From Chloroflexota bacterium (GTDB lineage: Bacteria; Chloroflexota; UBA11872; VXOZ01), in assembly GCA_958295775.1 (NCBI GenBank), contig CATQHC010000009.1:744001-808000 (forward strand): DNA of 64,000 nt, in the 5' to 3' direction. Shown here piece by piece: positions 1-64,000 of this stretch (position 1 is its first letter; each line of letters begins with the position of its first letter). The translations under genes were made by a program, and so were the position numbers. The notes under the pieces are model-generated. The model did no database searches. It had not been told where the DNA came from and was given only the letters and a program-made list of their open reading frames with translations.

Positions 1-135
1 GGCCAACACATAGTGGTCGGTGAGGCGGGCGATGGTCGCCAAGAACTGCCGTGCCCGCGAACCGGGGTCCGCGCCGACGCCCAGCACGGCAATGCGAAGT
101 TTACCCTCTTTGCCCGAAGGTGCGCGCACTGTCAT
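1..135 (-). CDS. Partial N-terminus, probable Gfo/Idh/MocA-family oxidoreductase
   Basis: Only the first 45 codons lie in the window. The peptide starts M-T-V-R-A-P and soon gives R-I-A-V-L-G-V-G-A-D, a beta strand followed by a glycine-rich turn as in NAD(P)-binding Rossmann proteins, then a helix-like stretch. This fits the start of a Gfo/Idh/MocA dehydrogenase but is too short to be sure. The ATG overlaps the TGA stop of the upstream gene (ATGA at 132-135), so the two genes are probably translationally coupled. Confidence 0.5.
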   Translation of the reverse strand, partial: MTVRAPSGKEGKLRIAVLGVGADPGSRARQFLATIARLTDHYVLA

Positions 136-1064
136 TCGCCGCCCGTCTCAGCCAGAAATGCCGCGTAGTGCTCCAAGGGTTGCGAGAACGTCTCGTCAAG
201 CTCGGTGACCACCAGCCGCGCCCGCGCTGTGCGTTCAACACCCGGTTCCAGCGTGCCGCCGAAGAGCGACAGATAGAGCGGATTGTGCTTGTGGAAGCGG
301 TCCCGCGCGTCGGGACTGTCGTAGCCGCTCGACACCGCAAAGCAATCATCAGGCCGGGACATGAGCACGGCGGCCACGCGCTGCTGGCGGTCGGCCTGGA
401 AGCACACCGGCAGCTTGTACCGTCGCATCGGCGAGAAGCGGGCAATATCCCGCCAACGGCCGTCCACGCTGATGCCCACGGCGTCTTCATCGCGCGGATA
501 GGCCAGCACGCCGCCGCGAAAGACCGGGTTCACGTTTACGGGCGCAAGCTCCGGTTCATCGGCATAGAGGCCCGGCTCATCCTCAAGCTCGAATCTATCG
601 CGGGCCAAGTAGACGTGGGGTACGTGCACGGGATCGAAGTAGCACGCCAGCAAGGCCTCGAAATCATGGGCGATTGCGTTAGGCGTAACAGTCACGGTCA
701 TGTCAATCGTGGCCGGTTCCACGATCTCGTAGCGAATGGCCATCTCAGGATGCGTCGGCGCTTGCAGTGCCCAGCGCAGCGTCACGCTGCTTGCGTCCGC
801 TTCCACGTGGCGCTCGCCCTGGCGCGGATTGCCGAGGTCGCTATCCATGCCGGTCGCGGCCCCGCCCGCCGGATCGCGGTGCATGAAGCGGTACAGGTTC
901 AGTATGGCGTACAACGGGTGCACGAATTCAATGCCGGTGGCCTTATGCACTAAGTGCGTCAGGCCGTGATGCGGGAATTCATTGCCGGGGCGCAGAACGC
1001 CCTGAATCTCGTCCGTCTCGAAGGCATAGACTTTTTCTTCTGCGCGGTAGTCCAGAGTGGCCAT
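132..1064 (-). CDS. Hypothetical protein, possible mutarotase-like beta-sandwich
   Basis: This 310-residue protein has no signal peptide and no membrane segment. It is rich in beta-strand-like stretches with scattered His, Glu and Asp, and begins with a segment (Y-A-F-E-T-D-E-I-Q-G-V-L-R-P) recalling aldose-1-epimerase-like proteins; that resemblance is weak and I do not assign an activity. The start is an ATG with an AAAGGA-type ribosome site about 10 bases upstream. It overlaps the next gene by an ATGA and so is probably in an operon with the oxidoreductase fragment. The setting (solute-binding protein, glycosidase, dehydrogenase) suggests a role in carbohydrate use. Confidence 0.6.
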   Translation of the reverse strand: MATLDYRAEEKVYAFETDEIQGVLRPGNEFPHHGLTHLVHKATGIEFVHPLYAILNLYRFMHRDPAGGAATGMDSDLGNPRQGERHVEADASSVTLRWALQAPTHPEMAIRYEIVEPATIDMTVTVTPNAIAHDFEALLACYFDPVHVPHVYLARDRFELEDEPGLYADEPELAPVNVNPVFRGGVLAYPRDEDAVGISVDGRWRDIARFSPMRRYKLPVCFQADRQQRVAAVLMSRPDDCFAVSSGYDSPDARDRFHKHNPLYLSLFGGTLEPGVERTARARLVVTELDETFSQPLEHYAAFLAETGGE

Positions 1065-1287
1065 CTGCCAGTTTTCCTTTCGCGGTCAGGCATGCCGGCG
1101 AGCGCGCTCGTCTGGCAGCACGCTGCGGTTCAACAGTAGCACATCCCTGTGGCGCCACTCCCAAGCCGCAACCTGGGCGTGCCACAAGGTAAGGGCAAGA
1201 AATCCTCCAACTCAAGCGCTCACTTGAGGGACGTTCCAAACTTACACAAGCTGTCTTTCAGTCAAGATTGGCGCCCCAAGTGTCGTC

Positions 1288-1320
1288 CCGGAGCTACGGG
1301 GTACTCTCCCGTAGCTCCGG
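1288..1320 (-). terminator. Perfect 13-bp stem-loop after the solute-binding gene
   Basis: Positions 1288-1300 and 1308-1320 are perfectly complementary (CCGGAGCTACGGG and its complement) with a 7-base loop. It lies about 80 bases past the stop of the minus-strand solute-binding gene, inside the 1065-1399 intergenic stretch, where I see nothing else. No run of T follows on the minus strand, so it may be an RNA-processing or attenuating hairpin rather than a classical intrinsic terminator. Confidence 0.45.
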
Positions 1321-1399
1321 AAACTCGCCCCAGAGTAGTGGTGTACGGGATGAACCTTGGGGAAGAGTTCTGCGCTGCCGGTCTATGACGTTGCGGTTT

Positions 1400-2827
1400 C
1401 TACGAAGTAGCGGCGTCGAAGAGCGCATTCGTCTCCGCCGCCATGTTTTTCAGGCCTTCCTCCACGCCAACGGTTCCGGCAAAGATCTCAGGCGCCCAAA
1501 CGCCCATGGGACCAAGCATCTCGCCCCACGAGACGACGTCGTGCGTGGGCAAGTTGGTAGTCCACTGGAACATCTCGAACGCGGCTATCCGGTTCGCGGG
1601 CCCGTCGGTGACCTCGGGATCGTAGTAGAGTTGCGCGGAGTCATCGCGCGCCGGCCGCAACACGTCTGCCCTAGCCAGGATGTCCTGGGAATCCTTGGTC
1701 ATCATATTGGCGAAAACGCCCCACGCCTGGTCGGGGGACTTGGAGTTGGTGTTCATACACCAGCCGACAATGTTGGTGGTGCCGCCCGGGTTGCCGGTGT
1801 TGGGCGAAGCAGCCACGTAGCCGTAGTCCCAGGTGAAACCGGAGCCGGGCCACGCCTCGTTCAGGAACTTGACGTTATTTGATGCCGCCGTCCAAAGGAC
1901 GACTTGGCCGCTGCCAAAGAGGGCAAAACGACCGCCGCGGCCCGCCATGCCTTGGCTCAGGTCAGCAATCTGGTCGCGGGACGGCGAAACGCGATGCTTG
2001 AGCGCCAAGTCTACGCAGAAGTGCCACGCCTCCGCCGATTCCGGGCTGTCGATGACGCAGCGCAAATCGTCGCTCAAGAAGTCGCCGCCGTTGGCGCGCA
2101 CGTAGTTCAGCCAGCCTTGTTCGAGGGCATCGGCCGCGAACATGCCGTAGCGCGTGACATTGTCGCCCTCACTCTCCGTGAGCTTGATGGCGTACTCCTG
2201 CAGCAAGTCCCAATTCCAGTCCGTGCCCAGCTCGGACGGCACCGCGAAGCCGCCTTCGTTTACGGCGTCCTCGTTGAAGAGCGTGATGATGCTCGTCATC
2301 ATGCCTGGCACGCCGTACATCTTCTCACCCTTGTAGGTGTAGAAGTCGATGCCGGTCTTCCAGGCGTTGGCGGCAAAATCCTGGGCGATGGGGTCGGCCT
2401 TGAATTGCGCGGTAATGTCGGCAGGAATCTCCTTGTTGGACCACGCGAAGTAGTTCACGCTGTTCATCAAGTAGATGTCCGGGCCCGTGCCACCAACAAA
2501 GGCCGCCTGCAAATTGTCCCAGTAACCGGAAACCGCTTCCGCAGTCACGCTGACGTTGGGATTGGCTTCCGAGTAATTCGCGCCCATCTGCTCCACGGAT
2601 GCCACCGGATCAGGCCACCAGACCCAGATTTTGATGTCGGCGGCCTCGGCCTGCGGTTCCGCGGCAGGCTTTGCTTCTTCTTGCTCTGCGGGCGCATCCT
2701 CGGCCGGCATGGCCGTGCCCGCTTGTCCGCAGGCGACAAGCAAGATTGCGCTTAGTGCGGCGCCGCCACCGGCCATGAACTGGCGGCGTGTCGGTTGAAG
2801 TCGAACGAAACGATCATTTGTAGCCAC
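1400..2827 (-). CDS. ABC transporter solute-binding lipoprotein, family 1
   Basis: A 475-residue extracellular substrate-binding protein, probably for a sugar or sugar derivative. The N-terminus carries a twin-arginine signal (R-R-Q-F, residues 14-17) and a lipobox ending L-V-A-C near residue 33, so the mature protein should be a lipid-anchored Tat substrate. The body has the family pattern (I-W-V-W-W-P-D-P start, G-T-G-P-D-I-Y-L hinge region, Trp-rich C-terminal lobe). The frame is open to 2905, but a GTG at 2827 preceded by AGGAGAG is the better start. No permease or ATPase genes lie beside it, so it must pair with subunits encoded elsewhere. Confidence 0.85.
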   Translation of the reverse strand: MATNDRFVRLQPTRRQFMAGGGAALSAILLVACGQAGTAMPAEDAPAEQEEAKPAAEPQAEAADIKIWVWWPDPVASVEQMGANYSEANPNVSVTAEAVSGYWDNLQAAFVGGTGPDIYLMNSVNYFAWSNKEIPADITAQFKADPIAQDFAANAWKTGIDFYTYKGEKMYGVPGMMTSIITLFNEDAVNEGGFAVPSELGTDWNWDLLQEYAIKLTESEGDNVTRYGMFAADALEQGWLNYVRANGGDFLSDDLRCVIDSPESAEAWHFCVDLALKHRVSPSRDQIADLSQGMAGRGGRFALFGSGQVVLWTAASNNVKFLNEAWPGSGFTWDYGYVAASPNTGNPGGTTNIVGWCMNTNSKSPDQAWGVFANMMTKDSQDILARADVLRPARDDSAQLYYDPEVTDGPANRIAAFEMFQWTTNLPTHDVVSWGEMLGPMGVWAPEIFAGTVGVEEGLKNMAAETNALFDAATS

Positions 2828-3064
2828 GATACAGCTCTCTCCTCTTGCTTTAAGAGTCATCTCTGCACGGGGTATTTGCGCGTTCGCGACACCACGGTAC
2901 CGCACCGGATGCCTGTCCTCGGTGCCCGGCCTCCTTTCCTACACTGAATAACGCCAGCCTTGTGGAAGCAACCCTGCCTTCTCGGCGTCACCCCATCAAG
3001 GCGCGAGCTTGCAGGTTTCGCGTTAGAATCCCGCAAGGTGTTGCCAAACCAACAGACTACGGTA

Positions 3065-3093
3065 ATAGTATTGCCCAACTCTGCGATTGTCAA
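3065..3093 (-). promoter_or_regulatory. Sigma-70-like promoter for the solute-binding gene
   Basis: On the minus strand TTGACA (3093-3088) is followed after exactly 17 bases by TACTAT (3070-3065), five of six matches to the -10 consensus. It faces the solute-binding gene starting at 2827 and would give a leader of roughly 230 bases. The rest of the 2828-3294 intergenic region shows no other feature I can support. Confidence 0.55.
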
Positions 3094-3294
3094 CCGCTTC
3101 ACTCGCGATTGACAGAATTCTTCGCTGCTTAAGGGACGCTAGTGATGCCGTGCGGAAGGAAGTGGCTACGCCAGAATCTAACTCAGGGCATAGTGGAACG
3201 ACCCTGTTTCGCGCTCACGGCAAATGACGGCAGAGGCTTTCAAGCCAATGGGCAAGAAGCTCTGTATAACGGAGGTACGTCAGAAAACGCGGGA

Positions 3295-4350
3295 CTACGT
3301 GCGCGGCCAGCGCGCCGACAGCGGCGGCATGGCGGGGAACGGCGCGTGCGGCGCGGTCTGGTACCAATACGCAACGGACGCTATGTCGTCGGTGAGCGGC
3401 TCGAACTTGCGGTTCAGCCACCAACCGAGGGCTTGCACGGTAACTTTCAGGTCCTGCTTGAACCGGATCGGGTCCATGATATGCCAGCGGTACATGCCGT
3501 GCAGCGGCACTTCCACCGGCTCCTGGCGATAGAGCGGATAGCCGAGGAAGGGCGTTGAGAACGTCCGGTCGCCGAAATTCCACGCCCCGCCGAAGTAGTC
3601 CTCCGTGCCCGTGCCGCAGATCGTGGGATGGTCGGTGTCGCCGTCCATGTAGAACTTGACCTCGCCCTCGCCCCACCAGCCGTTGGAGAATTGCGACCAC
3701 GCAATGAAGGTGCCAACGTACTGCCCCTGTCCGCTGACCCCATCCAGGAGGACATGCTCGGGATACTCACGGGTGGTCATGGACCGCCGCCATTGCGCAT
3801 GGAAGTATGCCGCATTGTCCGGCACCGGCGCCAGCGCGTAGGTGATTTGATAGTAAAAACCCGGAATTTCCTCCCAGTAGTCGTTCTCGATAGTAATACG
3901 CGCGCTGCGGCGGAAAGGCATCGGCCAGTAGGAGTTAAAGCCGCCGGTAGGGTTCACCGTAATCGGCAGGGAGTTTACGTCGTAGCGCAGAGCGTGACCG
4001 TTACAGAAGAAATCACCCAGCGGCACCTCGACGGAGGGGGTCTCTTCACCGTCCCAGTAGCAGCGCAAGACCGTGCTGCGGTACGCTTGCGGCCGCACCG
4101 TGAGCCAGATGTGCTGGATCGTCCCCGGTCCCTCTATCTCTGCCAACGTGGTGGTCGATTGCGGCGGCAGCTCAATCTTGGGCCGCACTTTCCAGCCGGG
4201 TCCCAGCAGCGAGGCCGCGCTGTTTTCATTGGGTTCGGCTTTCGCGCCGCCGCCCCGTTCACCATTCGGATTTTCCGCAGAAATCGAACGTGTCTCGGCA
4301 TCCGAGAGCAGCGCAATGCTGTGTAGGCCCATCTGCAGTCCGTCGAACAT
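3295..4350 (-). CDS. DUF2961 / glycoside hydrolase family 172 protein
   Basis: A 351-residue protein matching the DUF2961 (GH172) pattern: an early G-P-G-T-I-Q-H-I-W-L-T strand, then V-P-L-G-D-F-F and, later, G-T-G-T-E-D-Y-F-G-G-A-W, the hallmark acidic segment. GH172 enzymes include difructose-anhydride and arabinan-type fructo/arabinofuranosidases. No signal peptide is evident, so it may act in the cytoplasm. The start is an ATG preceded by GGGAG. It lies between a solute-binding lipoprotein and a ceramidase-like gene on the same strand, consistent with processing of imported glycans or glycoconjugates; the substrate cannot be read from sequence. Confidence 0.85.
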   Translation of the reverse strand: MFDGLQMGLHSIALLSDAETRSISAENPNGERGGGAKAEPNENSAASLLGPGWKVRPKIELPPQSTTTLAEIEGPGTIQHIWLTVRPQAYRSTVLRCYWDGEETPSVEVPLGDFFCNGHALRYDVNSLPITVNPTGGFNSYWPMPFRRSARITIENDYWEEIPGFYYQITYALAPVPDNAAYFHAQWRRSMTTREYPEHVLLDGVSGQGQYVGTFIAWSQFSNGWWGEGEVKFYMDGDTDHPTICGTGTEDYFGGAWNFGDRTFSTPFLGYPLYRQEPVEVPLHGMYRWHIMDPIRFKQDLKVTVQALGWWLNRKFEPLTDDIASVAYWYQTAPHAPFPAMPPLSARWPRT

Positions 4351-4433
4351 GATTTGTGGTCTCCCTCTATGCGCAGGCCGTTTATTGAGACTGTGTGCCC
4401 ATCAAGGCATTGACAGAAGAATTGCAAGTTAAT

Positions 4434-4505
4434 CCGTCGTTCCCGCGTACGCGAAAATCCATCCTATCAACGCCGAGGGACTCCCGCTTTCGCAGGAGTG
4501 ACGAG
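4434..4505. repeat. Two degenerate copies of the CCCGCG...CGCGGG dispersed palindrome
   Basis: Two imperfect copies lie back to back: 4434-4463 reads like the CGTTCCCGCG-N-CGCG-AAATCCAT form and 4478-4505 like the inverse form ending in GGAGTGACGAG. Better copies of the same family are at 37407, 39111, 46022, 48115 and 61361. The surrounding 4351-4632 stretch has no gene. Confidence 0.6.
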
Positions 4506-4632
4506 ATGAGCGCCGCAAGTTCTCGATTATCATGAGCGCCACAGGTTCTCGACTGTCGCAACTTTGGTCCTACTCACACAACTAGCGATTTGCTCGATGG
4601 AGGTCCTTAGGCGACGGTTGCCAAGACTCCTA

Positions 4633-5976
4633 TCAGTCTGTCAGCGACTCTAGCAATGATAGCGCCGTGCTTTCCATAGCTTGCGCGGTGCCGGGGCCGC
4701 CGATGGCCGAACGTGAGGGCCACGTTTCGTACGCGCCCAGCGCAAGCTGCTCGTCGGTCGCAACATACCCAAGATAATCGTTCGCAAGGCTCATGACGAA
4801 CTGCGGCGCGAAAGGAGAGCCTGCTTTCACGGCGAGGCCGATTTCCACGAAGATTTCGCCCGGCAACGCGGCGAAGCCGGCGGGGCCGACCCGCAGCGCC
4901 TGAATGGTCGAGGTGAGAATCTGCGGCATGGTGTACAGCACCTTGATTTCACGGGCATACGCAGGCGCCCAGCCCGGATAGATCGGCTGGCCGGTGACTG
5001 CCGAGAACGGTCCTGCGGTATAGGCGTAGTCGCCGCTCAGCACCCTATCCGCGATTGCCACGTCTTCAGCGGTGGTCTGCTTGCGCGGGAACGTGAACTC
5101 CCCAACCGCAGCGCCCAGGCTCACGTGGTCGTGCATTTCCGCCAATTGAATTTCCGTAAGCACGTGGCCTGCAAGTACGTTTGCCATGCGCTTTGCCTGG
5201 GCATGGCCCCGGTGTGGCCAAGGTTTGGTGACATTTACGTTATTGATATTGCCGGAAGCGCCGTTGAACAACAGTCCCACCGCTTGCGGTCCAAGCAGGC
5301 GCTGGATCGCGCGGAAGAAGTGTCCAAAATAGTCGGCGGAGATCTCCGCACCCGTATCCGTGCCCACATAGTGCAGGGCGTAGTTTGCCAGCACCGCGAG
5401 CGGCTCACCAGCGCTGCTCTCGACGTAGCAGAGCGTAAACTCAGGATCGGTCGTCCCAGCAGGACGTAAGACGTCCGGATTGCCGACACCGGGGTTGAAG
5501 TGAACCTGGCCGTTACGCATGTGATAGCGGCGGTTGAAGACGATGCGCGGTTCTTGGACGCTGGCGAACCCGATACGGGCGGGCTGCAACCGCCGCACGG
5601 CGATTTCAACCGCATCGGCAATCTTGCGCGTCGCCCACGCGGTGTACTCTTTCTGCTCCTCCATGAACCCGACGGTCACCGTGGCTGGCGCGGAGTGAGT
5701 ATGCGTCGACGCAATCAGCACGTGGTCCGGCGGGATGCTGCAACGCTCGGCGATGCGCTCTTTCACCGCAGCCATCATGTGGCGCGGCATCATAGTAAAG
5801 TCGCAGAGCACGAACGCGATTTGGCGCGCGCCGTCGTCCAGCACCAGCGCCTTGACCAGGAGTTCGTCATGGACGGCATCGGCACGGTGCACGTCGCGAA
5901 ACGCGCCGCGCATGGCAATGCCCAGCCAGGGCGTAATATTGGCCGTAGCCGCACCTGCACGCAGTTGCTCGCTCAT
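4633..5976 (-). CDS. Neutral/alkaline non-lysosomal ceramidase N-terminal-like protein
   Basis: A 447-residue protein with the neutral ceramidase N-terminal pattern: T-P-W-L-G-I near the start, A-F-V-L-C-D-F, then S-T-H-T-H-S-A-P at about residues 90-97, where the histidines are zinc-ligand candidates, and F-N-G-A-S-G-N-I-N around residue 240. Classical ceramidases have an extra C-terminal domain and a signal peptide; this protein lacks both, as is common for bacterial members of unknown substrate. The start has a GGAGAAG ribosome site. It is on the same strand as the GH172 gene but 280 bases away, so co-transcription is uncertain. Confidence 0.8.
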   Translation of the reverse strand: MSEQLRAGAATANITPWLGIAMRGAFRDVHRADAVHDELLVKALVLDDGARQIAFVLCDFTMMPRHMMAAVKERIAERCSIPPDHVLIASTHTHSAPATVTVGFMEEQKEYTAWATRKIADAVEIAVRRLQPARIGFASVQEPRIVFNRRYHMRNGQVHFNPGVGNPDVLRPAGTTDPEFTLCYVESSAGEPLAVLANYALHYVGTDTGAEISADYFGHFFRAIQRLLGPQAVGLLFNGASGNINNVNVTKPWPHRGHAQAKRMANVLAGHVLTEIQLAEMHDHVSLGAAVGEFTFPRKQTTAEDVAIADRVLSGDYAYTAGPFSAVTGQPIYPGWAPAYAREIKVLYTMPQILTSTIQALRVGPAGFAALPGEIFVEIGLAVKAGSPFAPQFVMSLANDYLGYVATDEQLALGAYETWPSRSAIGGPGTAQAMESTALSLLESLTD

Positions 5977-6044
5977 TTCAGCTCTTCTCCACCAGCGCTA
6001 CCCGATTACATTGTGATGTTCCCAACGAGGCGACTCTTGACTTT

Positions 6045-6072
6045 GTAGCGCGGGGGTTTGTCCCCCCGCTCT
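6045..6072 (-). repeat. Dispersed palindrome, family A
   Basis: The sequence runs GTAGCGCGGGGG then TTTGT then CCCCCCGC, the reverse of the copies at 40496, 40711, 49232, 52925 and 61503. The stem is G/C only with a short loop. It lies 106 bases before a family B palindrome in the gene-free stretch 5977-6577 ahead of trxB. Confidence 0.8.
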
Positions 6073-6150
6073 TGAGAATCAGCAAAACTCAAACCCAAAC
6101 GCCCATCATAATGCCGGCGACAGTCTCAACGTCTCTCCCTTTGCCGCTAG

Positions 6151-6173
6151 AGCGCAGGTTGCAAACCTGCGCT
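6151..6173. repeat. Dispersed palindrome, family B
   Basis: AGCGCAGGTT-GCA-AACCTGCGCT forms a perfect hairpin. Related copies are at 13598, 40578, 40796 and 59251. Confidence 0.8.
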
Positions 6174-6494
6174 ACGAGAGCAAGAGAAGGTTTGAACACC
6201 ACTCACCGGGCCGCGGCGGTCGACGGGACGCCATGAAATTACGCCCTCAAATGGGCTTCATTCGCTCGCCGCTCACGGCAAGGAATAGGATACCATGAAC
6301 GCCGTTTGCCACGGCCGGACACGGAATAAATGGTCTATCCACCGTTCCGTGTATAGCGGCAGGTTGGTGGGTTTGGTACTCTGAAAGAGTAGGGTTCCGC
6401 ACGGCGGTGTGCCCTGCAATTCACAGGTGAATATCGTCAAGAACGCAAAGAAGCGCGGCCTGCGCGACGAGTACGCGTCATACACGACGATTAC

Positions 6495-6534
6495 GCATCA
6501 CTCGCGATGCGTTCGCATCACTCGCAACGCGTTC
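6495..6534 (+). repeat. 20-bp tandem duplication upstream of trxB
   Basis: Two adjacent 20-base copies, GCATCACTCGC-G/A-A-T/C-GCGTTC, differ at two positions. Each contains a GCAT/ATGC-type inverted pair. They end about 40 bases before the trxB start, so they could be an operator or simply slippage. Apart from the family A and B palindromes, the rest of 5977-6577 shows nothing else I can support. Confidence 0.6.
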
Positions 6535-6577
6535 GCGACACGGGCCGGATGTACGACTGAAAGGAATGACGACACGC

Positions 6578-7552
6578 ATGGCAGTTTCATATCACGATGT
6601 CATCGTAATCGGCGCCGGCCCGGCCGGACTGTGCGCTGGGCTCTATACGGCGCGGGCGATGCTCGACACCGTAATCCTCGAAAAGATGGCGCCCGGCGGC
6701 CAGCTCATCAATACTTCGCTGATCGAAGACTACCCCGGCTTTGAGTCCATAGACGCCGCCGACCTCATTGAAAAAATGGTGTCCCACACCCAGGCCTTTG
6801 GCGCGCAAATCCTCACTGCGGAGGTCGAGGAAGTGACCTCAGACGGCTGGCAGAAGGTTGTGCGCACGACCGACGGCGACGAATACCGCGCCGGCGCGGT
6901 CATCATCTCGTCCGGCGGCTCGCCGACTCCGTTGAACATTCCCGGCGAATTCGAGTTTGCCGGTCGGGGCGTTTCGTACTGCGCCGTGTGCGACGGAGCG
7001 TTCTTCCGCGACCGTGTCATTACCGTAGTTGGCGGCGGCGACTCGGCAGTGGAGGAAGGGCTCTTTCTCACCCGCTTTGCCAGTAAACTCTACCTGGTGC
7101 ACCGGCGCGACAAACTGCGCGCCCAGCAGATCATCCAAGACCGCTTCATGGCTGCGCCAAATACCGAGATCATCTGGGACACGGTGGCTGACGAGATTGT
7201 GGGCGAGGACGGCGGCGTCACCGGCATGCGCCTGCGGAACGTGAAGACAGGCGAAGAGTGGGTACATGAGACCGACGGCGTCTTCATCTTCATCGGGTTT
7301 GATCCTAACACCGAGTTCATCAAGGAAGCTGTGGAGCGCGACGAGAACGGCTACCTGATTGCCGGCTTGCACATGGAGACCGGCGTGCCGGGCCTCTTCA
7401 TCGCCGGGGACGTGCGCACCCAATTGACAAAGCAGATCACTACCGCCGTGGGCGATGCGACCACGGCTGCCGTGGCCGCGACGCACTATCTGGAAGACCT
7501 CTACGCCACCGTGGAACGCCCGCAGACGGCAGCGACGGAAGTCACTGCGTAG
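6578..7552 (+). CDS. trxB: Thioredoxin reductase
   Basis: NADPH-dependent flavoprotein that reduces thioredoxin. It shows the N-terminal FAD site G-A-G-P-A-G, the redox-active C-A-V-C-D near residue 135, the NADPH-site G-G-G-D-S-A and the C-terminal FAD motif G-L-F-I-A-G-D-V. Length is typical. Two start codons are possible; the ATG at 6566 directly abuts the AAGGA ribosome site, so the ATG at 6578 (M-A-V-S-Y-H) is preferred. The thioredoxin-like lipoprotein at 53144 is far away, so no functional link is implied. Confidence 0.95.
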   Translation: MAVSYHDVIVIGAGPAGLCAGLYTARAMLDTVILEKMAPGGQLINTSLIEDYPGFESIDAADLIEKMVSHTQAFGAQILTAEVEEVTSDGWQKVVRTTDGDEYRAGAVIISSGGSPTPLNIPGEFEFAGRGVSYCAVCDGAFFRDRVITVVGGGDSAVEEGLFLTRFASKLYLVHRRDKLRAQQIIQDRFMAAPNTEIIWDTVADEIVGEDGGVTGMRLRNVKTGEEWVHETDGVFIFIGFDPNTEFIKEAVERDENGYLIAGLHMETGVPGLFIAGDVRTQLTKQITTAVGDATTAAVAATHYLEDLYATVERPQTAATEVTA

Positions 7553-7639
7553 GCTTTGCACTGGCTTTGGAGTCGAGGAAAGCTGCACGTCACGCGCAGC
7601 CAGGCAATTGCCGTCGGCGGCTGAAAAGCCTGGGCAAAG

Positions 7640-7668
7640 TGGCTGAGGCGTGGAGAGCGGTCTATAAT
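7640..7668 (+). promoter_or_regulatory. Possible weak promoter before clpP
   Basis: A perfect TATAAT lies at 7663-7668 in the 300-base gap between trxB and clpP. The hexamer 17 bases upstream (TGGCTG) is a poor -35 match, so this is only a candidate start for clpP-clpX transcription. Nothing else is visible in 7553-7852. Confidence 0.3.
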
Positions 7669-7852
7669 AATGGAGTAAGTTACCGTAAGTACCGTGATAC
7701 GTCCCAAGCCGTTCGGCACGTGAGTGCAGCGGACACAGGGGCGTTACCGCAAAGTGAAGGCTTAGCCCAGCATTAACAAGGCACTTTTGCGCATACCAGA
7801 CAACGCAATTCCATTTACACGCTAGAATTCTATTCGATAAGAGGAGATCAGG

Positions 7853-8470
7853 ATGCTCATTCCGTACGTCATCGAGACAACGAACCGCGGCGAACGCGGC
7901 ATGGACATTTTCTCACGGCTCCTGCGCGATCGCATCATTTTTCTGGGCACACCGGTTGACGACAACGTGGCAAACATCATCATCGCGCAGATGCTCTTGC
8001 TTTCCAGCGAGGACGGTGACGCCGACATCGGCCTTTACATCAACTCGCCCGGCGGCAGTGTGCATTCAGGCCTGGCAATCTATGATGCTATGCAGTACAT
8101 CAAGAATGACGTGGCGACCTATTGCATGGGCCTCTCGGCGAGCATTGCCGCCCTGCTTCTTGCCGGCGGCGAGTCGGGCAAGCGCTACTCTCTGCCCAAC
8201 TCACGTATGCTCATTCATCAACCGTGGACGCAGTCCTCGCGGCCTTTGCAGGCGTCCGATCTCGAGATCGAGGCGCGTGAAATCCTGCGCACCAAGAACC
8301 AGGTGAACTCGATTATTGCGCAGCACACGGGGCAGGACATTGCCAAGGTCGAACGCGACAGCGAGCGTGACTACTGGATGGATGCCACCGAGGCCAAGGA
8401 GTACGGGCTTATCGATGATGTCTTGCCGTCCACTGTAAAGACACCGCAAACGGATGGGGTGCAGGTCTAG
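7853..8470 (+). CDS. clpP: ATP-dependent Clp protease proteolytic subunit
   Basis: A 205-residue serine peptidase that forms the barrel degraded proteins enter via ClpX or ClpC. The catalytic triad is visible: Ser in G-L-S-A-S-I-A-A, His in M-L-I-H-Q-P and Asp in S-E-R-D-Y-W-M. The oxyanion segment N-S-P-G-G-S-V is intact. A strong GAGGAG ribosome site lies 6-7 bases before the ATG. It is followed 40 bases later by clpX, the usual operon; no trigger factor gene precedes it. Confidence 0.96.
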
Positions 8471-8509
8471 CAGGCCAACCCCAACGTCATACCACCAAGG
8501 AGCTTAGCA

Positions 8510-9829
8510 TTGCCAAGTCGTCGCGACTCACGGGGTCAGTACCGCTGCTCTTTCTGCAATAAAGCGCAGGAGGAAGTGCGTCGGCTGATTTCCGGGCAAA
8601 ACGGAGTGTACATCTGCGACGAGTGCGTTGAACTCTGTCGAGAACTCATCCAGGAAGAGCAGGAGCCCGCGCCCCAGCGCAAGGGCAGTACCGGGCCCGC
8701 GCGGCTATTGAGTCCCAAAGAAATCCACGAGTTTCTAAACCAATATGTGGTGGGCCAAGAGCACGCCAAGAAGGTGCTCGCGGTAGCGGTCTACAACCAC
8801 TACAAGCGCGTTGCCAGCGGCGAGACCAATAACGACGTGGAGTTGGGCAAGAGCAATGTGCTCCTGATCGGACCCACCGGCTGCGGCAAAACGCTGCTGG
8901 CGCGTACCTTGGCGCGAATTCTTGGGGTGCCCTTCTGCATTGCCGACGCCACGTCATTGACGGAAGCCGGCTATGTCGGCGAGGACGTGGAAAATATTCT
9001 TCTCCGTCTCATTCAGGCGGCGGACTACGACACGGCTGCGGCTGAGCGGGGCATCGTCTTCATTGACGAAATCGATAAGATAGCGCGCAAGGCGGATAAC
9101 CCGTCAATAACGCGGGACGTCTCAGGAGAGGGCGTGCAGCAAGCCCTGCTGAAAATCATCGAGGGCACGGTGGCCAACGTGCCGCCCCAGGGCGGCCGCA
9201 AGCATCCGCATCAGGAGTTCATCCAGATCGACACCACAGACATTCTCTTTGTCTGCGGCGGCGCCTTCGAGGGGTTGGACGAAGTCATCGCGAAGCGCGT
9301 GGGCAGCAACCAGCGCATTGGTTTTGGCGCCATGGACGCCGCGGCGCGCGCCGAAGAGGAAAAGAACCTGCTCCGTCAGATATCACCGGACGATCTTCTC
9401 AAGTACGGCCTCATTCCCGAATTCGTCGGCCGTCTGCCGGTAACTGTTGCCCTGGATGCGCTCTCGCATGATGAGTTGATCCAGGTACTTACCGAGCCGC
9501 GCGATGCGCCCGTTCGTCAGTATCAACGCCTGTTTGCCATCGATGACGTTGATCTCGTGTTCCAGGACGACGCCCTGGAGGAAGCGGCGCAGATGGCGCA
9601 GAATCTCAAGACCGGCGCCCGTGCACTGCAGACGATTATGGAAGAGGCGCTCTTGGACGTCATGTACGACCTGCCCTCGCGGAACGACATCAGCGAGGTG
9701 ATCGTGACCGCCGACGTTGTAGCCAAACGCGCCCAGCCAATGCTGGTGGCGTCGGACAGTAAACGCTCTGCGCCGTCCGGCGAGCACGACGCGACGCTCC
9801 TCGATGAGGATACGTCGGCGACGGCTTAA
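8510..9829 (+). CDS. clpX: ATP-dependent Clp protease ATP-binding subunit ClpX
   Basis: A 439-residue AAA+ unfoldase partner of ClpP. The N-terminal zinc domain has C-S-F-C and C-D-E-C, followed by Walker A G-P-T-G-C-G-K-T, pore loop G-Y-V-G-E-D, Walker B I-V-F-I-D-E-I-D, the ClpP-docking I-G-F tripeptide and the sensor-2 G-A-R-A-L. The start is a TTG at 8510 placed 7 bases after AAGGAG, so the frame begins with a rare codon. A short acidic tail follows the conserved region. It converges on the carbonic anhydrase gene with only about 30 bases between. Confidence 0.96.
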
Positions 9830-9861
9830 GCGTTCTAGCTCCGCATCAATCTGCAATCCGC

Positions 9862-10512
9862 TTACTCGGCCGCCCGGCTGAAGTGAACTTCCCGACCGTT
9901 TAAGGGCTGGATTGGTCGTGCATTCATCGAGAACAGCGACCCAAACCGTGCGACTTGCTCTTTGGAGACCTCCACCGGCGCGCTCAGAACAAACCAGCGC
10001 ACGCCTTCAGTATATGGCGGAGTTGTTAGCGAACCGACGTAACTGTAGTAATTGAGGTCAGCGGGCAGGAGACTCGCGGCGTTGAATTCGACTCCCTCAA
10101 CCAAGCGGTTCTCGTTTTTCTGTGGCGGCAAGTTTACCCACACGCTCTGCAACGCCTCATGTTGCCGTCCCGCGGTCAAAAAGACCCCCACGACGGCGAT
10201 GTTTCCCGCGGAGTCTAGGTGCAAGAGGTGCAATTCCATGTCGGCGGGTTTGCCGTTAACCGTGTGCTCGCTCTGGCGGTGAAAGTGAAATTGCTGCAGC
10301 GCATACTGTACGCCTCCCGTCATGAGTACGCTGCCGGGCGCTACGTTCACCTGCGCCGTGTAGCCGTTGTTCACGACTTCTAGCGGCGCGGGAATGTATT
10401 GCAACGCAAGGTCATGCCTTGCCGGTAATGTGTTGCTTGTCAAGTCAATGGGTGACTGCTGGATGCCTTCCATGCGCGGCGCAAACTCCTCCCCAGGCTG
10501 TTTTCTGGGCAC
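9862..10512 (-). CDS. Alpha-class carbonic anhydrase, N-terminally short
   Basis: Zinc enzyme interconverting CO2 and bicarbonate. Three zinc-ligand histidines are present: F-H-F-H (two) and E-L-H-L-L-H (one), plus the G-I-Q-Q-S-P-I-D-L strand and the L-T-T-P-P-Y segment before the C-terminus. Typical bacterial alpha enzymes begin with a signal peptide and an aromatic H-W segment that includes the proton-shuttle region; both are absent here because the frame begins only about 17 residues before the Q-S-P-I motif. The start may be GTG 10512 or ATG 10473. It follows the MFS gene by 9 bases, so the two are probably co-transcribed. Confidence 0.85.
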   Translation of the reverse strand: MPRKQPGEEFAPRMEGIQQSPIDLTSNTLPARHDLALQYIPAPLEVVNNGYTAQVNVAPGSVLMTGGVQYALQQFHFHRQSEHTVNGKPADMELHLLHLDSAGNIAVVGVFLTAGRQHEALQSVWVNLPPQKNENRLVEGVEFNAASLLPADLNYYSYVGSLTTPPYTEGVRWFVLSAPVEVSKEQVARFGSLFSMNARPIQPLNGREVHFSRAAE

Positions 10513-10521
10513 TTACTCCGC

Positions 10522-11877
10522 TTACAGCGGGGCGGACATCCTCTTCGAAGGTACGGTCTGTTCCTCGTCTTCATCCCGCTGGCGCAGGGCGGGCACTGCC
10601 AACGACATCCCCAGGATGAAGAGCAGCAGGACTGCGCCCGCCACGGTGAAGACTTGAGGCGCTCCCCAGCGATCTACCAGCATGCCCATAGGAAATCCTG
10701 CAAACATCATAAGCGAAAACGTCATCATGTAAATGCTCATCACCCGGCCGTAATAGGCCTGGTCCGTATGCAGCATCACCAGCGTGTTGTTTAGAGACAT
10801 ATAGGCATTTGCCGTAAGTCCGACGAACCCGACCAGCACGAGGCTCAAGGGCAGCCAAGAGGTGTTGGCAAAGAGAACCAGCGAGATACCAAATAACCCG
10901 CCGAAGACGGTCTGCAGCAACTTTGCGCGCTGGCCTGCCGAAAAGAAGGCCACGACCAGCGAACCCAGCAGACCGCCCACGCCGGAGGCGGCATTCAGGA
11001 ATCCGAGCCAGCGCGCGTCAACGCCCAATACGTCGGCCTGGAAGACGGGGAGCAGCGCCTGGTAGGGTCGGCCCAGCAGAATCGGCACGAAGGCCAACAC
11101 CAAGAGCAAGAGCAATGTACGCTCGGAGAACAAGTACCTGAAACCGGCAAACATCTGTGAGGAGAATTTGCCGGGCGCTGCTTTCTTATCGCCGCCCGCT
11201 TCCTTGGGCAGTCGCAAAAGGAAAAGCGTCGCCGCACCATAGCACAGCGCCGTAATGTCAAAAGCTCCGGCTGTACCCAACCCCGGGGTGACGATGACAA
11301 TTCCCGCCAGGGCAGGCCCGACAATGGTCATCAGATTCCGGCCGGAGTTATGTAAGGCAATGGCGTTGCCGAGCCGCTCGCGCCCCACTAACGACGGAAT
11401 CAGCGAGGACCGCGTGGGCATGCCGAGTGTAAACGCAATTCCCTGCAAGAAGCCGAACACAATCAACTGCCAGACGGCAATCAGGCCCGTGTGGATGAGC
11501 AGCGCCAGCAGAGCGGCCACCGTGAGCATGAAGAGCTGCGAGCCGATCAAGAGACGGCGCTTGTCGACGCGGTCGGCCAGTACGCCGGCAAAAGGTGAAA
11601 AGAAGAGCATGGGCAGGCCCGTCGCCAAACCGACCAGCCCAAGCATGCCGGCGGACCCGCTGAGGTCGTATGCCAGGAATCCGCGCGAGACCAGCGCAAT
11701 TTGCAGGCCGCCAAAGGAGACCACCATGCCCAGCCACATGTCGCGGTAGGCAGGGACCGCCATGGCTTCAAACGTGCGACTGATGAACCCGAGCTTCGTG
11801 CCCGAGCTGCCGCCGGCTTCCTCAGGATCCGTCACCCCAGAGTCTGCTTGTTCCGTCTGAGGCGTATTGGCGCTCAC
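10522..11877 (-). CDS. MFS transporter
   Basis: A 451-residue major facilitator superfamily protein with about twelve hydrophobic segments and a soluble N-terminal tail of some 35 residues. The loop after the second membrane segment (G-V-L-A-D-R-V-D-K-R-R-L) matches the MFS motif A. It resembles the MFS_3/enterobactin-exporter-like group by its N-terminal R-D-M-W-L and F-S-P-F-A-G-V-L-A-D patterns, but the substrate is unknown. GTG start with GGAAAGG about 10 bases before. It is followed by the carbonic anhydrase gene. Confidence 0.85.
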   Translation of the reverse strand: MSANTPQTEQADSGVTDPEEAGGSSGTKLGFISRTFEAMAVPAYRDMWLGMVVSFGGLQIALVSRGFLAYDLSGSAGMLGLVGLATGLPMLFFSPFAGVLADRVDKRRLLIGSQLFMLTVAALLALLIHTGLIAVWQLIVFGFLQGIAFTLGMPTRSSLIPSLVGRERLGNAIALHNSGRNLMTIVGPALAGIVIVTPGLGTAGAFDITALCYGAATLFLLRLPKEAGGDKKAAPGKFSSQMFAGFRYLFSERTLLLLLVLAFVPILLGRPYQALLPVFQADVLGVDARWLGFLNAASGVGGLLGSLVVAFFSAGQRAKLLQTVFGGLFGISLVLFANTSWLPLSLVLVGFVGLTANAYMSLNNTLVMLHTDQAYYGRVMSIYMMTFSLMMFAGFPMGMLVDRWGAPQVFTVAGAVLLLFILGMSLAVPALRQRDEDEEQTVPSKRMSAPL

Positions 11878-12200
11878 GCGGGCAGGGCCTTTCCAGCTAT
11901 GATTCCACGCTCAGGAGCAATGCCCGCCGGCTGGCAGCCACCTCTCTCGTTCACGTCCCCCAAACCGGGAGCTTCCCGCATGAGAGCAAGAAGCGCAGTT
12001 CACATTCGTCTGAACACGCGCTGCGCTGCGCTCTTTTGACGTGCACGTTAAGGTGCATTCTACGCTCTTGCAGCTATCCTTACAAGATTCACGAACTCTT
12101 CGCGAATGCGAAAGTGCGCTGCAGGCTGGAGAAGATTGTGTGCGCCAAGCGCGCCGCTACCGTCGTCGAGAGAAAGGAAACGGTACCGGCCGGGTTCAGG
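11878..12200. other. Intergenic stretch, no feature seen
   Basis: 323 bases between the MFS start and the site-2 protease stop. I see no RNA gene, strong hairpin or palindromic repeat; it presumably carries the MFS promoter. Confidence 0.5.
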
Positions 12201-13373
12201 TCAACCCCCGGTGCGGTCGTGCTCCCCACTGCCCCGCTCACGCTTGAGAGGTGTGGCTTTGCCACCCAACTCGCGCGAAAGCTCGAGGAAGCGCGTAATG
12301 TCACTCCGGCTGAGGACACCGCGCAGCGCGCCCCCTTCCATCACGAGCACCTGGTGGATGGCGTGTTCGTCGAACAGTTGCAGAACGTCAAGGATGGGTT
12401 CGCCGGGACGCACAGTGATGAGGGGCGAGGGTGTCATCACATCGCGCACGGTTGTCACGGGCCAGGCGGCCTGCGGTACTCCCCGCGCGTTGTTGATGGT
12501 GACGATGCCTACCACTTGGCCGTCCTGCGCAACCGGCAAGGCGCGGACCCCGTCGCCCATGAGCATCGTCAATACGACACGGTCGATAGTCTCGTCGGGA
12601 ATGACAACGGTGGGGTTGGCGCGCATGAGGCTGGAGGCGGGAATCTTCCGGAGGGTCTCATCCAGCGTCACTTGACGGCGGTTGGCCGACGCTGCCCCAT
12701 TGAGAAACCAGCCGATGAAGACGAGCCAGATACCCGAGAAGAATCCGCCGTTGAAGAGTAGGAATATGCCCAATGCGATGAGGCCGAAGGCGAAGACCTG
12801 CCCAACAATCGTGGCAACGGTAGTCCCCTTGCGCATGCTGCCGGTGATAGCCCAGACGATGGCGCGGAAAACCCTGCCGCCGTCCAGCGGAAAGCCGGGC
12901 AGCAGATTGAAGATGGCAAGGACGGCATTGATGAGCGCCAATTGGGTCACAAGGGCGCGCGCCGGTAGCTCCCACGGTATCAGGCTGCTCGCTATCAAGA
13001 AGACGACGGCAAGGAGTAGGCTGCTCGCCGGTCCCACAATCGCGATGAGGAATTCATCGCTGGGCCGGCGCGGTTCGGACTTTAGCGCGGCGGCGCCCCC
13101 AAAGACGAAGAGCGTAATGTTGTCAACCTTCAAACCGCGCGCGAGCGCCATGAAGGAGTGCGCAAACTCGTGAACCAGCACCGACCCAAAGACCAGGAGC
13201 GCGGCCACGCTGCCCGCGATCAAATAGGTGGTGTTGCTCCACCCTGGGTACTCTACTGGAAAGAGGCCGCGTCCCAGCGACCACGCGATCAAGAAGAACG
13301 CCAGAAACCACGTGTAGTGGATGCGCACGGAAATGCCCGCCAACCGAAAGAGCGGCAGTGCCCCTTGGTTCAT
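12201..13373 (-). CDS. Site-2 protease family (M50) metalloprotease with CBS domains
   Basis: An intramembrane zinc protease of about 390 residues. The zinc-binding H-E-F-A-H lies in an early membrane segment, and the second metal motif N-L-L-P-G-F-P-L-D-G-G is in a later one. After the membrane part come two CBS modules (M-R-A-N-P-T-V-V-I and D-V-M-T-P-S-P-L-I), which usually sense adenine nucleotides. The frame is open to 13451, but the ATG at 13373 has AGGA five bases upstream and starts where homology to the family (L-F-R-L-A-G-I-S-V-R-I-H) begins. The substrate is unknown. Confidence 0.92.
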   Translation of the reverse strand: MNQGALPLFRLAGISVRIHYTWFLAFFLIAWSLGRGLFPVEYPGWSNTTYLIAGSVAALLVFGSVLVHEFAHSFMALARGLKVDNITLFVFGGAAALKSEPRRPSDEFLIAIVGPASSLLLAVVFLIASSLIPWELPARALVTQLALINAVLAIFNLLPGFPLDGGRVFRAIVWAITGSMRKGTTVATIVGQVFAFGLIALGIFLLFNGGFFSGIWLVFIGWFLNGAASANRRQVTLDETLRKIPASSLMRANPTVVIPDETIDRVVLTMLMGDGVRALPVAQDGQVVGIVTINNARGVPQAAWPVTTVRDVMTPSPLITVRPGEPILDVLQLFDEHAIHQVLVMEGGALRGVLSRSDITRFLELSRELGGKATPLKRERGSGEHDRTGG

Positions 13374-13597
13374 CTGCTTCCTGCCTTTGTTGCGCCAATT
13401 CTCTTGAGTCCACTGTACCGCAACTCTTGCATCAGAGAGGAACTTAGCCATCTGGAAAGTTGGGGAGCGTAAACGGAATGTTCAACGGCAGAAACGAAAA
13501 AGGCCTACTTTCGTCATACAAGGCTATTGGTCAGATAGGTGTAAGAAATCAGTACAGTTTCAACCCACGATTGAGTCAGCTAAATCATAGACGAAGA

Positions 13598-13620
13598 CAC
13601 AGGTTTTAAACCTGTGCTAC
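13598..13620. repeat. Dispersed palindrome, family B
   Basis: CACAGGTTT-T-AAACCTGTG followed by CTAC: a perfect stem in the otherwise featureless 13374-13701 region between the site-2 protease and the nuclease-like gene. Confidence 0.7.
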
Positions 13621-13701
13621 TGACTCTATTCACGTATTGAGGGAGGTTCCGTTGCGACTGTGCTGGCGCCGTTGAATCAGAGTCTTGCATGCTCCATCCA
13701 T

Positions 13702-14328
13702 TCAGAGCCCAACCGAGACCGCGAGATAACGGAACTGTCCATACTGCTCCTCCGTAAAGTCTGAGTAATCTTGCCAGCGCATGTCGTAGGTGCCCTTTAG
13801 ACGTACTGGCGCTTCTCCCTCATAAGGGAGGTCGCCCTTTAGCCATATCAATTCGCCAGCAATGTGTCTTCCTTCATGTACACGAAAGTTAATGTCGTTG
13901 GTTTTTCTCTTCGCGCGCTGTGGATCCCATAGGCGCGGGTCATTGGTTAGGACTATTGCTATTCCCGACTTAACAGGGATTTCTTCATCCGCCATGACAC
14001 GCTCGATTCTTTGCACATCCAGGATGAAGTGTTTTCGTGCCAGGTTACTCGCAGCGTGCTCTTTCAGATCAAATATCTCACCGCCACAGTTCAGCCTCAG
14101 CCTCTTATTGAAGTACTTCAACTCAATTGCGAGTCTCTCCTTTGGGAGCCAGATATCCAAGTGTATCGTCTTTTGATCATCCGCAGAAACCGGATATTCC
14201 AAACGAACCTCGCAATCAGGCGTCAATTCGTGAATGTACCATGCGAGGGCATGCTGAAAGTCCGCTTCCGAATGAAAGACTGGGCGATATGCGGATAAGG
14301 ACGCCATGAGTTTGTGTACATCAAGCAT
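13702..14328 (-). CDS. Hypothetical PD-(D/E)XK nuclease-like protein
   Basis: A 208-residue soluble protein. The core L-D-I-W-L-P-K-E-R-L-A-I-E-L-K-Y-F carries the D...E-x-K arrangement of PD-(D/E)XK nucleases, followed by a helix-rich segment with D-V-Q-R-I-E-R. I do not recognise a named family. The DNA is visibly more AT-rich than the flanking rib operon and site-2 protease, suggesting acquisition by transfer. No partner gene is adjacent. A defence or mobile-element origin is plausible but unproven. Confidence 0.6.
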   Translation of the reverse strand: MLDVHKLMASLSAYRPVFHSEADFQHALAWYIHELTPDCEVRLEYPVSADDQKTIHLDIWLPKERLAIELKYFNKRLRLNCGGEIFDLKEHAASNLARKHFILDVQRIERVMADEEIPVKSGIAIVLTNDPRLWDPQRAKRKTNDINFRVHEGRHIAGELIWLKGDLPYEGEAPVRLKGTYDMRWQDYSDFTEEQYGQFRYLAVSVGL

Positions 14329-14411
14329 GGTACTGCTTTACAAATCAGTAGGGACTAGCAGAGGGGATGAAGAGGCCCCAAGGTCCCAAACGTGCGCCTG
14401 AACACCGCCAC

Positions 14412-14876
14412 TTACAGTTGCTGGAGCAGATTCGCCATCTCGATTGCGGCCATGGCGGCGTCGAAGCCCTTGTTGCCAAGTTTCGCGCCTGCGCGTTCCA
14501 TGGCCTGTTCGAGGGATTCGGCTGCGATCAGGCCGTTGATGACGGGAATATCATGGGCTAAGGCTACCTGGGCGATGCCGCTGGCAGCGCCGTCGGAAAC
14601 GTGCTCGAAGTGCACCGTCGCGCCGCGAATCACAACGCCCAGACAGATGATGGCGCTGTATTCTTGCTTTGCGGCCAGACGCTGGGCAGCGATGGGAATT
14701 TCAAGCGAACCGGGCACGCGCACCACGTCGATGGCATCGTCACTTACACCATGGCGGGTGAGACCGTCCACCGCGCCCTGGACGAGTTGGTCTACGAAGA
14801 GGGCGTTGAAACGCGCGGCGACAATCGCGAAACGATAGTCTCCGCCCACAAGCGTGCCTTCGATAGTCCGTGCCAC
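14412..14876 (-). CDS. ribH: 6,7-dimethyl-8-ribityllumazine synthase
   Basis: Penultimate step of riboflavin synthesis: condenses the ribitylamino-pyrimidinedione with dihydroxybutanone phosphate. The 154-residue protein has the family motifs A-A-R-F-N, V-P-G-S-L-E-I-P, C-L-G-V-V-I-R-G-A-T-V-H-F and the A-L-A-H-D-I-P-V-I-N-G segment. GTG start at 14876; the GGAG ribosome site overlaps the stop of ribBA. Last gene of the rib operon. Confidence 0.95.
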   Translation of the reverse strand: MARTIEGTLVGGDYRFAIVAARFNALFVDQLVQGAVDGLTRHGVSDDAIDVVRVPGSLEIPIAAQRLAAKQEYSAIICLGVVIRGATVHFEHVSDGAASGIAQVALAHDIPVINGLIAAESLEQAMERAGAKLGNKGFDAAMAAIEMANLLQQL

Positions 14877-14884
14877 AGCTACGC

Positions 14885-16102
14885 TTACTCCGTGTCCTGG
14901 GTGACCAACGAAAGATCGTGACCCAGTCTATCACGTTTAGTCTGCAAGTAACGCAGATTCTCGCTATTGGGCGCCACGCTCAGCGGCACACGCTCGACCA
15001 TTTCCAGACCGTAGACGCTCAGCGCCGCCGCCTTGATGGGACTGTTCGTAAGCAACCGCACCTTGTAAGCGCCGAGGTCCTTGAGCACCTGGCAGCCAAA
15101 GCCGTAGTTACGCTGGTCCGCCCCCAGTCCGAGGCGATGATTGGCTTCCACGGTATCCAACCCACCATCCTGCAGTTCATAGGCGCGCATCTTATTCATC
15201 AGCCCGATGCCGCGGCCTTCTTGATTCAGGTAGAGGATTACGCCTGCGCCCTCCTCTTGCACCATCTGCATGGCCAAGCGCAGTTGCATACCGCAATCGC
15301 AGCGTAACGAGCCGAGCGCGTCGCCTGTGGCGCACTGGGAGTGGACGCGGACAAGCACCGGCTCGTCCGGCGTGATGGTGCCCACGACTAGTGCGATCCC
15401 CTCCTGCCAGTCGGCGGTGCTCTCGTAGGCAAGCGCCGTGAACTCGCCATAATCCGTAGGAATGCGGCTGCGGGCCACGCGGCGGGCGATCGTTTCCATA
15501 CGATAGCGGTACTCGATGAGGTCGGCGATGCTGATGAGTATTATGCCGTGCCTGGCGGCAAACTCTTCGAGCTGCGGCAAACGCATCATCGTGCCGTCTT
15601 CGTCCATAATCTCGCAGACTACCGCGCCGGGATATAGTCCGGCCAGCTTGGCAAGATCGATGCTCGCCTCAGTATGACCCGCCCGCACGAGCACGCCGCC
15701 GTCGCAGGCGCGCAACGGAAACGTATGTCCGGGCATGATGAGGTCGCTCGGCGTAGTACTGGGGTCCACCAACGCCTTGATCGTCGTCGCCCGGTCGGAG
15801 GCCGAGATGCCGCTGGCGACGCCATGGCGCGATTCTACGGAAACCGTGAAGGCCGTGCCGTACATGGTGTCGTTGTTCGACACCATGAGCGGGATGCGCA
15901 ATTCATCCAGACGTTGGCCCGTAAGCGGCGCGCAAATGAGGCCGCGCCCAAACTTCGCCATGAAGTTGATTTTTTCGGAGGTGATCTTCTCCGCCGCAAT
16001 GCAGAGATCGCCCTCATTCTCCCGGTCTTTGTCATCGATGATGATGACGAAGTTCCCGCGACGGTACTCTTCAATGGCCTCTTCAACCGTTGCCAGTGGC
16101 AT
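14885..16102 (-). CDS. ribBA: Bifunctional DHBP synthase / GTP cyclohydrolase II
   Basis: A 405-residue fusion. The N-terminal half (about 1-200) is 3,4-dihydroxy-2-butanone 4-phosphate synthase, with D-D-K-D-R-E-N-E-G-D and R-A-G-H-T-E-A. The C-terminal half is GTP cyclohydrolase II, with V-R-V-H-S-Q-C-A-T-G-D and C-D-C-G zinc cysteines, then L-N-Q-E-G-R-G-I-G. Both active sites look intact. It lies 29 bases after ribE and 8 before ribH. Confidence 0.96.
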   Translation of the reverse strand: MPLATVEEAIEEYRRGNFVIIIDDKDRENEGDLCIAAEKITSEKINFMAKFGRGLICAPLTGQRLDELRIPLMVSNNDTMYGTAFTVSVESRHGVASGISASDRATTIKALVDPSTTPSDLIMPGHTFPLRACDGGVLVRAGHTEASIDLAKLAGLYPGAVVCEIMDEDGTMMRLPQLEEFAARHGIILISIADLIEYRYRMETIARRVARSRIPTDYGEFTALAYESTADWQEGIALVVGTITPDEPVLVRVHSQCATGDALGSLRCDCGMQLRLAMQMVQEEGAGVILYLNQEGRGIGLMNKMRAYELQDGGLDTVEANHRLGLGADQRNYGFGCQVLKDLGAYKVRLLTNSPIKAAALSVYGLEMVERVPLSVAPNSENLRYLQTKRDRLGHDLSLVTQDTE

Positions 16103-16131
16103 ATGTATGCTCTTTCGGCTAATTTCGCCTA

Positions 16132-16725
16132 CTACTTGGAAGACGGCAACAAGCGCTCAACGTACTTTGCAAAGAGGTCTACCTCCAGATTCACGCGGGC
16201 GCCACGCGGCTTCTGCATGAGATTGGTATGCGCCTGTGTATATTGTACCAGGGAGACGGCAAATTCCCGCGAGTCTACCTCGGTAATGGTAAGGCTCACG
16301 CCATCTACGGCAACTGAACCTTTCACGATCGCATAGCGAATCACCTCCGGCGGTGCGCTGAAGCGCATCACCACCGAATCGCCGACCGCGGTTTGCGCGA
16401 GTACCGAACCGGTTGCGTCCACGTGTCCCTGCACCATATGACCGCCCAGGCTATCGCCTACGCGCAACGCAGGTTCGAGATTGACGCGGTCACCCACCGC
16501 AAGGTCGCCGAGGGAAGTGCGGGAGAGAGTTTCCGGCGTGAGTTGAAAGTTAAAGGTGGGCGGATTGACTGTCGCCACAGTAAGACACGTGCCGTTTACG
16601 GCAACACTCTCGCCAAGGGTGAGGGATTCAGCGATGTCCGGAGCCGCAATGCTGAGGTTCGCGCCGTCAGCCGTTACCGCAATGTCGGCAACGGTCCCAA
16701 GCGCTTTGATGATGCCGGTAAACAT
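16132..16725 (-). CDS. ribE: Riboflavin synthase alpha chain
   Basis: Dismutates two ribityllumazines to riboflavin. The 197-residue protein has the internal duplication of the family: M-F-T-G-I-I at the start with G-E-S-V-A-V-N-G-T-C-L-T-V, and then G-H-M-V-Q-G-H-V-D with K-G-S-V-A-V-D-G-V-S-L-T-I in the second half. AGGGA ribosome site 5-6 bases before the ATG. Confidence 0.95.
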   Translation of the reverse strand: MFTGIIKALGTVADIAVTADGANLSIAAPDIAESLTLGESVAVNGTCLTVATVNPPTFNFQLTPETLSRTSLGDLAVGDRVNLEPALRVGDSLGGHMVQGHVDATGSVLAQTAVGDSVVMRFSAPPEVIRYAIVKGSVAVDGVSLTITEVDSREFAVSLVQYTQAHTNLMQKPRGARVNLEVDLFAKYVERLLPSSK

Positions 16726-16784
16726 GGTGGTCCCTTTGCCTTTCTTGGATTATAACGGCTCGGGGCCACCTTGGGACCAGTCAG

Positions 16785-17891
16785 CTATGCGCCTTCTGCT
16801 TTTCCCACGTAAGCGGTCAAGAGCACGTCAGCGCCAACACATTGCACAGACGAGAAACGAAATCGTCGCATGGCGGCACGTCCGGCGCTGCCGCGACCTG
16901 AGATCAGGGCGGGCGCATCGTCGCTCCCAACGAGGAGAGGGGCTATAAAGAGCATTAGCTTCTGCACGCTGTTGGCGTTCAGGAAGGTCGCAGCCAAGGT
17001 GGGGCCGCCTTCCAACAACAGCGATCGGACACCCTCTGCCCCTAGCCGCCGCAAGAAGTGTGCCAGGTCAACCCGTCCACTTGCGGAGGGCAGTATCCAA
17101 ACGGTCGCGCCGCGCTCGCGATACTTTTGCAGCCGGGCCGCCGTCGCGGCTTCCGTGGTGACAATGGTGGTCCGACCGGGGAGTTCCGCGCCAAGAATCC
17201 GGGCACCCAGGGGCGTCCTACCCCGGCTGTCGAGCACGAAGCGCCGGGGATGATGAACTTCCGGCTGCGGGAGGCGCGTTGTCAGGAGCGGGTCATCAGC
17301 GCTAACGGTGCCGACGCCGACAACAATCGCGTCACTGCGGTCACGCAGTTCATGTACGTTGGTGCGCGCCGCATCTCCGGTCAGGTAGGGCGAATCACCT
17401 TCAAGCGCCGCCACCTTGCCGTCAACGCTCATGGCCATCTTTAGGGTTACAAACGGGAGGCCGGTCTCGATGCTGTGGAGATATGCCTCGTGGCAGCGCC
17501 GCGCCTGTGCTTCCTCCACACCAACGCTCACCCGGATGCCGGCATCCCGGAGTCGGGCCACGCCCTTCCCGTTGACTTGCGGGTGCGGGTCCAGCACTCC
17601 AATGCTGACCTGCCGAATGCCCGCGGCAATGATGGCGTCCGTACAGGGCGGCGTGCGGCCCTGGAAAGCACAGGGCTCAAGGGTCACGTAGAGGTCAGCG
17701 CCTTGAGCGGCGGCGGCGGCCTGCGTGAGCGCCACGACTTCAGCATGGGCCTGGCCGGGAGGCTGTGTGGCTCCCTCGCCAACTACCGCACCATCGCGCG
17801 CAATAACGGCGCCCACGGCGGGATTCGGCGACGTGCGGCCTTGCGCCCGCTCGGCCAATGCGAGGGCGCGTGTCATGAAGCGCGTAGACAT
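16785..17891 (-). CDS. ribD: Bifunctional riboflavin deaminase/reductase RibD
   Basis: A 368-residue fusion. The N-terminal deaminase has the zinc site H-A-E-V and P-C-A-F-Q-G-R-T-P-P-C, and the C-terminal reductase has L-E-G-G-P-T-L and N-A-N-S-V-Q-K-L. It is the first rib gene and begins 9 bases after the upstream glycosidase stop. No FMN riboswitch is recognisable upstream, so control of the operon is not obvious. Confidence 0.95.
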   Translation of the reverse strand: MSTRFMTRALALAERAQGRTSPNPAVGAVIARDGAVVGEGATQPPGQAHAEVVALTQAAAAAQGADLYVTLEPCAFQGRTPPCTDAIIAAGIRQVSIGVLDPHPQVNGKGVARLRDAGIRVSVGVEEAQARRCHEAYLHSIETGLPFVTLKMAMSVDGKVAALEGDSPYLTGDAARTNVHELRDRSDAIVVGVGTVSADDPLLTTRLPQPEVHHPRRFVLDSRGRTPLGARILGAELPGRTTIVTTEAATAARLQKYRERGATVWILPSASGRVDLAHFLRRLGAEGVRSLLLEGGPTLAATFLNANSVQKLMLFIAPLLVGSDDAPALISGRGSAGRAAMRRFRFSSVQCVGADVLLTAYVGKAEGA

Positions 17892-17900
17892 GCTCTCACG

Positions 17901-20315
17901 CTACGGACGCTCAGGGGCAGGTATGGGCGCCACTGCGTCGTCCGGTATCAGGCCGGATTCCTTATAGACATCGCCGCCCAGCACCTTGGTCACCTGGCCC
18001 GCCGCGGCCCACGGCACGTTTTCCTTCCAGTACTGGAATGCGGCCCGCTGCCCGCGTACGACAATCACGTTGCCATACTCTTTGATGCCCATCGGCAAGC
18101 CGTATTGCAGGAGCCATTGGGGATTCGCCAGATAGGTTGCGCGCAATGCCGGCCGCGCGGCGCGCATGGCTTCGCTGTCGTCGGACCGCGGGTTGAAGAT
18201 GACGTTGAAGTGATTCTCAACAATGCCGTCGGTACCCTCGAACGGCCTGCCGTCGTCGCTCGACCAATCGAAGCTCCGAGGAATCTGACTCTTCACTTCC
18301 AAGTGGTCGTCAAAACCGTTTGCCGAGAGAATGTCAAAGACATTGGCAATATTCATCACGCCGGCTGCCGGATTCCACTGCAGCAGAACGCCCTGGGTAG
18401 CCTGGTAGACGAACGCGCCCTCCCTATAGGGCTGCGAGGCGGGATAGCCCAATGCCCCGACACCGCCCAACGCAACGAACTGTGTGTAGCACGGACAGAG
18501 ATCGTCATCGAGAATGGTGTAGCCGAAACTCAGCGGGCGGTCGCCCCGGGCTTGGGGATAGAAGTGCCCGTTGGCAATGCTGAAGTCATCACCTTGGCTG
18601 GGGACACTAACCTCAGGGGCCGGCGCGGCGACTTCTGCTGCAATGTCGGTGTCGGTAGCCAGCTTGGGAGCAAGCGGTTCGGCGTCCGTCGGGCCGTACT
18701 CAATCAAGAAAACCGGCGCGCCGCCAATGTAGAAGTAATCGGCCGGGTCGCCGCCAAATAGCGAAAAGTGTCGCGTAGCTTTGCCCAAGTTCACCAACCA
18801 GTAAGCGCCGGACTGCGTAAGCGGAAGTTCATTGCCAAACATGTCGAGCAAGCGAGCTGATGCCGCGCTACGCTGCACCGCTACCAAAACGTCCTCCGGA
18901 CCGGAATTCCACAGCACGAAGGTGCGTTCGCCACCGCGATCAAATGTCACCTGCTGCACGTGCCACTCGAAGCGCGGGGCAAACTGGCGGGGATTCGGAT
19001 TGTACGTGCCGTTCGGGTCGGTGGTCTGGTTGGGCCGGTCGAGCGTGTGCAGCCGAGTGTTCGTGGCGTGAGCCATGTAGCGGGCCGCCATGAGGTAGGC
19101 GCAGGCAGCCGGCCGCAGGCGGCCGGTATCCGCGTTCTCAAGATGCGGGTTGAAGCGCGCCATGCCCCAGAGTTCATCCGGCGGCGGCGGCGGGTCGTCG
19201 CTCATGGCGTGCCAGAAGACCTTATCCCAGCCGGCGGCAAAGGCCAGCGCATACGCCTGCACCAAGGCTGCCGCTTGTTCCTGCATGGTGATGCGAAAAC
19301 CGTCGTTGCGTGCCTCGGGATCCCAGCCCTCCGCCTGTGCGTCATCGTAGGCCATGAAGTTCATTTCCGTGATCCACCACTCGAAGCGATTGGGGTCGAT
19401 GCCCGCAGCTTCAAGCCGGCTCTTGATGCTCGTGCGGTCCGGCGGGCGCACCGACCACGGAATGCTGCCGGCAATCCTATCGTAAATGTCGTGGGGATTG
19501 CGGTAGATATTCATGGCAAAGACGTCAAAGTAGTAGTTGTTTGCTTCAGCCTCCGGATCGGCCAGGAGAGCCGCGATAAAGGCGTCGAGCCAAGGCAGAG
19601 ATTGCTCGCCGCCCTCCTGCAGATCGAAGTGATAGCTATAGGGCGCAACAATGATCTTGGCATCAGGATTGGCAGACTTGGCTACTCTGTACGCTACCTT
19701 CAGTATCTCCAGGTAATCGGCCGCAGTGCCAACGAGGGTGTTGTACCTTGCATTTGGGCCCCCGGGAGAGATTTCAACTTCATTCCAGATTGCCCAATAG
19801 TCGATGTCGCCTTTGAAATGACTGACCATCACGCGGACGAAGTGTCCCCACTTGTCAAGGTCCGGTTTGCTGCGCACACCATGCGTGGGCTCAAGCTGGG
19901 CAAAGGGCGGGGTGTTCTTGATGAGTCCGTACGTCCTGAAGCCGTTGCCGAGCTCGCGGTTTAGTGTGCCGGGGCCAAGATAGAATTGATGCGAGAGCTT
20001 TTGATAGTTGCCCTCTTCCTCTTCCACCTGGCTCCACTCGAAAACAAAGCGCGACCACTTCGCGCCGATGTTTTTCGCGATTTCGGTCGCGCGGAAGGAC
20101 TCGTTCACACCGAATTTCTCGTCTGCAAAGGCGGCGGGGTTCCAAGGCGCCTTGCAGTCTGCCCACTGCCACGAATCGGCAGGAGCGCTCTGAGCGGGAG
20201 TTGCCGCCGCAATCTGTCCCGGCAGCGCGGCAAACAAGACCAACCACACCACCGCAGCGGCCGCTAGACGCTGCGACCTCCGAAACCACGCCACCGGCAA
20301 TCGCTCTCTCGTCAT
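17901..20315 (-). CDS. Secreted glycoside hydrolase-like protein, clan A-type fold
   Basis: About 804 residues with an N-terminal signal-type hydrophobic stretch (A-A-A-A-V-V-W-L-V-L-F). The catalytic part shows W-A-I-W-N-E-V-E, a typical acid/base glutamate after Asn, and a second W-W-I-T-E-M-N that would hold the nucleophile; together they suggest a (beta/alpha)8 GH39/GH5-like hydrolase. The C-terminal 150 residues carry L-G-Y-P-A-S-Q-P repeats, as in surface-binding LGFP-like modules. The frame is open to 20549, but ATG 20315 immediately precedes the signal peptide. It lies 9 bases before ribD, so riboflavin genes may be read through from it. Confidence 0.75.
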   Translation of the reverse strand: MTRERLPVAWFRRSQRLAAAAVVWLVLFAALPGQIAAATPAQSAPADSWQWADCKAPWNPAAFADEKFGVNESFRATEIAKNIGAKWSRFVFEWSQVEEEEGNYQKLSHQFYLGPGTLNRELGNGFRTYGLIKNTPPFAQLEPTHGVRSKPDLDKWGHFVRVMVSHFKGDIDYWAIWNEVEISPGGPNARYNTLVGTAADYLEILKVAYRVAKSANPDAKIIVAPYSYHFDLQEGGEQSLPWLDAFIAALLADPEAEANNYYFDVFAMNIYRNPHDIYDRIAGSIPWSVRPPDRTSIKSRLEAAGIDPNRFEWWITEMNFMAYDDAQAEGWDPEARNDGFRITMQEQAAALVQAYALAFAAGWDKVFWHAMSDDPPPPPDELWGMARFNPHLENADTGRLRPAACAYLMAARYMAHATNTRLHTLDRPNQTTDPNGTYNPNPRQFAPRFEWHVQQVTFDRGGERTFVLWNSGPEDVLVAVQRSAASARLLDMFGNELPLTQSGAYWLVNLGKATRHFSLFGGDPADYFYIGGAPVFLIEYGPTDAEPLAPKLATDTDIAAEVAAPAPEVSVPSQGDDFSIANGHFYPQARGDRPLSFGYTILDDDLCPCYTQFVALGGVGALGYPASQPYREGAFVYQATQGVLLQWNPAAGVMNIANVFDILSANGFDDHLEVKSQIPRSFDWSSDDGRPFEGTDGIVENHFNVIFNPRSDDSEAMRAARPALRATYLANPQWLLQYGLPMGIKEYGNVIVVRGQRAAFQYWKENVPWAAAGQVTKVLGGDVYKESGLIPDDAVAPIPAPERP

Positions 20316-20598
20316 GAAATGCTCGCCATGGGCATGCCCACTTCCTTGTACTCTCAACGCGTCTTGATACAGAAATCTCACAAGAGCAACCGCTCTGTGA
20401 GCGAAGCCATAATACGGTACCGCCTTCACAGGCGTCAAGTGAGCCGCTCGCTGGCAAAAGGAATCGCGTCGTGCCTGTGGGTGCACGGCCGGCGCCCAAC
20501 TGGACGCAAGGCAGAGAAATAGCACGGCACGACGCGCGTTATGGGACACCGGAGCGCGGAACCACAGCTATGCGAGACTCGAGGCCCTGTCGCAAGGA

Positions 20599-21759
20599 CT
20601 AGACAACAGCCATTGCGCGCAACTGGTTCACGATGCCGGGCAGAATCTCCAACACGTGCTCCACCTGAGCCGCCGTGGTGCCGTGGCCGACGCTCAAGCG
20701 CAGCGCGCCCCTAGCCCGATGCGGGGGAATGCCCATCGCCTGCAGCACGTGCGAGGGTTCCAGCGAGGTGGCCGAACACGCGGAGCCGGCGGACGCGCAG
20801 ACGTTGTGCATATCGAGATTGAGGAGAATGCTCTCGCCTTCGATGTTGGCGAAGGTGACGCTGGCGACGTGCGGGAGCCGCTGGGTGGGATGACCGGTGC
20901 GTTCCGCAATCTCGATTTGCCCGCAGATGCCGTCACTGAGACGGTCACGCAGCGCAGCGCAATGGGCACTGCGCGCATCGCGGTAGGTTTGGGACAGCGT
21001 CAAGGCTTTCGCCATGCCGATGGCATACGGGACGTTCTCCGTACCTGAGCGCCGGTTGCGTTCCTGTCCGCCCCCTTGCACCAAGGGAATCATCGGTGTG
21101 CCGCGCCGCATGAAGAGCGCGCCGATGCCTTTGGGGCCATAGAACTTGTGGGCGGCAATAGAGATGAGGTCTATGTCCAGCACTTCCACGTCCAGTTCCA
21201 TGCAACCGGCGGCCTGCACTGCATCGGTGTGCACGACGATGTCCTCATTCTGCTGCCGAGCAAGGACTATTGCCTCCCGCAGCGGCTGGATGGTGCCGAC
21301 CTCATTATTGGCCGCCATGATACTGAGCAGGATCGTGTCCGATCGCACTGCCTCACGCAATGCATCCAAGTCCAGGCTGCCAAGCTCGTCAACCGGGAGA
21401 TACGTGACTTCGAACCCTTCCTTCTCGAGACGATGGCACGTGTGCAGCACCGCGTGATGCTCGATCTGGGTGGTGATGATGTGCCTGCCCTCATCGCGCC
21501 GGGCATACGCCACGCCCTTCAAGGCGAGATTCGCCCCCTCGCTGCCGCTGCCGGTGAAGATGATTTCGTTCGGGCTGCACAAGAAAACGTCCGCGATGTC
21601 CTCCCGCGCCTCTTCCAATGCCTGCTTTGCCTGGCGCGCAATGCTGTAGATGCCGGAAGGATTGCCCCACTGCTCTGTGAGATAGGGCAGCATGGCGTCC
21701 AGCACCGCCGGATCAACCGGAGTGGTGGCGGCATGGTCGAGATAGATCAAGTCGCTCAT
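20599..21759 (-). CDS. Cysteine desulfurase, NifS/IscS family
   Basis: A pyridoxal-phosphate enzyme of 386 residues that takes sulfur from cysteine for iron-sulfur clusters or tRNA thiolation; relatives also mobilise selenium. The PLP lysine is in A-A-H-K-F-Y-G-P-K, and the reactive cysteine is in G-S-A-C-S-A near residue 328. The N-terminus is Y-L-D-H-A-A-T-T. No IscU or SUF gene lies beside it, so its partner cannot be told from context. Confidence 0.92.
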   Translation of the reverse strand: MSDLIYLDHAATTPVDPAVLDAMLPYLTEQWGNPSGIYSIARQAKQALEEAREDIADVFLCSPNEIIFTGSGSEGANLALKGVAYARRDEGRHIITTQIEHHAVLHTCHRLEKEGFEVTYLPVDELGSLDLDALREAVRSDTILLSIMAANNEVGTIQPLREAIVLARQQNEDIVVHTDAVQAAGCMELDVEVLDIDLISIAAHKFYGPKGIGALFMRRGTPMIPLVQGGGQERNRRSGTENVPYAIGMAKALTLSQTYRDARSAHCAALRDRLSDGICGQIEIAERTGHPTQRLPHVASVTFANIEGESILLNLDMHNVCASAGSACSATSLEPSHVLQAMGIPPHRARGALRLSVGHGTTAAQVEHVLEILPGIVNQLRAMAVV

Positions 21760-21983
21760 TTGGAAAATACCTACAAAACTGTCAGCAGTCTATGCTGTAC
21801 ATACTCAGAATTCGACTGCACTGGCCGTGCGATTCGTGCTTACAACTATTGCCAGCACAAGTCGCAATAGTATTACGCACTACTGCTCAAGTATAATACT
21901 GCGAAATACCGCTGCCAACCCACAAAGTGGCAAGCCGCATCGGACTTTTACCAGGCATGCCATAGCTGAACCGGAGGACCGCC

Positions 21984-23039
21984 ATGCCAGAATCGAGCGC
22001 GCCTGCGCTGTATGCCCCTTTGTCTCATGTGCAGGAAGTCTACGGCCAGACTGTTCCCAACCACGACTACGGCGCTCTGGGACAGGACGGCTTTGCCCAG
22101 TGGCAAGCTGAATTGCGGGCCAAGGTAGCAACCCTGCTGGGCGGGTTCAGCTCGCCCCGGGGCGAGCTTGCGCCCCAGGTGCTCGCAACTGCGCACAAGG
22201 ATGGCTACACCCAGCAGAAGGTTGAAATCATCAGCGAACCCGGTGTGCGCTTTCCCGTATACGTGCTGACGCCAAGCACGGGAGAACCGCCCTATCCCGT
22301 CGTAATTGCGCTGCACGGCCACGGCTCCGGCGTGCAGGAAGTCATTGGCGAGCCCCAGGACGCCCAGGTCGCCGAGCACATGCGGCGCTGCAACCATGAC
22401 TACGGCCGTCAGCTCGCGCAGCAGGGCTTCATGGTGTTTGCGCCGGAGCAGCGCGCCTTCGGTGAACGCCGCGAGCCGGAGGATATTGCGCAGGCCCCCG
22501 GCCAGTCATCCTGCCGCCAAGCGAGCATGAACGCGCTGCTGCTGGGACGAACCATGGTCGGTATGCGCGTGTGGGATGTAATGCGCGTGATTGACTACGC
22601 GCAACAATGCGCCGACCAATCCGGCCTTGTGGATTTAGGCACGCTCGCGTGTGTCGGTCTCTCAGGCGGCGGCACGGTGACGACGTTCGCTACGGCGATG
22701 GACCTCCGCATTACAACGGCAGTCATCAGCGGCTACTTCTGCACGTGGCAGTGGTCGATCATGGCCATGCGCCACTGTGAGGACAACTACATCCCAGGTA
22801 TTCTGCAGCACGCGGAAATGGCCGATATCGGCGCCCTGATTGCGCCCCGCCCGCTCCTCATCGAAGCGGGCACGGAAGACCCTATCTTCCCCCTGCCGGG
22901 CGTGCACGATGCGTACGACAAGCTCGCGGAAGTCTACGCGCTGCTCGAGACGCCGGAACGGCTGGCCCTAGACGTATTCGAGGGCGAGCACCAGTGGCAC
23001 GGCACCGTGGCCGTGGACTGGCTCAAGCGCTGGCTGTAA
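21984..23039 (+). CDS. Alpha/beta hydrolase, acetyl-xylan-esterase/dienelactone-hydrolase-like
   Basis: A 351-residue hydrolase without signal peptide. The nucleophile elbow G-L-S-G-G-G (about residue 233), the acid in G-T-E-D-P-I-F-P and the histidine in G-E-H-Q-W-H-G form the likely triad; the L-H-G-H-G-S-G oxyanion loop lies near residue 112. Sequence style is like the large bacterial alpha/beta hydrolase group that includes acetyl xylan esterases. Substrate unknown. It begins within an ordinary intergenic gap and is on the strand opposite its neighbours. Confidence 0.8.
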   Translation: MPESSAPALYAPLSHVQEVYGQTVPNHDYGALGQDGFAQWQAELRAKVATLLGGFSSPRGELAPQVLATAHKDGYTQQKVEIISEPGVRFPVYVLTPSTGEPPYPVVIALHGHGSGVQEVIGEPQDAQVAEHMRRCNHDYGRQLAQQGFMVFAPEQRAFGERREPEDIAQAPGQSSCRQASMNALLLGRTMVGMRVWDVMRVIDYAQQCADQSGLVDLGTLACVGLSGGGTVTTFATAMDLRITTAVISGYFCTWQWSIMAMRHCEDNYIPGILQHAEMADIGALIAPRPLLIEAGTEDPIFPLPGVHDAYDKLAEVYALLETPERLALDVFEGEHQWHGTVAVDWLKRWL

Positions 23040-23120
23040 GGAGTAATTGCATGGCCGAGGGTCACTGCATGGGTGTGGGGCAAGGCATGCAATGAGGTTT
23101 CCGGACTGTACGCACTTCGG

Positions 23121-23273
23121 TCCGTTCATGCTTTGCCAGGCTCAGCACGAACGGCTCCGTACACGCGCAATACGCGCCGCCATAATCGAGGTTCCCGTTC
23201 TCTACTCGCTACGTTCCGTTCATACTTCGACAGGCTCAGCATGAACGGCTCCATACACGCGCAATACGCGCCG
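23121..23273 (+). repeat. Pair of 59-bp direct repeats carrying family E palindromes
   Basis: Copies at 23121-23179 and 23215-23273, 94 bases apart. Each begins TCCGTTCAT, contains CAGGCTCAGCA and continues through ACACGCGCAATACGCGCCG, with about six differences. The first half is a dispersed palindrome (CCGTTCAT...ATGAACGG) also seen at 53787, 61981 and 63976. This fills most of the 327-base gap between the hydrolase and proC. Confidence 0.75.
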
Positions 23274-23366
23274 AAATACTAGCGCCATTTCTACACTGCG
23301 CGGTGCCGCCCAGCCCGGAGGCCGCAACCGGCTGCAATGCACAGCAAGCAGTTGGCCGGTCCCGCC

Positions 23367-24194
23367 CTAATCGGATTTGCCCGCATCCGGCGCGGCGAGT
23401 TCCTGCGAACGGCGATAGGCAGCCATGACGGCCGCTTGCACGGCGGCGCGGACACTGCCTTCTTCAAGCGCCTGCAGTCCTGCAGCCGTGGTGCCGCCGG
23501 GAGAAGTCACCAAGTTGCGGAGTTCCGCGACGTGCTTATCCTCGTTCTGTGCCATGAGCGCAGACCCTTTGACCGTCTGCACGATGAGGGCTGCTGCTGT
23601 ATCCCGGGGCAAACCGACGCGTACGGCGCCATCGATGAGGGCCTCGAGAAGCAGAAACACGAAACCCGGGCCGCTGCCGTTCACGGCCGTTGCCATATCC
23701 AGATAGTGCTCGTCCGGCACAAAGAGCTCAAGGCCCGCCGCCTGAAAGAGCGCCTGAGCCTGAGCGCGTTGCTCGGCGGTAGTCGCTCCGGTCGCGGTCC
23801 AAACAGTCGCGGCTTCACTGATAGTAGCCAGGATGCTGGGCATGGCCCGCACCAGCCGCCGGTGATCAAGCAGCGAACCGATGGCGCCCAGCGGCACGCC
23901 GGCCATAATTGAAATTACGAGTGCATCCTGAGATAGCGCGCTTTGCAGGGGTGGCAACGCCGCCTGAATTTGCTGCGGTTTTACCGCAAGGATGGCAACA
24001 TCGGCTGCCGCAACTACTGCAGAATTGTCGGCATCTACCCCGATACCGTGCGCTTCCGCCAAGTGCGCGCGGCGGCTTGCCACGGGCTCACCGACCACAA
24101 TCGCGCCGGCGCGGCAGACGTCTTGTGCAATTGCCGCGGCCAAAAGCGCCTCGCCCATCGCGCCGCCGCCGACAATTGCTAGCTTCCGGATCAT
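23367..24194 (-). CDS. proC: Pyrroline-5-carboxylate reductase
   Basis: Last step of proline synthesis, reducing pyrroline-5-carboxylate with NAD(P)H. The 275-residue protein opens with I-V-G-G-G-A-M-G-E-A-L, then A-V-K-P-Q-Q-I and ends with the helical P-G-G-T-T-A-A-G-L signature. Start overlaps the comEC stop by ATGA (24191-24194), so translation is coupled to comEC. Confidence 0.95.
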   Translation of the reverse strand: MIRKLAIVGGGAMGEALLAAAIAQDVCRAGAIVVGEPVASRRAHLAEAHGIGVDADNSAVVAAADVAILAVKPQQIQAALPPLQSALSQDALVISIMAGVPLGAIGSLLDHRRLVRAMPSILATISEAATVWTATGATTAEQRAQAQALFQAAGLELFVPDEHYLDMATAVNGSGPGFVFLLLEALIDGAVRVGLPRDTAAALIVQTVKGSALMAQNEDKHVAELRNLVTSPGGTTAAGLQALEEGSVRAAVQAAVMAAYRRSQELAAPDAGKSD

Positions 24195-26383
24195 AGCGCT
24201 TCCCTTTCAGATGGATCTACCTGCCACGCCGCACCGTCCCAGCGTAGCGTCACGTAGCCGCTCGTCGGCGGCCGGATTACGGTCACTCCCTGCGCCCGCC
24301 ACCGGCTGTCGCTTTCATCCAACCAGGGCTCGTCCAGCAGCAGCAGGCGGGGCTGGAGCGTTGCGATAAAGTGCGCCAGTCGCGCCGGTGAGATTGCTCC
24401 TTGCACGATGAGCACCTCGACCGGTTGCGTCTGCCGCAAGACTGCATTTGCTTGTATGATAGCAAGTTGCCGTCCCCCAAGCCTGGCGAGCATTACTTCC
24501 GGTGTGCCGTCGGCGCGAATCTCAAGGATGTCAGACGCGCTCAGCGCAATGCGATACCGGTCGCCGCTTGGCAAGGCCTCACTCCCTGCGGGCCCACGCA
24601 TTGTCCAGCGCTCGCTGTCACCTTGCAGCGCACTCCCAACATGCTCCCGCGGCAGCAGCGTCCCACTGCCGCCGACCCAGAATGTGTTATCACGTTGCCA
24701 GAGCGGCAGCAGGCGGTCCAAGTCATGCTGACTTGGCGGCTCGCGATAGCCGAGCAGCAGCGGCGGCTGGTTTCCCGCCGCAATCAATACCGTGCTGCCG
24801 AGCGACCGTTCCAGGAGCGTTATACTGGGTTGCCGGTTGAGCTCAGATGCCACGCTGCCTGCGAGCACGATGAGAATGCTGCCCACCGTGCCCAAGCTGA
24901 AGACGGTAGTCCATGAGAGACTCAGGCTTGCAAACCGGTCGCCGCCACTTGGTAAAAGCACCCTGCGCCGCGTCCAAACAACAATCAGCAACGTCAGCAC
25001 ACCGGCCAGTGCGGCCGGCAAAAAACTGCCGGTGGAAATAGTGAGCGACGGCCAGCGGCTTACCTCCGTGGCGATGCGGATGAACGCCTCCAGCGGCAGG
25101 TAGGCGCTCCAAGCCAAGACCTGCCCGATGCCGGTATGGACGAGGCTTGCAGCCGTAGCCACGGCCCCGCTCAACATGATCCACGGGATAAGCGGCATCG
25201 CCAGGACATTGCTGATCAGGAAGAATGGTGACACCCGACCGAAAACATATATCAACAACGGCAGCACAAAGAGCTGGGCAGCGAGTGTCGGCGCGACGAT
25301 AGCCGCCAAGGGTTGCGGCAGCCAGCGCAGCCGGGCGTGCAAGGGATCGGAGAGTACGAGCAAGCCCGCCGTGGCGGCCACGGAAAGCTGGAAGCCCACG
25401 TCCCACAAGAACCTCGGGTCCCAGGCACACATGACCACCGCCGCCAACGCGAGCGCCGACCAGGGATCGCGGTCCCGTCCCAGCGTGGCGGCAAAAAGCA
25501 GCAAAATCGCCATGATTGCCGCGCGCACCACCGCCGGGTTCGCGCCAACCAAGATAGTATAGAGCGCCACGCCGCCCATGCTCAACCAGAGCGAGCGCCT
25601 GCCAAAGAACTGGCGGGTGACGCTCTGCAGCATGATGGCAACGATGGTCATGTTGAAGCCGGAAATGGCGATGAGATGCGTGGTGCCGGACAGATCGAAC
25701 GCCTGTCGCAGCGTGGCGGGTATGCCCGCGCGGGCGCCGAGCAAAATCCCTTGCAGCAGGGGCGCGTGGGGACGCGGCAGGATGTCTGCCATTGTGTCAA
25801 GCAGCCGTTCCTTCACTCCGAAAAGAGTGCGCAGGAACGGCTGACCGCGTGCGCCCGGCAGGAATTCCACCTGCGGAAAGGCCAGCAATGCCTGCGCGCC
25901 CAGACGCTCCAGATAGCGTTGGTAGCCGGGACTATTAACGCTCGCCACTGCCTCCAGGCGGCCGCTTACTTCCCAAGCCATACCGTAGCGCGCAGGAAAC
26001 CTGGGAGAAAGCGTGACCCACACCTGGCCGGCAACCGGCTGCCAGGCGTCGTCTATTCGCAGGGCCTCGGCACGCAGCTTCACCCGCGTGCTGCGCTCTG
26101 AGCGGACCGGCTCAGACGCCACCCAGCCGCGCAGCGTGACGCTCTGCTCAAGATAGGGTTCAAGAGGATTCACAGCCGCCACTGTGGCTTGCCCGTGATA
26201 GCGGCTCATACCCAGCACAGCGGCAACGAGGATCAGCGCGCCCAGCGCAACCGGCCGCGTCCCCACCGCCGCCAACCCCAGACTGCTTGCCAGCAAGAGG
26301 GCAAGCGCCGCTAGCGGAAACGGCGGCAGCAAAGTACCCAACACGATGCCGACGAGAAACGCCGGTCCAAGGATGCGAGTCAC
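24191..26383 (-). CDS. comEC: ComEC/Rec2-family DNA-uptake channel protein
   Basis: A 730-residue inner-membrane protein that in other bacteria forms the channel for transforming DNA. Signature segments include the N-terminal DUF4131-like domain, then G-T-T-H-L-I-A-I-S-G-F-N and the helices around L-L-F-A-A-T-L-G-R-D-R-D. The C-terminal domain, normally a metallo-beta-lactamase fold with H-x-H-x-D-H, shows no such motif here, only a diverged region ending at S-P-A-R-L-A-H-F. GTG start. ATGA overlap with proC. Confidence 0.9.
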   Translation of the reverse strand: MTRILGPAFLVGIVLGTLLPPFPLAALALLLASSLGLAAVGTRPVALGALILVAAVLGMSRYHGQATVAAVNPLEPYLEQSVTLRGWVASEPVRSERSTRVKLRAEALRIDDAWQPVAGQVWVTLSPRFPARYGMAWEVSGRLEAVASVNSPGYQRYLERLGAQALLAFPQVEFLPGARGQPFLRTLFGVKERLLDTMADILPRPHAPLLQGILLGARAGIPATLRQAFDLSGTTHLIAISGFNMTIVAIMLQSVTRQFFGRRSLWLSMGGVALYTILVGANPAVVRAAIMAILLLFAATLGRDRDPWSALALAAVVMCAWDPRFLWDVGFQLSVAATAGLLVLSDPLHARLRWLPQPLAAIVAPTLAAQLFVLPLLIYVFGRVSPFFLISNVLAMPLIPWIMLSGAVATAASLVHTGIGQVLAWSAYLPLEAFIRIATEVSRWPSLTISTGSFLPAALAGVLTLLIVVWTRRRVLLPSGGDRFASLSLSWTTVFSLGTVGSILIVLAGSVASELNRQPSITLLERSLGSTVLIAAGNQPPLLLGYREPPSQHDLDRLLPLWQRDNTFWVGGSGTLLPREHVGSALQGDSERWTMRGPAGSEALPSGDRYRIALSASDILEIRADGTPEVMLARLGGRQLAIIQANAVLRQTQPVEVLIVQGAISPARLAHFIATLQPRLLLLDEPWLDESDSRWRAQGVTVIRPPTSGYVTLRWDGAAWQVDPSEREAL

Positions 26384-26411
26384 GAACTGGTCAACTCAGA
26401 ATCAAAACTTA

Positions 26412-26424
26412 TTCTTGACAAGAA
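26412..26424. promoter_or_regulatory. 13-bp perfect palindrome TTCTTG-A-CAAGAA
   Basis: A perfect inverted repeat between the divergent comEC gene and the small membrane protein gene. It could be a transcription-factor site; nothing else was identified in the 347-base gap (26384-26730). A 13-base palindrome can occur by chance. Confidence 0.3.
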
Positions 26425-26730
26425 GCAGTCGATCGCTAGGAACTTAGGGATATGGCAATCGCGAAGTGAGATTCGGTCTCTAGTGAAGAGGCAGTCGCTG
26501 GCACCATTGCGGTCCGTATCCCTTAGCCATAATACCAGCGATGGATGATGGACCTGGCGATCGCGGCAGCTTCCGGGGGAGCGTTTTTCGCTTGGGCAGT
26601 TCCCGCGTGACTGTTGACCGCAGTCGGCTATTCACGCGCTTCACTGTACGTGCCATCGCGTTGCTGCTGGAATCCTGTCCCAGCGTTCCACACCGGCGAG
26701 CTCAAGCCACAATTGGCTATACTGAAAGGC

Positions 26731-26916
26731 ATGTACGACGCGCTCACGAGTTTTCTGCAAGAATTCAGCAGCCGGTCGCCGCTGCTATGGGCCCTGTTGG
26801 TCATGGCGGTGGTGGCGGGTACGGCACTGGGCCTCTACACCCTTTGGGAACTGGTCCTGCGGTGGGTCGTTTCCGTCTGGGGCAGGGGCCGTGCCCGGGC
26901 CAACGGGCGAGGGTAA
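26731..26916 (+). CDS. Small membrane protein preceding TauE exporter
   Basis: A 61-residue protein starting M-Y-D-A-L-T-S-F-L-Q-E-F with one strong hydrophobic segment (L-L-W-A-L-L-V-M-A-V-V-A-G-T-A) and a basic C-terminal tail. GAAAGG precedes the ATG. Its TAA stop is two bases before the TauE start, so the two are certainly in one operon. Possibly an accessory subunit of the transporter; I do not recognise the family. Confidence 0.6.
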   Translation: MYDALTSFLQEFSSRSPLLWALLVMAVVAGTALGLYTLWELVLRWVVSVWGRGRARANGRG

Positions 26917-26918
26917 GC

Positions 26919-27977
26919 ATGTTTTTCCCCAACGCCGGCGTGGTGGTCGATCCCGTGCTCCTCGTGCTGCTGGGGCTAATTGTCGGCACCCTGGGCGGCT
27001 TCTTCGGCGTGGGCGGCGGGTTCCTGATTACCGGGGGACTGCTGGTATTCGGCGTGCCGCCCATCTTCGCGGTGGGCACCGGCCTCACCCTGGTTATGGG
27101 TTCCTCCATCATCAACATGCTGAAACACAAGGGCCTGGGCAACGTGGACTTCAGGCTGGGGCTGCTGATGGTCTGCGGCACCGTGCCCGGGGAGATCCTG
27201 GCGGAGCGACTGAACGTGGCCTTGCTGGAGGCGGGCATCATCGGCCCGGTGATCCGTTACGTCTACGTCATCTTCCTGGGTGTCCTGGGGTCGTTCATCG
27301 TCTACGACTACTTCAAGGTGCGCCGCCGCGCCGGAACAACCGGCGACGCGGTTTCCACCGCAAGCCTGGCGCGGATGGTGCAGTCGCTGCGCATACCGCC
27401 CCATGCCATCTGGCTGCCGGGGCGAGGAATCACACCAACACGCGTTTCGTTGCCTCTGTCGGAGATTCCGAGCATCTCCGTATTCGTGCCCTTTAGCGTC
27501 GGATTCGGTGTGGGCTTCATGGCCGGGCTGCTAGGAGCGGGCGGCGGCTTCATCCTGATGCCCCTTCTGGTCTACGTTGTGGGAGTGCCCACCATCATCG
27601 CCATCGGCACCGACCTGTTCCAGATAATCATCACCGGCTCGGTGGGCACCTTCATTTACGCCTTGGGCAACCACGTGGACTTGCTCATGGCCGTAATCAT
27701 GCTGACCGCCGCCTCGGCGGGAGCGCAGGTCGGGGCCACGGCAACCCGCTTCGTTGAGCCCGGTCGGATACGCGGGTTGTTCGGCGTGACAGTGCTCAGC
27801 GGCGGCGTGGCCGTGGCGCTGAAGGAGCTGTCCGAGAGCGTGAGCCACCTGCACTTCCTGGACACGGCGGCATCGGTGCTGCTGCTGGGCGTATCCGGGG
27901 CTATCTGTCTTGTGATTGCCGGGTTGTTGCTACGGGGGATCCGAAAGAAGCCGGCTCCTGATGAGGTGAGCGCCTGA
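26919..27977 (+). CDS. Sulfite exporter TauE/SafE family protein
   Basis: A 352-residue membrane permease with the two-fold internal repeat of the family: G-T-L-G-G-F-F-G-V-G-G-G-F near the start and A-G-L-L-G-A-G-G-G-F in the second half. Members export sulfite, sulfoacetate or similar anions. The frame is open upstream to 26541, but ATG 26919 directly after the small membrane protein's stop with a GAGGG site is the clear start. The gene looks noticeably more C/G-biased at third positions than its neighbours, a possible sign of transfer. Confidence 0.88.
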   Translation: MFFPNAGVVVDPVLLVLLGLIVGTLGGFFGVGGGFLITGGLLVFGVPPIFAVGTGLTLVMGSSIINMLKHKGLGNVDFRLGLLMVCGTVPGEILAERLNVALLEAGIIGPVIRYVYVIFLGVLGSFIVYDYFKVRRRAGTTGDAVSTASLARMVQSLRIPPHAIWLPGRGITPTRVSLPLSEIPSISVFVPFSVGFGVGFMAGLLGAGGGFILMPLLVYVVGVPTIIAIGTDLFQIIITGSVGTFIYALGNHVDLLMAVIMLTAASAGAQVGATATRFVEPGRIRGLFGVTVLSGGVAVALKELSESVSHLHFLDTAASVLLLGVSGAICLVIAGLLLRGIRKKPAPDEVSA

Positions 27978-28299
27978 CGCGACAGAACGCCGACTGCACC
28001 TCCTTTTATGGGGCAAGGGCTCGTCGCGTGCTATCCGCCATGAACCTCTCGGCCCGGACGGGCAGTCCGTTCCGACTGAAAACGTTGCGCCGCCACCCCA
28101 CCGCCTCACGCGGAGTCGTGCCCAGCCTCACCCTCACCACCGATTTCGTTACAAGAGCCATGCACAGCCGCGCGCACGTCGTGCAGCGGTAAGGAGTGCT
28201 ATACTAGCAAGGCAGTGTGTTTCCCTTCTTGCGCTCCCTGGTAGATACGCACTCGCCAAGAGAACAAATCCGTTAGTCACCGTCTTTTTCCGCTGCCGC
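27978..28299. other. Intergenic stretch, no feature seen
   Basis: 322 bases between the TauE gene and the solute-binding protein gene. I see no tRNA, palindrome or strong promoter. Confidence 0.5.
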
Positions 28300-29349
28300 G
28301 TGATCTCTGTCAGAGCCCTCGTACTTTTCGTCTCGCTGCTAAGCCTAACCGCGTGCGGGGTGGGCGTTCGCAGTGTTGAACGTGCGCCTGTAGACCGGAC
28401 CCAGGCCTGCACGGAACCGGGTCACGTCCTCAATGTAGGCTTCTACGCCTACTTTGCGCCCGTCAGTTACAGCGCCGATGAAGATCCGAATGCCGCAGGT
28501 TTCAACTCGCATCGCGGCTATGAAGCCGACCTGCTCAGCGCGTTGGAAGCCATGGAAGGCGCTGGTATGACCTTTTCTCGCCGGGGCATCGCGCAGTGGG
28601 ACGGTATTTGGTTGCGGTCTGCCGGGCCGGAGTACGACATCATTGGCGGCGGCATCACGATACTGGAATCGCGCACCCGCGACGCGGCGGGCAATCAGGC
28701 GGTTGTCTTTACCGATGGGCACATCACGTTTCGCCAGTCGCTGCTGGTGCGCGCTCCGGACGCGGCGCGCCTTGCCAGCCACGCCGCCCTGACGAATGAC
28801 GTGCGCGTGGGCGCGCTGGCCGGCACTACGGGTGAATTCCGTCTGCTGGAGTTGACGGGTCTCGTGAACGCAAACGGCGTGCTGGTTGCCGGTGTACGCG
28901 TGGAAACCGCGCGAGGCACCGTAGTCGCGGACGGCAGCCCAGACTACCGCATCACGCCTGCGGAATCGACGGAAAATCTAGCCGGCAGGCGGCACCTCTA
29001 CCCGCCGGATGAGAGTATGCCGCAGGTGGTCTACCTCGGGGATGAATTGGGCGAGGTTGAGCTTATTGCGGCCCTCCGCGCGGGTGAGATCGACGCCTTG
29101 GCCCGGGGCGAGATCGGCAACCGCGACGCCGTGCACACTGCCGACGGCGTCCTGGCGGTTACGGCCCTCGATGAGGCCGTAGAACTCGGCGGTTTTGCGC
29201 TTGCCGTGGAGGATGCCTCGCTGGCCGCCTGCATCGATGAAAAGATCAACTGGCTGACAAATAACCGGCGCATCGGCTATGCGGAATGGGTGAGCAATCC
29301 GCAGGTTTTCATGCGTCGCGCTGAGCTGTGGAATGACGGCACACGCTGA
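28300..29349 (+). CDS. Extracellular solute-binding lipoprotein, family 3-like
   Basis: A 349-residue protein with a short lipoprotein signal (lipobox L-T-A-C near residue 19). After it, the sequence L-N-V-G-F-Y-A-Y-F-A-P-V-S-Y and Y-E-A-D-L-L-S-A-L match the N-terminal lobe of family 3 substrate-binding proteins (polar amino acid or dicarboxylate ligands), and the end D-E-K-I-N-W-L-T-N matches the C-terminal part. The start appears to be GTG at 28300 with no strong ribosome site. No permease or ATPase genes are adjacent. Confidence 0.75.
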   Translation: MISVRALVLFVSLLSLTACGVGVRSVERAPVDRTQACTEPGHVLNVGFYAYFAPVSYSADEDPNAAGFNSHRGYEADLLSALEAMEGAGMTFSRRGIAQWDGIWLRSAGPEYDIIGGGITILESRTRDAAGNQAVVFTDGHITFRQSLLVRAPDAARLASHAALTNDVRVGALAGTTGEFRLLELTGLVNANGVLVAGVRVETARGTVVADGSPDYRITPAESTENLAGRRHLYPPDESMPQVVYLGDELGEVELIAALRAGEIDALARGEIGNRDAVHTADGVLAVTALDEAVELGGFALAVEDASLAACIDEKINWLTNNRRIGYAEWVSNPQVFMRRAELWNDGTR

Positions 29350-29423
29350 GCCGGTCTGTGCGTGCGCAGCGCGCGCATCTAAGGTGGGTTATCGCTTTGA
29401 ACTTAGGAGAAGGAGACTAATCC

Positions 29424-30485
29424 ATGTCCGCTGAAGCTGGCAATGTCCGCGTCCCGGCCACAGTAATGGAAGAGTTCGATACGGAGGCGTTCTGCAAAGT
29501 CGGCATGCTGCCGGGGGAAGCGTCTCTCGTGGCGCAGTCCTTGGTGCACGCCGATCTCACTGGCGTCTTCACCCACGGCAGCAACTTTCTGCCGCTCTAC
29601 ACCAACTGGATTCAGGTGGGGTCGATTGACCCGACGGCAACGCCGGAAGTGGTCTCGGACAACGGCGCTATGGCCGTCATCAGCGCGCGCAACGCCATGG
29701 GGCAAGTGGCGGGCGTGCAGGCCATGGACCTGGCAATCGCGAAAGCCAAGGAGTTTGGTATTGGCGCGGTGGGCGTGCGCGAGAGCAACCACTTTGGCGC
29801 GGCGGCCTACTACACCATGCGCGCCATCGACCACGACGCCATCGGCTTTTGTTCAACGAACGGCATCCAGGTCATGGCGCCCTACGGCGGCGTTACGCCC
29901 AGCTTGAGCAACACGCCGATCGCTTACGCTATTCCCGCAGAAGAAGAACGTCCGCTTATGCTCGACATGGCGGTGAGCGTGGTCGCGGCGGGCAAGGTGG
30001 CGCTGGCAAAGCGCAAGGGCGAGTCTATTCCGCGCGACTGGGCCCTGACCGACGAAGGCATACCCACGGACGACCCCAGCATCGCCACGCTCATGGCGCC
30101 GGTGGGCGGACCCAAAGGCTACGGCTTGGCGGTAGTGCTCGACGCACTCTGCGGTGTGCTCACGGGCGCGTTGTTCGGGCAGGACGTGCGCCGGGGCGGC
30201 ATTCCCAACACGCCGCAGGCCATGGGCCAGCTCTTCATGGCGCTGGACATCGGCCACATGCTGCCGGTGGACGAATTCAAGCAGCGCATGGACGTGCAAA
30301 TCCGCCAGATGCGCAACTCCGATAGAGCCAAAGGGATCGAACGGATCTACCTGCCCGGCGAGATCGAGTTGGAGCGCAAAGAGAACTTCCTGCGCGACGG
30401 CATCGCTTTCGCGACCCAAATCGTGGAGGACCTCGATAGCATGGCGGAGACATTGGGCATCCCAACGCTCTCGGGTCGGCTCTAA
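29424..30485 (+). CDS. Ldh-family (malate/L-lactate dehydrogenase-type) oxidoreductase
   Basis: A 353-residue NAD(P)-dependent 2-hydroxyacid dehydrogenase of the LDH2/MDH2 fold. Markers: H-A-D-L-T-G-V-F-T-H-G-S near residue 47, V-G-V-R-E-S-N-H-F-G-A, the catalytic-histidine segment, and P-M-L-D-M-A-V-S-V-V-A-A-G-K. Very good ribosome site (AGGAG) before ATG. Substrate could be malate, lactate, ureidoglycolate or a sugar-derived acid. It converges on the restriction endonuclease gene. Confidence 0.9.
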   Translation: MSAEAGNVRVPATVMEEFDTEAFCKVGMLPGEASLVAQSLVHADLTGVFTHGSNFLPLYTNWIQVGSIDPTATPEVVSDNGAMAVISARNAMGQVAGVQAMDLAIAKAKEFGIGAVGVRESNHFGAAAYYTMRAIDHDAIGFCSTNGIQVMAPYGGVTPSLSNTPIAYAIPAEEERPLMLDMAVSVVAAGKVALAKRKGESIPRDWALTDEGIPTDDPSIATLMAPVGGPKGYGLAVVLDALCGVLTGALFGQDVRRGGIPNTPQAMGQLFMALDIGHMLPVDEFKQRMDVQIRQMRNSDRAKGIERIYLPGEIELERKENFLRDGIAFATQIVEDLDSMAETLGIPTLSGRL

Positions 30486-30535
30486 TTATCTGGTCGGTGG
30501 ACTGCAGAGCTCTGGTGATTCACGCCAGGATCCCG

Positions 30536-31492
30536 CTAGGCTACGACCGAGTCGGTAATTCGTACTGTATAGTGAAAAACCTCATTGAGGAAGCGAGTCC
30601 AAGGCTGGCCATCGTGCGCCAGTTCATCAAGCAAGAATACCTTCACGACGCCCATAGCATTCAGCCTTGATCTCATTTCCTCAGTTACTACCCCTACAAC
30701 TAGGAAGTTGACGCAGTTTGGTGGCGTTGCTTCGAAACTCTTCTGCATAGCACCCAGACGTTCCAGTGCCCCTGCAGGATCCTTGCCACCCTTAATCTCT
30801 ATCGTTGCGACATCATCACTCTGTCTCTCAGTCAAATGTCGGAACAGTACGTCGGGCTCCGAACCGAAACGCATCCAGTAGCCACGTGGTAGGTCGAATT
30901 GTGTCCCAGAATCATCTTCTTTCAGAATCAGCCCTTCACTCTTGAGCCAGTTCTTAATCCTGGTTTTCACCAGGTTCTCAGCATCCTGACCGATGATATT
31001 GCGAAACGTCCCATCTAGCCCAATGCCCATATTGGCGATTATGTTCCTATAACCGTTCTCCAATGTCCAATTGGTCGTGCCTTCGATGATCGAGGAGATA
31101 ACTGCGTTATAGAGCCGAGCTACTTTCAGGCTTTGTAGTTCGCCAATAGGCGACTTGCGCGTCCCGTCTTCCCAGGAAGTCACGGGTACAGCGATATCTG
31201 CTACTCGCTTTTGTGGCAATAGCGCTATACCACGGTAATATTGGGATGCTTGCGGGTGCTCTTGGAGAAGTCTAGGATGGGCAAAGACCAGCTTGGGCTC
31301 AATTCTTGAACCAACGATGAGCTTCCAGGCTTGCTCACTAATCATTAGTTCATCTAACGGAGAGAATACTAACCTTGCGGAAAAGCTCTCCACGAGCTTT
31401 CTCAGTGCCTGATCTGTCCGATGCCGAATTCTCTCCGACATCAGGGTTGATCTAATGAGTGCATCCTCGAGACTTGTCACTCGCGCACCCAC
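30536..31492 (-). CDS. Type II restriction endonuclease, XcyI-like
   Basis: A 318-residue protein translated from GTG 31492, overlapping the methyltransferase stop by 16 bases. A PD-(D/E)XK core is seen as E-P-D-V-L-F ... A-T-I-E-I-K-G-G-K-D-P, with the Asp and the E-x-K in the expected spacing. The C-terminal R-S-R-L-N-A-M-G-V-V-K-V-F-L-L-D-E-L is like the XcyI (CCCGGG-cutting) family as I remember it, but the specificity is uncertain. The pair is AT-richer than its surroundings, as expected for an acquired restriction-modification system. Confidence 0.65.
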   Translation of the reverse strand: MGARVTSLEDALIRSTLMSERIRHRTDQALRKLVESFSARLVFSPLDELMISEQAWKLIVGSRIEPKLVFAHPRLLQEHPQASQYYRGIALLPQKRVADIAVPVTSWEDGTRKSPIGELQSLKVARLYNAVISSIIEGTTNWTLENGYRNIIANMGIGLDGTFRNIIGQDAENLVKTRIKNWLKSEGLILKEDDSGTQFDLPRGYWMRFGSEPDVLFRHLTERQSDDVATIEIKGGKDPAGALERLGAMQKSFEATPPNCVNFLVVGVVTEEMRSRLNAMGVVKVFLLDELAHDGQPWTRFLNEVFHYTVRITDSVVA

Positions 31493-32868
31493 CTATAGAC
31501 GCACTTTCTAATTTCACGCCTACCAAACCTACCCATCTGCTGGCTTGAGTTTCCTTTGCCACGGGGCAGCATCCAAATATTCTCGCAATTGAACCCCGAT
31601 TGCTCCGCAAAGTCGGACAGAATTAGGTCTACGGGCACTTCCTCGCCATGATATTGGACATTGTCGTTCACCATAATCACAGTTCCGCCGGGGCGGATTA
31701 GTCGACCTAACTCCGCGACAACTATCGCCATCTCCTGAAAATATCCCTCCAGTAACCTGATTACATGTCTGTTGCTTAGTTCTCCAACATGCTTGTTGAG
31801 AATAGCGAGCACTTCGTGGATAGCTGCCTGATTCTGATACATTCCAATCGCATTGTTCAACAGGCCTGGTTCCCTCTTGTATACTTGGCGAAGCCACAAG
31901 AGTTTTGTCTTGTTTTCCACTGTCGCGGACAGCATCTGCTGTCTGAGATCTGCGAATCTCGCTTGGTCGAACCCAAGCCATGCGAGTTCTAGTGCGTAAG
32001 TGCGAGTGTAGTCGTACCTGTTGGCGTAGGGAGGCGACGTTATTGCCATGTCAAAGCTCGCATTATTCAGCTCTTGCATCGAATCTAGGCACGATCCGAC
32101 AACCAAGTCAGGACTAATCCCTCCATACTCTCGCTTGAGTACTTCAATGTCTTGGGTCATTTCAAATAGCCGCGCTCCCAGTGCGTGCTCAAACGGAGGA
32201 ATTGGCCCTTTGTTCATCCTTGCCCTAAGCGCTCTACCAGATCGATAGTCCCACCTTAGGTATTGACCATCTTTTCGCGTATAGCTGACATCTTCCAGTA
32301 CCGTCATACATGCCACGTTCAATAGGGCTCGAAGTGCATAATCGCCGACTGTAGAATTGAACTGTCGAGCTTTGGCAATAGCTAGCTCAGTCTCTTCCGA
32401 AAAAGCTGCTCTAGTTATGTCGACATGTGAAAATGTGAATTCCGCCGGGGCATGCACATTGGAAGACAATCTGCCAAGTAAGTCGCCACTCACAGCTTCG
32501 AACGCTGACTTCGATACACCGTTGGCAGCATGGGTAATCGCTTTGCCTACTAAAACGCCAACAGGCATTATTTCAATGCCTGTCGCCTGAATCCCCTTGC
32601 TCCCAGCAATTAAGGGAGTGGTACCGATGCCGGCAAATGGATCGAGTACCGCTCTTGGTCTATGTTCCTCAATTAGTCGCTCGACAAGTCCGCGCGAGAA
32701 TCCCTCTTTGTACTTCATCCAACGAAGACCAGGAACTCTCCGATTACCTTGATAGGAGACTGCCTTACGGGTAAGCTCGGTGTTTACCGTAATGCGGTTG
32801 CTAAAGCGTTCGTGAAGAGCATGACGCCCTTGAACGCTGCCTCCATTAGGAGACGTTACCGGTTCCAT
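31477..32868 (-). CDS. DNA methyltransferase of the type II restriction-modification pair
   Basis: A 463-residue amino-methyltransferase (N4-cytosine or N6-adenine). AdoMet motif D-P-F-A-G-I-G-T-T lies near residue 75 and the catalytic T-S-P-P-Y near residue 280, so the AdoMet site precedes the catalytic site. R-P-G-G-T-V-I-M-V-N-D follows. The S-P-P-Y form is typical of m4C enzymes. ATG with GGAG nine bases before. It overlaps the nuclease gene, which protects against loss of the methyltransferase alone. No controller (C-protein) gene is visible upstream. Confidence 0.88.
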   Translation of the reverse strand: MEPVTSPNGGSVQGRHALHERFSNRITVNTELTRKAVSYQGNRRVPGLRWMKYKEGFSRGLVERLIEEHRPRAVLDPFAGIGTTPLIAGSKGIQATGIEIMPVGVLVGKAITHAANGVSKSAFEAVSGDLLGRLSSNVHAPAEFTFSHVDITRAAFSEETELAIAKARQFNSTVGDYALRALLNVACMTVLEDVSYTRKDGQYLRWDYRSGRALRARMNKGPIPPFEHALGARLFEMTQDIEVLKREYGGISPDLVVGSCLDSMQELNNASFDMAITSPPYANRYDYTRTYALELAWLGFDQARFADLRQQMLSATVENKTKLLWLRQVYKREPGLLNNAIGMYQNQAAIHEVLAILNKHVGELSNRHVIRLLEGYFQEMAIVVAELGRLIRPGGTVIMVNDNVQYHGEEVPVDLILSDFAEQSGFNCENIWMLPRGKGNSSQQMGRFGRREIRKCVYRWVRE

Positions 32869-33423
32869 GGATATAGTCTCCTATCTGTGCTGAAGACATG
32901 GCGGCCAGCTATCAGATGTTGCCTGCTTGGGTGCGTGTCCAACTATCTCAACTATCGGAAGCAATGCCTCAAGTTCTTTGCATCAGGCCCCATGGTAAAC
33001 TGGAATCGACTTCTTAACTATTAGATTTCTCTTTTGAGGAACTAGTGCCAATCTGGTCAGCTTTATGATAGTTAGGCTCTTCGAACCCGGTCAAGCCTGC
33101 AACTTCACTCAAGGTTTCTCGGTTCAGGTTTGGTCCATATTTGGGCCCAACTTGATTAGTCGATCGCAGGCATTTGGCAACCCTACTCATCGGTCTACAG
33201 TCTGAAATCCATTAGAGGGGTGAATTCCTGCCTTAAAGCGTAGCTTCTGGGTCACAGTGATGGTGTAACCCAGAAGCTACCTCGAAAAAGCGTGCAACTC
33301 TTAGAGTAGGGACCTCTCAGTGGTGAGCAGTCGCTCAAGCGCGCACGCCTCTTCTACAAGTGTGAGGGCGTCGCCTTGCCGGTAGCCAGAGGCGCCGGCG
33401 TTTGAAGTTAGCGTGCTACCATG
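32869..33423. other. Gene-free stretch with a 13-bp hairpin at 33240-33280
   Basis: The 555 bases upstream of the methyltransferase hold no convincing ORF. The most visible feature is a perfect inverted repeat, GTAGCTTCTGGGT at 33240-33252 and its complement at 33268-33280, with a 15-base loop. No T-run follows on either strand. The region is AT-richer, like the restriction genes, so it may be part of the acquired DNA. Confidence 0.5.
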
Positions 33424-35046
33424 CTAATTCTGCCCGTCGCTAATGCCGCTGATGCGCGAACTAATGGTGTGCCAGCCGGAAGCGCCATTGGGCGCGGGGG
33501 CAAGCTCGGTCTCATCCTGCAATTCGCCGGTACCATCGGTGGCGCGCACCCGAATTGTATAGCCAGCCGAAACCGGCGGTTCCCACGTGGTCTTCCACTG
33601 CACCCACGAGAGCAGGCTGAGCACCTTGCCAAGCTCCGCTTCTTTCCACTCGCCCTCGTCGATGCGGACTTCCACCTTGCTAATGCCGCGGTTGCCGGCA
33701 AAGGCGATGCCGCCGATTAACACTTCTCGATCCACTTTGGCGCTTACTGTTGCGCCGTTACGCGGCGCATCGATGCGAGACATTGTCTTGTAAATGGCTT
33801 CATCGCTCCAGCCCCGCTGCTGCCAGAAGCCCTTGAAGTCGTGGTCCACCGGCTCGATCCGCGTCAGCCACTTCACGTTTTTCATGCCGTAGATGTTGGG
33901 CACAATCAAGCGCGCCGGAAAACCGTGGTTGTTCGGCAGTATCGCGCCGTTCATGCGGAATGCCAGAAGTACTTGCGGGTCCTGCGCCTTCTCCAGCGGG
34001 ATGCTCTCCTGGTAGCCGTCTGCCGCGTGTAAGACGATGTCCTTCACGCCCGGCTGAATGCCCGCTTGGAGCAGCAGATTCCATAACGGCACGCCTTCCC
34101 ACAGCGCACAGCCGATGAGGTCGCCGCCAACCGCGTTGCTGATGCACTGCAAAGTCGCGTATTGCTGCTGGGTGGGCATGGCCGTCAGCGCATCGTAATC
34201 CAGGACCATCTTGTTGTCCACCATGCCGGTGATGGTAAGACTCCAGTCATTCACATCCACGGTGGGATCGATAGTGTTCTTGGAGATTACGTAGAACTCG
34301 TCGTTGGGCGTGACCAATGGCTCCAGCCCCTCAAAGCCTTGCTGGAATATGGGGAGCGATTCGCCGCTGGCGGAGAGGGTAGTTTCTTTCGCCGGTTCGT
34401 TGAAAATGGCCTGCGCCTGCGCAGCAAACGAGCGCTTGAGCGCGTAGGCGCCGCCCAAAGCCAGCCCGGAAGCAGCCAACGGCGCCAGCGACCGGCGGGA
34501 CAACACACTCTCAGAGGCCGTGTCGCTCATCTCCACGACGAAAGGCTGCCGGACGTATGCAAGCACAAACCCAAATGCCAAATAGGCAATGATGTCGATG
34601 GCTACGGCAGCAATGACCGGTGAGGGTGCATCCAGGCCGAAGAAGCCGCGTTCCGCAAACGGCGAAATCGTCACTCCGTGGATCAGCCACAGCAACCCGC
34701 CGTAGCCAAGGCCGTACAGCAGCGCCGTTGGCGTCCCGCCGCTGCTGTTTTCGACCGCGCCAAGTAGCTTCAGCAGACGGCCGTAGAGCAGCCCCAATAG
34801 GCCGCCAGCGCCGACAATTCCTAAGAGTATTGCGTAGAAGTTCAGGGTCTTCGCCAAGGAGCCGAAGAGCTGAATCACCGCCTCGAATAGGGCAGGCGGA
34901 ATAAAGTTAAGAATGCCCTCAATCACCGCCTCCGGCAAAGCGGGAATCTGCCAGATGAAGCGCGCCACAAAGTAGATTGCGAGAAATGCCACAGCGGCAA
35001 TTGCGCCGGACAAGAATTCTCTGCGCCAAGGTACCGTCGACTGCAT
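33424..35046 (-). CDS. Membrane-anchored sulfite-oxidase-type molybdoenzyme
   Basis: About 540 residues. The first ~190 residues carry four to five hydrophobic segments; then follows an oxidoreductase molybdopterin-binding domain. The molybdenum-coordinating cysteine is in T-L-Q-C-I-S-N-A-V-G-G; P-A-R-L-I-V-P-N-I-Y-G-M-K-N-V-K-W is the family signature; the C-terminal part is the Mo-co dimerisation domain (K-V-E-V-R-I-D-E-G-E-W). It may oxidise sulfite or reduce an oxide at the outer membrane face. The frame opens at 35094; ATG 35046 with AGGAG is preferred. The 23-bp repeats at 35081 lie directly upstream. Confidence 0.85.
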   Translation of the reverse strand: MQSTVPWRREFLSGAIAAVAFLAIYFVARFIWQIPALPEAVIEGILNFIPPALFEAVIQLFGSLAKTLNFYAILLGIVGAGGLLGLLYGRLLKLLGAVENSSGGTPTALLYGLGYGGLLWLIHGVTISPFAERGFFGLDAPSPVIAAVAIDIIAYLAFGFVLAYVRQPFVVEMSDTASESVLSRRSLAPLAASGLALGGAYALKRSFAAQAQAIFNEPAKETTLSASGESLPIFQQGFEGLEPLVTPNDEFYVISKNTIDPTVDVNDWSLTITGMVDNKMVLDYDALTAMPTQQQYATLQCISNAVGGDLIGCALWEGVPLWNLLLQAGIQPGVKDIVLHAADGYQESIPLEKAQDPQVLLAFRMNGAILPNNHGFPARLIVPNIYGMKNVKWLTRIEPVDHDFKGFWQQRGWSDEAIYKTMSRIDAPRNGATVSAKVDREVLIGGIAFAGNRGISKVEVRIDEGEWKEAELGKVLSLLSWVQWKTTWEPPVSAGYTIRVRATDGTGELQDETELAPAPNGASGWHTISSRISGISDGQN

Positions 35047-35080
35047 GTACGTCCTCTCCTCACTTCTTTCATTCGGATGC

Positions 35081-35164
35081 GTTGACATTATCAACTGCTT
35101 TGAGTTGACTTTTTCAACTTCTACGAGTTGACTTCATCAGCTGCTGCGAGTTGACTTCATCGTA
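35081..35164. promoter_or_regulatory. Four 23-bp tandem operator-like repeats
   Basis: GTTGA-N5-TCAAC begins at 35081, 35104, 35127 and 35150, spaced exactly 23 bases. Copies 1 and 2 have perfect inverted arms; copy 3 has one mismatch; copy 4 keeps only the left arm. Spacing of 23 bp is about two helical turns, so bound dimers would sit on nearly one face. They start 35 bases upstream of the molybdoenzyme ATG and are about 220 bases before the divergent solute-binding gene, so either or both could be controlled. No transcription-factor gene is near. Confidence 0.6.
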
Positions 35165-35381
35165 ACATAGCGTTATTGAGCGTACACAGCCACCAGTTAA
35201 GAACTTCATAAGAAAAGAACTCTAGGAACGCGGCCGTCGGGTGGCAAATCTGCGGCAAACAGCGTAGACTTGTTAGGAATAGTTAGGGTATGCTATTCGC
35301 TTAAGTTGTTATCGCCATTTGTAACGCTTGCAAGGTATGCACTACGCTTGAAAATTCCTGCAGGACGGAGGGACGCTCCTC

Positions 35382-36815
35382 ATGAAAACTGAATCTCGCA
35401 AACCTGAAATCTCACGTCGGGGTGTGCTCCGCACGTTGGGCACTGTGGGTCTGGGCGCCGCGGCAACATCGCTCTTTACCGCGTGCGCCGGGCTGAACCG
35501 CCGTCGTTGCGACGGCCCGTGTGTTCCCACGCCTACCCCAATAATTCCAATTACGCCGACGCCGGTTGAGGGTCCAAGGCCGATTATTCGCAGTCCCGGG
35601 CTTGTCACGTTTTGGACATGGGCATCCGGCCCTACCCAGCAGTGGCTTACCGACGTACATGACCTTTTTGCCGCTCGCACCGGCAACACGCTACAGCCGG
35701 TCTTCTTGGGAAGCCAGCGCGAGGTTGAAAACCGCCTGGCGCAAACCACCGCCGCCGGTGATGGCGGCCCCGATGCGGTACATGTGCCGATGGGCGCGCT
35801 GCCGAGCTGGGCAGAAGCATCATTGGTGCGAGACCTTACCACCTATCTGGGGTGGCCGCGCACGGTCAACTTGCAGCAATTCGTCAAGGGTGTGCTGCCG
35901 TACGGGACTATAGATGAAAAGATCTACGCCATCCCGTATGACGATCCGCAGGCCATTGGCTTGGCGCTCAATGCCAAGCACATGGAAGATGCAGGCATTA
36001 ACGTAGATGTTGAAGCGTTCAAGAATTGGGGCTGGGAGAACCTGCAAGAAGCAGCGCTCCAACTCACCCAGCGCAACGGCGATACCATTACGCGCTCGGG
36101 AATGCACGTGAGTTCCAATTGGCTCCAGGTTCTGACGTGGCTCTACAGCAACAACTCCGGATTTTTCCAGGGCAACGCCGATGGCGGCTCGGTGGTGGTG
36201 AACAACGCCGATACCCAGGCGGCGCTGCAATTCCTGGCGGACCTGGTTACCAAAGACAAAGTAAGCGGCGACCCGTCGCCATTCGTTGACTCCGCCAATT
36301 TGTTCGTGAGCGGGCGCACCTCGATGGCAGTCGTAGACGCTGATGCCATCAACTACGCCGTGCGCGTGCACACGGCGGAACAATCAGAAGATCCGGACTT
36401 GCGGTTCCATTGGCTGCCGGTGCCGAAAGGGCCGAGCGGCAGCGCCGGCGCGACACAGGTCTGGTCGCATCACATTGCTATTCCCGAAGTTGCGGCCAAT
36501 CCGACCTCCGGTTGGGACTTGCTCACATTCCTTTACACCCGGGAAACGCTGCAGGACTACTTGGGCAACACCAGCATGACGCTGCCCTTCAAGCCGCAGT
36601 GGAAGTATCCAATGGCAAAACTGGTGACGAATTTTACCCCTACCTATTTGGAGTATCTGGACTTGCTCGATCAAGAGAGTCCGTCGCCGGTGCTGGGTCG
36701 CCAGGCGCTTGGGCGCAATTTGGCGCTGCCGCTGCGCCAGGCGCTTTCCGGCGAGAAGCCCGTGGCAGACGCGATGCCCGACATCGAGCGCGCCGTGCGC
36801 ACGGCGGTATCGTAG
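35382..36815 (+). CDS. ABC transporter solute-binding lipoprotein, family 1
   Basis: A 477-residue protein with a Tat-type signal (S-R-R-G-V-L) and lipobox F-T-A-C near residue 27-30, then a Pro/Thr-rich linker (V-P-T-P-T-P-I-I-P-I-T-P-T-P) and a family 1 fold (W-T-W-A-S-G-P-T; G-G-P-D-A-V-H-V). A cysteine pair (R-R-R-C-D-G-P-C) precedes the linker. Likely sugar or polyol ligand. GGAGG lies about 10 bases before the ATG. Divergent from the molybdoenzyme; no permease genes are adjacent. Confidence 0.85.
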   Translation: MKTESRKPEISRRGVLRTLGTVGLGAAATSLFTACAGLNRRRCDGPCVPTPTPIIPITPTPVEGPRPIIRSPGLVTFWTWASGPTQQWLTDVHDLFAARTGNTLQPVFLGSQREVENRLAQTTAAGDGGPDAVHVPMGALPSWAEASLVRDLTTYLGWPRTVNLQQFVKGVLPYGTIDEKIYAIPYDDPQAIGLALNAKHMEDAGINVDVEAFKNWGWENLQEAALQLTQRNGDTITRSGMHVSSNWLQVLTWLYSNNSGFFQGNADGGSVVVNNADTQAALQFLADLVTKDKVSGDPSPFVDSANLFVSGRTSMAVVDADAINYAVRVHTAEQSEDPDLRFHWLPVPKGPSGSAGATQVWSHHIAIPEVAANPTSGWDLLTFLYTRETLQDYLGNTSMTLPFKPQWKYPMAKLVTNFTPTYLEYLDLLDQESPSPVLGRQALGRNLALPLRQALSGEKPVADAMPDIERAVRTAVS

Positions 36816-36909
36816 GCAGGGCTCCGGCGTTCAGCGCCAGGTTACCGGTACCACGCGTAAGCGCCTGCCATCCGGTCGGTAGCTTGCACTAGTCGATACG
36901 ATGAAGACA

Positions 36910-36953
36910 AAGAGAGAACGGCGTCAACGCAACGGTTGACGCCGTTCTCTCTT
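36910..36953. terminator. 19-bp perfect hairpin between convergent genes
   Basis: Positions 36910-36928 and 36935-36953 are fully complementary with loop GCAACG. It lies between the stop of the plus-strand solute-binding gene and the 3' end of a minus-strand tRNA, with only a short U/A bias outside. Likely a bidirectional terminator. Confidence 0.75.
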
Positions 36954-36963
36954 GCATATCAGG

Positions 36964-37057
36964 TGGCGGAGGGGGAGGGATTCGAACCCTCGGTGGAGCT
37001 ATTAACCCCACAATCGCTTAGCAGGCGACCGCACTAGACCAACTATGCGACCCCTCC
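36964..37057 (-). tRNA. tRNA-Ser (anticodon GCT)
   Basis: Acceptor GGAGGGG pairs with CCCCTCC; anticodon arm GTCGC-CTGCTAA-GCGAT gives anticodon GCT, reading AGC/AGT. The long variable arm and G-A-G-G-G-T-T-C-G-A T-arm are typical of serine tRNAs. The 3' CCA is encoded. Confidence 0.95.
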
Positions 37058-37556
37058 CTGTGCTCCGGTGCGCTCTCCGAATTCCTAATGAAGGGCGTCG
37101 GAAAGCTGCACAGAGACATTTTCATTATAGCCTATCCCGCAAGCAATTCTGCACACGTGCCTGCAAACACTCAGGAATGCACGGCGTCACAGGCAGACTA
37201 CCAGGGTTGTGGCTTTGGTTTCTATTCGCTCCGCTCATCCGCGGTGGCATGTTGCTGCACCGGGACACTTCTGCCACAGGATGGAGCCACAGAACTTTGC
37301 TACAGGAGGACCCCTGCAGCGCCTCTTCCCTCCCGGTGGCAGAAGATCGGGGCGGGGATGATAGACTGCCTGGCGTCCAGCAACTAAGCGACACCCAGGC
37401 ACCTCTGGATTCCGGCGTTCGCCGGAATGACGGAACTATGCCAAGGTCTCGTCGCTGGAGAGGAAAAGACGCGCCCCCGACTTTGAGTGAGCAAGGGTCT
37501 CAACCCGCAAGGGGAGTTTGCGCCTGCGCCACCCCGCAGTAGTTTCTCGGCATCAT
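37058..37556. repeat. Intergenic region between two tRNA-Ser genes, with a family D palindrome
   Basis: No gene is visible in these 499 bases. At 37407-37433 there is a copy of the dispersed palindrome in the form GGATTCCGGCG-TTC-GCCGGAATGACGG. Confidence 0.65.
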
Positions 37557-37642
37557 TGGCGGAGGGGGAGGGATTCGAACCCCCGGACCTTTCGGTCAAT
37601 GGTTTTCAAGACCATCTCCATAAACCACTCGGACACCCCTCC
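37557..37642 (-). tRNA. tRNA-Ser (anticodon TGA)
   Basis: Acceptor GGAGGGG/CCCCTCC, anticodon loop CTTGAAA giving TGA (reads TCA and other TCN), long variable arm with G-A-C-C-G-A-A-A-G-G-T-C stem, encoded CCA. Sits on the same strand as tRNA-Ser(GCT), 500 bases away; the 3' ends of the two genes are nearly identical. Confidence 0.95.
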
Positions 37643-37892
37643 GAAGGGCGCACACCTTAAAGTATACCGCAGCGCTGAGTGCCTGAGAGAGCTCAGTTAG
37701 GCAGAATATCTTGCCGAACAGAATAGGTCGCAGCGGGCGCTACATCCCTGCATCCAACGCCCTTCCGCGCTAATGCAACCAGCGATTCCACCAGTTCACC
37801 CATCACGTCAGAATCTTTCCCAAAGGGTCGCACCGTGTAGGCCGTGGCCCCTCAATCGTCACGGGTTGCGGCTTCGACAGACCCTCCTGGCG

Positions 37893-39038
37893 CTAGACAT
37901 CCATCACTGCGCCGGTGTCGTCGCGGAGGTTCTTGAAATACGCGAAGCTGCGGGGCGGATTGGCGGCGATGACGTCTTCGTCCAAGTCTACGCCCAGGCC
38001 CGGGCGATCAGGCACGTGCAGGTAGCCGTCTTTGATCTGCCACGGCTCTTTTACCACCTTATCGCGGTAAGGCTGGCTGGGCACGTATTCCAGCATGAGG
38101 TAGTTGGGGACGCTCATGCCGATGTGGGCTGCGGCGGCCGTAGAGAGCGGCCCCTGGGGGTTGTGGGGCGCGACGAGCACATGATGCACTTCGGCGAGCG
38201 CGGCGATCTTCTTGACCTCGGTGATGCCGCCCGCGTGGCAAAGGTCCGGCTGGATTACGTCCACATACTGGCCCGCCAGCAGCGGCGCGTACTGCCACTT
38301 GGTGAAGTACCGCTCGCCGGTGGCCAGGTCGATGCCCAGCTCGCGGGCGGTCTCGCGCACGGGTCGAAAGGCCTCGATGTTGTCCGGTGGCACCGGCTCC
38401 TCGAAGAAGGTGATGCGGCTATCCTTGACGGCGTGCAGTTGGCGGATGGCTTGCGCCGGTCGGCTCTTACCGTGGTTGTCTATCATGAGGTCCACGTCTT
38501 GACCGACGGCTTGTCGCAAGACGGCGATGCGTTCGCCCAAGAGTGCCGCGTGCTGATAGTCGCCCATATGCTCATCCGTTGCCCACGCGCCGGTTTTCAA
38601 GGCAGTGAAGCCGGCCGCCACATGTCGCTGCGCCTCCGTTGCAATGCGGTGCGCCTCGTAGATGCCAACGTGCGTGTAGAGCCGAATGCGGTCGCGGGCG
38701 GGCCCGCCGAGCAGTTGGTAGACCGGCGCGCCGAAGTGCTTGCCCTTAATGTCCCACAGAGCTTGGTCAATGCCCGCGATGGCAGTGTTGATGACCACCC
38801 CGCCCTTCCAGAAGCCGTCCTTGTAGAGCGACTGCCACAGGCGCTCGGTCTCCAACGGGTCCTTGCCGATCAGCGCCTCGCCAAGCTGCCCGACTGCCGT
38901 GCGCACCGTGGCATCTTTGCCTTCCAGCGTGGCCTCGCCCCAGCCGTAAATTTCCGGCTCGTCGGTGGAGATCTTCACGAAGACCCAATTACGGGGATTT
39001 CCCCACATGATGAAAGTGTCAACAGCGGTTATGCGCAT
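37893..39038 (-). CDS. Enolase-superfamily dehydratase, galactonate-dehydratase-like
   Basis: A 381-residue mandelate racemase/muconate lactonising-type enzyme. Metal ligands lie in L-M-I-D-N-H, F-F-E-E-P and A-T-G-E-R at the ends of successive barrel strands; A-P-H-N-P-Q-G-P near residue 304 supplies a probable catalytic His. The pattern is that of acid-sugar dehydratases (galactonate, mannonate). AGAAGGAG precedes ATG 39038 by about 8 bases, so the longer frame to 39116 is rejected. A related gene lies at 56949. Confidence 0.9.
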   Translation of the reverse strand: MRITAVDTFIMWGNPRNWVFVKISTDEPEIYGWGEATLEGKDATVRTAVGQLGEALIGKDPLETERLWQSLYKDGFWKGGVVINTAIAGIDQALWDIKGKHFGAPVYQLLGGPARDRIRLYTHVGIYEAHRIATEAQRHVAAGFTALKTGAWATDEHMGDYQHAALLGERIAVLRQAVGQDVDLMIDNHGKSRPAQAIRQLHAVKDSRITFFEEPVPPDNIEAFRPVRETARELGIDLATGERYFTKWQYAPLLAGQYVDVIQPDLCHAGGITEVKKIAALAEVHHVLVAPHNPQGPLSTAAAAHIGMSVPNYLMLEYVPSQPYRDKVVKEPWQIKDGYLHVPDRPGLGVDLDEDVIAANPPRSFAYFKNLRDDTGAVMDV

Positions 39039-39383
39039 GGGCGATCTCCTTCTGTTATCAAAGTATTCTATTGACTTTTCACTAACACTAGCGCCATAGA
39101 GCCGGCAGTCCGTCATTCCCGCGAAAACGGGAATCCAGCTTCACGCCTTGCCAATGAACGCCGTGACGCGGCGTAGTGCACGGTCCCAAAGCCAGCACTC
39201 TAGTTCTCAACCGCTCTCCTTGTCACTCCGTGGCGCAAAGTGACAGGTAAGAACCTACACACATTTGAGATTCCTCGCTGCGCTCGGAATGGCAATTGAT
39301 GTCTTAAAGTCCTAACGCCAATAGATGGCTTTACAGAAGATGAACAATCTCTTGCACTACCAGAAAGTTATTGGTTGTCATGC
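39039..39383. repeat. Intergenic region with family D and C palindromes
   Basis: Family D copy at 39111-39139 (GTCATTCCCGCG-AAAA-CGGGAATCCAG) and family C copy at 39267-39292 (GATTCCTCGCTGCGCTCGG then AATGG). No gene seen. Confidence 0.7.
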
Positions 39384-40409
39384 TTACCTGGCCGGAATGC
39401 TCACCCACTCACCGCTCTCTGCCGCGGCTTTCGCGTGCAGCGTCACCTCCATCGTGCGGAGCACCTCTGCGGCGCTGCCGTAGGGTTCACGGTCATTGAC
39501 AAGCGCCTCCAGGAAATCGCTGGTAGGCGTGTGTTGCAGAGGCGGGATTTCTAGATCAAAGGGCTCTTTGTCGTTCAGCACCACGCGCACGCCGCCCTGT
39601 TTATTGGGGCCCGAGGGCTCCAGTGTGCCGGCGGTCGCAATCTCCGCCGTGCCGCGCGTGCCGGTGATGTAGAGCCGGTAATCGCCGTGGTAGGGCGCGG
39701 CGTCAGGCGTGAGCCAGTCGGCGACTACGATGCCTTTCATGCCGCCGTCGAAGTCCATGAGCGCGTGGGCGTGGTCGTAGAGCTGCGGCAATTCCGGAAA
39801 GCGCGTATTGCCCTGCGCGGCTGCCACGCGCACCGGCTCCTGGCCGGAGAACCAACGCAGCGAATCGAAGTAGTGCACGCCCAGGTCCACCAGCACGCCG
39901 CCGTTTTGCGCCGCGTCAAGCTCCCAGGGATTGCGCGTGTGAGGACGTAGCTTGTGCGGGCCGAAGCCGTACATGTGCACGATTTCGCCAAATTCTCCCG
40001 CGTCCACCCGCGCTTTCAGGGCCCGATGGGGCGCGGAAAAGCGCTGGCTCAGCATCATGCCCAGGCGCGCCTTGCTCTGGGCGTTCGCCGCCTGCACTTG
40101 CCGGAGCTGCGCCATCTCCGTGAGCAGCGGTTTGTCGGCGATTACATGAATGCCGCGTTCCAAGCAGGCGGTGAGCGCCAGATACTTCGTGGCATTCGTC
40201 CGCGCCACGCCGACGACCTGCGGCTGCTCTTTGTCGAGCAGTTCGTCAAAGTCCGCGTACACCGGCACGCTGTGTTCGGCTGCAACTCTGACGCGTACCG
40301 TCGGCTCGTCTTCGGCAATGCCGACGAGCGATACCGCCGGATTCTCCTCTACGGCCCGCACAAACTCGCTGATGTGTCCGTGCCGCATGCCCATCACTGC
40401 TGCGCGCAT
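39384..40409 (-). CDS. Gfo/Idh/MocA-family oxidoreductase
   Basis: A 341-residue NAD(P)-dependent dehydrogenase of sugars or sugar acids. N-terminal Rossmann region with V-A-R-T-N-A-T-K, then the family's D-K-P-L segment near residue 94 (the usual E-K-P lysine), and the C-terminal beta-sheet domain with G-G-V-L-V-D-L-G-V-H-Y-F-D. It probably acts with the neighbouring enolase-superfamily dehydratase in sugar-acid use. Confidence 0.9.
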   Translation of the reverse strand: MRAAVMGMRHGHISEFVRAVEENPAVSLVGIAEDEPTVRVRVAAEHSVPVYADFDELLDKEQPQVVGVARTNATKYLALTACLERGIHVIADKPLLTEMAQLRQVQAANAQSKARLGMMLSQRFSAPHRALKARVDAGEFGEIVHMYGFGPHKLRPHTRNPWELDAAQNGGVLVDLGVHYFDSLRWFSGQEPVRVAAAQGNTRFPELPQLYDHAHALMDFDGGMKGIVVADWLTPDAAPYHGDYRLYITGTRGTAEIATAGTLEPSGPNKQGGVRVVLNDKEPFDLEIPPLQHTPTSDFLEALVNDREPYGSAAEVLRTMEVTLHAKAAAESGEWVSIPAR

Positions 40410-40984
40410 GATGCTGTATTCTCCTTTGATTCAATTCTTCCCATTGCCCAATTGCATGTCTGTGGAAACCGAATTCCCACTTGCTTCCTACCCAAGAGGC
40501 GGGGGACAAGCCCCCGCGCTACACGGATGCGCATCTCTGAAAGTAACAAGTACCAAGGCAATCCCCTGTCTTTTCCGGTAGCACAGGTTTGTAACCTGTG
40601 CATCGCAATTGCAGGGCGCGGCTACGTGTGCTGTCGCTGCTTCCCCCAATTTGCTCTTATGTAGCACAATCCTTTTCGCAGAGCGAGCAGGTTTCGCCCC
40701 CCTGTCTCCTGAAGAGGCGGGGGACAAGCCCCCGCGCTACACGGACTAGCCCAGATTCTATTATCCGCTTGCGAAACGTAGCTCAATCCACTTCGATAGC
40801 GTAGGTTTGCAACCTGCGCTCCACTCTGAACGGACATTGTCCCACACGCCGCCGGCCCCAATGCGAATACAACTCAAGCAAGCCACATACCCCGCCAAGC
40901 AGTGCCAAGACTCCTGCCCCTGCCACACAGGTGGGACTCCCAGCCGAATTGCTCGCTGCACTCTCCGTGCACCCAGCACCTATT
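40410..40984. repeat. Repeat cluster: alternating family A and B palindromes
   Basis: 575 bases without a gene contain A (40496-40525), B (40578-40602), A (40711-40740) and B (40796-40820) in strict alternation. Family A reads GAGGCGGGGGACAAG then CCCCCGCGCTAC. Family B reads GTAGCACAGGTTTG then TAACCTGTGCA in the first copy. Confidence 0.85.
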
Positions 40985-42166
40985 CTACTGTCCCGTATCT
41001 CCTTTTGCAGCGGGCATGCCCGCCAGCACCTGAGCCGGCTTCAGTTCTTCCATGCATTCGACCGTACCGTAGCGACAGATTGCCGGTCGGCCGGTTTCCG
41101 GTCGGTAGCAGGGACTGCAAAAGATGGGATGCCGCCGCACGGCGTCCGGCTGTCCGAACGGCCCGTAGCGCACCCAACTCGTGGCGCCGTACAGTCCCAC
41201 AACGCGCGTCCCCAGCGCCACTGCGAGATGCAAAGGCCCGCTATCGCTGCCAACCATGAGGGCGCACTGCTCGAGGACTGCAGCGAGTTGTGCCAGCGTC
41301 GTCTTGCCGGTGAGCACCAGGGGCGGCTCCGCGCAAGCCCGGGCAATCTGCGCCGCCTCACTTGCTTCATCCGGGCCGCCCACCAGCACGGCGCGATAAC
41401 CGGCCTGGTGGAGTTGATCTATGCACGCGACCCAATGACGCCGGGGCCATATTTTCGCATAGCCATTGCGCGCGCCGTGACCGCAGGCAACCCACCGCGC
41501 CCGCCCCGTGGGGGCTAGGGCCGCTTCCGCCCAAGCGCGGTCGGCCGTGCTCACCCAGGCTTCCATGCGGTCGGGTGCGGCGGCGGCGCCGGCGGCTTGC
41601 GCCACCGCGAGCGCGCAATGCACCTCATGGCGGTCCTGCGGCAGACGACTGCCTGCTGCCAGCAGGGAAAAAGAGCCCGGCGGGGCCTCGTCGGCGAATC
41701 CCGCCCGGTGCGTGGCCCCGGTCAGCAGGCCGATGGTGGCCCCAGGCACACCGTAGAGACTAAGGCAAAGGTGGTAACGCTGTGCGCGCAAGGTTTGGAC
41801 TGTCTGCCAAGCCTGCCGCCAAAGGCCGAGGGAAAAGACACCGGGAACGTGGGCGAGCGTGTGCACATCAAGCGTGCAGATGTTATCAACGTATGGACAT
41901 TCGGCTAAGAGCGGCGCCGTATTGGGCGCCACGAGCACATCCAAGCGCGCGTTGGGAAAACGCTGCCGCGTGTTGCGGATTGCCGGCACCGAAAAGAGCA
42001 CGTCGCCGATGAGATCGAGCCGGATGATGAGGATGCGCTCTACGATTTCCGGTCGGAAGGGCTGCCGTCCGTGCCGCAAACGCGCAGTCAAGGCCAGCGC
42101 GGCGCAGACCAGCCACAACGCCACACCGGCGGCGCGACGGGCGACGTGCTTGATTGCCGTATTCAT
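40985..42166 (-). CDS. Glycosyltransferase family 9 (heptosyltransferase-like) protein
   Basis: A 393-residue protein of the ADP-heptose:LPS heptosyltransferase fold. N-terminal I-L-I-I-R-L-D-L-I-G-D-V and C-terminal G-S-D-S-G-P-L-H-L-A-V-A-L-G-T match the family; the last region contains C-S-P-C-Y and C-R-Y-G. ATG 42166 overlaps the TGA of the upstream GT9 gene (ATGA). Likely cell-surface glycan assembly. The N-terminal hydrophobic stretch (L-W-L-V-C-A-A-L-A-L) is a possible membrane anchor. Confidence 0.85.
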   Translation of the reverse strand: MNTAIKHVARRAAGVALWLVCAALALTARLRHGRQPFRPEIVERILIIRLDLIGDVLFSVPAIRNTRQRFPNARLDVLVAPNTAPLLAECPYVDNICTLDVHTLAHVPGVFSLGLWRQAWQTVQTLRAQRYHLCLSLYGVPGATIGLLTGATHRAGFADEAPPGSFSLLAAGSRLPQDRHEVHCALAVAQAAGAAAAPDRMEAWVSTADRAWAEAALAPTGRARWVACGHGARNGYAKIWPRRHWVACIDQLHQAGYRAVLVGGPDEASEAAQIARACAEPPLVLTGKTTLAQLAAVLEQCALMVGSDSGPLHLAVALGTRVVGLYGATSWVRYGPFGQPDAVRRHPIFCSPCYRPETGRPAICRYGTVECMEELKPAQVLAGMPAAKGDTGQ

Positions 42167-43410
42167 GTGGGCGCGCTCGCTACGGCCTGCGCCAGCAGTT
42201 TCTGTGCCTCGGCTGTCACCGCGGCAGGATCTATGAGTTGCATGCATGGGTGCTGTGACAGGGCCGATTCGGGCAACGCCAGGTACCCGCAGTGTCGGCA
42301 GGGAATTGAAGATATTACCGTGCGGTGCCGCGCATTGGGCCCCCAAGGTCCGAATCTCACGGGATCACTCGCACCATAGAGAGTCACCGAAGGGGTACCC
42401 ACGGCAACCGCGAGATGCAGCGGGCCGGAATCGGGGCCCAGCACCAGCGCGCAGCGGGCGTATAACGCTGCCAATGTGCCAAGGGAGGTCTGCCCCGCCA
42501 CTATGGTCCGCTCGTGCGGCAGACCCGCGGCGACTGCCCGCGCCAGTTCCTGCTCGCCGGGCCCGGCGGTCACGACGAAGTGCACGCAGTTGTCCTGCGC
42601 CAGCGCATTGCCGACGGTGTGCCAACCGGTAGCGGACCAATTCTTGATAGCCGCGCCGGAACCGGGGTGGATGGCGACAAGTGTAGCATCCGCAGGTATC
42701 CCGGCAGCGCGCAGGAGCGCAGCGGCCGCCCGCTCGTCATCGCCCGTGAAATCAAACTGCAGCTCCGTGCCAACATCCTCAACGGGACTGCCCACGGCGG
42801 CGACGGCCTGCACCAGTCGCAGGTTGGTAACTGCCTGATGTTCGTCATGTGCCACGGGCTGTGCATGGGTCAGAAACGGCGCGCACTCCGGCACATCGTA
42901 TCCCCAGACGTACGGGATGCCGGCAAAGGCGGCAAGAGCCGCGCCCCACCAGAAATCCGGTCGTAAGTTGAGCGCAACCTGGTAGTCTTCTTTGCGCAAA
43001 TGCGCGGCTTCTTCCCACAATTGCGTGTAAGCCCGCACGCCCTGCCGCGGCCGGCTGCGATCGAAGCCCGGAAAGCGGCAGGTGCGAATGCGGTCGACGT
43101 GCGGGTTATTTGCCAGCGCCCTCTCAGACCAGGGGCCAACCAGCACGGTGATCTCGCTCTCAGGAAACGCCTGGCGCAGCAGCCGCAAGGCAGGTGTGAT
43201 GAGCAGCACGTCGCCAATGTGGTCGGGGCGGATTACCAGGATGCGCGCGACGTGGGGAGTAGGGAAACGATACGGACGCAAGAGCGCCAGTGTCCGCAGC
43301 CACCCGCGCCGCACCCACCGCTTTGCCGCTGACTCACGGGGCAACAGCGTGCTGGGCAAGGGGCTAGGGGGGACTGAGGTTAGCTTATCCGAGGGTTCCT
43401 CCTTACCCAT
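42163..43410 (-). CDS. Glycosyltransferase family 9 (heptosyltransferase-like) protein
   Basis: A 415-residue paralogue of the next gene with I-L-V-I-R-P-D-H-I-G-D-V-L-L near residue 60 and G-P-D-S-G-P-L-H-L-A-V-A-V-G-T at the C-terminal end. GAGGGG lies five bases before ATG 43410; the GTG at 43416 is an alternative. The start lies 13 bases after the DUF3226 gene stop, so the GT9 pair reads on from the ATPase/TOPRIM genes. Confidence 0.85.
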   Translation of the reverse strand: MGKEEPSDKLTSVPPSPLPSTLLPRESAAKRWVRRGWLRTLALLRPYRFPTPHVARILVIRPDHIGDVLLITPALRLLRQAFPESEITVLVGPWSERALANNPHVDRIRTCRFPGFDRSRPRQGVRAYTQLWEEAAHLRKEDYQVALNLRPDFWWGAALAAFAGIPYVWGYDVPECAPFLTHAQPVAHDEHQAVTNLRLVQAVAAVGSPVEDVGTELQFDFTGDDERAAAALLRAAGIPADATLVAIHPGSGAAIKNWSATGWHTVGNALAQDNCVHFVVTAGPGEQELARAVAAGLPHERTIVAGQTSLGTLAALYARCALVLGPDSGPLHLAVAVGTPSVTLYGASDPVRFGPWGPNARHRTVISSIPCRHCGYLALPESALSQHPCMQLIDPAAVTAEAQKLLAQAVASAPT

Positions 43411-43423
43411 AACCACCCCTCAG

Positions 43424-44056
43424 TCACAGTGCTTGCAGAAAGCTCTTCAGTGGATCGAATACCGGCGAATCCAATTGCCAGTGCCCGGCCTGTGCCGCTT
43501 CGCCTACGCGCAGAACAGGATTAGTACGGGAGGCCAAGAAAGTATGGGCACGGGCTTTGTCGGGGTTCTTTGGAGGCATGTATGCAGTGTCTTCAAGACA
43601 GCGAATATACTCATCCACACAAGGCATAGCCGGATCACACTCTACTGCAGAGAGACAGAGAGTCTCTAGCATTCCTGGATTAGAACAGTCAGGGAGAATG
43701 AACACGGAAACACGTGGTCTACCTTGCGTTGCCAACATTGTTTGATCCGGTACGCCGAGTTTAGCATTGTCGAGTGAACCGCAGACCGATTGAAACGCGG
43801 TGGCGGCGAATTGGTCGGCGTCGCGCGTGACGCCGAGCGAATCTAAAGCAGCGTAGCCGCGAAGAGTTGGCAACATACGCAGATGCTCTCGCAGCCGGTC
43901 TTTTCCCTGGTAGTTGATGATCTGGATAGCATCGTGAGCGCCAAGGCGATCAAGCAAAGCGTGAAAGAACCGCCGCTCGTTCTCCCCTTCCACCAGGAGG
44001 ACTTTGCTCAGTGTGATCGTCTGCTGGCCGGGACGAGGGCCGCCTGGCTCAGGCAT
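43424..44056 (-). CDS. DUF3226 (TOPRIM-fold) protein
   Basis: A 210-residue protein. L-L-V-E-G-E-N-E-R-R-F-F near residue 21 supplies the TOPRIM glutamate, and L-G-V-T-R-D-A-D near residue 73 gives the D-x-D metal site. Such DUF3226 proteins are encoded next to AAA-type ATPases, as here: the ATG overlaps the ATPase stop by one base (TGATG). This resembles the OLD and PARIS nuclease/ATPase arrangement, so a role in anti-phage defence is plausible, but no activity can be read from sequence alone. Confidence 0.75.
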   Translation of the reverse strand: MPEPGGPRPGQQTITLSKVLLVEGENERRFFHALLDRLGAHDAIQIINYQGKDRLREHLRMLPTLRGYAALDSLGVTRDADQFAATAFQSVCGSLDNAKLGVPDQTMLATQGRPRVSVFILPDCSNPGMLETLCLSAVECDPAMPCVDEYIRCLEDTAYMPPKNPDKARAHTFLASRTNPVLRVGEAAQAGHWQLDSPVFDPLKSFLQAL

Positions 44057-45159
44057 CAGCGCACCTCGAAACCGAACTCGACGGAGGTCGCCAGTTGCTC
44101 CTGGTCGTACGTTATCGCGACAATGTCGCCATCTCTACGCTCCAGGCGGTGCAAGCGAAATTCATCTTCACCGCTCTCAGCAAAGGCGTTATGAGCCGCT
44201 AGGACGCACTCCCAGCTATGCGTCGTTGCAATCACCTGCACGTCCGACTGTCTTGCCGCCGCGCCCACTGCCTTCCAAACGTCCACAAGCGCCGCGTAGT
44301 ACAGTCCATTCTCAAACTCATCGATGAGCACCGTGCCGTTCTCATAGGTCTTGATTACAAGAAGCCAAGAGAGTACGTGAGTAATCCCTTCTCCCATATG
44401 AAAGAGCGGCATCAATGGGACGTTGCCGATGTCAACGTGGAATACTGGCAGGTTCCCACGATAGAGCAACTCCAGACGGCGGATTCGCAGATCTAGAGCC
44501 CGTAATGCAGGCAGCAGCTCCGACTCCCGTTCTGCTTCTACCAAGGCACTATAGAGTTCCGCGTAAGCCTCGGGGAACCGCAGATGCTTAAGCACGCGCA
44601 AAGCGCGCCCAAATGGTTCGATACTTGACGAAGAAAATTTGATTTCCAATGGATCAATATTAGACGAATACGAAATTGATTCCACTGGGACCAACCGGGC
44701 GCGGGAAGTGTATTCCTCTCCTTTTCGATCCTTATAGACCATTGTTAGTTCATTGAGTCCAGCGGTGGTCGCACCTACATTCAGGTCGGATTGGGAATCC
44801 CCATTTGCTTTGGCAGGCAAGAGCGAACGCTCCTCAGGTTGGACAAGCCGAACTTGTAACTCGCTCTTTCCGGCCGCGTCGTGGACGCTCTGCAACTCAA
44901 TCTCATCTTTGATCCGTTTTGCGTAGAACAGCCAATCCAATTCTCTCCAAATAGCTGAGTTGCTCCCACTAGCACCTCTGAGGAAGTTCGCGCCAAATGC
45001 ATTTTCCGTCACGCTTGGCAAACAATGCAGATTCAGTGCCTCTAGTAGCGCTGTCTTGCCGACATTGTTTTCACCCACGATAAGGTTGACACGCGCAAGC
45101 GGTTCGATTTTGAACTCTTGGAAGCAGCGAAAGTTTCTCGCTGAAAAACTGCGGAACAT
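44056..45159 (-). CDS. AAA-type (SMC/OLD-like) ATPase
   Basis: A 367-residue ATPase. Walker A G-E-N-N-V-G-K-T at residues 29-36, Walker B V-L-I-D-E-F-E-N-G near the C-terminal third, and the H-loop I-A-T-T-H-S-W-E. M-F-R-S-F-S-A-R-N-F-R-C-F is the typical AAA_15/RecF-like start. GGAG lies eight bases before ATG 45159; the open frame extends to 45264 but overlaps hisB. Partner is the adjacent TOPRIM protein. Similar pairs are AriA/AriB (PARIS) and OLD-type systems; here both proteins are shorter. Confidence 0.8.
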   Translation of the reverse strand: MFRSFSARNFRCFQEFKIEPLARVNLIVGENNVGKTALLEALNLHCLPSVTENAFGANFLRGASGSNSAIWRELDWLFYAKRIKDEIELQSVHDAAGKSELQVRLVQPEERSLLPAKANGDSQSDLNVGATTAGLNELTMVYKDRKGEEYTSRARLVPVESISYSSNIDPLEIKFSSSSIEPFGRALRVLKHLRFPEAYAELYSALVEAERESELLPALRALDLRIRRLELLYRGNLPVFHVDIGNVPLMPLFHMGEGITHVLSWLLVIKTYENGTVLIDEFENGLYYAALVDVWKAVGAAARQSDVQVIATTHSWECVLAAHNAFAESGEDEFRLHRLERRDGDIVAITYDQEQLATSVEFGFEVR

Positions 45160-45193
45160 CACGTCTTCTCCAGCTTGGACTCGACATGTCTTT

Positions 45194-45787
45194 TCATTCC
45201 AATGATCCCTTGCTACTGGGCACGGATTGCTGGCGGCGGGGATCAGGCTGGACTGCCTGCGCAAGCGCGCGGGCGAGAGCTTTGAAAACCGCCTCGGCCT
45301 TGTGGTGGTCGTTTGCGCCGGCCAGCAGCCGGGCGTGAAGGGTGAAATGCCCCTGGACGGCGAACGTATCCAGGAAGTGGGCGATCATCTCACTCTGTAA
45401 GGCGCCGAGCTTATAGCCGGAGAGCGGCACGTCAACTGCAGCGGCGCCGCGTCCGCTCAGGTCCACTGAGACCAGCGCCAAGGCTTCATCCAAGGGCACG
45501 ATAGCCCAGCCCATGCGGTTTATGCCGGCCTTGTCGCCCAAGGCAGCGTCAAGCGCGCGCCCCAGGCAAATTGCCACGTCCTCGACAGTGTGATGCGAGT
45601 CGACCTCCAGGTCGCCGCCGGCGCGCACGTCCAGATCAAAGAGGCCGTGGGTGCTAAGCTGACGCAACATGTGGTCCAACATGCCGATACCGGTCGCGAT
45701 CTCCGCCTGACCGGTGCCGTCCAGCGTGATCGCCACGGCGACATCGGTCTCTTGCGTCTGCCGACTGTGTTGTCCCGTGCGTGTCAT
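45194..45787 (-). CDS. hisB: Imidazoleglycerol-phosphate dehydratase
   Basis: Sixth step of histidine synthesis. The 197-residue protein carries both metal-binding repeats: D-S-H-H-T-V-E-D near residue 64 and A-N-D-H-H-K-A-E near residue 165, and the G-I-G-M-L-D-H-M-L motif. ATG 45787 is placed where homology starts; the frame continues upstream to 45943 through non-homologous residues. The ATPase gene starts 34 bases downstream. Confidence 0.93.
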   Translation of the reverse strand: MTRTGQHSRQTQETDVAVAITLDGTGQAEIATGIGMLDHMLRQLSTHGLFDLDVRAGGDLEVDSHHTVEDVAICLGRALDAALGDKAGINRMGWAIVPLDEALALVSVDLSGRGAAAVDVPLSGYKLGALQSEMIAHFLDTFAVQGHFTLHARLLAGANDHHKAEAVFKALARALAQAVQPDPRRQQSVPSSKGSLE

Positions 45788-45863
45788 TGAGATGCTTTCT
45801 CTTAGACTGTTCCCCAGGCAAGTACCGGAAGGCTTAATGGTCTCGAATACAGCAAGAGTTCGT

Positions 45864-46047
45864 GTCATTCCGAGCGGAGCGAGGAATCTAATGTGCTCAC
45901 CCGCATTAGAGGGGTGATGACGATAAGAGAATAGGCAAACCAATCTTCCTCTAGTAGCCCCGCAAACGTAGAAACTGCTGCTTTCCTGTCCCTATTGCGC
46001 TACCAGGCTTCATGGAAAGATGGATTCCCGCCTTCGCGGGAATGACG
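45864..46047. repeat. Family C and family D palindromes
   Basis: Family C at 45864-45890 (GTCATTCCGAGCGGAGC then GAGGAATC) and family D at 46022-46047 (GGATTCCCGCC-TTC-GCGGGAATGACG), in the gap between hisB and the AllA-like gene. Confidence 0.75.
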
Positions 46048-46111
46048 GGCTCAACCCCTACTCAGCCCGTTCGCCGTGATGCAAGTCCTAAACGGTCCAA
46101 ACTCCGCTGCT

Positions 46112-46579
46112 TTAGCTCAGGTCGAACTGAAATACCAGGTCGTCGCGTTCCTTAAAGTCGTACCCGTCGGTGTAGTGACGCACTTTGTCGCCCTGAATAT
46201 TGATGTAGTCGATCGGTTCGCTCACGGCAAAGGGCGCGACGTGCCACGTGCCAACGTGCATCCGTATCGCACAACTGCCCGGAAAGTGAAAGAGCGCTAC
46301 TTTCTCAGGATCGAACGACTCCGGAGTCTCGCTGGGTGGCCCTACAAAGAACAGGCCGTCCTTGCCGCCCAGGGGCACGAAGACTTGTGTCTCCTCCATA
46401 TGACGGTTGAGGAAGTGCGGCCGCTCCTCAGTGAGATCGCGCAAGGGAGCGTGCGTAATGCGCGCCGTGAGAACGCCGTCCGTGCAGACGATCTCGGAAC
46501 GGTCCAGATTCAGGATATTTCCGAATGGCGCAAAGCTCTCGTCAGTGAGCGGCTGGGGCTTAAGGGTAATCACGCGCAT
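46112..46579 (-). CDS. Ureidoglycolate lyase-like (AllA family) protein
   Basis: A 155-residue cupin-type protein matching AllA: M-R-V-I-T-L-K-P-Q-P-L-T at the N-terminus, H-M-E-E-T-Q-V-F-V-P-L-G and G-T-W-H-V-A-P-F around residue 120. AllA converts ureidoglycolate to glyoxylate and urea in allantoin breakdown. No other purine-catabolism gene is nearby, so the substrate might differ. ATG 46579 is supported by TGAGG six bases before; an ATG at 46591 is also possible. Confidence 0.75.
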   Translation of the reverse strand: MRVITLKPQPLTDESFAPFGNILNLDRSEIVCTDGVLTARITHAPLRDLTEERPHFLNRHMEETQVFVPLGGKDGLFFVGPPSETPESFDPEKVALFHFPGSCAIRMHVGTWHVAPFAVSEPIDYINIQGDKVRHYTDGYDFKERDDLVFQFDLS

Positions 46580-46654
46580 GGGAGACCTCATTTCAATTGC
46601 CTGGCGGTTTTATTGCTTGTTCCTATGATACGTATTCCGTAGGCGCGCCCACAA

Positions 46655-46682
46655 GTAGGGGCACGACATGTCGTGCCCCTAC
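46655..46682. terminator. 28-bp perfect palindrome
   Basis: GTAGGGGCACGACA/TGTCGTGCCCCTAC with no loop, between hisD and the AllA-like gene, 14 bases after the hisD stop on the minus strand. It may act as a terminator; it also resembles the palindrome at 58147, both beginning GTAGGGGC. Confidence 0.55.
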
Positions 46683-46695
46683 GCGGGACGGCAGC

Positions 46696-48027
46696 TCAAG
46701 CCCGATGTGCCCGCCTGCGCGCCGCTTGGGCATGGGCAAAGAAGCCTTCCGCTTCAGCTAACGCGGCGGCGGGGCCGGCGATGGCCGCGGCAGTCGCTGG
46801 ATCAAGCGCTACGATGCTGGTGCTCTTATAAAATTCCTGAACGGTGATTGGTGAAGAGAATCTGGCCGTGCCGCCTACCGGCATGACGTGGCTGGGGCCG
46901 GCTATGTAGTCGCCCAGTACCTCCGGCGAGGCGCTGCCCACGAAGATGCCGCCGGCATTGCGGACTTTGCCCACCCACTGCCACGGCTCCTGCGTGAGCA
47001 GGCAGAGATGCTCCGGCGCAAATTCACTGGCTTCTTCTATGGCCGTTTCCAGACTATCAACCACCACGATGCCGCCGTTGTGCAACAACGAATAGGCGGC
47101 TTCTTCCCGGCGGGGCAGCGCTGTGAGTTGCGCCGCGAGTTCCTTTTCAACGCGCGCTGCAAGTTCGGCCGAATTCGTGATGAGCAGCGGTGTCGCGAGA
47201 AAGTCATGCTCGGCTTGAGCGAGCAAGTCAGCCGCCACCTCCGCCGGGTCGGCCGCCGCATCGGCCACGATGAGCGTCTCAGTAGGTCCGGGAAGCTGGT
47301 CGATTCCCACCTGTCCGTAGACTTTCTGTTTCGCAAGAATTACAAAGATATTTCCCGGGCCGAGGATCTTATCCACCTTGGGCACTTGAGCGGTGCCGAA
47401 TGCCAGCGCGGCAACGGCCTGCGCACCGCTGACCTTGAACACCCGGTGCACGCCTGATACGGCGGCAGCAGCCAGTTTGAGCGGATGCACGCTGCCGTCG
47501 GCGCGGCACGGCGTCGCCAGTATGATTTCTTCCACACCGGCCACGCGCGCCGGTACCACGGACATCAATACCGACGACGGGTATACGCGCTCCGTGCCCG
47601 GCGAGTAGATGCCCACGCGCTGGAGCGGTCGCACCATTTCCCCGAGACCTGATTCAAAGTCCAGCCACGAGTTACGCCGCTGGCGCTCGTGATACGCGGC
47701 GATGCGTGCCTCCGAGATTTGCAGAACACCCAAAAGCGAATCGTCAGTTTCGTCAACTGCCGCAGCTATCTCCTCAGCGGAAACCTCCAACGGCTCCGGT
47801 ACGACGCCGTCGAAGTGTTGAATGTAGCGCTTTAGCGCGGTGTCGCCCTCAGCCTGCACGTCCGCCAGAATGCGGTCGACCACCTCACCGGCAGTTAATT
47901 CAGTTCCGAAGACCTCGCGAATGCGTGCTGCGACGTGCGTCGGCAACTCTTCGTCTCCAAGCGGCGTGCGCTTGAGGACGGTGCTCCGTGCTTCTGTGAG
48001 GTCAGTGATTATGCGGGTAACGGGCAT
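46696..48027 (-). CDS. hisD: Histidinol dehydrogenase
   Basis: Last two steps of histidine synthesis (NAD-dependent oxidation of histidinol). The 443-residue protein has zinc ligands Q and H in L-A-Q-A-E-H-D and D in G-D-Y-I-A-G-P-S-H, plus the N-I-F-V-I-L-A-K-Q segment. Separated from hisB by the AllA-like gene and repeats. Confidence 0.95.
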   Translation of the reverse strand: MPVTRIITDLTEARSTVLKRTPLGDEELPTHVAARIREVFGTELTAGEVVDRILADVQAEGDTALKRYIQHFDGVVPEPLEVSAEEIAAAVDETDDSLLGVLQISEARIAAYHERQRRNSWLDFESGLGEMVRPLQRVGIYSPGTERVYPSSVLMSVVPARVAGVEEIILATPCRADGSVHPLKLAAAAVSGVHRVFKVSGAQAVAALAFGTAQVPKVDKILGPGNIFVILAKQKVYGQVGIDQLPGPTETLIVADAAADPAEVAADLLAQAEHDFLATPLLITNSAELAARVEKELAAQLTALPRREEAAYSLLHNGGIVVVDSLETAIEEASEFAPEHLCLLTQEPWQWVGKVRNAGGIFVGSASPEVLGDYIAGPSHVMPVGGTARFSSPITVQEFYKSTSIVALDPATAAAIAGPAAALAEAEGFFAHAQAARRRAHRA

Positions 48028-48116
48028 GGTTGGCGCCTTGGCAGAGATTACGATTGTGCTTATCGATCGAGAGGCGGGAGAACTACCCCCCGTGGTCCGT
48101 CATTACCTCGTGTCCG

Positions 48117-49127
48117 TCATTCCCGCGCACGCGGGAAGGTGGACTCACATTTCAAGTGCAACACTTGGTTCATGAATACTTCTGCTGGCGTTTGGTAGTC
48201 AAGACACTTGCGCGGGGTGTGGTTGTAGGCCTGCACGAGTTGCGCAAAGCGTTCCTCGGTTACGGTCGCCAGATCGGTCTTGCGCGGCAGCCCGCGCCGC
48301 AGGCGCCCGATAGCATTTTCGATGCCGCCTTTCTGCCAGGGAGAGTGGGTGTCGCAGAAGAAGGTCTGCATCCCCAGGTCATGGAGGCGGTAGTGGCGCG
48401 CGAACTCGGTGCCGTTGTCGAAGGTGGCGGTTTGACGCCACTCTGGAGGCAAGGAAGCGAACAGGTCGTGCATGGCAGTGGCGATAGGTTCGGCGGCCTT
48501 GCCGGGCGGTCGCGTGGCGATGAGCAAGCGCGAGTGGCGCTCGTGCAAGGTCAAGACGGCTTGGCCGTAGGTGCGAAAGAGCATCAGGTCCACCTCCCAA
48601 TGACCGGGGGATTGGCGGTCTGCCGCCGTCTGGGGCCGTTCTGCCAGCGGTCGGCGCTGGGCAATGAACGAGGCCGGACTGCCGCCTCTGCGCCCCCGCC
48701 AGCCGCGTTTGGACTTGCCCCGCGGCAGGTAGTGCCGCCACGTGTAGTCCTTGGTGCGTGCCATTTGCGCGTAGATAAAGCGATAGATGGTCTCGTGGGA
48801 GATGACCGGGCCGCTGGCGTCCCGCGCCAAGCGTCCGGATACCTGCTCCGGCGACCAGCCAGCTCGCAAGTATCCCAGCACCACCTCCCGCAAGGCAGCA
48901 TCTCGCTCCAGCTTGCCGCCGCCCCAACGCCGCGCCAACGCCTGTTCCTGGGCATATCTCGCCTGATACCCCTGCTTCCCGGACCCATTGCGTATTACCT
49001 CCCGCGTAATGGTCGATGGCGCGCGATCCAGAGCTGTAGCAATTTTCCGCTGCGACTGCCCCGCGGCGAGAAGTCTGGCCACTTCACACCGCTCTTCAAT
49101 GGTAAAATGCGTGTATCTCTTTCCCAT
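48117..49127 (-). CDS. IS30-family transposase
   Basis: A 336-residue DDE recombinase. An N-terminal helix-turn-helix segment (E-R-C-E-V-A-R-L-L-A-A-G-Q-S-Q-R-K-I-A) is followed by catalytic D in H-W-E-V-D-L, D in F-D-N-G-T-E-F and E in G-I-E-N-A-I-G-R-L-R-R. The reading frame runs through the left terminal inverted repeat and out of the element; its last six residues and the stop are encoded by the flanking palindrome. ATG at 49127 with GGGAAAGAG just upstream. Confidence 0.9.
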   Translation of the reverse strand: MGKRYTHFTIEERCEVARLLAAGQSQRKIATALDRAPSTITREVIRNGSGKQGYQARYAQEQALARRWGGGKLERDAALREVVLGYLRAGWSPEQVSGRLARDASGPVISHETIYRFIYAQMARTKDYTWRHYLPRGKSKRGWRGRRGGSPASFIAQRRPLAERPQTAADRQSPGHWEVDLMLFRTYGQAVLTLHERHSRLLIATRPPGKAAEPIATAMHDLFASLPPEWRQTATFDNGTEFARHYRLHDLGMQTFFCDTHSPWQKGGIENAIGRLRRGLPRKTDLATVTEERFAQLVQAYNHTPRKCLDYQTPAEVFMNQVLHLKCESTFPRARE

Positions 49128-49171
49128 GGCAACACCTTAGCAAAGTGTTGCACTTCGTTTGTGAGTCTAGA
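48138..49171 (-). mobile_element. IS30-family insertion sequence
   Basis: A 1,034-base element. Terminal inverted repeats include GACTCACA-N4-AAGTGCAACACTT at 48142-48166 and the inverse at 49143-49167. A three-base GAA flanks it on both sides (48135-48137 and 49172-49174), matching the 2-3-base target duplication typical of IS30 elements. Removing the element and one GAA restores a family D palindrome ending in GGGAATCCATC. Confidence 0.85.
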
Positions 49172-49231
49172 GAATCCATCTGCTCAGCCTGGCGCGGACT
49201 GGAGACCGGCCCTGTATCAAGCCGTTCACGA

Positions 49232-49261
49232 TGAAGAGCGGGGGACAAGCCCCCGCGCTAC
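49232..49261 (+). repeat. Dispersed palindrome, family A
   Basis: GAAGAGCGGGGGACAAG then CCCCCGCGCTAC, in the gap between the IS30 element and the phosphoesterase gene. Confidence 0.8.
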
Positions 49262-49390
49262 AGCGGACTGTCAACAATGGCGTACGCATTTGGCGAGAGA
49301 CTGCCAATGCAAATCGAAAACCGAGATGACGCTTACTATCTCGCCCCTCACCTCTACGTGAAGCATCACCGACCTCGCTGGGCTGAGCGC

Positions 49391-50170
49391 TCAGACTACG
49401 TATTCTGCAATGCGTTCCAGGTAGCGGCGCGCGCTTTCAGCACTCTGCGGCACGGCTGCGAACATTTCCCGCACCGCCCGCTCCCCATCATAGGGCGCCA
49501 AACGAAATTCCACGTCCCATCCGCCGCGCTGATGCGTCAAAATCGCGTAGCAGGCGCGGGGATCGTGTTTGCGCTCGTAGGTGTGGCCCACCGCGCCGGG
49601 ATTGACTACCAGTATTCCATTATAGCGGCGTTCGACCCGCCGGTGGGTATGCGCGCAAAGCACAAGATTCGCGGTCACGCCTCGCAACTTGGCTTGGAGT
49701 TCGTCTGCAGACGTGCTCGGTTGGTCGGGGCCGGGCGGCGTGGCCCCGGGCGCGGGATAGATTGCCTCGGTGAGATGCCCGGGTGAGCCGTGACAGAGCA
49801 GCGTGTCATTTTTTGCTACCAGAGACAACGTGCGCTCGGCAGGCAGTTTGCGAAACTGTGCCACTCGCTCTGGGCCAAGCTCTCTGAGCGCCTGCTGCTT
49901 GAGGTACATCGCCCCTTTGCCGGAGTCGTACTGGGAGAGGTCGACACACTCATCGCCAACCAGCGTCTGCAAACCTCGCTCCATGTTCCCGGCAATCCCC
50001 ACGTGGGGAAGGTCGTCCAACGCAGCCAAAACAGCGCGATTTTGCGGAAATTTTATGACGCTATCGCCTAAGACTACGACTTGGTCCGGCATTTGCCGCT
50101 TCAGGTCTGCAAGGACCGCTTCGAGGGCATGGATATTACCGTGTATGTCGGCTAATACAGCAAGACGCAT
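49391..50170 (-). CDS. Metallophosphoesterase
   Basis: A 259-residue calcineurin-like phosphoesterase. Metal-site motifs: D-I-H-G-N near the start, G-D-S-V-I, A-G-N-M-E-R, L-L-C-H-G-S, and C-A-H-T-H. The third motif has Met where many have His; this is variable in the YfcE/MJ0936-like group and not evidence of inactivation. Substrate unknown (phosphodiester). ATG 50170 has no strong ribosome site. Confidence 0.88.
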   Translation of the reverse strand: MRLAVLADIHGNIHALEAVLADLKRQMPDQVVVLGDSVIKFPQNRAVLAALDDLPHVGIAGNMERGLQTLVGDECVDLSQYDSGKGAMYLKQQALRELGPERVAQFRKLPAERTLSLVAKNDTLLCHGSPGHLTEAIYPAPGATPPGPDQPSTSADELQAKLRGVTANLVLCAHTHRRVERRYNGILVVNPGAVGHTYERKHDPRACYAILTHQRGGWDVEFRLAPYDGERAVREMFAAVPQSAESARRYLERIAEYVV

Positions 50171-50366
50171 GAGTGATTCCGGTGAGGTTACTTTGGGAAG
50201 TGAGGAAGCGCTTTATCTATTTCGTGTCAGTGGTACGAATGGTCTGATATGGAAACGCTGAATCTACCTTGGGCACAGCTCTGTGTTAGTTCAAAGCGGC
50301 CTCCCATGAAGCGGAATAGCCTAGCGAAGTGGCCAGAAAATCCCTGTCGATGGGTACTTGGCAGAG

Positions 50367-51701
50367 TCAGCTTCCATCCTCACCCAGTATTAAATCGTCC
50401 CAATTGGGAATGTGCCCATCACGAATAATTCTAAGGATTGACTCCAAGCACAGGCATTGAGCTCGTTCAATGAAGTCTGACTGGGAAATCGACTTTCCAG
50501 GGACTCTTGGCCTCTTGGGGAGAATGCCTTTATGCACAGCATCGGAGCGCCACTTATATATTTCCTTGAACTCAGCTAGCAGCTTTTTTCTCTCTGTGTT
50601 GTTTTCCCCCATGTGCCAGGCAGCGCGAAGGCGCAATGGAAACGACAACTGACCTGGATTGTCCGACAAATAGAGGGACTCAAGAGCTATTCCCAAGTCG
50701 ATCATCTTATTGACAGTGTCCCGGCTTGTTCTCGACCTTATCCATCTATCAATGGGAATCTGTAGTGCTTCATGGACGCAGGGATCAAGATTGTCCCAGC
50801 ACTCATACAGTCCCTTTGCCTTATGGATATCGGCTTCAGAAACTTCGACGTATTTGTCAATAGCATATGATGGCTTAGGAGATCCCCAATATGTACGATG
50901 CCCTCCCGTCTGACTCAGCATAGATATCTCATTCTCGTCGAAGTATTCCCACTCAAATTCAGACCGAATTGCCGAATTAGCTGCCAAAGATAGGGCTTGG
51001 CAAAACCTATCCAAGTCAAAACTCGGAGCACCCTTGCTGTTTAGCACCTCTTGAAACTGTTCAGTCCCATCTCTGCCGGGCTTGCAAAAGAGAGGTGTTA
51101 CAGTGTAGTCCATTACAACAACCGTTACCGAAGTAAACGCTCTTTCCGTTACGCCAAACATAGTTGGGTCAGGCATAAAGGTTGGGAAGTCGCTTGATGT
51201 AGATGGAAGTGGAACGAATTGCACTCCGTCGTACAACTGTATCTCGTGTTCTACACTTGCACCTCTGAGTAGTGCGATTCTTAAGAATGAACCGCAGCTG
51301 GCTTCCACACATCTACAAAAGTCTCGCACTGTTCTTTCAACGTCCCAGGCAATTGTGTTCCTCAGAAGATTCCATAGCAATTGTTCCAGAGGATCGTGTC
51401 CAGGGAATGCATCTCCTGAAAAGGTAGCAGTGTGCATGTTGTCTTTGTGTATGTATTCAGCTAGTTCCTCTCGTGTGAAGTCGAGAAGTCTTGCTTTTGC
51501 AGCGCTATCTTGAATATCAGGATAGATGCGCGGCAATGTGAGTTCGAATAAGTCAGGTCTATATGTCGTACGCCGAGACCGCAGAGCTTCTCTATATTTG
51601 TTCAGGGATAGAGGTTCATCGCTTAAGGTGTGTCTAATGACGACAGTTTCCATTGCTGCCTGTAGCAACTGGGTAAGTTCTTGAGTTCTTTCCCGATCCA
51701 C
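50367..51701 (-). CDS. HEPN-domain (Apea-like) protein
   Basis: A 444-residue protein. The N-terminal two thirds are unfamiliar. Near residue 390, W-R-S-D-A-V-H-K-G shows the R-x4-H signature of HEPN ribonucleases, in a helical region beginning L-G-I-A-L-E-S-L-Y-L that matches Apea-like HEPN domains. AT-richer than the surrounding DNA. GTG start at 51701. It is the last of three minus-strand genes with a small ORF and an HsdR_N-like gene, which suggests a defence cassette. Confidence 0.6.
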   Translation of the reverse strand: MDRERTQELTQLLQAAMETVVIRHTLSDEPLSLNKYREALRSRRTTYRPDLFELTLPRIYPDIQDSAAKARLLDFTREELAEYIHKDNMHTATFSGDAFPGHDPLEQLLWNLLRNTIAWDVERTVRDFCRCVEASCGSFLRIALLRGASVEHEIQLYDGVQFVPLPSTSSDFPTFMPDPTMFGVTERAFTSVTVVVMDYTVTPLFCKPGRDGTEQFQEVLNSKGAPSFDLDRFCQALSLAANSAIRSEFEWEYFDENEISMLSQTGGHRTYWGSPKPSYAIDKYVEVSEADIHKAKGLYECWDNLDPCVHEALQIPIDRWIRSRTSRDTVNKMIDLGIALESLYLSDNPGQLSFPLRLRAAWHMGENNTERKKLLAEFKEIYKWRSDAVHKGILPKRPRVPGKSISQSDFIERAQCLCLESILRIIRDGHIPNWDDLILGEDGS

Positions 51702-51707
51702 TTGCGC

Positions 51708-51878
51708 TTATTCTCTCAATATGATTCTGGCACAGGCTGAAGCATGTCTGTACTTCTGGTCGCCTGGACACTGAGGTTTGCTATACGTGACAAACTGGCC
51801 TAGCGGCTGTAGTCCATCAGGCAGCAGTTCCTCTTCCAGTTTAGCTCCATCCTGACTATGGCCCCATCTGTAATGCAA
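51708..51878 (-). CDS. Possible small protein between nuclease-like and HEPN genes
   Basis: A 56-residue frame that fills almost all of the gap: TTG at 51878 is four bases after the nuclease-like stop, and TAA at 51708 is 6 bases before the HEPN start. The peptide (L-H-Y-R-W-G-H-S-Q-D-G-A-K-L-E-E-E-L) has an acidic stretch and a basic C-terminal tail with two cysteines. There is no clear ribosome site, so it may be spurious. Confidence 0.35.
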   Translation of the reverse strand: MHYRWGHSQDGAKLEEELLPDGLQPLGQFVTYSKPQCPGDQKYRHASACARIILRE

Positions 51879-51882
51879 TCAG

Positions 51883-52845
51883 TTAACCAAACCGCACTTT
51901 GAACTGCGCCGTGTCCTGGCCCACATGGTTGATGATAGAGCGAGCGTTTTCCACAAGTTCGGGGATGATATAGTCCTTCTCAACCCATATAGTTTCCACT
52001 TGTTCGCGATTGTAGAAGTCTTTGCCTGTCGGATGTTTGTGCTCCTTGTGTACCAAGTACCGTGCGCGACTGTTTGTCTGGGGAATCGGGCAATGGTCAA
52101 TTCTCAGATATTTGCTGTTTACAAGCCATCGAGCAACTTCAACCACTACTCTATTCCAATACTTGATGGGGCGAAGCGAACCGTCCGGGAACTGGATCTC
52201 AACAGGTGAAGGAGTGCGTTGCTTTGGTCTAAGTTCTGACAGAGACTGCCATGCACGGTCGTCTTGAACGGGCGACGCAGGCTCAGGAGCAATCGGATCC
52301 GACTCTGGTGTGTCAGACGGCCTTGCCTCCGGTTGAATGAGTGTTACTTGCCCTGCGGCGGCTCTACCCAATTCCATGCTCGGTCGCCACAATGCAAGTG
52401 CCTGAAGGCAGACCTCGGCCGCTGGCTGCCTGCTCAAGTCGAATTCGACGACACGCTTTTCATCTATGGGTACGGGCCGGTGCGTTTCGTATATCTCCCA
52501 GCTATTGCCATCTGTCAGGGCAAAGTGCTTTGTGCCCTTTTCAAGGCAATACTGTATTCCCTGTGTCAGCGCAGTATCGCGGAGCGAAGAGTCCAGACTC
52601 TTCGCTTCAACCATCATCGCCGGACTGCCATCGCTGCCAAGAAGGGCGTAATCCGCTCGGCCATTACCTGACTTGTACTCTGGAATGACCAGTACTGGAT
52701 CTGTTGTGTCCCAGCCAAGTTCGCGCAGTAGCGGGTCAATCAGGGCGTAGCGGGTTAGCGCTTCGCTCGCTCTGAGCGCGGCGCCATGTAACTCGATACG
52801 CTCTTTGAGCGTTTCGACCAGTGAGTGCAATTCCTCTAAGGGCAT
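51883..52845 (-). CDS. HsdR_N-like nuclease-domain protein
   Basis: A 320-residue protein. The first ~150 residues look like the N-terminal nuclease domain of type I restriction subunits: Y-A-L-I-D-P-L-L-R-E-L-G-W, then G-R-A-D-Y-A-L-L-G-S-D-G-S-P-A-M-M-V-E-A-K, giving the PD-(D/E)XK residues. There is a Pro/Glu-rich linker and an unfamiliar C-terminal domain, but no helicase, so it is not a full HsdR. Not paired with hsdM or hsdS in the window. Confidence 0.65.
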   Translation of the reverse strand: MPLEELHSLVETLKERIELHGAALRASEALTRYALIDPLLRELGWDTTDPVLVIPEYKSGNGRADYALLGSDGSPAMMVEAKSLDSSLRDTALTQGIQYCLEKGTKHFALTDGNSWEIYETHRPVPIDEKRVVEFDLSRQPAAEVCLQALALWRPSMELGRAAAGQVTLIQPEARPSDTPESDPIAPEPASPVQDDRAWQSLSELRPKQRTPSPVEIQFPDGSLRPIKYWNRVVVEVARWLVNSKYLRIDHCPIPQTNSRARYLVHKEHKHPTGKDFYNREQVETIWVEKDYIIPELVENARSIINHVGQDTAQFKVRFG

Positions 52846-52924
52846 AGGTGCGACATTCCTCCCACGGTACCTGAGGCAGCTAAATTGCCGTTACCATGAA
52901 AGCAGTAAGACCCAATACATGCAA

Positions 52925-53032
52925 GTAGGCGGGGGACAAGCCCCCGCGCTACAGTTTATTCACATTAAGAATAGTGTTGGAGTGGAGATTCGAGCTCGCA
53001 GACTCTAGATTCCTCGCTCCGCTCGGAATGAC
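52925..53032. repeat. Family A and family C palindromes
   Basis: Family A at 52925-52952 (GTAGGCGGGGGACAAG then CCCCCGCGCTAC) and family C at 53006-53032 (TAGATTCCTCGCTCCGC then TCGGAATGAC), in the gap between the nuclease-like gene and the thioredoxin-like gene. Confidence 0.8.
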
Positions 53033-53143
53033 ATGAAGAGCCGCTGAAGGATTTGCGCTGCCACTCCACGGCACACACGCGCATAAAACTCAGCAAAGAA
53101 CGCCGGATGACATTCGTAGGGTCATCAACTTACAGCATGGGAC

Positions 53144-53716
53144 CTACGCGTCATTCTCCTTCAGGTATTCGATCGCACCGCGCACAATGCCGAAGCGGCC
53201 TTCGCCGACTTTTGCGAGGCGCACGTCGCCCTGGCGGTCGATGAGGTAGAGGGTCGGCCAGGCGCGGTTGCCGAAGGCCCGCCATATTTTGAAGTCGTTA
53301 TCGATGGCGACGGGATACGGCAGGCCGAGCCGCTCGACGGCGTTGCGCACGTTGTCCACCACCTTCTCGTGGCTGAATTCCGGCGTATGAATGCTGATCA
53401 GCGTGAACTTATCGTCCGCATAAGTGTTATGTAAATCCACCAGACCGGGGATATCGTTCAGGCAATTAATTCAGCCATAGGTCCAGAAGGCTAACCCAAC
53501 GGCCGACTTGCCCTGAAAGCCCGCGAGCGTGAGCGGTTCCGAGTTGATCCATGTCGTGTCAATGAGTTCCGGCGCTTTGCCGAGCACCGGAAGGTCCTCA
53601 ACATTCACAGTCCCGGTGCCTGTGCTCTGTTGTCCGACCAAGGTCTGGCCGCACGCGCTCAGCCCCACGGCGGCAGCGCCGGCAGCCATGCCGTAGAGTA
53701 TTCCTCGTCTTTGCAT
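53144..53716 (-). CDS. Probable selenocysteine-containing thioredoxin-fold lipoprotein
   Basis: One continuous frame of 190 residues apart from a TGA at 53471-53473 (residue 82). The N-terminus is a lipoprotein signal (lipobox L-S-A-C near residue 22). The TGA follows F-W-T-Y-G and precedes I-N-C-L-N-D-I-P; cysteine homologues carry F-W-T-Y-x-C-I-N-C here, so the TGA replaces the first redox cysteine, giving a U-I-N-C site. The frame then continues with I-S-I-H-T-P-E-F and W-P-T-L-Y-L-I-D, both thioredoxin-like. A SECIS-like hairpin follows. The alternative is a pseudogene by TGC-to-TGA change, or a sequencing error. Confidence 0.75.
53435..53452 (-). promoter_or_regulatory. SECIS-like hairpin downstream of the in-frame TGA
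   Basis: On the minus strand, AUCC-CC, loop GGUCU, GG-U-GGAU: a six-base-pair stem with one bulged U. The GGUC loop begins 24 bases past the UGA, within the usual bacterial range (about 16-37 bases). The E. coli fdhF element has the same GGUC-type loop and a bulged U, although on the other side of its stem. Made by eye, not computed. Confidence 0.45.
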
Positions 53717-54042
53717 CGCTTCGCTCCTTTATCAAACCGAAACTGTGTACGGTTTCGCGGACGTTGCTTACTCAGAAACCCGCCCTCCGACAAGCTCAGG
53801 GTGAACGGACTGTGCAATCAACTAGTCTTCCGCGTCTTCTGGCTTCCCAACATCCCTCAAGCTTCCTATAGCCCGCAAGCGATAATACGCCAGATAATCC
53901 GGCTCAGGTACTTACCGACCTAGTTTCAAAATACAGGGGTACACGGAAAAGGAAAAAGTACGCAAGACTACAAGTTTCGGAAAGCGCGAATGTTGGGAGG
54001 GCGTACCTGACAGTTTCACGTCTATACCTACGCGGGAGCATA
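53717..54042. other. Intergenic stretch with a degenerate family E repeat
   Basis: 326 bases between the selenoprotein gene start and the leuS stop. At 53787-53809 the sequence CCGACAAGCTCAGG then GTGAACGGA is a diverged copy of the family E palindrome. No other feature is seen. Confidence 0.5.
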
Positions 54043-56694
54043 CTAGCCCGCCACCACGTTTATCAGGCGACCGGGAACATATTTGACCAGCTTTACGTCC
54101 TTGCCGGCCATGAACTGCTGCACGCGCTCGCTTGCCAGCGCGAGTTCGCGGGCGCCGTCCTCGTCCAGCGAGACGCTGGCCTCGATGGTGTCCCGCACCT
54201 TGCCGTTCACTTGCACCACGAGCGTAAACGTCTCTTCGTGGGTCAATTCCTCAGCGAATTCCGGCCAATCCTGCTGGTGGACGGAGTACTCGCGCCCCCA
54301 GCGCTCCCAGATTTCCTCCGCCAGGTGGGGCGCAGTCGGCGCCAGCACCAGGAGAAATTGCTCCATGGACCGCTTCCAGGTCTCCGTGGCTGCCAATTCC
54401 GGCGTGTAGACCTTGTAGAGCCAGTTTGTGAACTCCATGAAGTAGGCGACCATGGTGTTGAACTTCATCGCGTCGATGTCCTCACCGGCGCGCTTGATGA
54501 CGCGGTTGATCCAGCGTGAAAGTTCAGCCTCGGCCTTGTCTACCGGCATGGGCTCGCTGCCCTGCTCAACGCGTCCCAGCAGCATGTTCCACACCCGCAC
54601 CAACCAGCGGCGCGCGCCGGGAATACCCTCGCTGTTCCAGCTCGTGTTCTGGTCGAAAGGGCCCATGAAGAGTTCATACACACGCAGCGAATCAACGCCG
54701 AACTTATCTACCATTTCATCCGGGCCGATGACGTTGCCGCGACTCTTGGACATTCTGCTCCCGTCCGGGGCCAGGACGACGCCTTGATGCCGCAGCTTCG
54801 CAAACGGCTCGTTGAAGTCGATGAGCATGGCGTCCTTGATGACCTTCGTCCAGAAACGCGCGTAGATCAGATGCATAGTGGCGTGTTCGGCGCCGCCGAC
54901 GTACAGGTCTACCGGCAACCAATGGCGCGCCTTATCGAGGCCGAACGGCAACTCGTCGTTTTGCGGATCGGCAAAACGCAGGAAATACCACGACGAGCAC
55001 GCGAAGGTATCCATGGTATCGGTCTCGCGCTCGGCGGGGCCGCCGCAGTCGGGGCACGTGGTGGCCATAAAAGAGCCCACCTTGGCCAGCGGCGAGCGGC
55101 CGTCGCCGGTTGGTTGAAAGTCTTCAATTTCGGGCAGCAGCACCGGCAGCTTGGGCGTGGGCATCTCGACCCAGCCGCACTTCGGGCACTTGATCATGGG
55201 AATGGGCGCGCCCCAGTAGCGCTGGCGCGAAATCAGCCAGTCGCGCATGCGGAACTGCACCTTGGGACCGCCCAGGTCGCGCTCATTCAGCCACTCCGTG
55301 ATGTTTTCCCCGCCTTCAGCGGACGTTTCGCCAACGAACGTCCCGGAGTTGACCAACGTTCCCTCACCCTCGTAGGCGTCGGAAACGTCCCAATCGACCT
55401 CATAAGGCGGTTGCACGACCACGCGCACGTCCAAGCCGAACTTCTGCGCAAACTCGAAGTCGCGCTGGTCGTGCGCGGGCACGGCCATGATGGCGCCGGT
55501 ACCGTACGTCACCAATACGTAGTCGGCAATCCAGATGGGAATGTGCTCGTCGTTCACCGGATTGATGGCATAGGAACCGGTGAACACGCCGGTCTTCTCG
55601 CGCTCGGCGGACTGACGCTCGGTCTCCTCCGTGCGCGCGGCAGCGGCCACGTAGCGGTCCACGGCCTCTTTCTGCTCCGGCTTGGTGAGCTTGTCTACCA
55701 GTTCGTGCTCCGGCGCCAGCACCATGAAGGTTGCGCCGAACAGCGTGTCCGCCCGCGTGGTAAAGACCCGCAGCTCGTCACCGATTTCCGTCAGAAAGAC
55801 GGCTTCCGTACCCTCACTGCGGCCGATCCAGTTGCGCTGCATCTCTTTGGTGGATTCCGGCCAGTCGATTTTTTCCAGATCATTGAGCAAGCGGTCGGCG
55901 TAGTCCGTAATTTTGAAATACCACTGCTCCAGGCTCTTCTTCTCAACTAAGGAGTCGCAGCGCCAGCAGCGGCCGTCATGCACCTGCTCGTTTGCCAGGA
56001 TAGTCTGGCACGACGGACACCACCACTGTTGGCCCTTGGCCTTATACGCCAAGCCACGGCGGTGGATCAACAGGAAGAGCCACTGCGTGAACCTGTAGTA
56101 TTCCGGCGCACTGGAGTCGATCTCCCGATCCCAGTCGTACGAGCAACCGATGAGGTCGAGTTGGCGTTTGTAGTTGGCGGTGTTCTGGTCAACGGTCAGC
56201 CGGGGCGCAATGCCCGTATCGCGGGCGCGGTTTTCGGCGGGCAAGCCAAAGGCATCCCAGCCCATGGGGTGCAGCACGTTATAGCCGCGCATGCGCATCT
56301 GACGGGAGATTACATCCGTGGGGATATAGTTATGGCAGTGACCGACGGAGAGACCGTCACCTGAGGGATAAGGAAAGAAGTCGAGACAGTAGTAGGTCTT
56401 ACGACTGTCCTCGGTTTCTTCGGTCTTGTAGAGTTTCGTCTCGCGCCAGCGCGCCTGCCAATCTTGCTCGAATTCCTGCGGCTGGTAGTCGAGCGAGACC
56501 TGCTTCTCTTCCTCTGGGGCGACAGCCGCTGCGGCCTCTGCTTCAGCGACGTCTACCGCAGCCTCGGTTGCAGCGGCTTCCGCTGGCGCATCCGCAGGTG
56601 TCTCTACGTCACTTGTCGTTTCTTGCTCCGCAGCTTCCGACCTTGTCGCAGCCTCCGACCTTGTCGCAGCCGTCGGCTCCTCCGCTTGGCTCAT
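54043..56694 (-). CDS. leuS: Leucyl-tRNA synthetase with acidic N-terminal extension
   Basis: Class I aminoacyl-tRNA synthetase of about 883 residues. Signatures: the HIGH-like segment (here L-S-V-G-H-C-H-N-Y) and K-M-S-K-S-like R-M-S-K-S-R-G, with zinc-binding C-P-S-C and C-P-K-C and an editing domain. Before the catalytic core there is an extra ~70 residues rich in Ala and Glu, with A-A-T-R-S-E tandem repeats; it may be disordered. ATG 56694 (M-S-Q-A-E-E-P) is preferred to the TTG at 56718. Confidence 0.95.
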   Translation of the reverse strand: MSQAEEPTAATRSEAATRSEAAEQETTSDVETPADAPAEAAATEAAVDVAEAEAAAAVAPEEEKQVSLDYQPQEFEQDWQARWRETKLYKTEETEDSRKTYYCLDFFPYPSGDGLSVGHCHNYIPTDVISRQMRMRGYNVLHPMGWDAFGLPAENRARDTGIAPRLTVDQNTANYKRQLDLIGCSYDWDREIDSSAPEYYRFTQWLFLLIHRRGLAYKAKGQQWWCPSCQTILANEQVHDGRCWRCDSLVEKKSLEQWYFKITDYADRLLNDLEKIDWPESTKEMQRNWIGRSEGTEAVFLTEIGDELRVFTTRADTLFGATFMVLAPEHELVDKLTKPEQKEAVDRYVAAAARTEETERQSAEREKTGVFTGSYAINPVNDEHIPIWIADYVLVTYGTGAIMAVPAHDQRDFEFAQKFGLDVRVVVQPPYEVDWDVSDAYEGEGTLVNSGTFVGETSAEGGENITEWLNERDLGGPKVQFRMRDWLISRQRYWGAPIPMIKCPKCGWVEMPTPKLPVLLPEIEDFQPTGDGRSPLAKVGSFMATTCPDCGGPAERETDTMDTFACSSWYFLRFADPQNDELPFGLDKARHWLPVDLYVGGAEHATMHLIYARFWTKVIKDAMLIDFNEPFAKLRHQGVVLAPDGSRMSKSRGNVIGPDEMVDKFGVDSLRVYELFMGPFDQNTSWNSEGIPGARRWLVRVWNMLLGRVEQGSEPMPVDKAEAELSRWINRVIKRAGEDIDAMKFNTMVAYFMEFTNWLYKVYTPELAATETWKRSMEQFLLVLAPTAPHLAEEIWERWGREYSVHQQDWPEFAEELTHEETFTLVVQVNGKVRDTIEASVSLDEDGARELALASERVQQFMAGKDVKLVKYVPGRLINVVAG

Positions 56695-56948
56695 ATTCTC
56701 CAACGCCTCCGCGTGCAATGTATGTCAAAAGGTGTAGTTTGCTGCTTGATACACCCCATTGTAGCACAGCGAGAGGCGCTCTCCCGCTGTGCTTTGGAGG
56801 CTTTGCGCGGTAGGGCCATCCGGCCGGTCGGATGCAACACCGACATGGAATCGGATGCGATGGCAGCGCATGGTGAAGACCATTAAGAAAAGCTGGTACC
56901 CTACTATCAAACTAAGAGAGATCAGCCGGCAGCAAGGAGCGGAGTAAC

Positions 56949-58106
56949 ATGGGCGCAGCGCCGAAGATTACGCGCATAGTGGTGATGCATTACGCGCACG
57001 AAATCGAAAACCTCACGCTTGAGGATATGTACGGCTTTGACATGGTCTACAAGGAGGGCGCGCGCTTGGGCGGCGGCGCCAGTATCTTGACAGTCGAAAC
57101 GGATGCCGGTGTGCGCGCGGAAGTACCCGGCGGCATCGACAGCCGCACCGCCAACTATCTGCTGGGGCGCAACCCGCTGGAACGCGAAATTATCTGGCAA
57201 GACCTCAAGCGCCTCTTTCGCGGCAGCACGTCCACGCCGCCCGGCGACCATGACGTGGCGCTGTGGGACATCGCCGGCAAGCTGGCGGGTGTGCCCATTT
57301 CTGCTCTGCTCGGCGGCTGGCGCACGCGTTTGCCCTGCTACGCCAGCACCTACCACGGCGACGAGAACGGCGGCCTAAGCACGCCGGAAGACTATGGCGA
57401 GTTCGCTCTGCATTGTAAGGAAGAGTACGGCTATCCCGCATTTAAAATACACGGCTGGATCGGCGCGCCCATCACCCGCGAGGTCGCGGCGGTGCTTGCC
57501 ATCCGCGACGCCGTCGGCGACGACATGGACATCATGCTCGATCCCGCCGGCGCCTTCGGCACCTTCGACGACGTTCTGAAAGTCGGCCGCGCCTGCGATG
57601 AGGCAAAGTACTTCTGGTATGAGGACGCCTTTCGCGGCGGCGGCGTCTCCCAGTTTGTGCACGCCAAAATGCGCCAGTTCATCAAGACGCCGTTGCTCAT
57701 GGGCGAGCACATCCGCGGACTGGAGACGAAAGCGGACGCCATTCACGCCGGCGCCGTTGACTATCTGCGCGCCGGCAGCGGGCGTGACGGCGGCATCACG
57801 GGCGTGATGAAGCTGGCGGTGCTGGCGGAAGCCTATGGGCTGGACGTGGAGTTGCACGGCGGCGGACTAGCGCACCGGCATTGCATGGCCGCCATCCGCA
57901 ATACCAACTACTACGAACTCGGCCTGGTGCACCCCAACGTGAAGCACACCAAAGCGCCCATCTACGCCGATCCGAAGTGGCGGGACGAACTCTATTCCGT
58001 GGACTCCGAGGGCTGCGTGGCCGTGCCGGACGGACCCGGCCTCGGCGTAGAACTCGATTGGGACTTCATCAACACCAACAAGATTGGTGAGACAGTATAC
58101 GAATAA
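56949..58106 (+). CDS. Enolase-superfamily (mandelate racemase/muconate lactonising-like) enzyme
   Basis: A 385-residue member. Metal ligands are D in I-M-L-D-P-A-G, E in Y-E-D-A-F and E in M-G-E-H; K in F-K-I-H-G-W is a possible catalytic base and H in E-L-H-G-G-G a second. It has an added N-terminal element Y-G-F-D-M-V-Y-K-E-G. Substrate unknown, likely a sugar acid. GGAG lies before the ATG. It is only moderately similar to the other enolase gene at 37893. Confidence 0.85.
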   Translation: MGAAPKITRIVVMHYAHEIENLTLEDMYGFDMVYKEGARLGGGASILTVETDAGVRAEVPGGIDSRTANYLLGRNPLEREIIWQDLKRLFRGSTSTPPGDHDVALWDIAGKLAGVPISALLGGWRTRLPCYASTYHGDENGGLSTPEDYGEFALHCKEEYGYPAFKIHGWIGAPITREVAAVLAIRDAVGDDMDIMLDPAGAFGTFDDVLKVGRACDEAKYFWYEDAFRGGGVSQFVHAKMRQFIKTPLLMGEHIRGLETKADAIHAGAVDYLRAGSGRDGGITGVMKLAVLAEAYGLDVELHGGGLAHRHCMAAIRNTNYYELGLVHPNVKHTKAPIYADPKWRDELYSVDSEGCVAVPDGPGLGVELDWDFINTNKIGETVYE

Positions 58107-58146
58107 GACCCGCTAAAGGTAGGTGCTGACCATTAGCACGCAATGC

Positions 58147-58178
58147 CGGTAGGGGCGGTTCGCGAACCGCCCCTACCG
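58147..58178. repeat. 32-bp perfect palindrome
   Basis: CGGTAGGGGCGGTTCG then CGAACCGCCCCTACCG, between two plus-strand genes. It shares GTAGGGGC with the palindrome at 46655, so both may belong to one dispersed family. Confidence 0.7.
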
Positions 58179-58220
58179 CTAGTTCTGCACATCAGCCTAA
58201 TTTAGACATTTGCTGAAGCC

Positions 58221-58790
58221 GTGAATACTCATTTCGGACGACGCACGTCCGACCCGAGCCAAACACAAAGGCATCCAATGCAAGAAACTGCTGCCGGCGG
58301 CGCTCCTGAGGATTGCCCGAGACCTGCAATAGGGGAATCTTCGCATAACCCTGAAGGCGACGCGCTCGAAATCTCATTGCGCATTGCCGCGCCGCCGGCG
58401 CGCGTCTTTGCGCTGCTGACAGAGCCGGATGAGATCGCTCTCTGGTTTGCGCAAGTCGCGGGCATCGAGCCCCACGCGGGCGGTACCGTAGAGTTTGCCT
58501 TCTTCAATGACAATGGCACGGTCAGCGTGTTCTCCGGGGAGGTTACCGATTTCGTCGCCAACGCCCGCTTTGGCTTCACGTGGCGCAACCGGCAGTGGAC
58601 GTTTCCGCCGTTCCACGTGCTCATCACGCTTGAGGACGTTGGCGGCAGCACGGTATTGAATCTGCGACAGACCGGTTTTGCCGCTGCGCCTCCCCTCGAA
58701 CGTGACATACATGACGAAGGCTGGTGGCGCTACCTCGAGCGGCTGGCGGCAGTCGCCAGCGGCTCGCGTCCTGAAGGCTGGAACGAGTAA
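58221..58790 (+). CDS. SRPBCC/AHSA1-domain protein
   Basis: A 189-residue protein with a START-like fold. After an N-terminal tail the domain begins L-E-I-S-L-R-I-A-A-P-P-A-R-V-F-A-L-L-T and contains T-E-P-D-E-I-A-L-W-F and the C-terminal G-W-W-R-Y-L-E-R-L, as in AHSA1-type domains. The start could be 58221 or ATG 58278 (M-Q-E-T-A-A-G). Overlaps the next gene by one base (TAATG), so coupled. Ligand unknown. Confidence 0.8.
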   Translation: MNTHFGRRTSDPSQTQRHPMQETAAGGAPEDCPRPAIGESSHNPEGDALEISLRIAAPPARVFALLTEPDEIALWFAQVAGIEPHAGGTVEFAFFNDNGTVSVFSGEVTDFVANARFGFTWRNRQWTFPPFHVLITLEDVGGSTVLNLRQTGFAAAPPLERDIHDEGWWRYLERLAAVASGSRPEGWNE

Positions 58791-59254
58791 TGGACAAGTG
58801 GGGCAAGCTGGTAGAGGAGCGGCTGCAAGCGGCATTTGCCGCCGGGGATTTCTCAAACCTCCCAGGCAAAGGGAAACCACTTGACTTGGACGAGGACCCG
58901 CTGGCGGACCCGGCCCTCTGGATGGCCCGCCGTGTGCTCCGCAACAGCGGCATGGACCTGCCCTGGGTCGAAGAACGCCGGCGGATCGAGGAAACTCTTG
59001 CTCAGGCCACAAAACAATTGGCGCGCGCGTGGTTGGTGTATGCAGAAAACCGCAGTGAAGGGCAGCCGAGTCCAGCCGCTGCCGCACGCTGGCAAGTCGC
59101 ATTAGCAGCGTTTCGCGAACAGGTCTCCGCGCTCAACCGGCGCATTCGCACCTACAACCTGACGGTCCCTCATGTGCGCTTGCAACGCTGCCTGATCGAG
59201 GCGGAGCGTGAGGTCGCGCGAGCGCGGCAAAACAACGCCTCACGTCCTCGGTAG
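58790..59254 (+). CDS. DUF1992 (DnaJ homologue subfamily C member 28-like) protein
   Basis: A 154-residue protein with the DUF1992 pattern: L-V-E-E-R-L-Q-A-A near the start, then G-D-F-S-N-L-P-G-K-G-K-P-L and R-V-L-R-N-S-G at about residue 50, followed by helical R-R-I-R-T-Y-N-L. The function is unknown. Translationally coupled to the SRPBCC gene. Confidence 0.85.
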   Translation: MDKWGKLVEERLQAAFAAGDFSNLPGKGKPLDLDEDPLADPALWMARRVLRNSGMDLPWVEERRRIEETLAQATKQLARAWLVYAENRSEGQPSPAAAARWQVALAAFREQVSALNRRIRTYNLTVPHVRLQRCLIEAEREVARARQNNASRPR

Positions 59255-59373
59255 CGCAGGTTTGCAACCTGCGCCGTGCAGCGTCCATGCGGGCGCGCCC
59301 TTTCTTCCTGAAAAACCGTTGGAGACCACCCTCAAGCCCCCTTACTCCAGGAAGGGACAAGTCCCCGTGCTAC
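59251..59373. repeat. Family B and degenerate family A palindromes
   Basis: Family B at 59251-59274 (GTAGCGCAGGTTTG then CAACCTGCGC) and a weak family A copy at 59348-59373 (CCAGGAAGGGACAAG then TCCCCGTGCTAC), between the DUF1992 and HEPN genes. Confidence 0.65.
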
Positions 59374-59511
59374 GGCTTGTCGGCATGGAGCAAGCGCGTC
59401 TGCGGCAAGAGATTTTTCGACCGAGTTCGGACGCTGAGGTGATAGACGTGCTACAGTGCAAAGTGTATCTATCTACGTCGAACAGGGCAGAAAGAGAACG
59501 CGAGGCGCACC

Positions 59512-59892
59512 GTGGCTACGCGCGTTAACGGCAGAGATCCTAAGGTTGAAGAACACCTGCGCATCAGCCGCCAATTCCTGCGCCAAGCGCAAGCGGAGTT
59601 TGCAGAAGGCGACCGGCTCCAAGCTTCCGAAAAGGCCTGGGGCGCGGCTGCGCACGCCGTGAAGGCCGTTGCTGAGCAGAGAGGGTGGCAGCACAACGGG
59701 CACCGGTACCTATTTGAGGCAATCGATAGAATCTTTCGCGAGACGGACGACTCTCAAATTCGTGACCTCTTCAGAACAGCCAATTCGTTGCACATGAACT
59801 TCTATGAAAACTGGCAAACGGATGATTTCGTACAAGATGGTATCGAGCGGGTAGAGGTACTGGTGGAGAAGCTGGAGCCGCTGGCGGCATGA
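59512..59892 (+). CDS. HEPN-domain (PaREP1-like) protein
   Basis: A 126-residue protein with helices typical of HEPN/PaREP1 proteins: L-R-Q-A-Q-A-E-F-A-E-G-D-R-L-Q-A-S-E-K-A-W-G-A-A-A-H-A-V-K-A-V-A is the core. GTG start at 59512. No nucleotidyltransferase partner gene, the usual antitoxin, is visible nearby. Confidence 0.7.
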   Translation: MATRVNGRDPKVEEHLRISRQFLRQAQAEFAEGDRLQASEKAWGAAAHAVKAVAEQRGWQHNGHRYLFEAIDRIFRETDDSQIRDLFRTANSLHMNFYENWQTDDFVQDGIERVEVLVEKLEPLAA

Positions 59893-59910
59893 ACTGCCGC
59901 GCTTGCGCGC

Positions 59911-61281
59911 CTACACCAAAACCCCCGGTAAGGCGTTCGCGACGGCGCGCGTGGCGCGCTCGGTGGCGTCGGCCACGTCGAGTTCGTCAGTATAGAGCGG
60001 CTGGATCATGTTCCTCTGCAATATTGTCCCGACTTCCGTCCAGGGCAGCGTTGTCGTGCCCCGTCCGTTGCGCAGCGCTTCCAAGACCACCGGCACGCGC
60101 TCTTCCACCATCGCCAGTTCCGGTCGTTCGCCGGAGGGATTCTCGACGTGTGTAAGGGCCGGTATCCAGGCGGGCACCATCGAGCGCAACGCCACGTACG
60201 GCGCGAGCGCCTTGATCGCCTCGTATGCAAGCTCGGTCTGCACCGACTTGCCGTGGATGCCCATGACGTCCATTACATAGAGGGAGCTGTTGGCATTCCC
60301 GGCAAAGGACGGCGAATGCTGCACCTTCCAGCCTCCGCCGATGTTCTCGCCAGAATAGACCATGTGGTGGTGGAGCGCGGCATTCTTGCGCGGCACCAGG
60401 CGTGTCATGTCGAAGTAAGACATATCGGCGCCCGTCGGCATGATGCGGTGAGTGTAGGCCAGATCGCGCCACCACTGGAGTGCGGCACGGGTCTTCTCCG
60501 ACGTGAGGCTCAGCCGGCCCTCGCTCATATCAATCACGCCGCCGCCGGATTGCGCCATGAGGTGCGACCAAAGCGCCGTGTAGACTCCCTCGCCAATTGC
60601 CCACCAGTCCTGCTTATTGCGCGCGCGCGCCGCGGTCATGAAGTCTTGCCCCATAGCCGCGAGGTCGTTCCACGTCCAGGCCGCGGGCGGCGGCGGCAGC
60701 TTCGCATCGTCGAAGCGGTCCGGCCGCCAGGCCATGACACCGGCGCCGAGCACCACCGGCACCGCTTGGATGCGCCCGCCAAACGTTGTCGTGTCCACCG
60801 CCTGCGGGACAAATTCGTTGAGAAAGCTGCGATCGCGCTGGACGTAGTCGTTGAGCGGCCCAAAGAACGGGCTGGCAATGCCCGGCAGCGTAAAGATGCC
60901 GCCGGTCAGCATGGCGATGTCCGCGGGACGCCCGGCAGCCGCTTCAGCATCGATGCCGCGCCGAAAGTACGACCACGTCGGCGGACTGCCGCTGGCGGTC
61001 ACGCCGCCGTCGTCACGCGCCTTGATGATTTGCAGAGAGATACGGAAGCGAGTATTGGGTCCGTCCGAATCGATCTCACCGCCGTTCCAGGCTTGGATGG
61101 CGCGGATAAGGTTGGTGGCGGAGATGAGTGTGATGTTGGGCGCCACTACGTGCACCGTCGGCACGTCGGAGTCGCCGCCAGGCCGGATAGAATCGGGCAG
61201 GCTGTTGCCGCACGCCGCCAGCAACGGCAGCGCCGACAACGTTCCCGCCGCCTTCAGCAATTTTCGGCGTGAGAGACTCAT
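59911..61281 (-). CDS. ABC transporter solute-binding lipoprotein, family 1
   Basis: A 456-residue solute-binding protein. The N-terminus S-R-R-K-L-L-K and lipobox L-A-A-C (near residue 24) show a Tat lipoprotein. The body has T-L-I-S-A-T-N and P-A-D-I-A-M-L-T hinge elements of sugar-binding members. No permease or ATPase genes are beside it. Start at 61281. Confidence 0.85.
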   Translation of the reverse strand: MSLSRRKLLKAAGTLSALPLLAACGNSLPDSIRPGGDSDVPTVHVVAPNITLISATNLIRAIQAWNGGEIDSDGPNTRFRISLQIIKARDDGGVTASGSPPTWSYFRRGIDAEAAAGRPADIAMLTGGIFTLPGIASPFFGPLNDYVQRDRSFLNEFVPQAVDTTTFGGRIQAVPVVLGAGVMAWRPDRFDDAKLPPPPAAWTWNDLAAMGQDFMTAARARNKQDWWAIGEGVYTALWSHLMAQSGGGVIDMSEGRLSLTSEKTRAALQWWRDLAYTHRIMPTGADMSYFDMTRLVPRKNAALHHHMVYSGENIGGGWKVQHSPSFAGNANSSLYVMDVMGIHGKSVQTELAYEAIKALAPYVALRSMVPAWIPALTHVENPSGERPELAMVEERVPVVLEALRNGRGTTTLPWTEVGTILQRNMIQPLYTDELDVADATERATRAVANALPGVLV

Positions 61282-62078
61282 CGCTTATCGCCTATCCCTA
61301 AAACGAAAGTCGGCATTCATGGCAATCGTCACCACCAAGATAGTTAACAAGCCGCTCAATCCGTCGGTCCCGCGAAAGCGGGAATCTATCTTCTCTGATT
61401 CCCTCACAATAGCCTTCTGCGGGTACAATGCGAGCATCCTGAACTCCGGCATTCGCAAGATTGGCGGATTCTGCGCTTGGCTTAACTCTCCCGGCGATTA
61501 GGTCTGCGGGGGCAAGCCCCCGCGCTACATTGCTTTGTGTCGCGAGACACGTCACAATTCTCGCAACGCGGCACAACCACGCCACGCCAGTGTTCACCCT
61601 CTATTCTAAACTTTGTCCGGGCGCTGAGAAACCCGCTTTTTGCACCATGAACCACAAGGCAGGCTCCGCATAAGGCGGGCCTGCGTAAAATGATCACTTA
61701 GTAGTGCCAGCCACGCTGGTTGCAATGAACGGCAGCGAGACCACCGCCGGAGCGACACCAAATTCCTCCACGCTGTCGGCAGCGTTCAGGTGACGGAATG
61801 TCCTCGACCATGCCGGCGGCGTGCTCGTGCTTTCGTTCTCTTGCGCCTTCCACGGCGCAAACGTCCACGATTCGAGGCTGCATAGGCACGCGCGTTATGC
61901 GTTGCCGCCAACTGCAGCAGAGGCGCTACGGCGCAACCTGAGCGAGCAGCGCAAGAGAGAAGCCAGCACCTCTCACGTTCGCGCTGAGCCCGTCGAAGTG
62001 CGAATGGAAGATGCTGACCAGTGCCTTGCGAATTCCCTTCCTGTCCCCGGGGAGCGGAGACACAGGCCGCCGCTGCGT
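61282..62078. repeat. Intergenic region with family D, A and E repeats
   Basis: 797 bases without a convincing gene: family D at 61361-61390, family A at 61503-61528 (GGGGGCAAG then CCCCCGCGCTAC), and a family E fragment at 61981-62004 (GCGCTGAGCCCGTCGAAG). The several open frames are not supported by a ribosome site or recognisable product. Confidence 0.6.
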
Positions 62079-62903
62079 CTACACCTGCACTACCAGTCCA
62101 TCGTACGCAGGCTCGATGCCGTGGGGCGCAAAGAAGTCCACGCATTCCAGATAGGGCGGCGTGCGGTTATGGGAGAAGTGGGTGGCGAAGCGTCTTGCAC
62201 CAGGCTGCAGCAAACCCTCGCTCTCCAGCTTCAGTTGGTGCTCAACGCATTGGTGCATGGAGAGGTGGTGGGTCCCCGGCGGGCCGATCCCCATAGTGGA
62301 CTCGACAATGGCGCAGTCAAATTTGAACTCACGGAGTTGCAGCCACGTTTCCTCCGGGAAAGGGCCGGTATCGGACGCATAGAGCAGCGTGCGGCCGCCT
62401 TCCTCAATGGCGAAGAAAACCGGTTCCAATTCTTCCGCGTGCATCGCCCGCAACGCGGTAACGCGGTACCGTCCCGCCTGCCAGGAATCGCCCGGTTGGA
62501 TGGTATTTAGGCGCAGGTGAAACCCCTCTTCGGATAAGTTTCGCTCATTGGCCGCAGTCATGATCGCCCCAGTAGTGGGAGGAGTGCCATAGACCTCCAT
62601 CTGCGCGGGTGTCGTGGCGCAAAAATTGCTCCGGCGCATATAGAGATTGGCCGGGTGGAAGTGATCACCGTGGCTGTGGGTGATGAGCATAGTGGAAACC
62701 CGCCCGAAGTTCGCGCCCGTGCCGTGCATGCTCGCCATCAGATCGGGCCCCATGTCTATCAGGAGGTCGTCGTTCACCATGAGCGCGGAGCGGCGGCGCA
62801 GGTTGCGCCCGCCGCGCGCACGCGCCGTCGTACAGTGCGCGCATTCGCAGAAGATCGCCGGATAGCCTTCGGCGGCGCCGGTTCCGAGAAAGAGCACTCG
62901 CAT
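62079..62903 (-). CDS. MBL-fold metallo-hydrolase, PhnP-like
   Basis: A 274-residue metallo-beta-lactamase fold protein. T-H-S-H-G-D-H near residue 76 supplies the metal site, D in A-S-D-T-G another ligand and H in T-H-F-S-H a further one. N-terminal C-E-C-A-H-C is a possible zinc-binding insertion, as in PhnP phosphodiesterases. It lies 9 bases after the moaB-like gene, so co-transcribed. Substrate unknown. Confidence 0.85.
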   Translation of the reverse strand: MRVLFLGTGAAEGYPAIFCECAHCTTARARGGRNLRRRSALMVNDDLLIDMGPDLMASMHGTGANFGRVSTMLITHSHGDHFHPANLYMRRSNFCATTPAQMEVYGTPPTTGAIMTAANERNLSEEGFHLRLNTIQPGDSWQAGRYRVTALRAMHAEELEPVFFAIEEGGRTLLYASDTGPFPEETWLQLREFKFDCAIVESTMGIGPPGTHHLSMHQCVEHQLKLESEGLLQPGARRFATHFSHNRTPPYLECVDFFAPHGIEPAYDGLVVQV

Positions 62904-62912
62904 CGGCTCACC

Positions 62913-63728
62913 TCACCTATTCATTTCGCGGAGAATGTGCGCTAACTCCGGTATGAGAATTTCGCTCAGCGCCAAACGCACGGCGCCTGACGACCCAGGG
63001 CAGCAGACGACGAACTTATTCCCAATGCGGCCGGCCGTGGCCCGGCTCAGGATGGTGGCCGCGCCAATCTCCTCATAGCTCAAAATGCGGAAAAGCTCGC
63101 CGAATCCAGTAAGCTCTTTTTCCAGCAGCGATTGCACGGTCTCGACCGTGATGTCCCGCGTGCCGGGACCCGTGCCGCCGGTGAGCATGACAAAGCGCGC
63201 GCGTCCCGCCAGCATGTGGGTGAGCGCCTGCGTGATCTGCTGGGCGTCGTTCTTGACCAGCCGGTAGCCCACTGTCTCGTGCCCGGCCTCCTGCAGCATG
63301 CTTTGGATGAGCGCGCCGGACTTGTCGTCAAGTTCCGTGCGCGTGTCGCTCACCGTAACCACGGCGCACTCGATAGTGGGGAATTGCTGCGCGCCGGCCT
63401 GACGATGCTCGTCGGGGGAGGACATTGCGGCCGCCTCGCCATGCGCGTGGGCATCGTGGTCATGCTCTTCGGCTGGGGACGCATGCTGGTGCTCGTCGTG
63501 TGCGTGGTCCTCGCCTTCTCCGGCATGGCCGTGAGCGTCGGCATGGCCGCGGTCGTCGGCGTGGCCGCGCTCGCCCGCTTGGGCGTGTGCCTCATCTTGC
63601 CGGCGTGCCGCTGCTTCCGCCTCATTGTCATCGGCCTCGCACGGCGGCGGCCGATACGGCTGCCGGGCAATGAGCGAGCGCCCCTCGTTATGCTCGTGGT
63701 CGTGATCGTGAGTCTTCTCATCACTCAT
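62913..63728 (-). CDS. MoaB/MogA-like molybdopterin adenylyltransferase with His-rich N-terminus
   Basis: About 271 residues. The C-terminal 160 residues match MoaB/Mog: V-V-T-V-S-D-T-R-T, L-T-G-G-T-G-P-G-T-R-D, and S-Y-E-E-I-G-A-A-T-I-L-S-R-A. Mog adenylates molybdopterin before molybdate insertion. The first ~115 residues are dominated by His, Asp, Glu and Ala (H-D-H-D-H-E-H; H-D-H-D-A-H-A-H-G), an unusual metal-binding-like extension. ATG 63728 has GGAGG about 10 bases before. The Moco enzyme at 33424 is a possible user. Confidence 0.88.
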   Translation of the reverse strand: MSDEKTHDHDHEHNEGRSLIARQPYRPPPCEADDNEAEAAARRQDEAHAQAGERGHADDRGHADAHGHAGEGEDHAHDEHQHASPAEEHDHDAHAHGEAAAMSSPDEHRQAGAQQFPTIECAVVTVSDTRTELDDKSGALIQSMLQEAGHETVGYRLVKNDAQQITQALTHMLAGRARFVMLTGGTGPGTRDITVETVQSLLEKELTGFGELFRILSYEEIGAATILSRATAGRIGNKFVVCCPGSSGAVRLALSEILIPELAHILREMNR

Positions 63729-63961
63729 GCTACAAGTTCCTCCAAGAATCCGAGTGCTGTCACAGTATTTTTCCATTCTACGCGGAGTTGCGCCAGTTCA
63801 TTGCGCGCCGCCAGCGCCCATAGCGCACACTTGACACTAACCCTGGAACTAGCTTTCACCCACACTTTCGCTTGACGGCCGGTACGTACTATTGTACCGC
63901 GAATGGGTTGCCGTTCCTGCGCGCACAGGCGCGCTAGCTGACGAATTGCTAGTATGTACAT
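63725..63961 (-). CDS. Possible small ORF ahead of moaB-like gene
   Basis: A 78-residue frame ending in an ATGA overlap with the moaB start, which would fit coupling. A shorter version from an internal GTG is possible. I see no known domain, signal peptide or clear ribosome site; it may be spurious. A 6-bp-arm inverted repeat (CGGTAC...GTACCG) lies within it. Confidence 0.25.
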   Translation of the reverse strand: MYILAIRQLARLCAQERQPIRGTIVRTGRQAKVWVKASSRVSVKCALWALAARNELAQLRVEWKNTVTALGFLEELVA

Positions 63962-63975
63962 CCGAGAATCGACGA

Positions 63976-64000
63976 CCGTTCATGCTTCGACAGGCTCAGC
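63976..64000 (+). repeat. Partial family E palindrome at window edge
   Basis: CCGTTCATGCTTCGA then CAGGCTCAGC continues past the window end. The other copies are at 23121, 23215, 53787 and 61981. Confidence 0.7.

Follow-up and report, generated by a model that had tools for sequence, protein, structure and literature searches.

The gene at 53144..53716 (minus strand) of the window, the whole 64,000-nt stretch analysed here, very probably encodes a genuine selenoprotein, a predicted thioredoxin-like lipoprotein with UGA at the position of its redox cysteine. This reading, deduced from sequence, is supported by the conservation of the TGA, by selenocysteine (Sec) genes in the same genome, by a SECIS-like hairpin and by purifying selection. 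The frame starts with an ATG at 53716 and ends at 53144; it consists of 190 codons and a TAG stop, with one TGA (53473..53471, codon 82 of 190) to be read through. Translation with table 11 divides the gene into an upstream ORF of 81 codons and a downstream ORF of 98 codons. Read as Sec, the TGA yields a protein of 190 residues, MQRRGILYGMAAGAAAVGLSACG...FWTYGUINCLNDIP.... The predicted Sec82 (53471..53473, minus strand) occupies the first Cys position of a C-x-x-C motif, and Cys85 (53462..53464, minus strand), invariant in the alignment, is the resolving cysteine of U-x-x-C. An earlier note on this DNA had proposed both the single TGA within a 190-residue frame and the motif FWTYG-U-INC. Both are borne out, with the TGA exactly at the first Cys of the homologues' CxxC; the strand, which that note did not give, is the minus strand.

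In a homologue survey covering 150 relatives, every one of the five congeners carried the gene (82-89% protein identity) with one TGA each, and the TGA is located at the identical codon in six of six genomes, all separately assembled. Pairwise dN/dS ratios among the congeners range between 0.08 and 0.19 before the TGA and between 0.01 and 0.10 after it; conservation is therefore stronger behind the supposed stop than before it. A nonsense mutation that turned the gene into a pseudogene, or a Cys codon misread in sequencing, would involve one base only (TGC or TGT to TGA) and would concur with a downstream half that lacks its own start of known function. Both are extremely improbable in view of the same TGA in six assemblies from different species, the low dN/dS downstream and, among the matches listed, 117 intact frames with the same TGA from many phyla. 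Close relatives were also checked for further disabling changes, and a second lesion was found in none of the five congeners. That the TGA is no product of chance, as the earlier note had argued, is thus indicated by its identical codon in the congeners, by purifying selection on both halves and by the recurrence of the pattern in the frames of the family. In the aligned distant homologues, exactly position 82 is occupied by Cys or TGA and by no third residue, and the TGA form occurs in 32 sampled genomes of the phylum outside the genus.

The genome assembly containing the window (3.42 Mb, 95% complete) encodes the Sec machinery that the earlier note had proposed to look for. Profile matches were obtained for selA (570.9 bits, cut-off 267.9), selB (359.2 bits, cut-off 242) and selD (376.8 bits, cut-off 125), and the tRNA-Sec (67.1 bits, gathering score 47) was annotated by ARAGORN as tRNA-SeC with the anticodon TCA. 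The selD gene (G000:C9:447099-448028, locus L013) carries one in-frame TGA of its own, and hence this SelD is probably itself a selenoprotein. Among the sampled genomes, selA was present in 37 of 38 with the TGA form versus 90 of the remaining 113 (Fisher p 0.009, which is only indicative because the genomes compared are related); the sole TGA-form genome in which selA was not found, G026, is 77% complete. Changes of the genetic code at TGA occur in bacteria, and codon 82 might accordingly be read as another amino acid, e.g. Trp or Gly, under a reassigned code. Such decoding has next to no probability here: in the window, 23 of the 56 open frames with 250 codons or more terminate in TGA, so that no simple reassignment of the code applies, TGG encodes the conserved Trp next to the motif, the Sec machinery is complete, and the TGA stands for Cys in homologues, not for Trp or Gly. 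With Sec as the preferred reading, the UGA at codon 82 would be decoded by the genome's own SelA, SelB, SelD and tRNA-Sec. At ten other sites in the window, a TGA lies within a CxxC-like motif and is flanked on either side by 60 open codons. These TGA codons, among them 42234 (+), 54517 (+) and 59135 (-), have CxxC- or UxxS/T-like contexts and open flanks; they look like chance occurrences, and at least 54517 lies antisense to the leucyl-tRNA synthetase gene.

A bacterial SECIS hairpin was predicted at 53435..53452 (minus strand), where it would direct Sec insertion immediately downstream of the UGA. Counted from the first TGA base, its 18 nt lie 21-38 nt downstream; they form a 6-bp stem with a bulged U and the loop GGUCU with a G-U (AUCCCC-GGUCU-GG(U)GGAU), the loop lying 24 nt after the UGA. 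Its distance, loop and stem all fall within the SECIS limits applied (loop 16-37 nt from the UGA and starting with G followed by G or U, stem of 4-16 bp). The six codons of the hairpin are nucleotide-identical in all six congeners and form the only invariant six-codon run in the 150 positions tested; only one third of the codons overall are invariant among the six. Hairpins with a perfect stem of at least 4 bp and a loop starting with G-[GU] occur in 155 of 160 TGA forms versus 1 of 25 Cys forms. The SECIS-like hairpin is thus specific to the TGA forms, and further backs the selenoprotein reading. The window hairpin was calculated at -4.9 kcal/mol, and two congeners have longer stems with -7.3 and -8.6 kcal/mol. 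At this energy it fails the threshold of -7.5 kcal/mol of the published bSECIS consensus model (PMC13188914). According to the same review, a subset of real SECIS elements does not conform to the consensus model (PMC13188914), and hence we consider the threshold a property of the model and not a defining feature. Synonymous shuffles gave p 0.08 for the window hairpin and 0.02-0.3 for single genes; as these single-gene values are modest, the case for a SECIS element would be carried by the whole gene set together with the conservation. A plain fold of the 60 nt after the TGA did not show the window hairpin, since competing long-range pairs win; it was brought out by a search for local hairpins combined with the conservation test. 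Two paralogues with the motif U-PVC, described below, have the same hairpin with a different sequence (AUCCCCAGUUUGGUGGAU), and in relatives of the NHL type a stem of 7 bp encloses AGUU and shows paired changes, one and the same pair being C-G, U-A or yet another combination. One Cys homologue (L033) and its Sec relative L054 have the stem AUUCCUUC/GAAGGAAU in common, with the loop CUU in the former and GUU in the latter; L033 thus carries a possible fossil SECIS, as if Cys had recently taken the place of Sec.

A 98-codon ORF starting with GTG follows the TGA, and two separate products could be envisaged, with the TGA as a true stop and re-initiation at GTG 53440. This arrangement is very unlikely: the thioredoxin fold, which is one unit, would be cut within its active-site helix, Cys85 would fall outside the second product, and there would be no reason for the SECIS-like hairpin and the conservation of the TGA.

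The full-length selenoprotein is predicted to be exported and lipid-anchored. Its sequence starts with a lipoprotein signal peptide (53651..53716, minus strand) containing a twin arginine (MQRRGILYGMAAGAAAVGLSA-C22) and the lipobox LSAC, which inspection showed to occupy residues 19-22 in every one of the six congeners. The Tat signal model TIGR01409 stayed below its cut-off of 16.7 bits for the window gene (12.4 bits) and narrowly missed it in congeners (15.7 and 15.0 bits). Residues 41-187 (53156..53596, minus strand) form a DipZ-like thioredoxin-fold domain (PDB: 2hyx, 5cyy). The Pfam families AhpC-TSA (1.4e-11) and Thioredoxin_8 (2.9e-9) matched the protein, as did the Redoxin model, and the closest sequences of solved structure were DipZ from Mycobacterium tuberculosis (2hyx/5cyy, 9e-32), plant SOQ1 and human NHLRC2. 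An AlphaFold2 model reached a mean pLDDT of 82.9, with values above 90 for 139 residues and low values only in residues 1-36. The fold search with this model placed DipZ first (E 1.6e-15, TMq 0.74), followed by NHLRC2. In the model, a helix (residues 83-99) directly follows the U-x-x-C motif. Pro154 (53255..53257, minus strand; AWPT), which we take from knowledge of the thioredoxin fold to be the cis-proline, belongs to the pair W153-P154, invariant in the alignment. Two characteristics of the thioredoxin family are thus combined in the protein: W153-P154 and a CxxC-type motif (U82/C85) where helix 1 begins. The lipobox, the DipZ-like fold and the linkage of paralogues to CcdA agree with the earlier proposal of a lipoprotein acting as a U-x-x-C oxidoreductase.

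The upstream neighbour of the gene encodes a leucyl-tRNA synthetase (54043..56718, minus strand) and provides context only. The leucyl-tRNA synthetase side is conserved among the congeners, at 90-95% identity in L217-L220. On the other side, the congener stretches retrieved contained no homologue of the neighbouring gene (51883-52845). Given both observations, the window gene is probably transcribed alone. Thioredoxin-like proteins receive electrons from CcdA, which transports them across the membrane. CcdA genes exist in the genome, and the window gene itself adjoins none. Directly behind one of them (PF02683; L222 6275-7027, plus strand; G000:C2 about 1052780-1055150), two more Sec lipoprotein genes with the motif FWTYT-U-PVC are arranged convergently (L222 7249-7917, plus strand, and a minus-strand frame ending near 8192). 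This pair is conserved in four congeners with a SECIS-like hairpin in each gene, and together with the window gene it forms one all-Sec clade with 98% local support.

A role of the Sec lipoprotein as a CcdA-fed reductase is probable, though held with less confidence than its identity as a selenoprotein. The product would be an exported, lipid-anchored thioredoxin-fold protein of a DipZ/TlpA-like clade with the active site Sec-Ile-Asn-Cys, serving as a thiol/disulfide reductant on the outside of the membrane. Sec82 and Cys85 would receive electrons through the membrane via CcdA, and the selenolate of Sec82 would attack disulfides or oxidised thiols of client proteins. Sec insertion, export and lipidation, CcdA as the electron donor, the reductive direction and the clients are all elements that we infer. 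Evidence to the contrary comes from human NHLRC2, a close relative of the NHL type, whose domain did not reduce insulin (PMC6107167). The selenoprotein might instead act as an oxidant, a peroxidase or a selenium- or metal-handling protein. The matches to the AhpC-TSA and Redoxin models, the position of the window gene away from CcdA, the absence of MsrA/B and of a substrate described for the clade in the literature found would suit such a function. Still, it is an unlikely alternative, if one of some weight, as the motif is of the CxxC type (U-x-x-C) and not of the peroxidase TxxU/C type, the closest structures are those of DipZ, NHLRC2, ResA and Etrx2 and not of peroxiredoxins, and the paralogues adjoin CcdA. 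For the favoured CcdA-fed reductase, cytochrome c and Cu-site maturation are candidate clients; the genome encodes a Sco protein as well as proteins for cytochrome c assembly, with no specific link to the window gene.

An experimentally described counterpart is the CcdA-Etrx system, in which surface thioredoxin lipoproteins with Cys are fed by CcdA (PMC3914529). Etrx1 and Etrx2 are likewise lipid-anchored, thioredoxin-like and CcdA-fed (PMC3914529), and Etrx2 is a fold match of the window protein. The Etrx proteins have Cys and serve MsrAB as client (PMC3914529), whereas the window protein has Sec. A search of the genome for MsrA and MsrB found neither, which gives no support to Msr as a client of the kind known from Etrx.

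In DipZ, a thioredoxin domain is fused to a CcdA-like membrane domain. The C-terminal domain of M. tuberculosis DipZ (2hyx, 5cyy) belongs to the same clade as the window protein, with 37% identity over the structural alignment and the common active-site context FW-x-Y-x-C-I-N-C, in which DipZ has Cys and the window protein Sec. DipZ possesses a C-terminal module; in contrast, the window protein is a free-standing, single-domain lipoprotein of 190 residues without this module. Human NHLRC2 (6gc1) has a homologous thioredoxin domain in which the second Cys of CCINC aligns with the Sec of the window protein. It carries Cys in man and an NHL propeller after the thioredoxin domain, whereas the window protein lacks NHL repeats. 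Many bacterial relatives of the NHL type have Sec at that Cys position of NHLRC2.

The distribution of the Sec form was examined with the exact DNA pattern TTYTGGACNTWYNNNTGAATHAAYTGY, corresponding to FWT[YF]x-Sec-INC, in one genome per species of 84,980 species. At least 118 genome stretches matched, compared to about one match expected by chance according to our own estimate from base-composition arithmetic. All but one of the matches listed (117 frames) continue as intact frames of the same family, the frames at L164 and L205 being cut by the end of the locus. The exception is L142 (5507-5533), whose frame stops at a second TGA after 13 codons and which is perhaps a decayed copy or an assembly error. 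Among the matches listed, the Sec is followed by fewer than 150 codons in 42 cases and by more in 76. One long form that was checked, L162, contains NHL repeats (PF01436, 1.2e-24) and thus has the architecture of NHLRC2. Loci within L097-L214 (e.g. L106, L144 and L162) from several phyla are NHLRC2-like, with FWT[YF]C-U-INC and long C-terminal regions. Two further Sec forms, L195 and L197, have roughly 150-180 extra C-terminal residues after the thioredoxin domain, recalling the C-terminal structures of DipZ. A separate ResA/TlpA-like protein at L085 (G050:C187) has the motif FWSTT-U-APC, and its TGA is followed by a strong hairpin (GCUGCCGGUCCUGGCAGC). By record title, the matches listed span about ten phyla, drawn from metagenome bins in which single cases may be misbinned. 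Chloroflexota account for 56 of those in the tree; the other groups are Rokubacteria/Methylomirabilota, Actinomycetota, Gemmatimonadota, Acidobacteriota, Armatimonadota, Planctomycetota, Myxococcota, Binatota and single others. At least nine changes between Sec and Cys were counted along the tree, which is small and poorly resolved. On balance, we lean towards the DipZ/NHLRC2-like clade representing a large, so far unnamed selenoprotein family with Sec at the position of the second Cys of the NHLRC2 CCINC motif in many phyla and with repeated Sec/Cys switches.

None of the NCBIfam Sec models reached its cut-off for the window protein or for its Sec relatives tested. The family NF041057 (Rcas_1661) also comprises a thioredoxin-like (seleno)lipoprotein and is a different family; it did not match the window protein and gave 13.9 bits for one UPVC paralogue (cut-off 190). 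Its name points to Roseiflexus, another genus of the Chloroflexota. Selenoproteins with UxxC have been catalogued as Prx-like thiol:disulfide oxidoreductase, Thiol-disulfide isomerase-like and Redoxin family proteins (PMC13188914, PMC9312934), and Trx-like 1 and Prx-like 1/3 are catalogued UxxC thioredoxin/redoxin selenoproteins as well (PMC2398784). They share with the window protein the Sec in UxxC, a thioredoxin-superfamily domain and the same Pfam families, and some marine members of the clade may be contained in 'Trx-like 1' or 'Prx-like 1/3'. The catalogues, however, use broad domain names only and name neither a DipZ/NHLRC2-like clade nor an NHL fusion nor the motif FWTYxUINC; none of the 119 prokaryotic selenoprotein families of the 2026 catalogue is named for DipZ, NHL or NHLRC2. 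A literature search for NHL, DipZ or NHLRC2 with selenocysteine retrieved no relevant paper from the collection searched. As to the suggestion of the earlier note that the subfamily may be undescribed, UxxC thioredoxin-like selenoproteins are known as a kind, whereas the unusually wide DipZ/NHLRC2-like clade is unnamed in the catalogues consulted.

With this analysis, a gene halved by annotation is recovered as a predicted selenoprotein, along with many relatives in uncultured Chloroflexota, Rokubacteria/Methylomirabilota, Actinomycetota, Gemmatimonadota and others. Sec at one precise residue points biochemists to the atom that does the chemistry in the DipZ/NHLRC2 clade. This position is useful because human NHLRC2 is essential and linked to a fatal disease, and its thioredoxin domain proved inactive in the standard insulin test (PMC6107167). 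If the Sec reading is true across the clade, it would mark this residue as a catalytic nucleophile of the DipZ/NHLRC2-like family.
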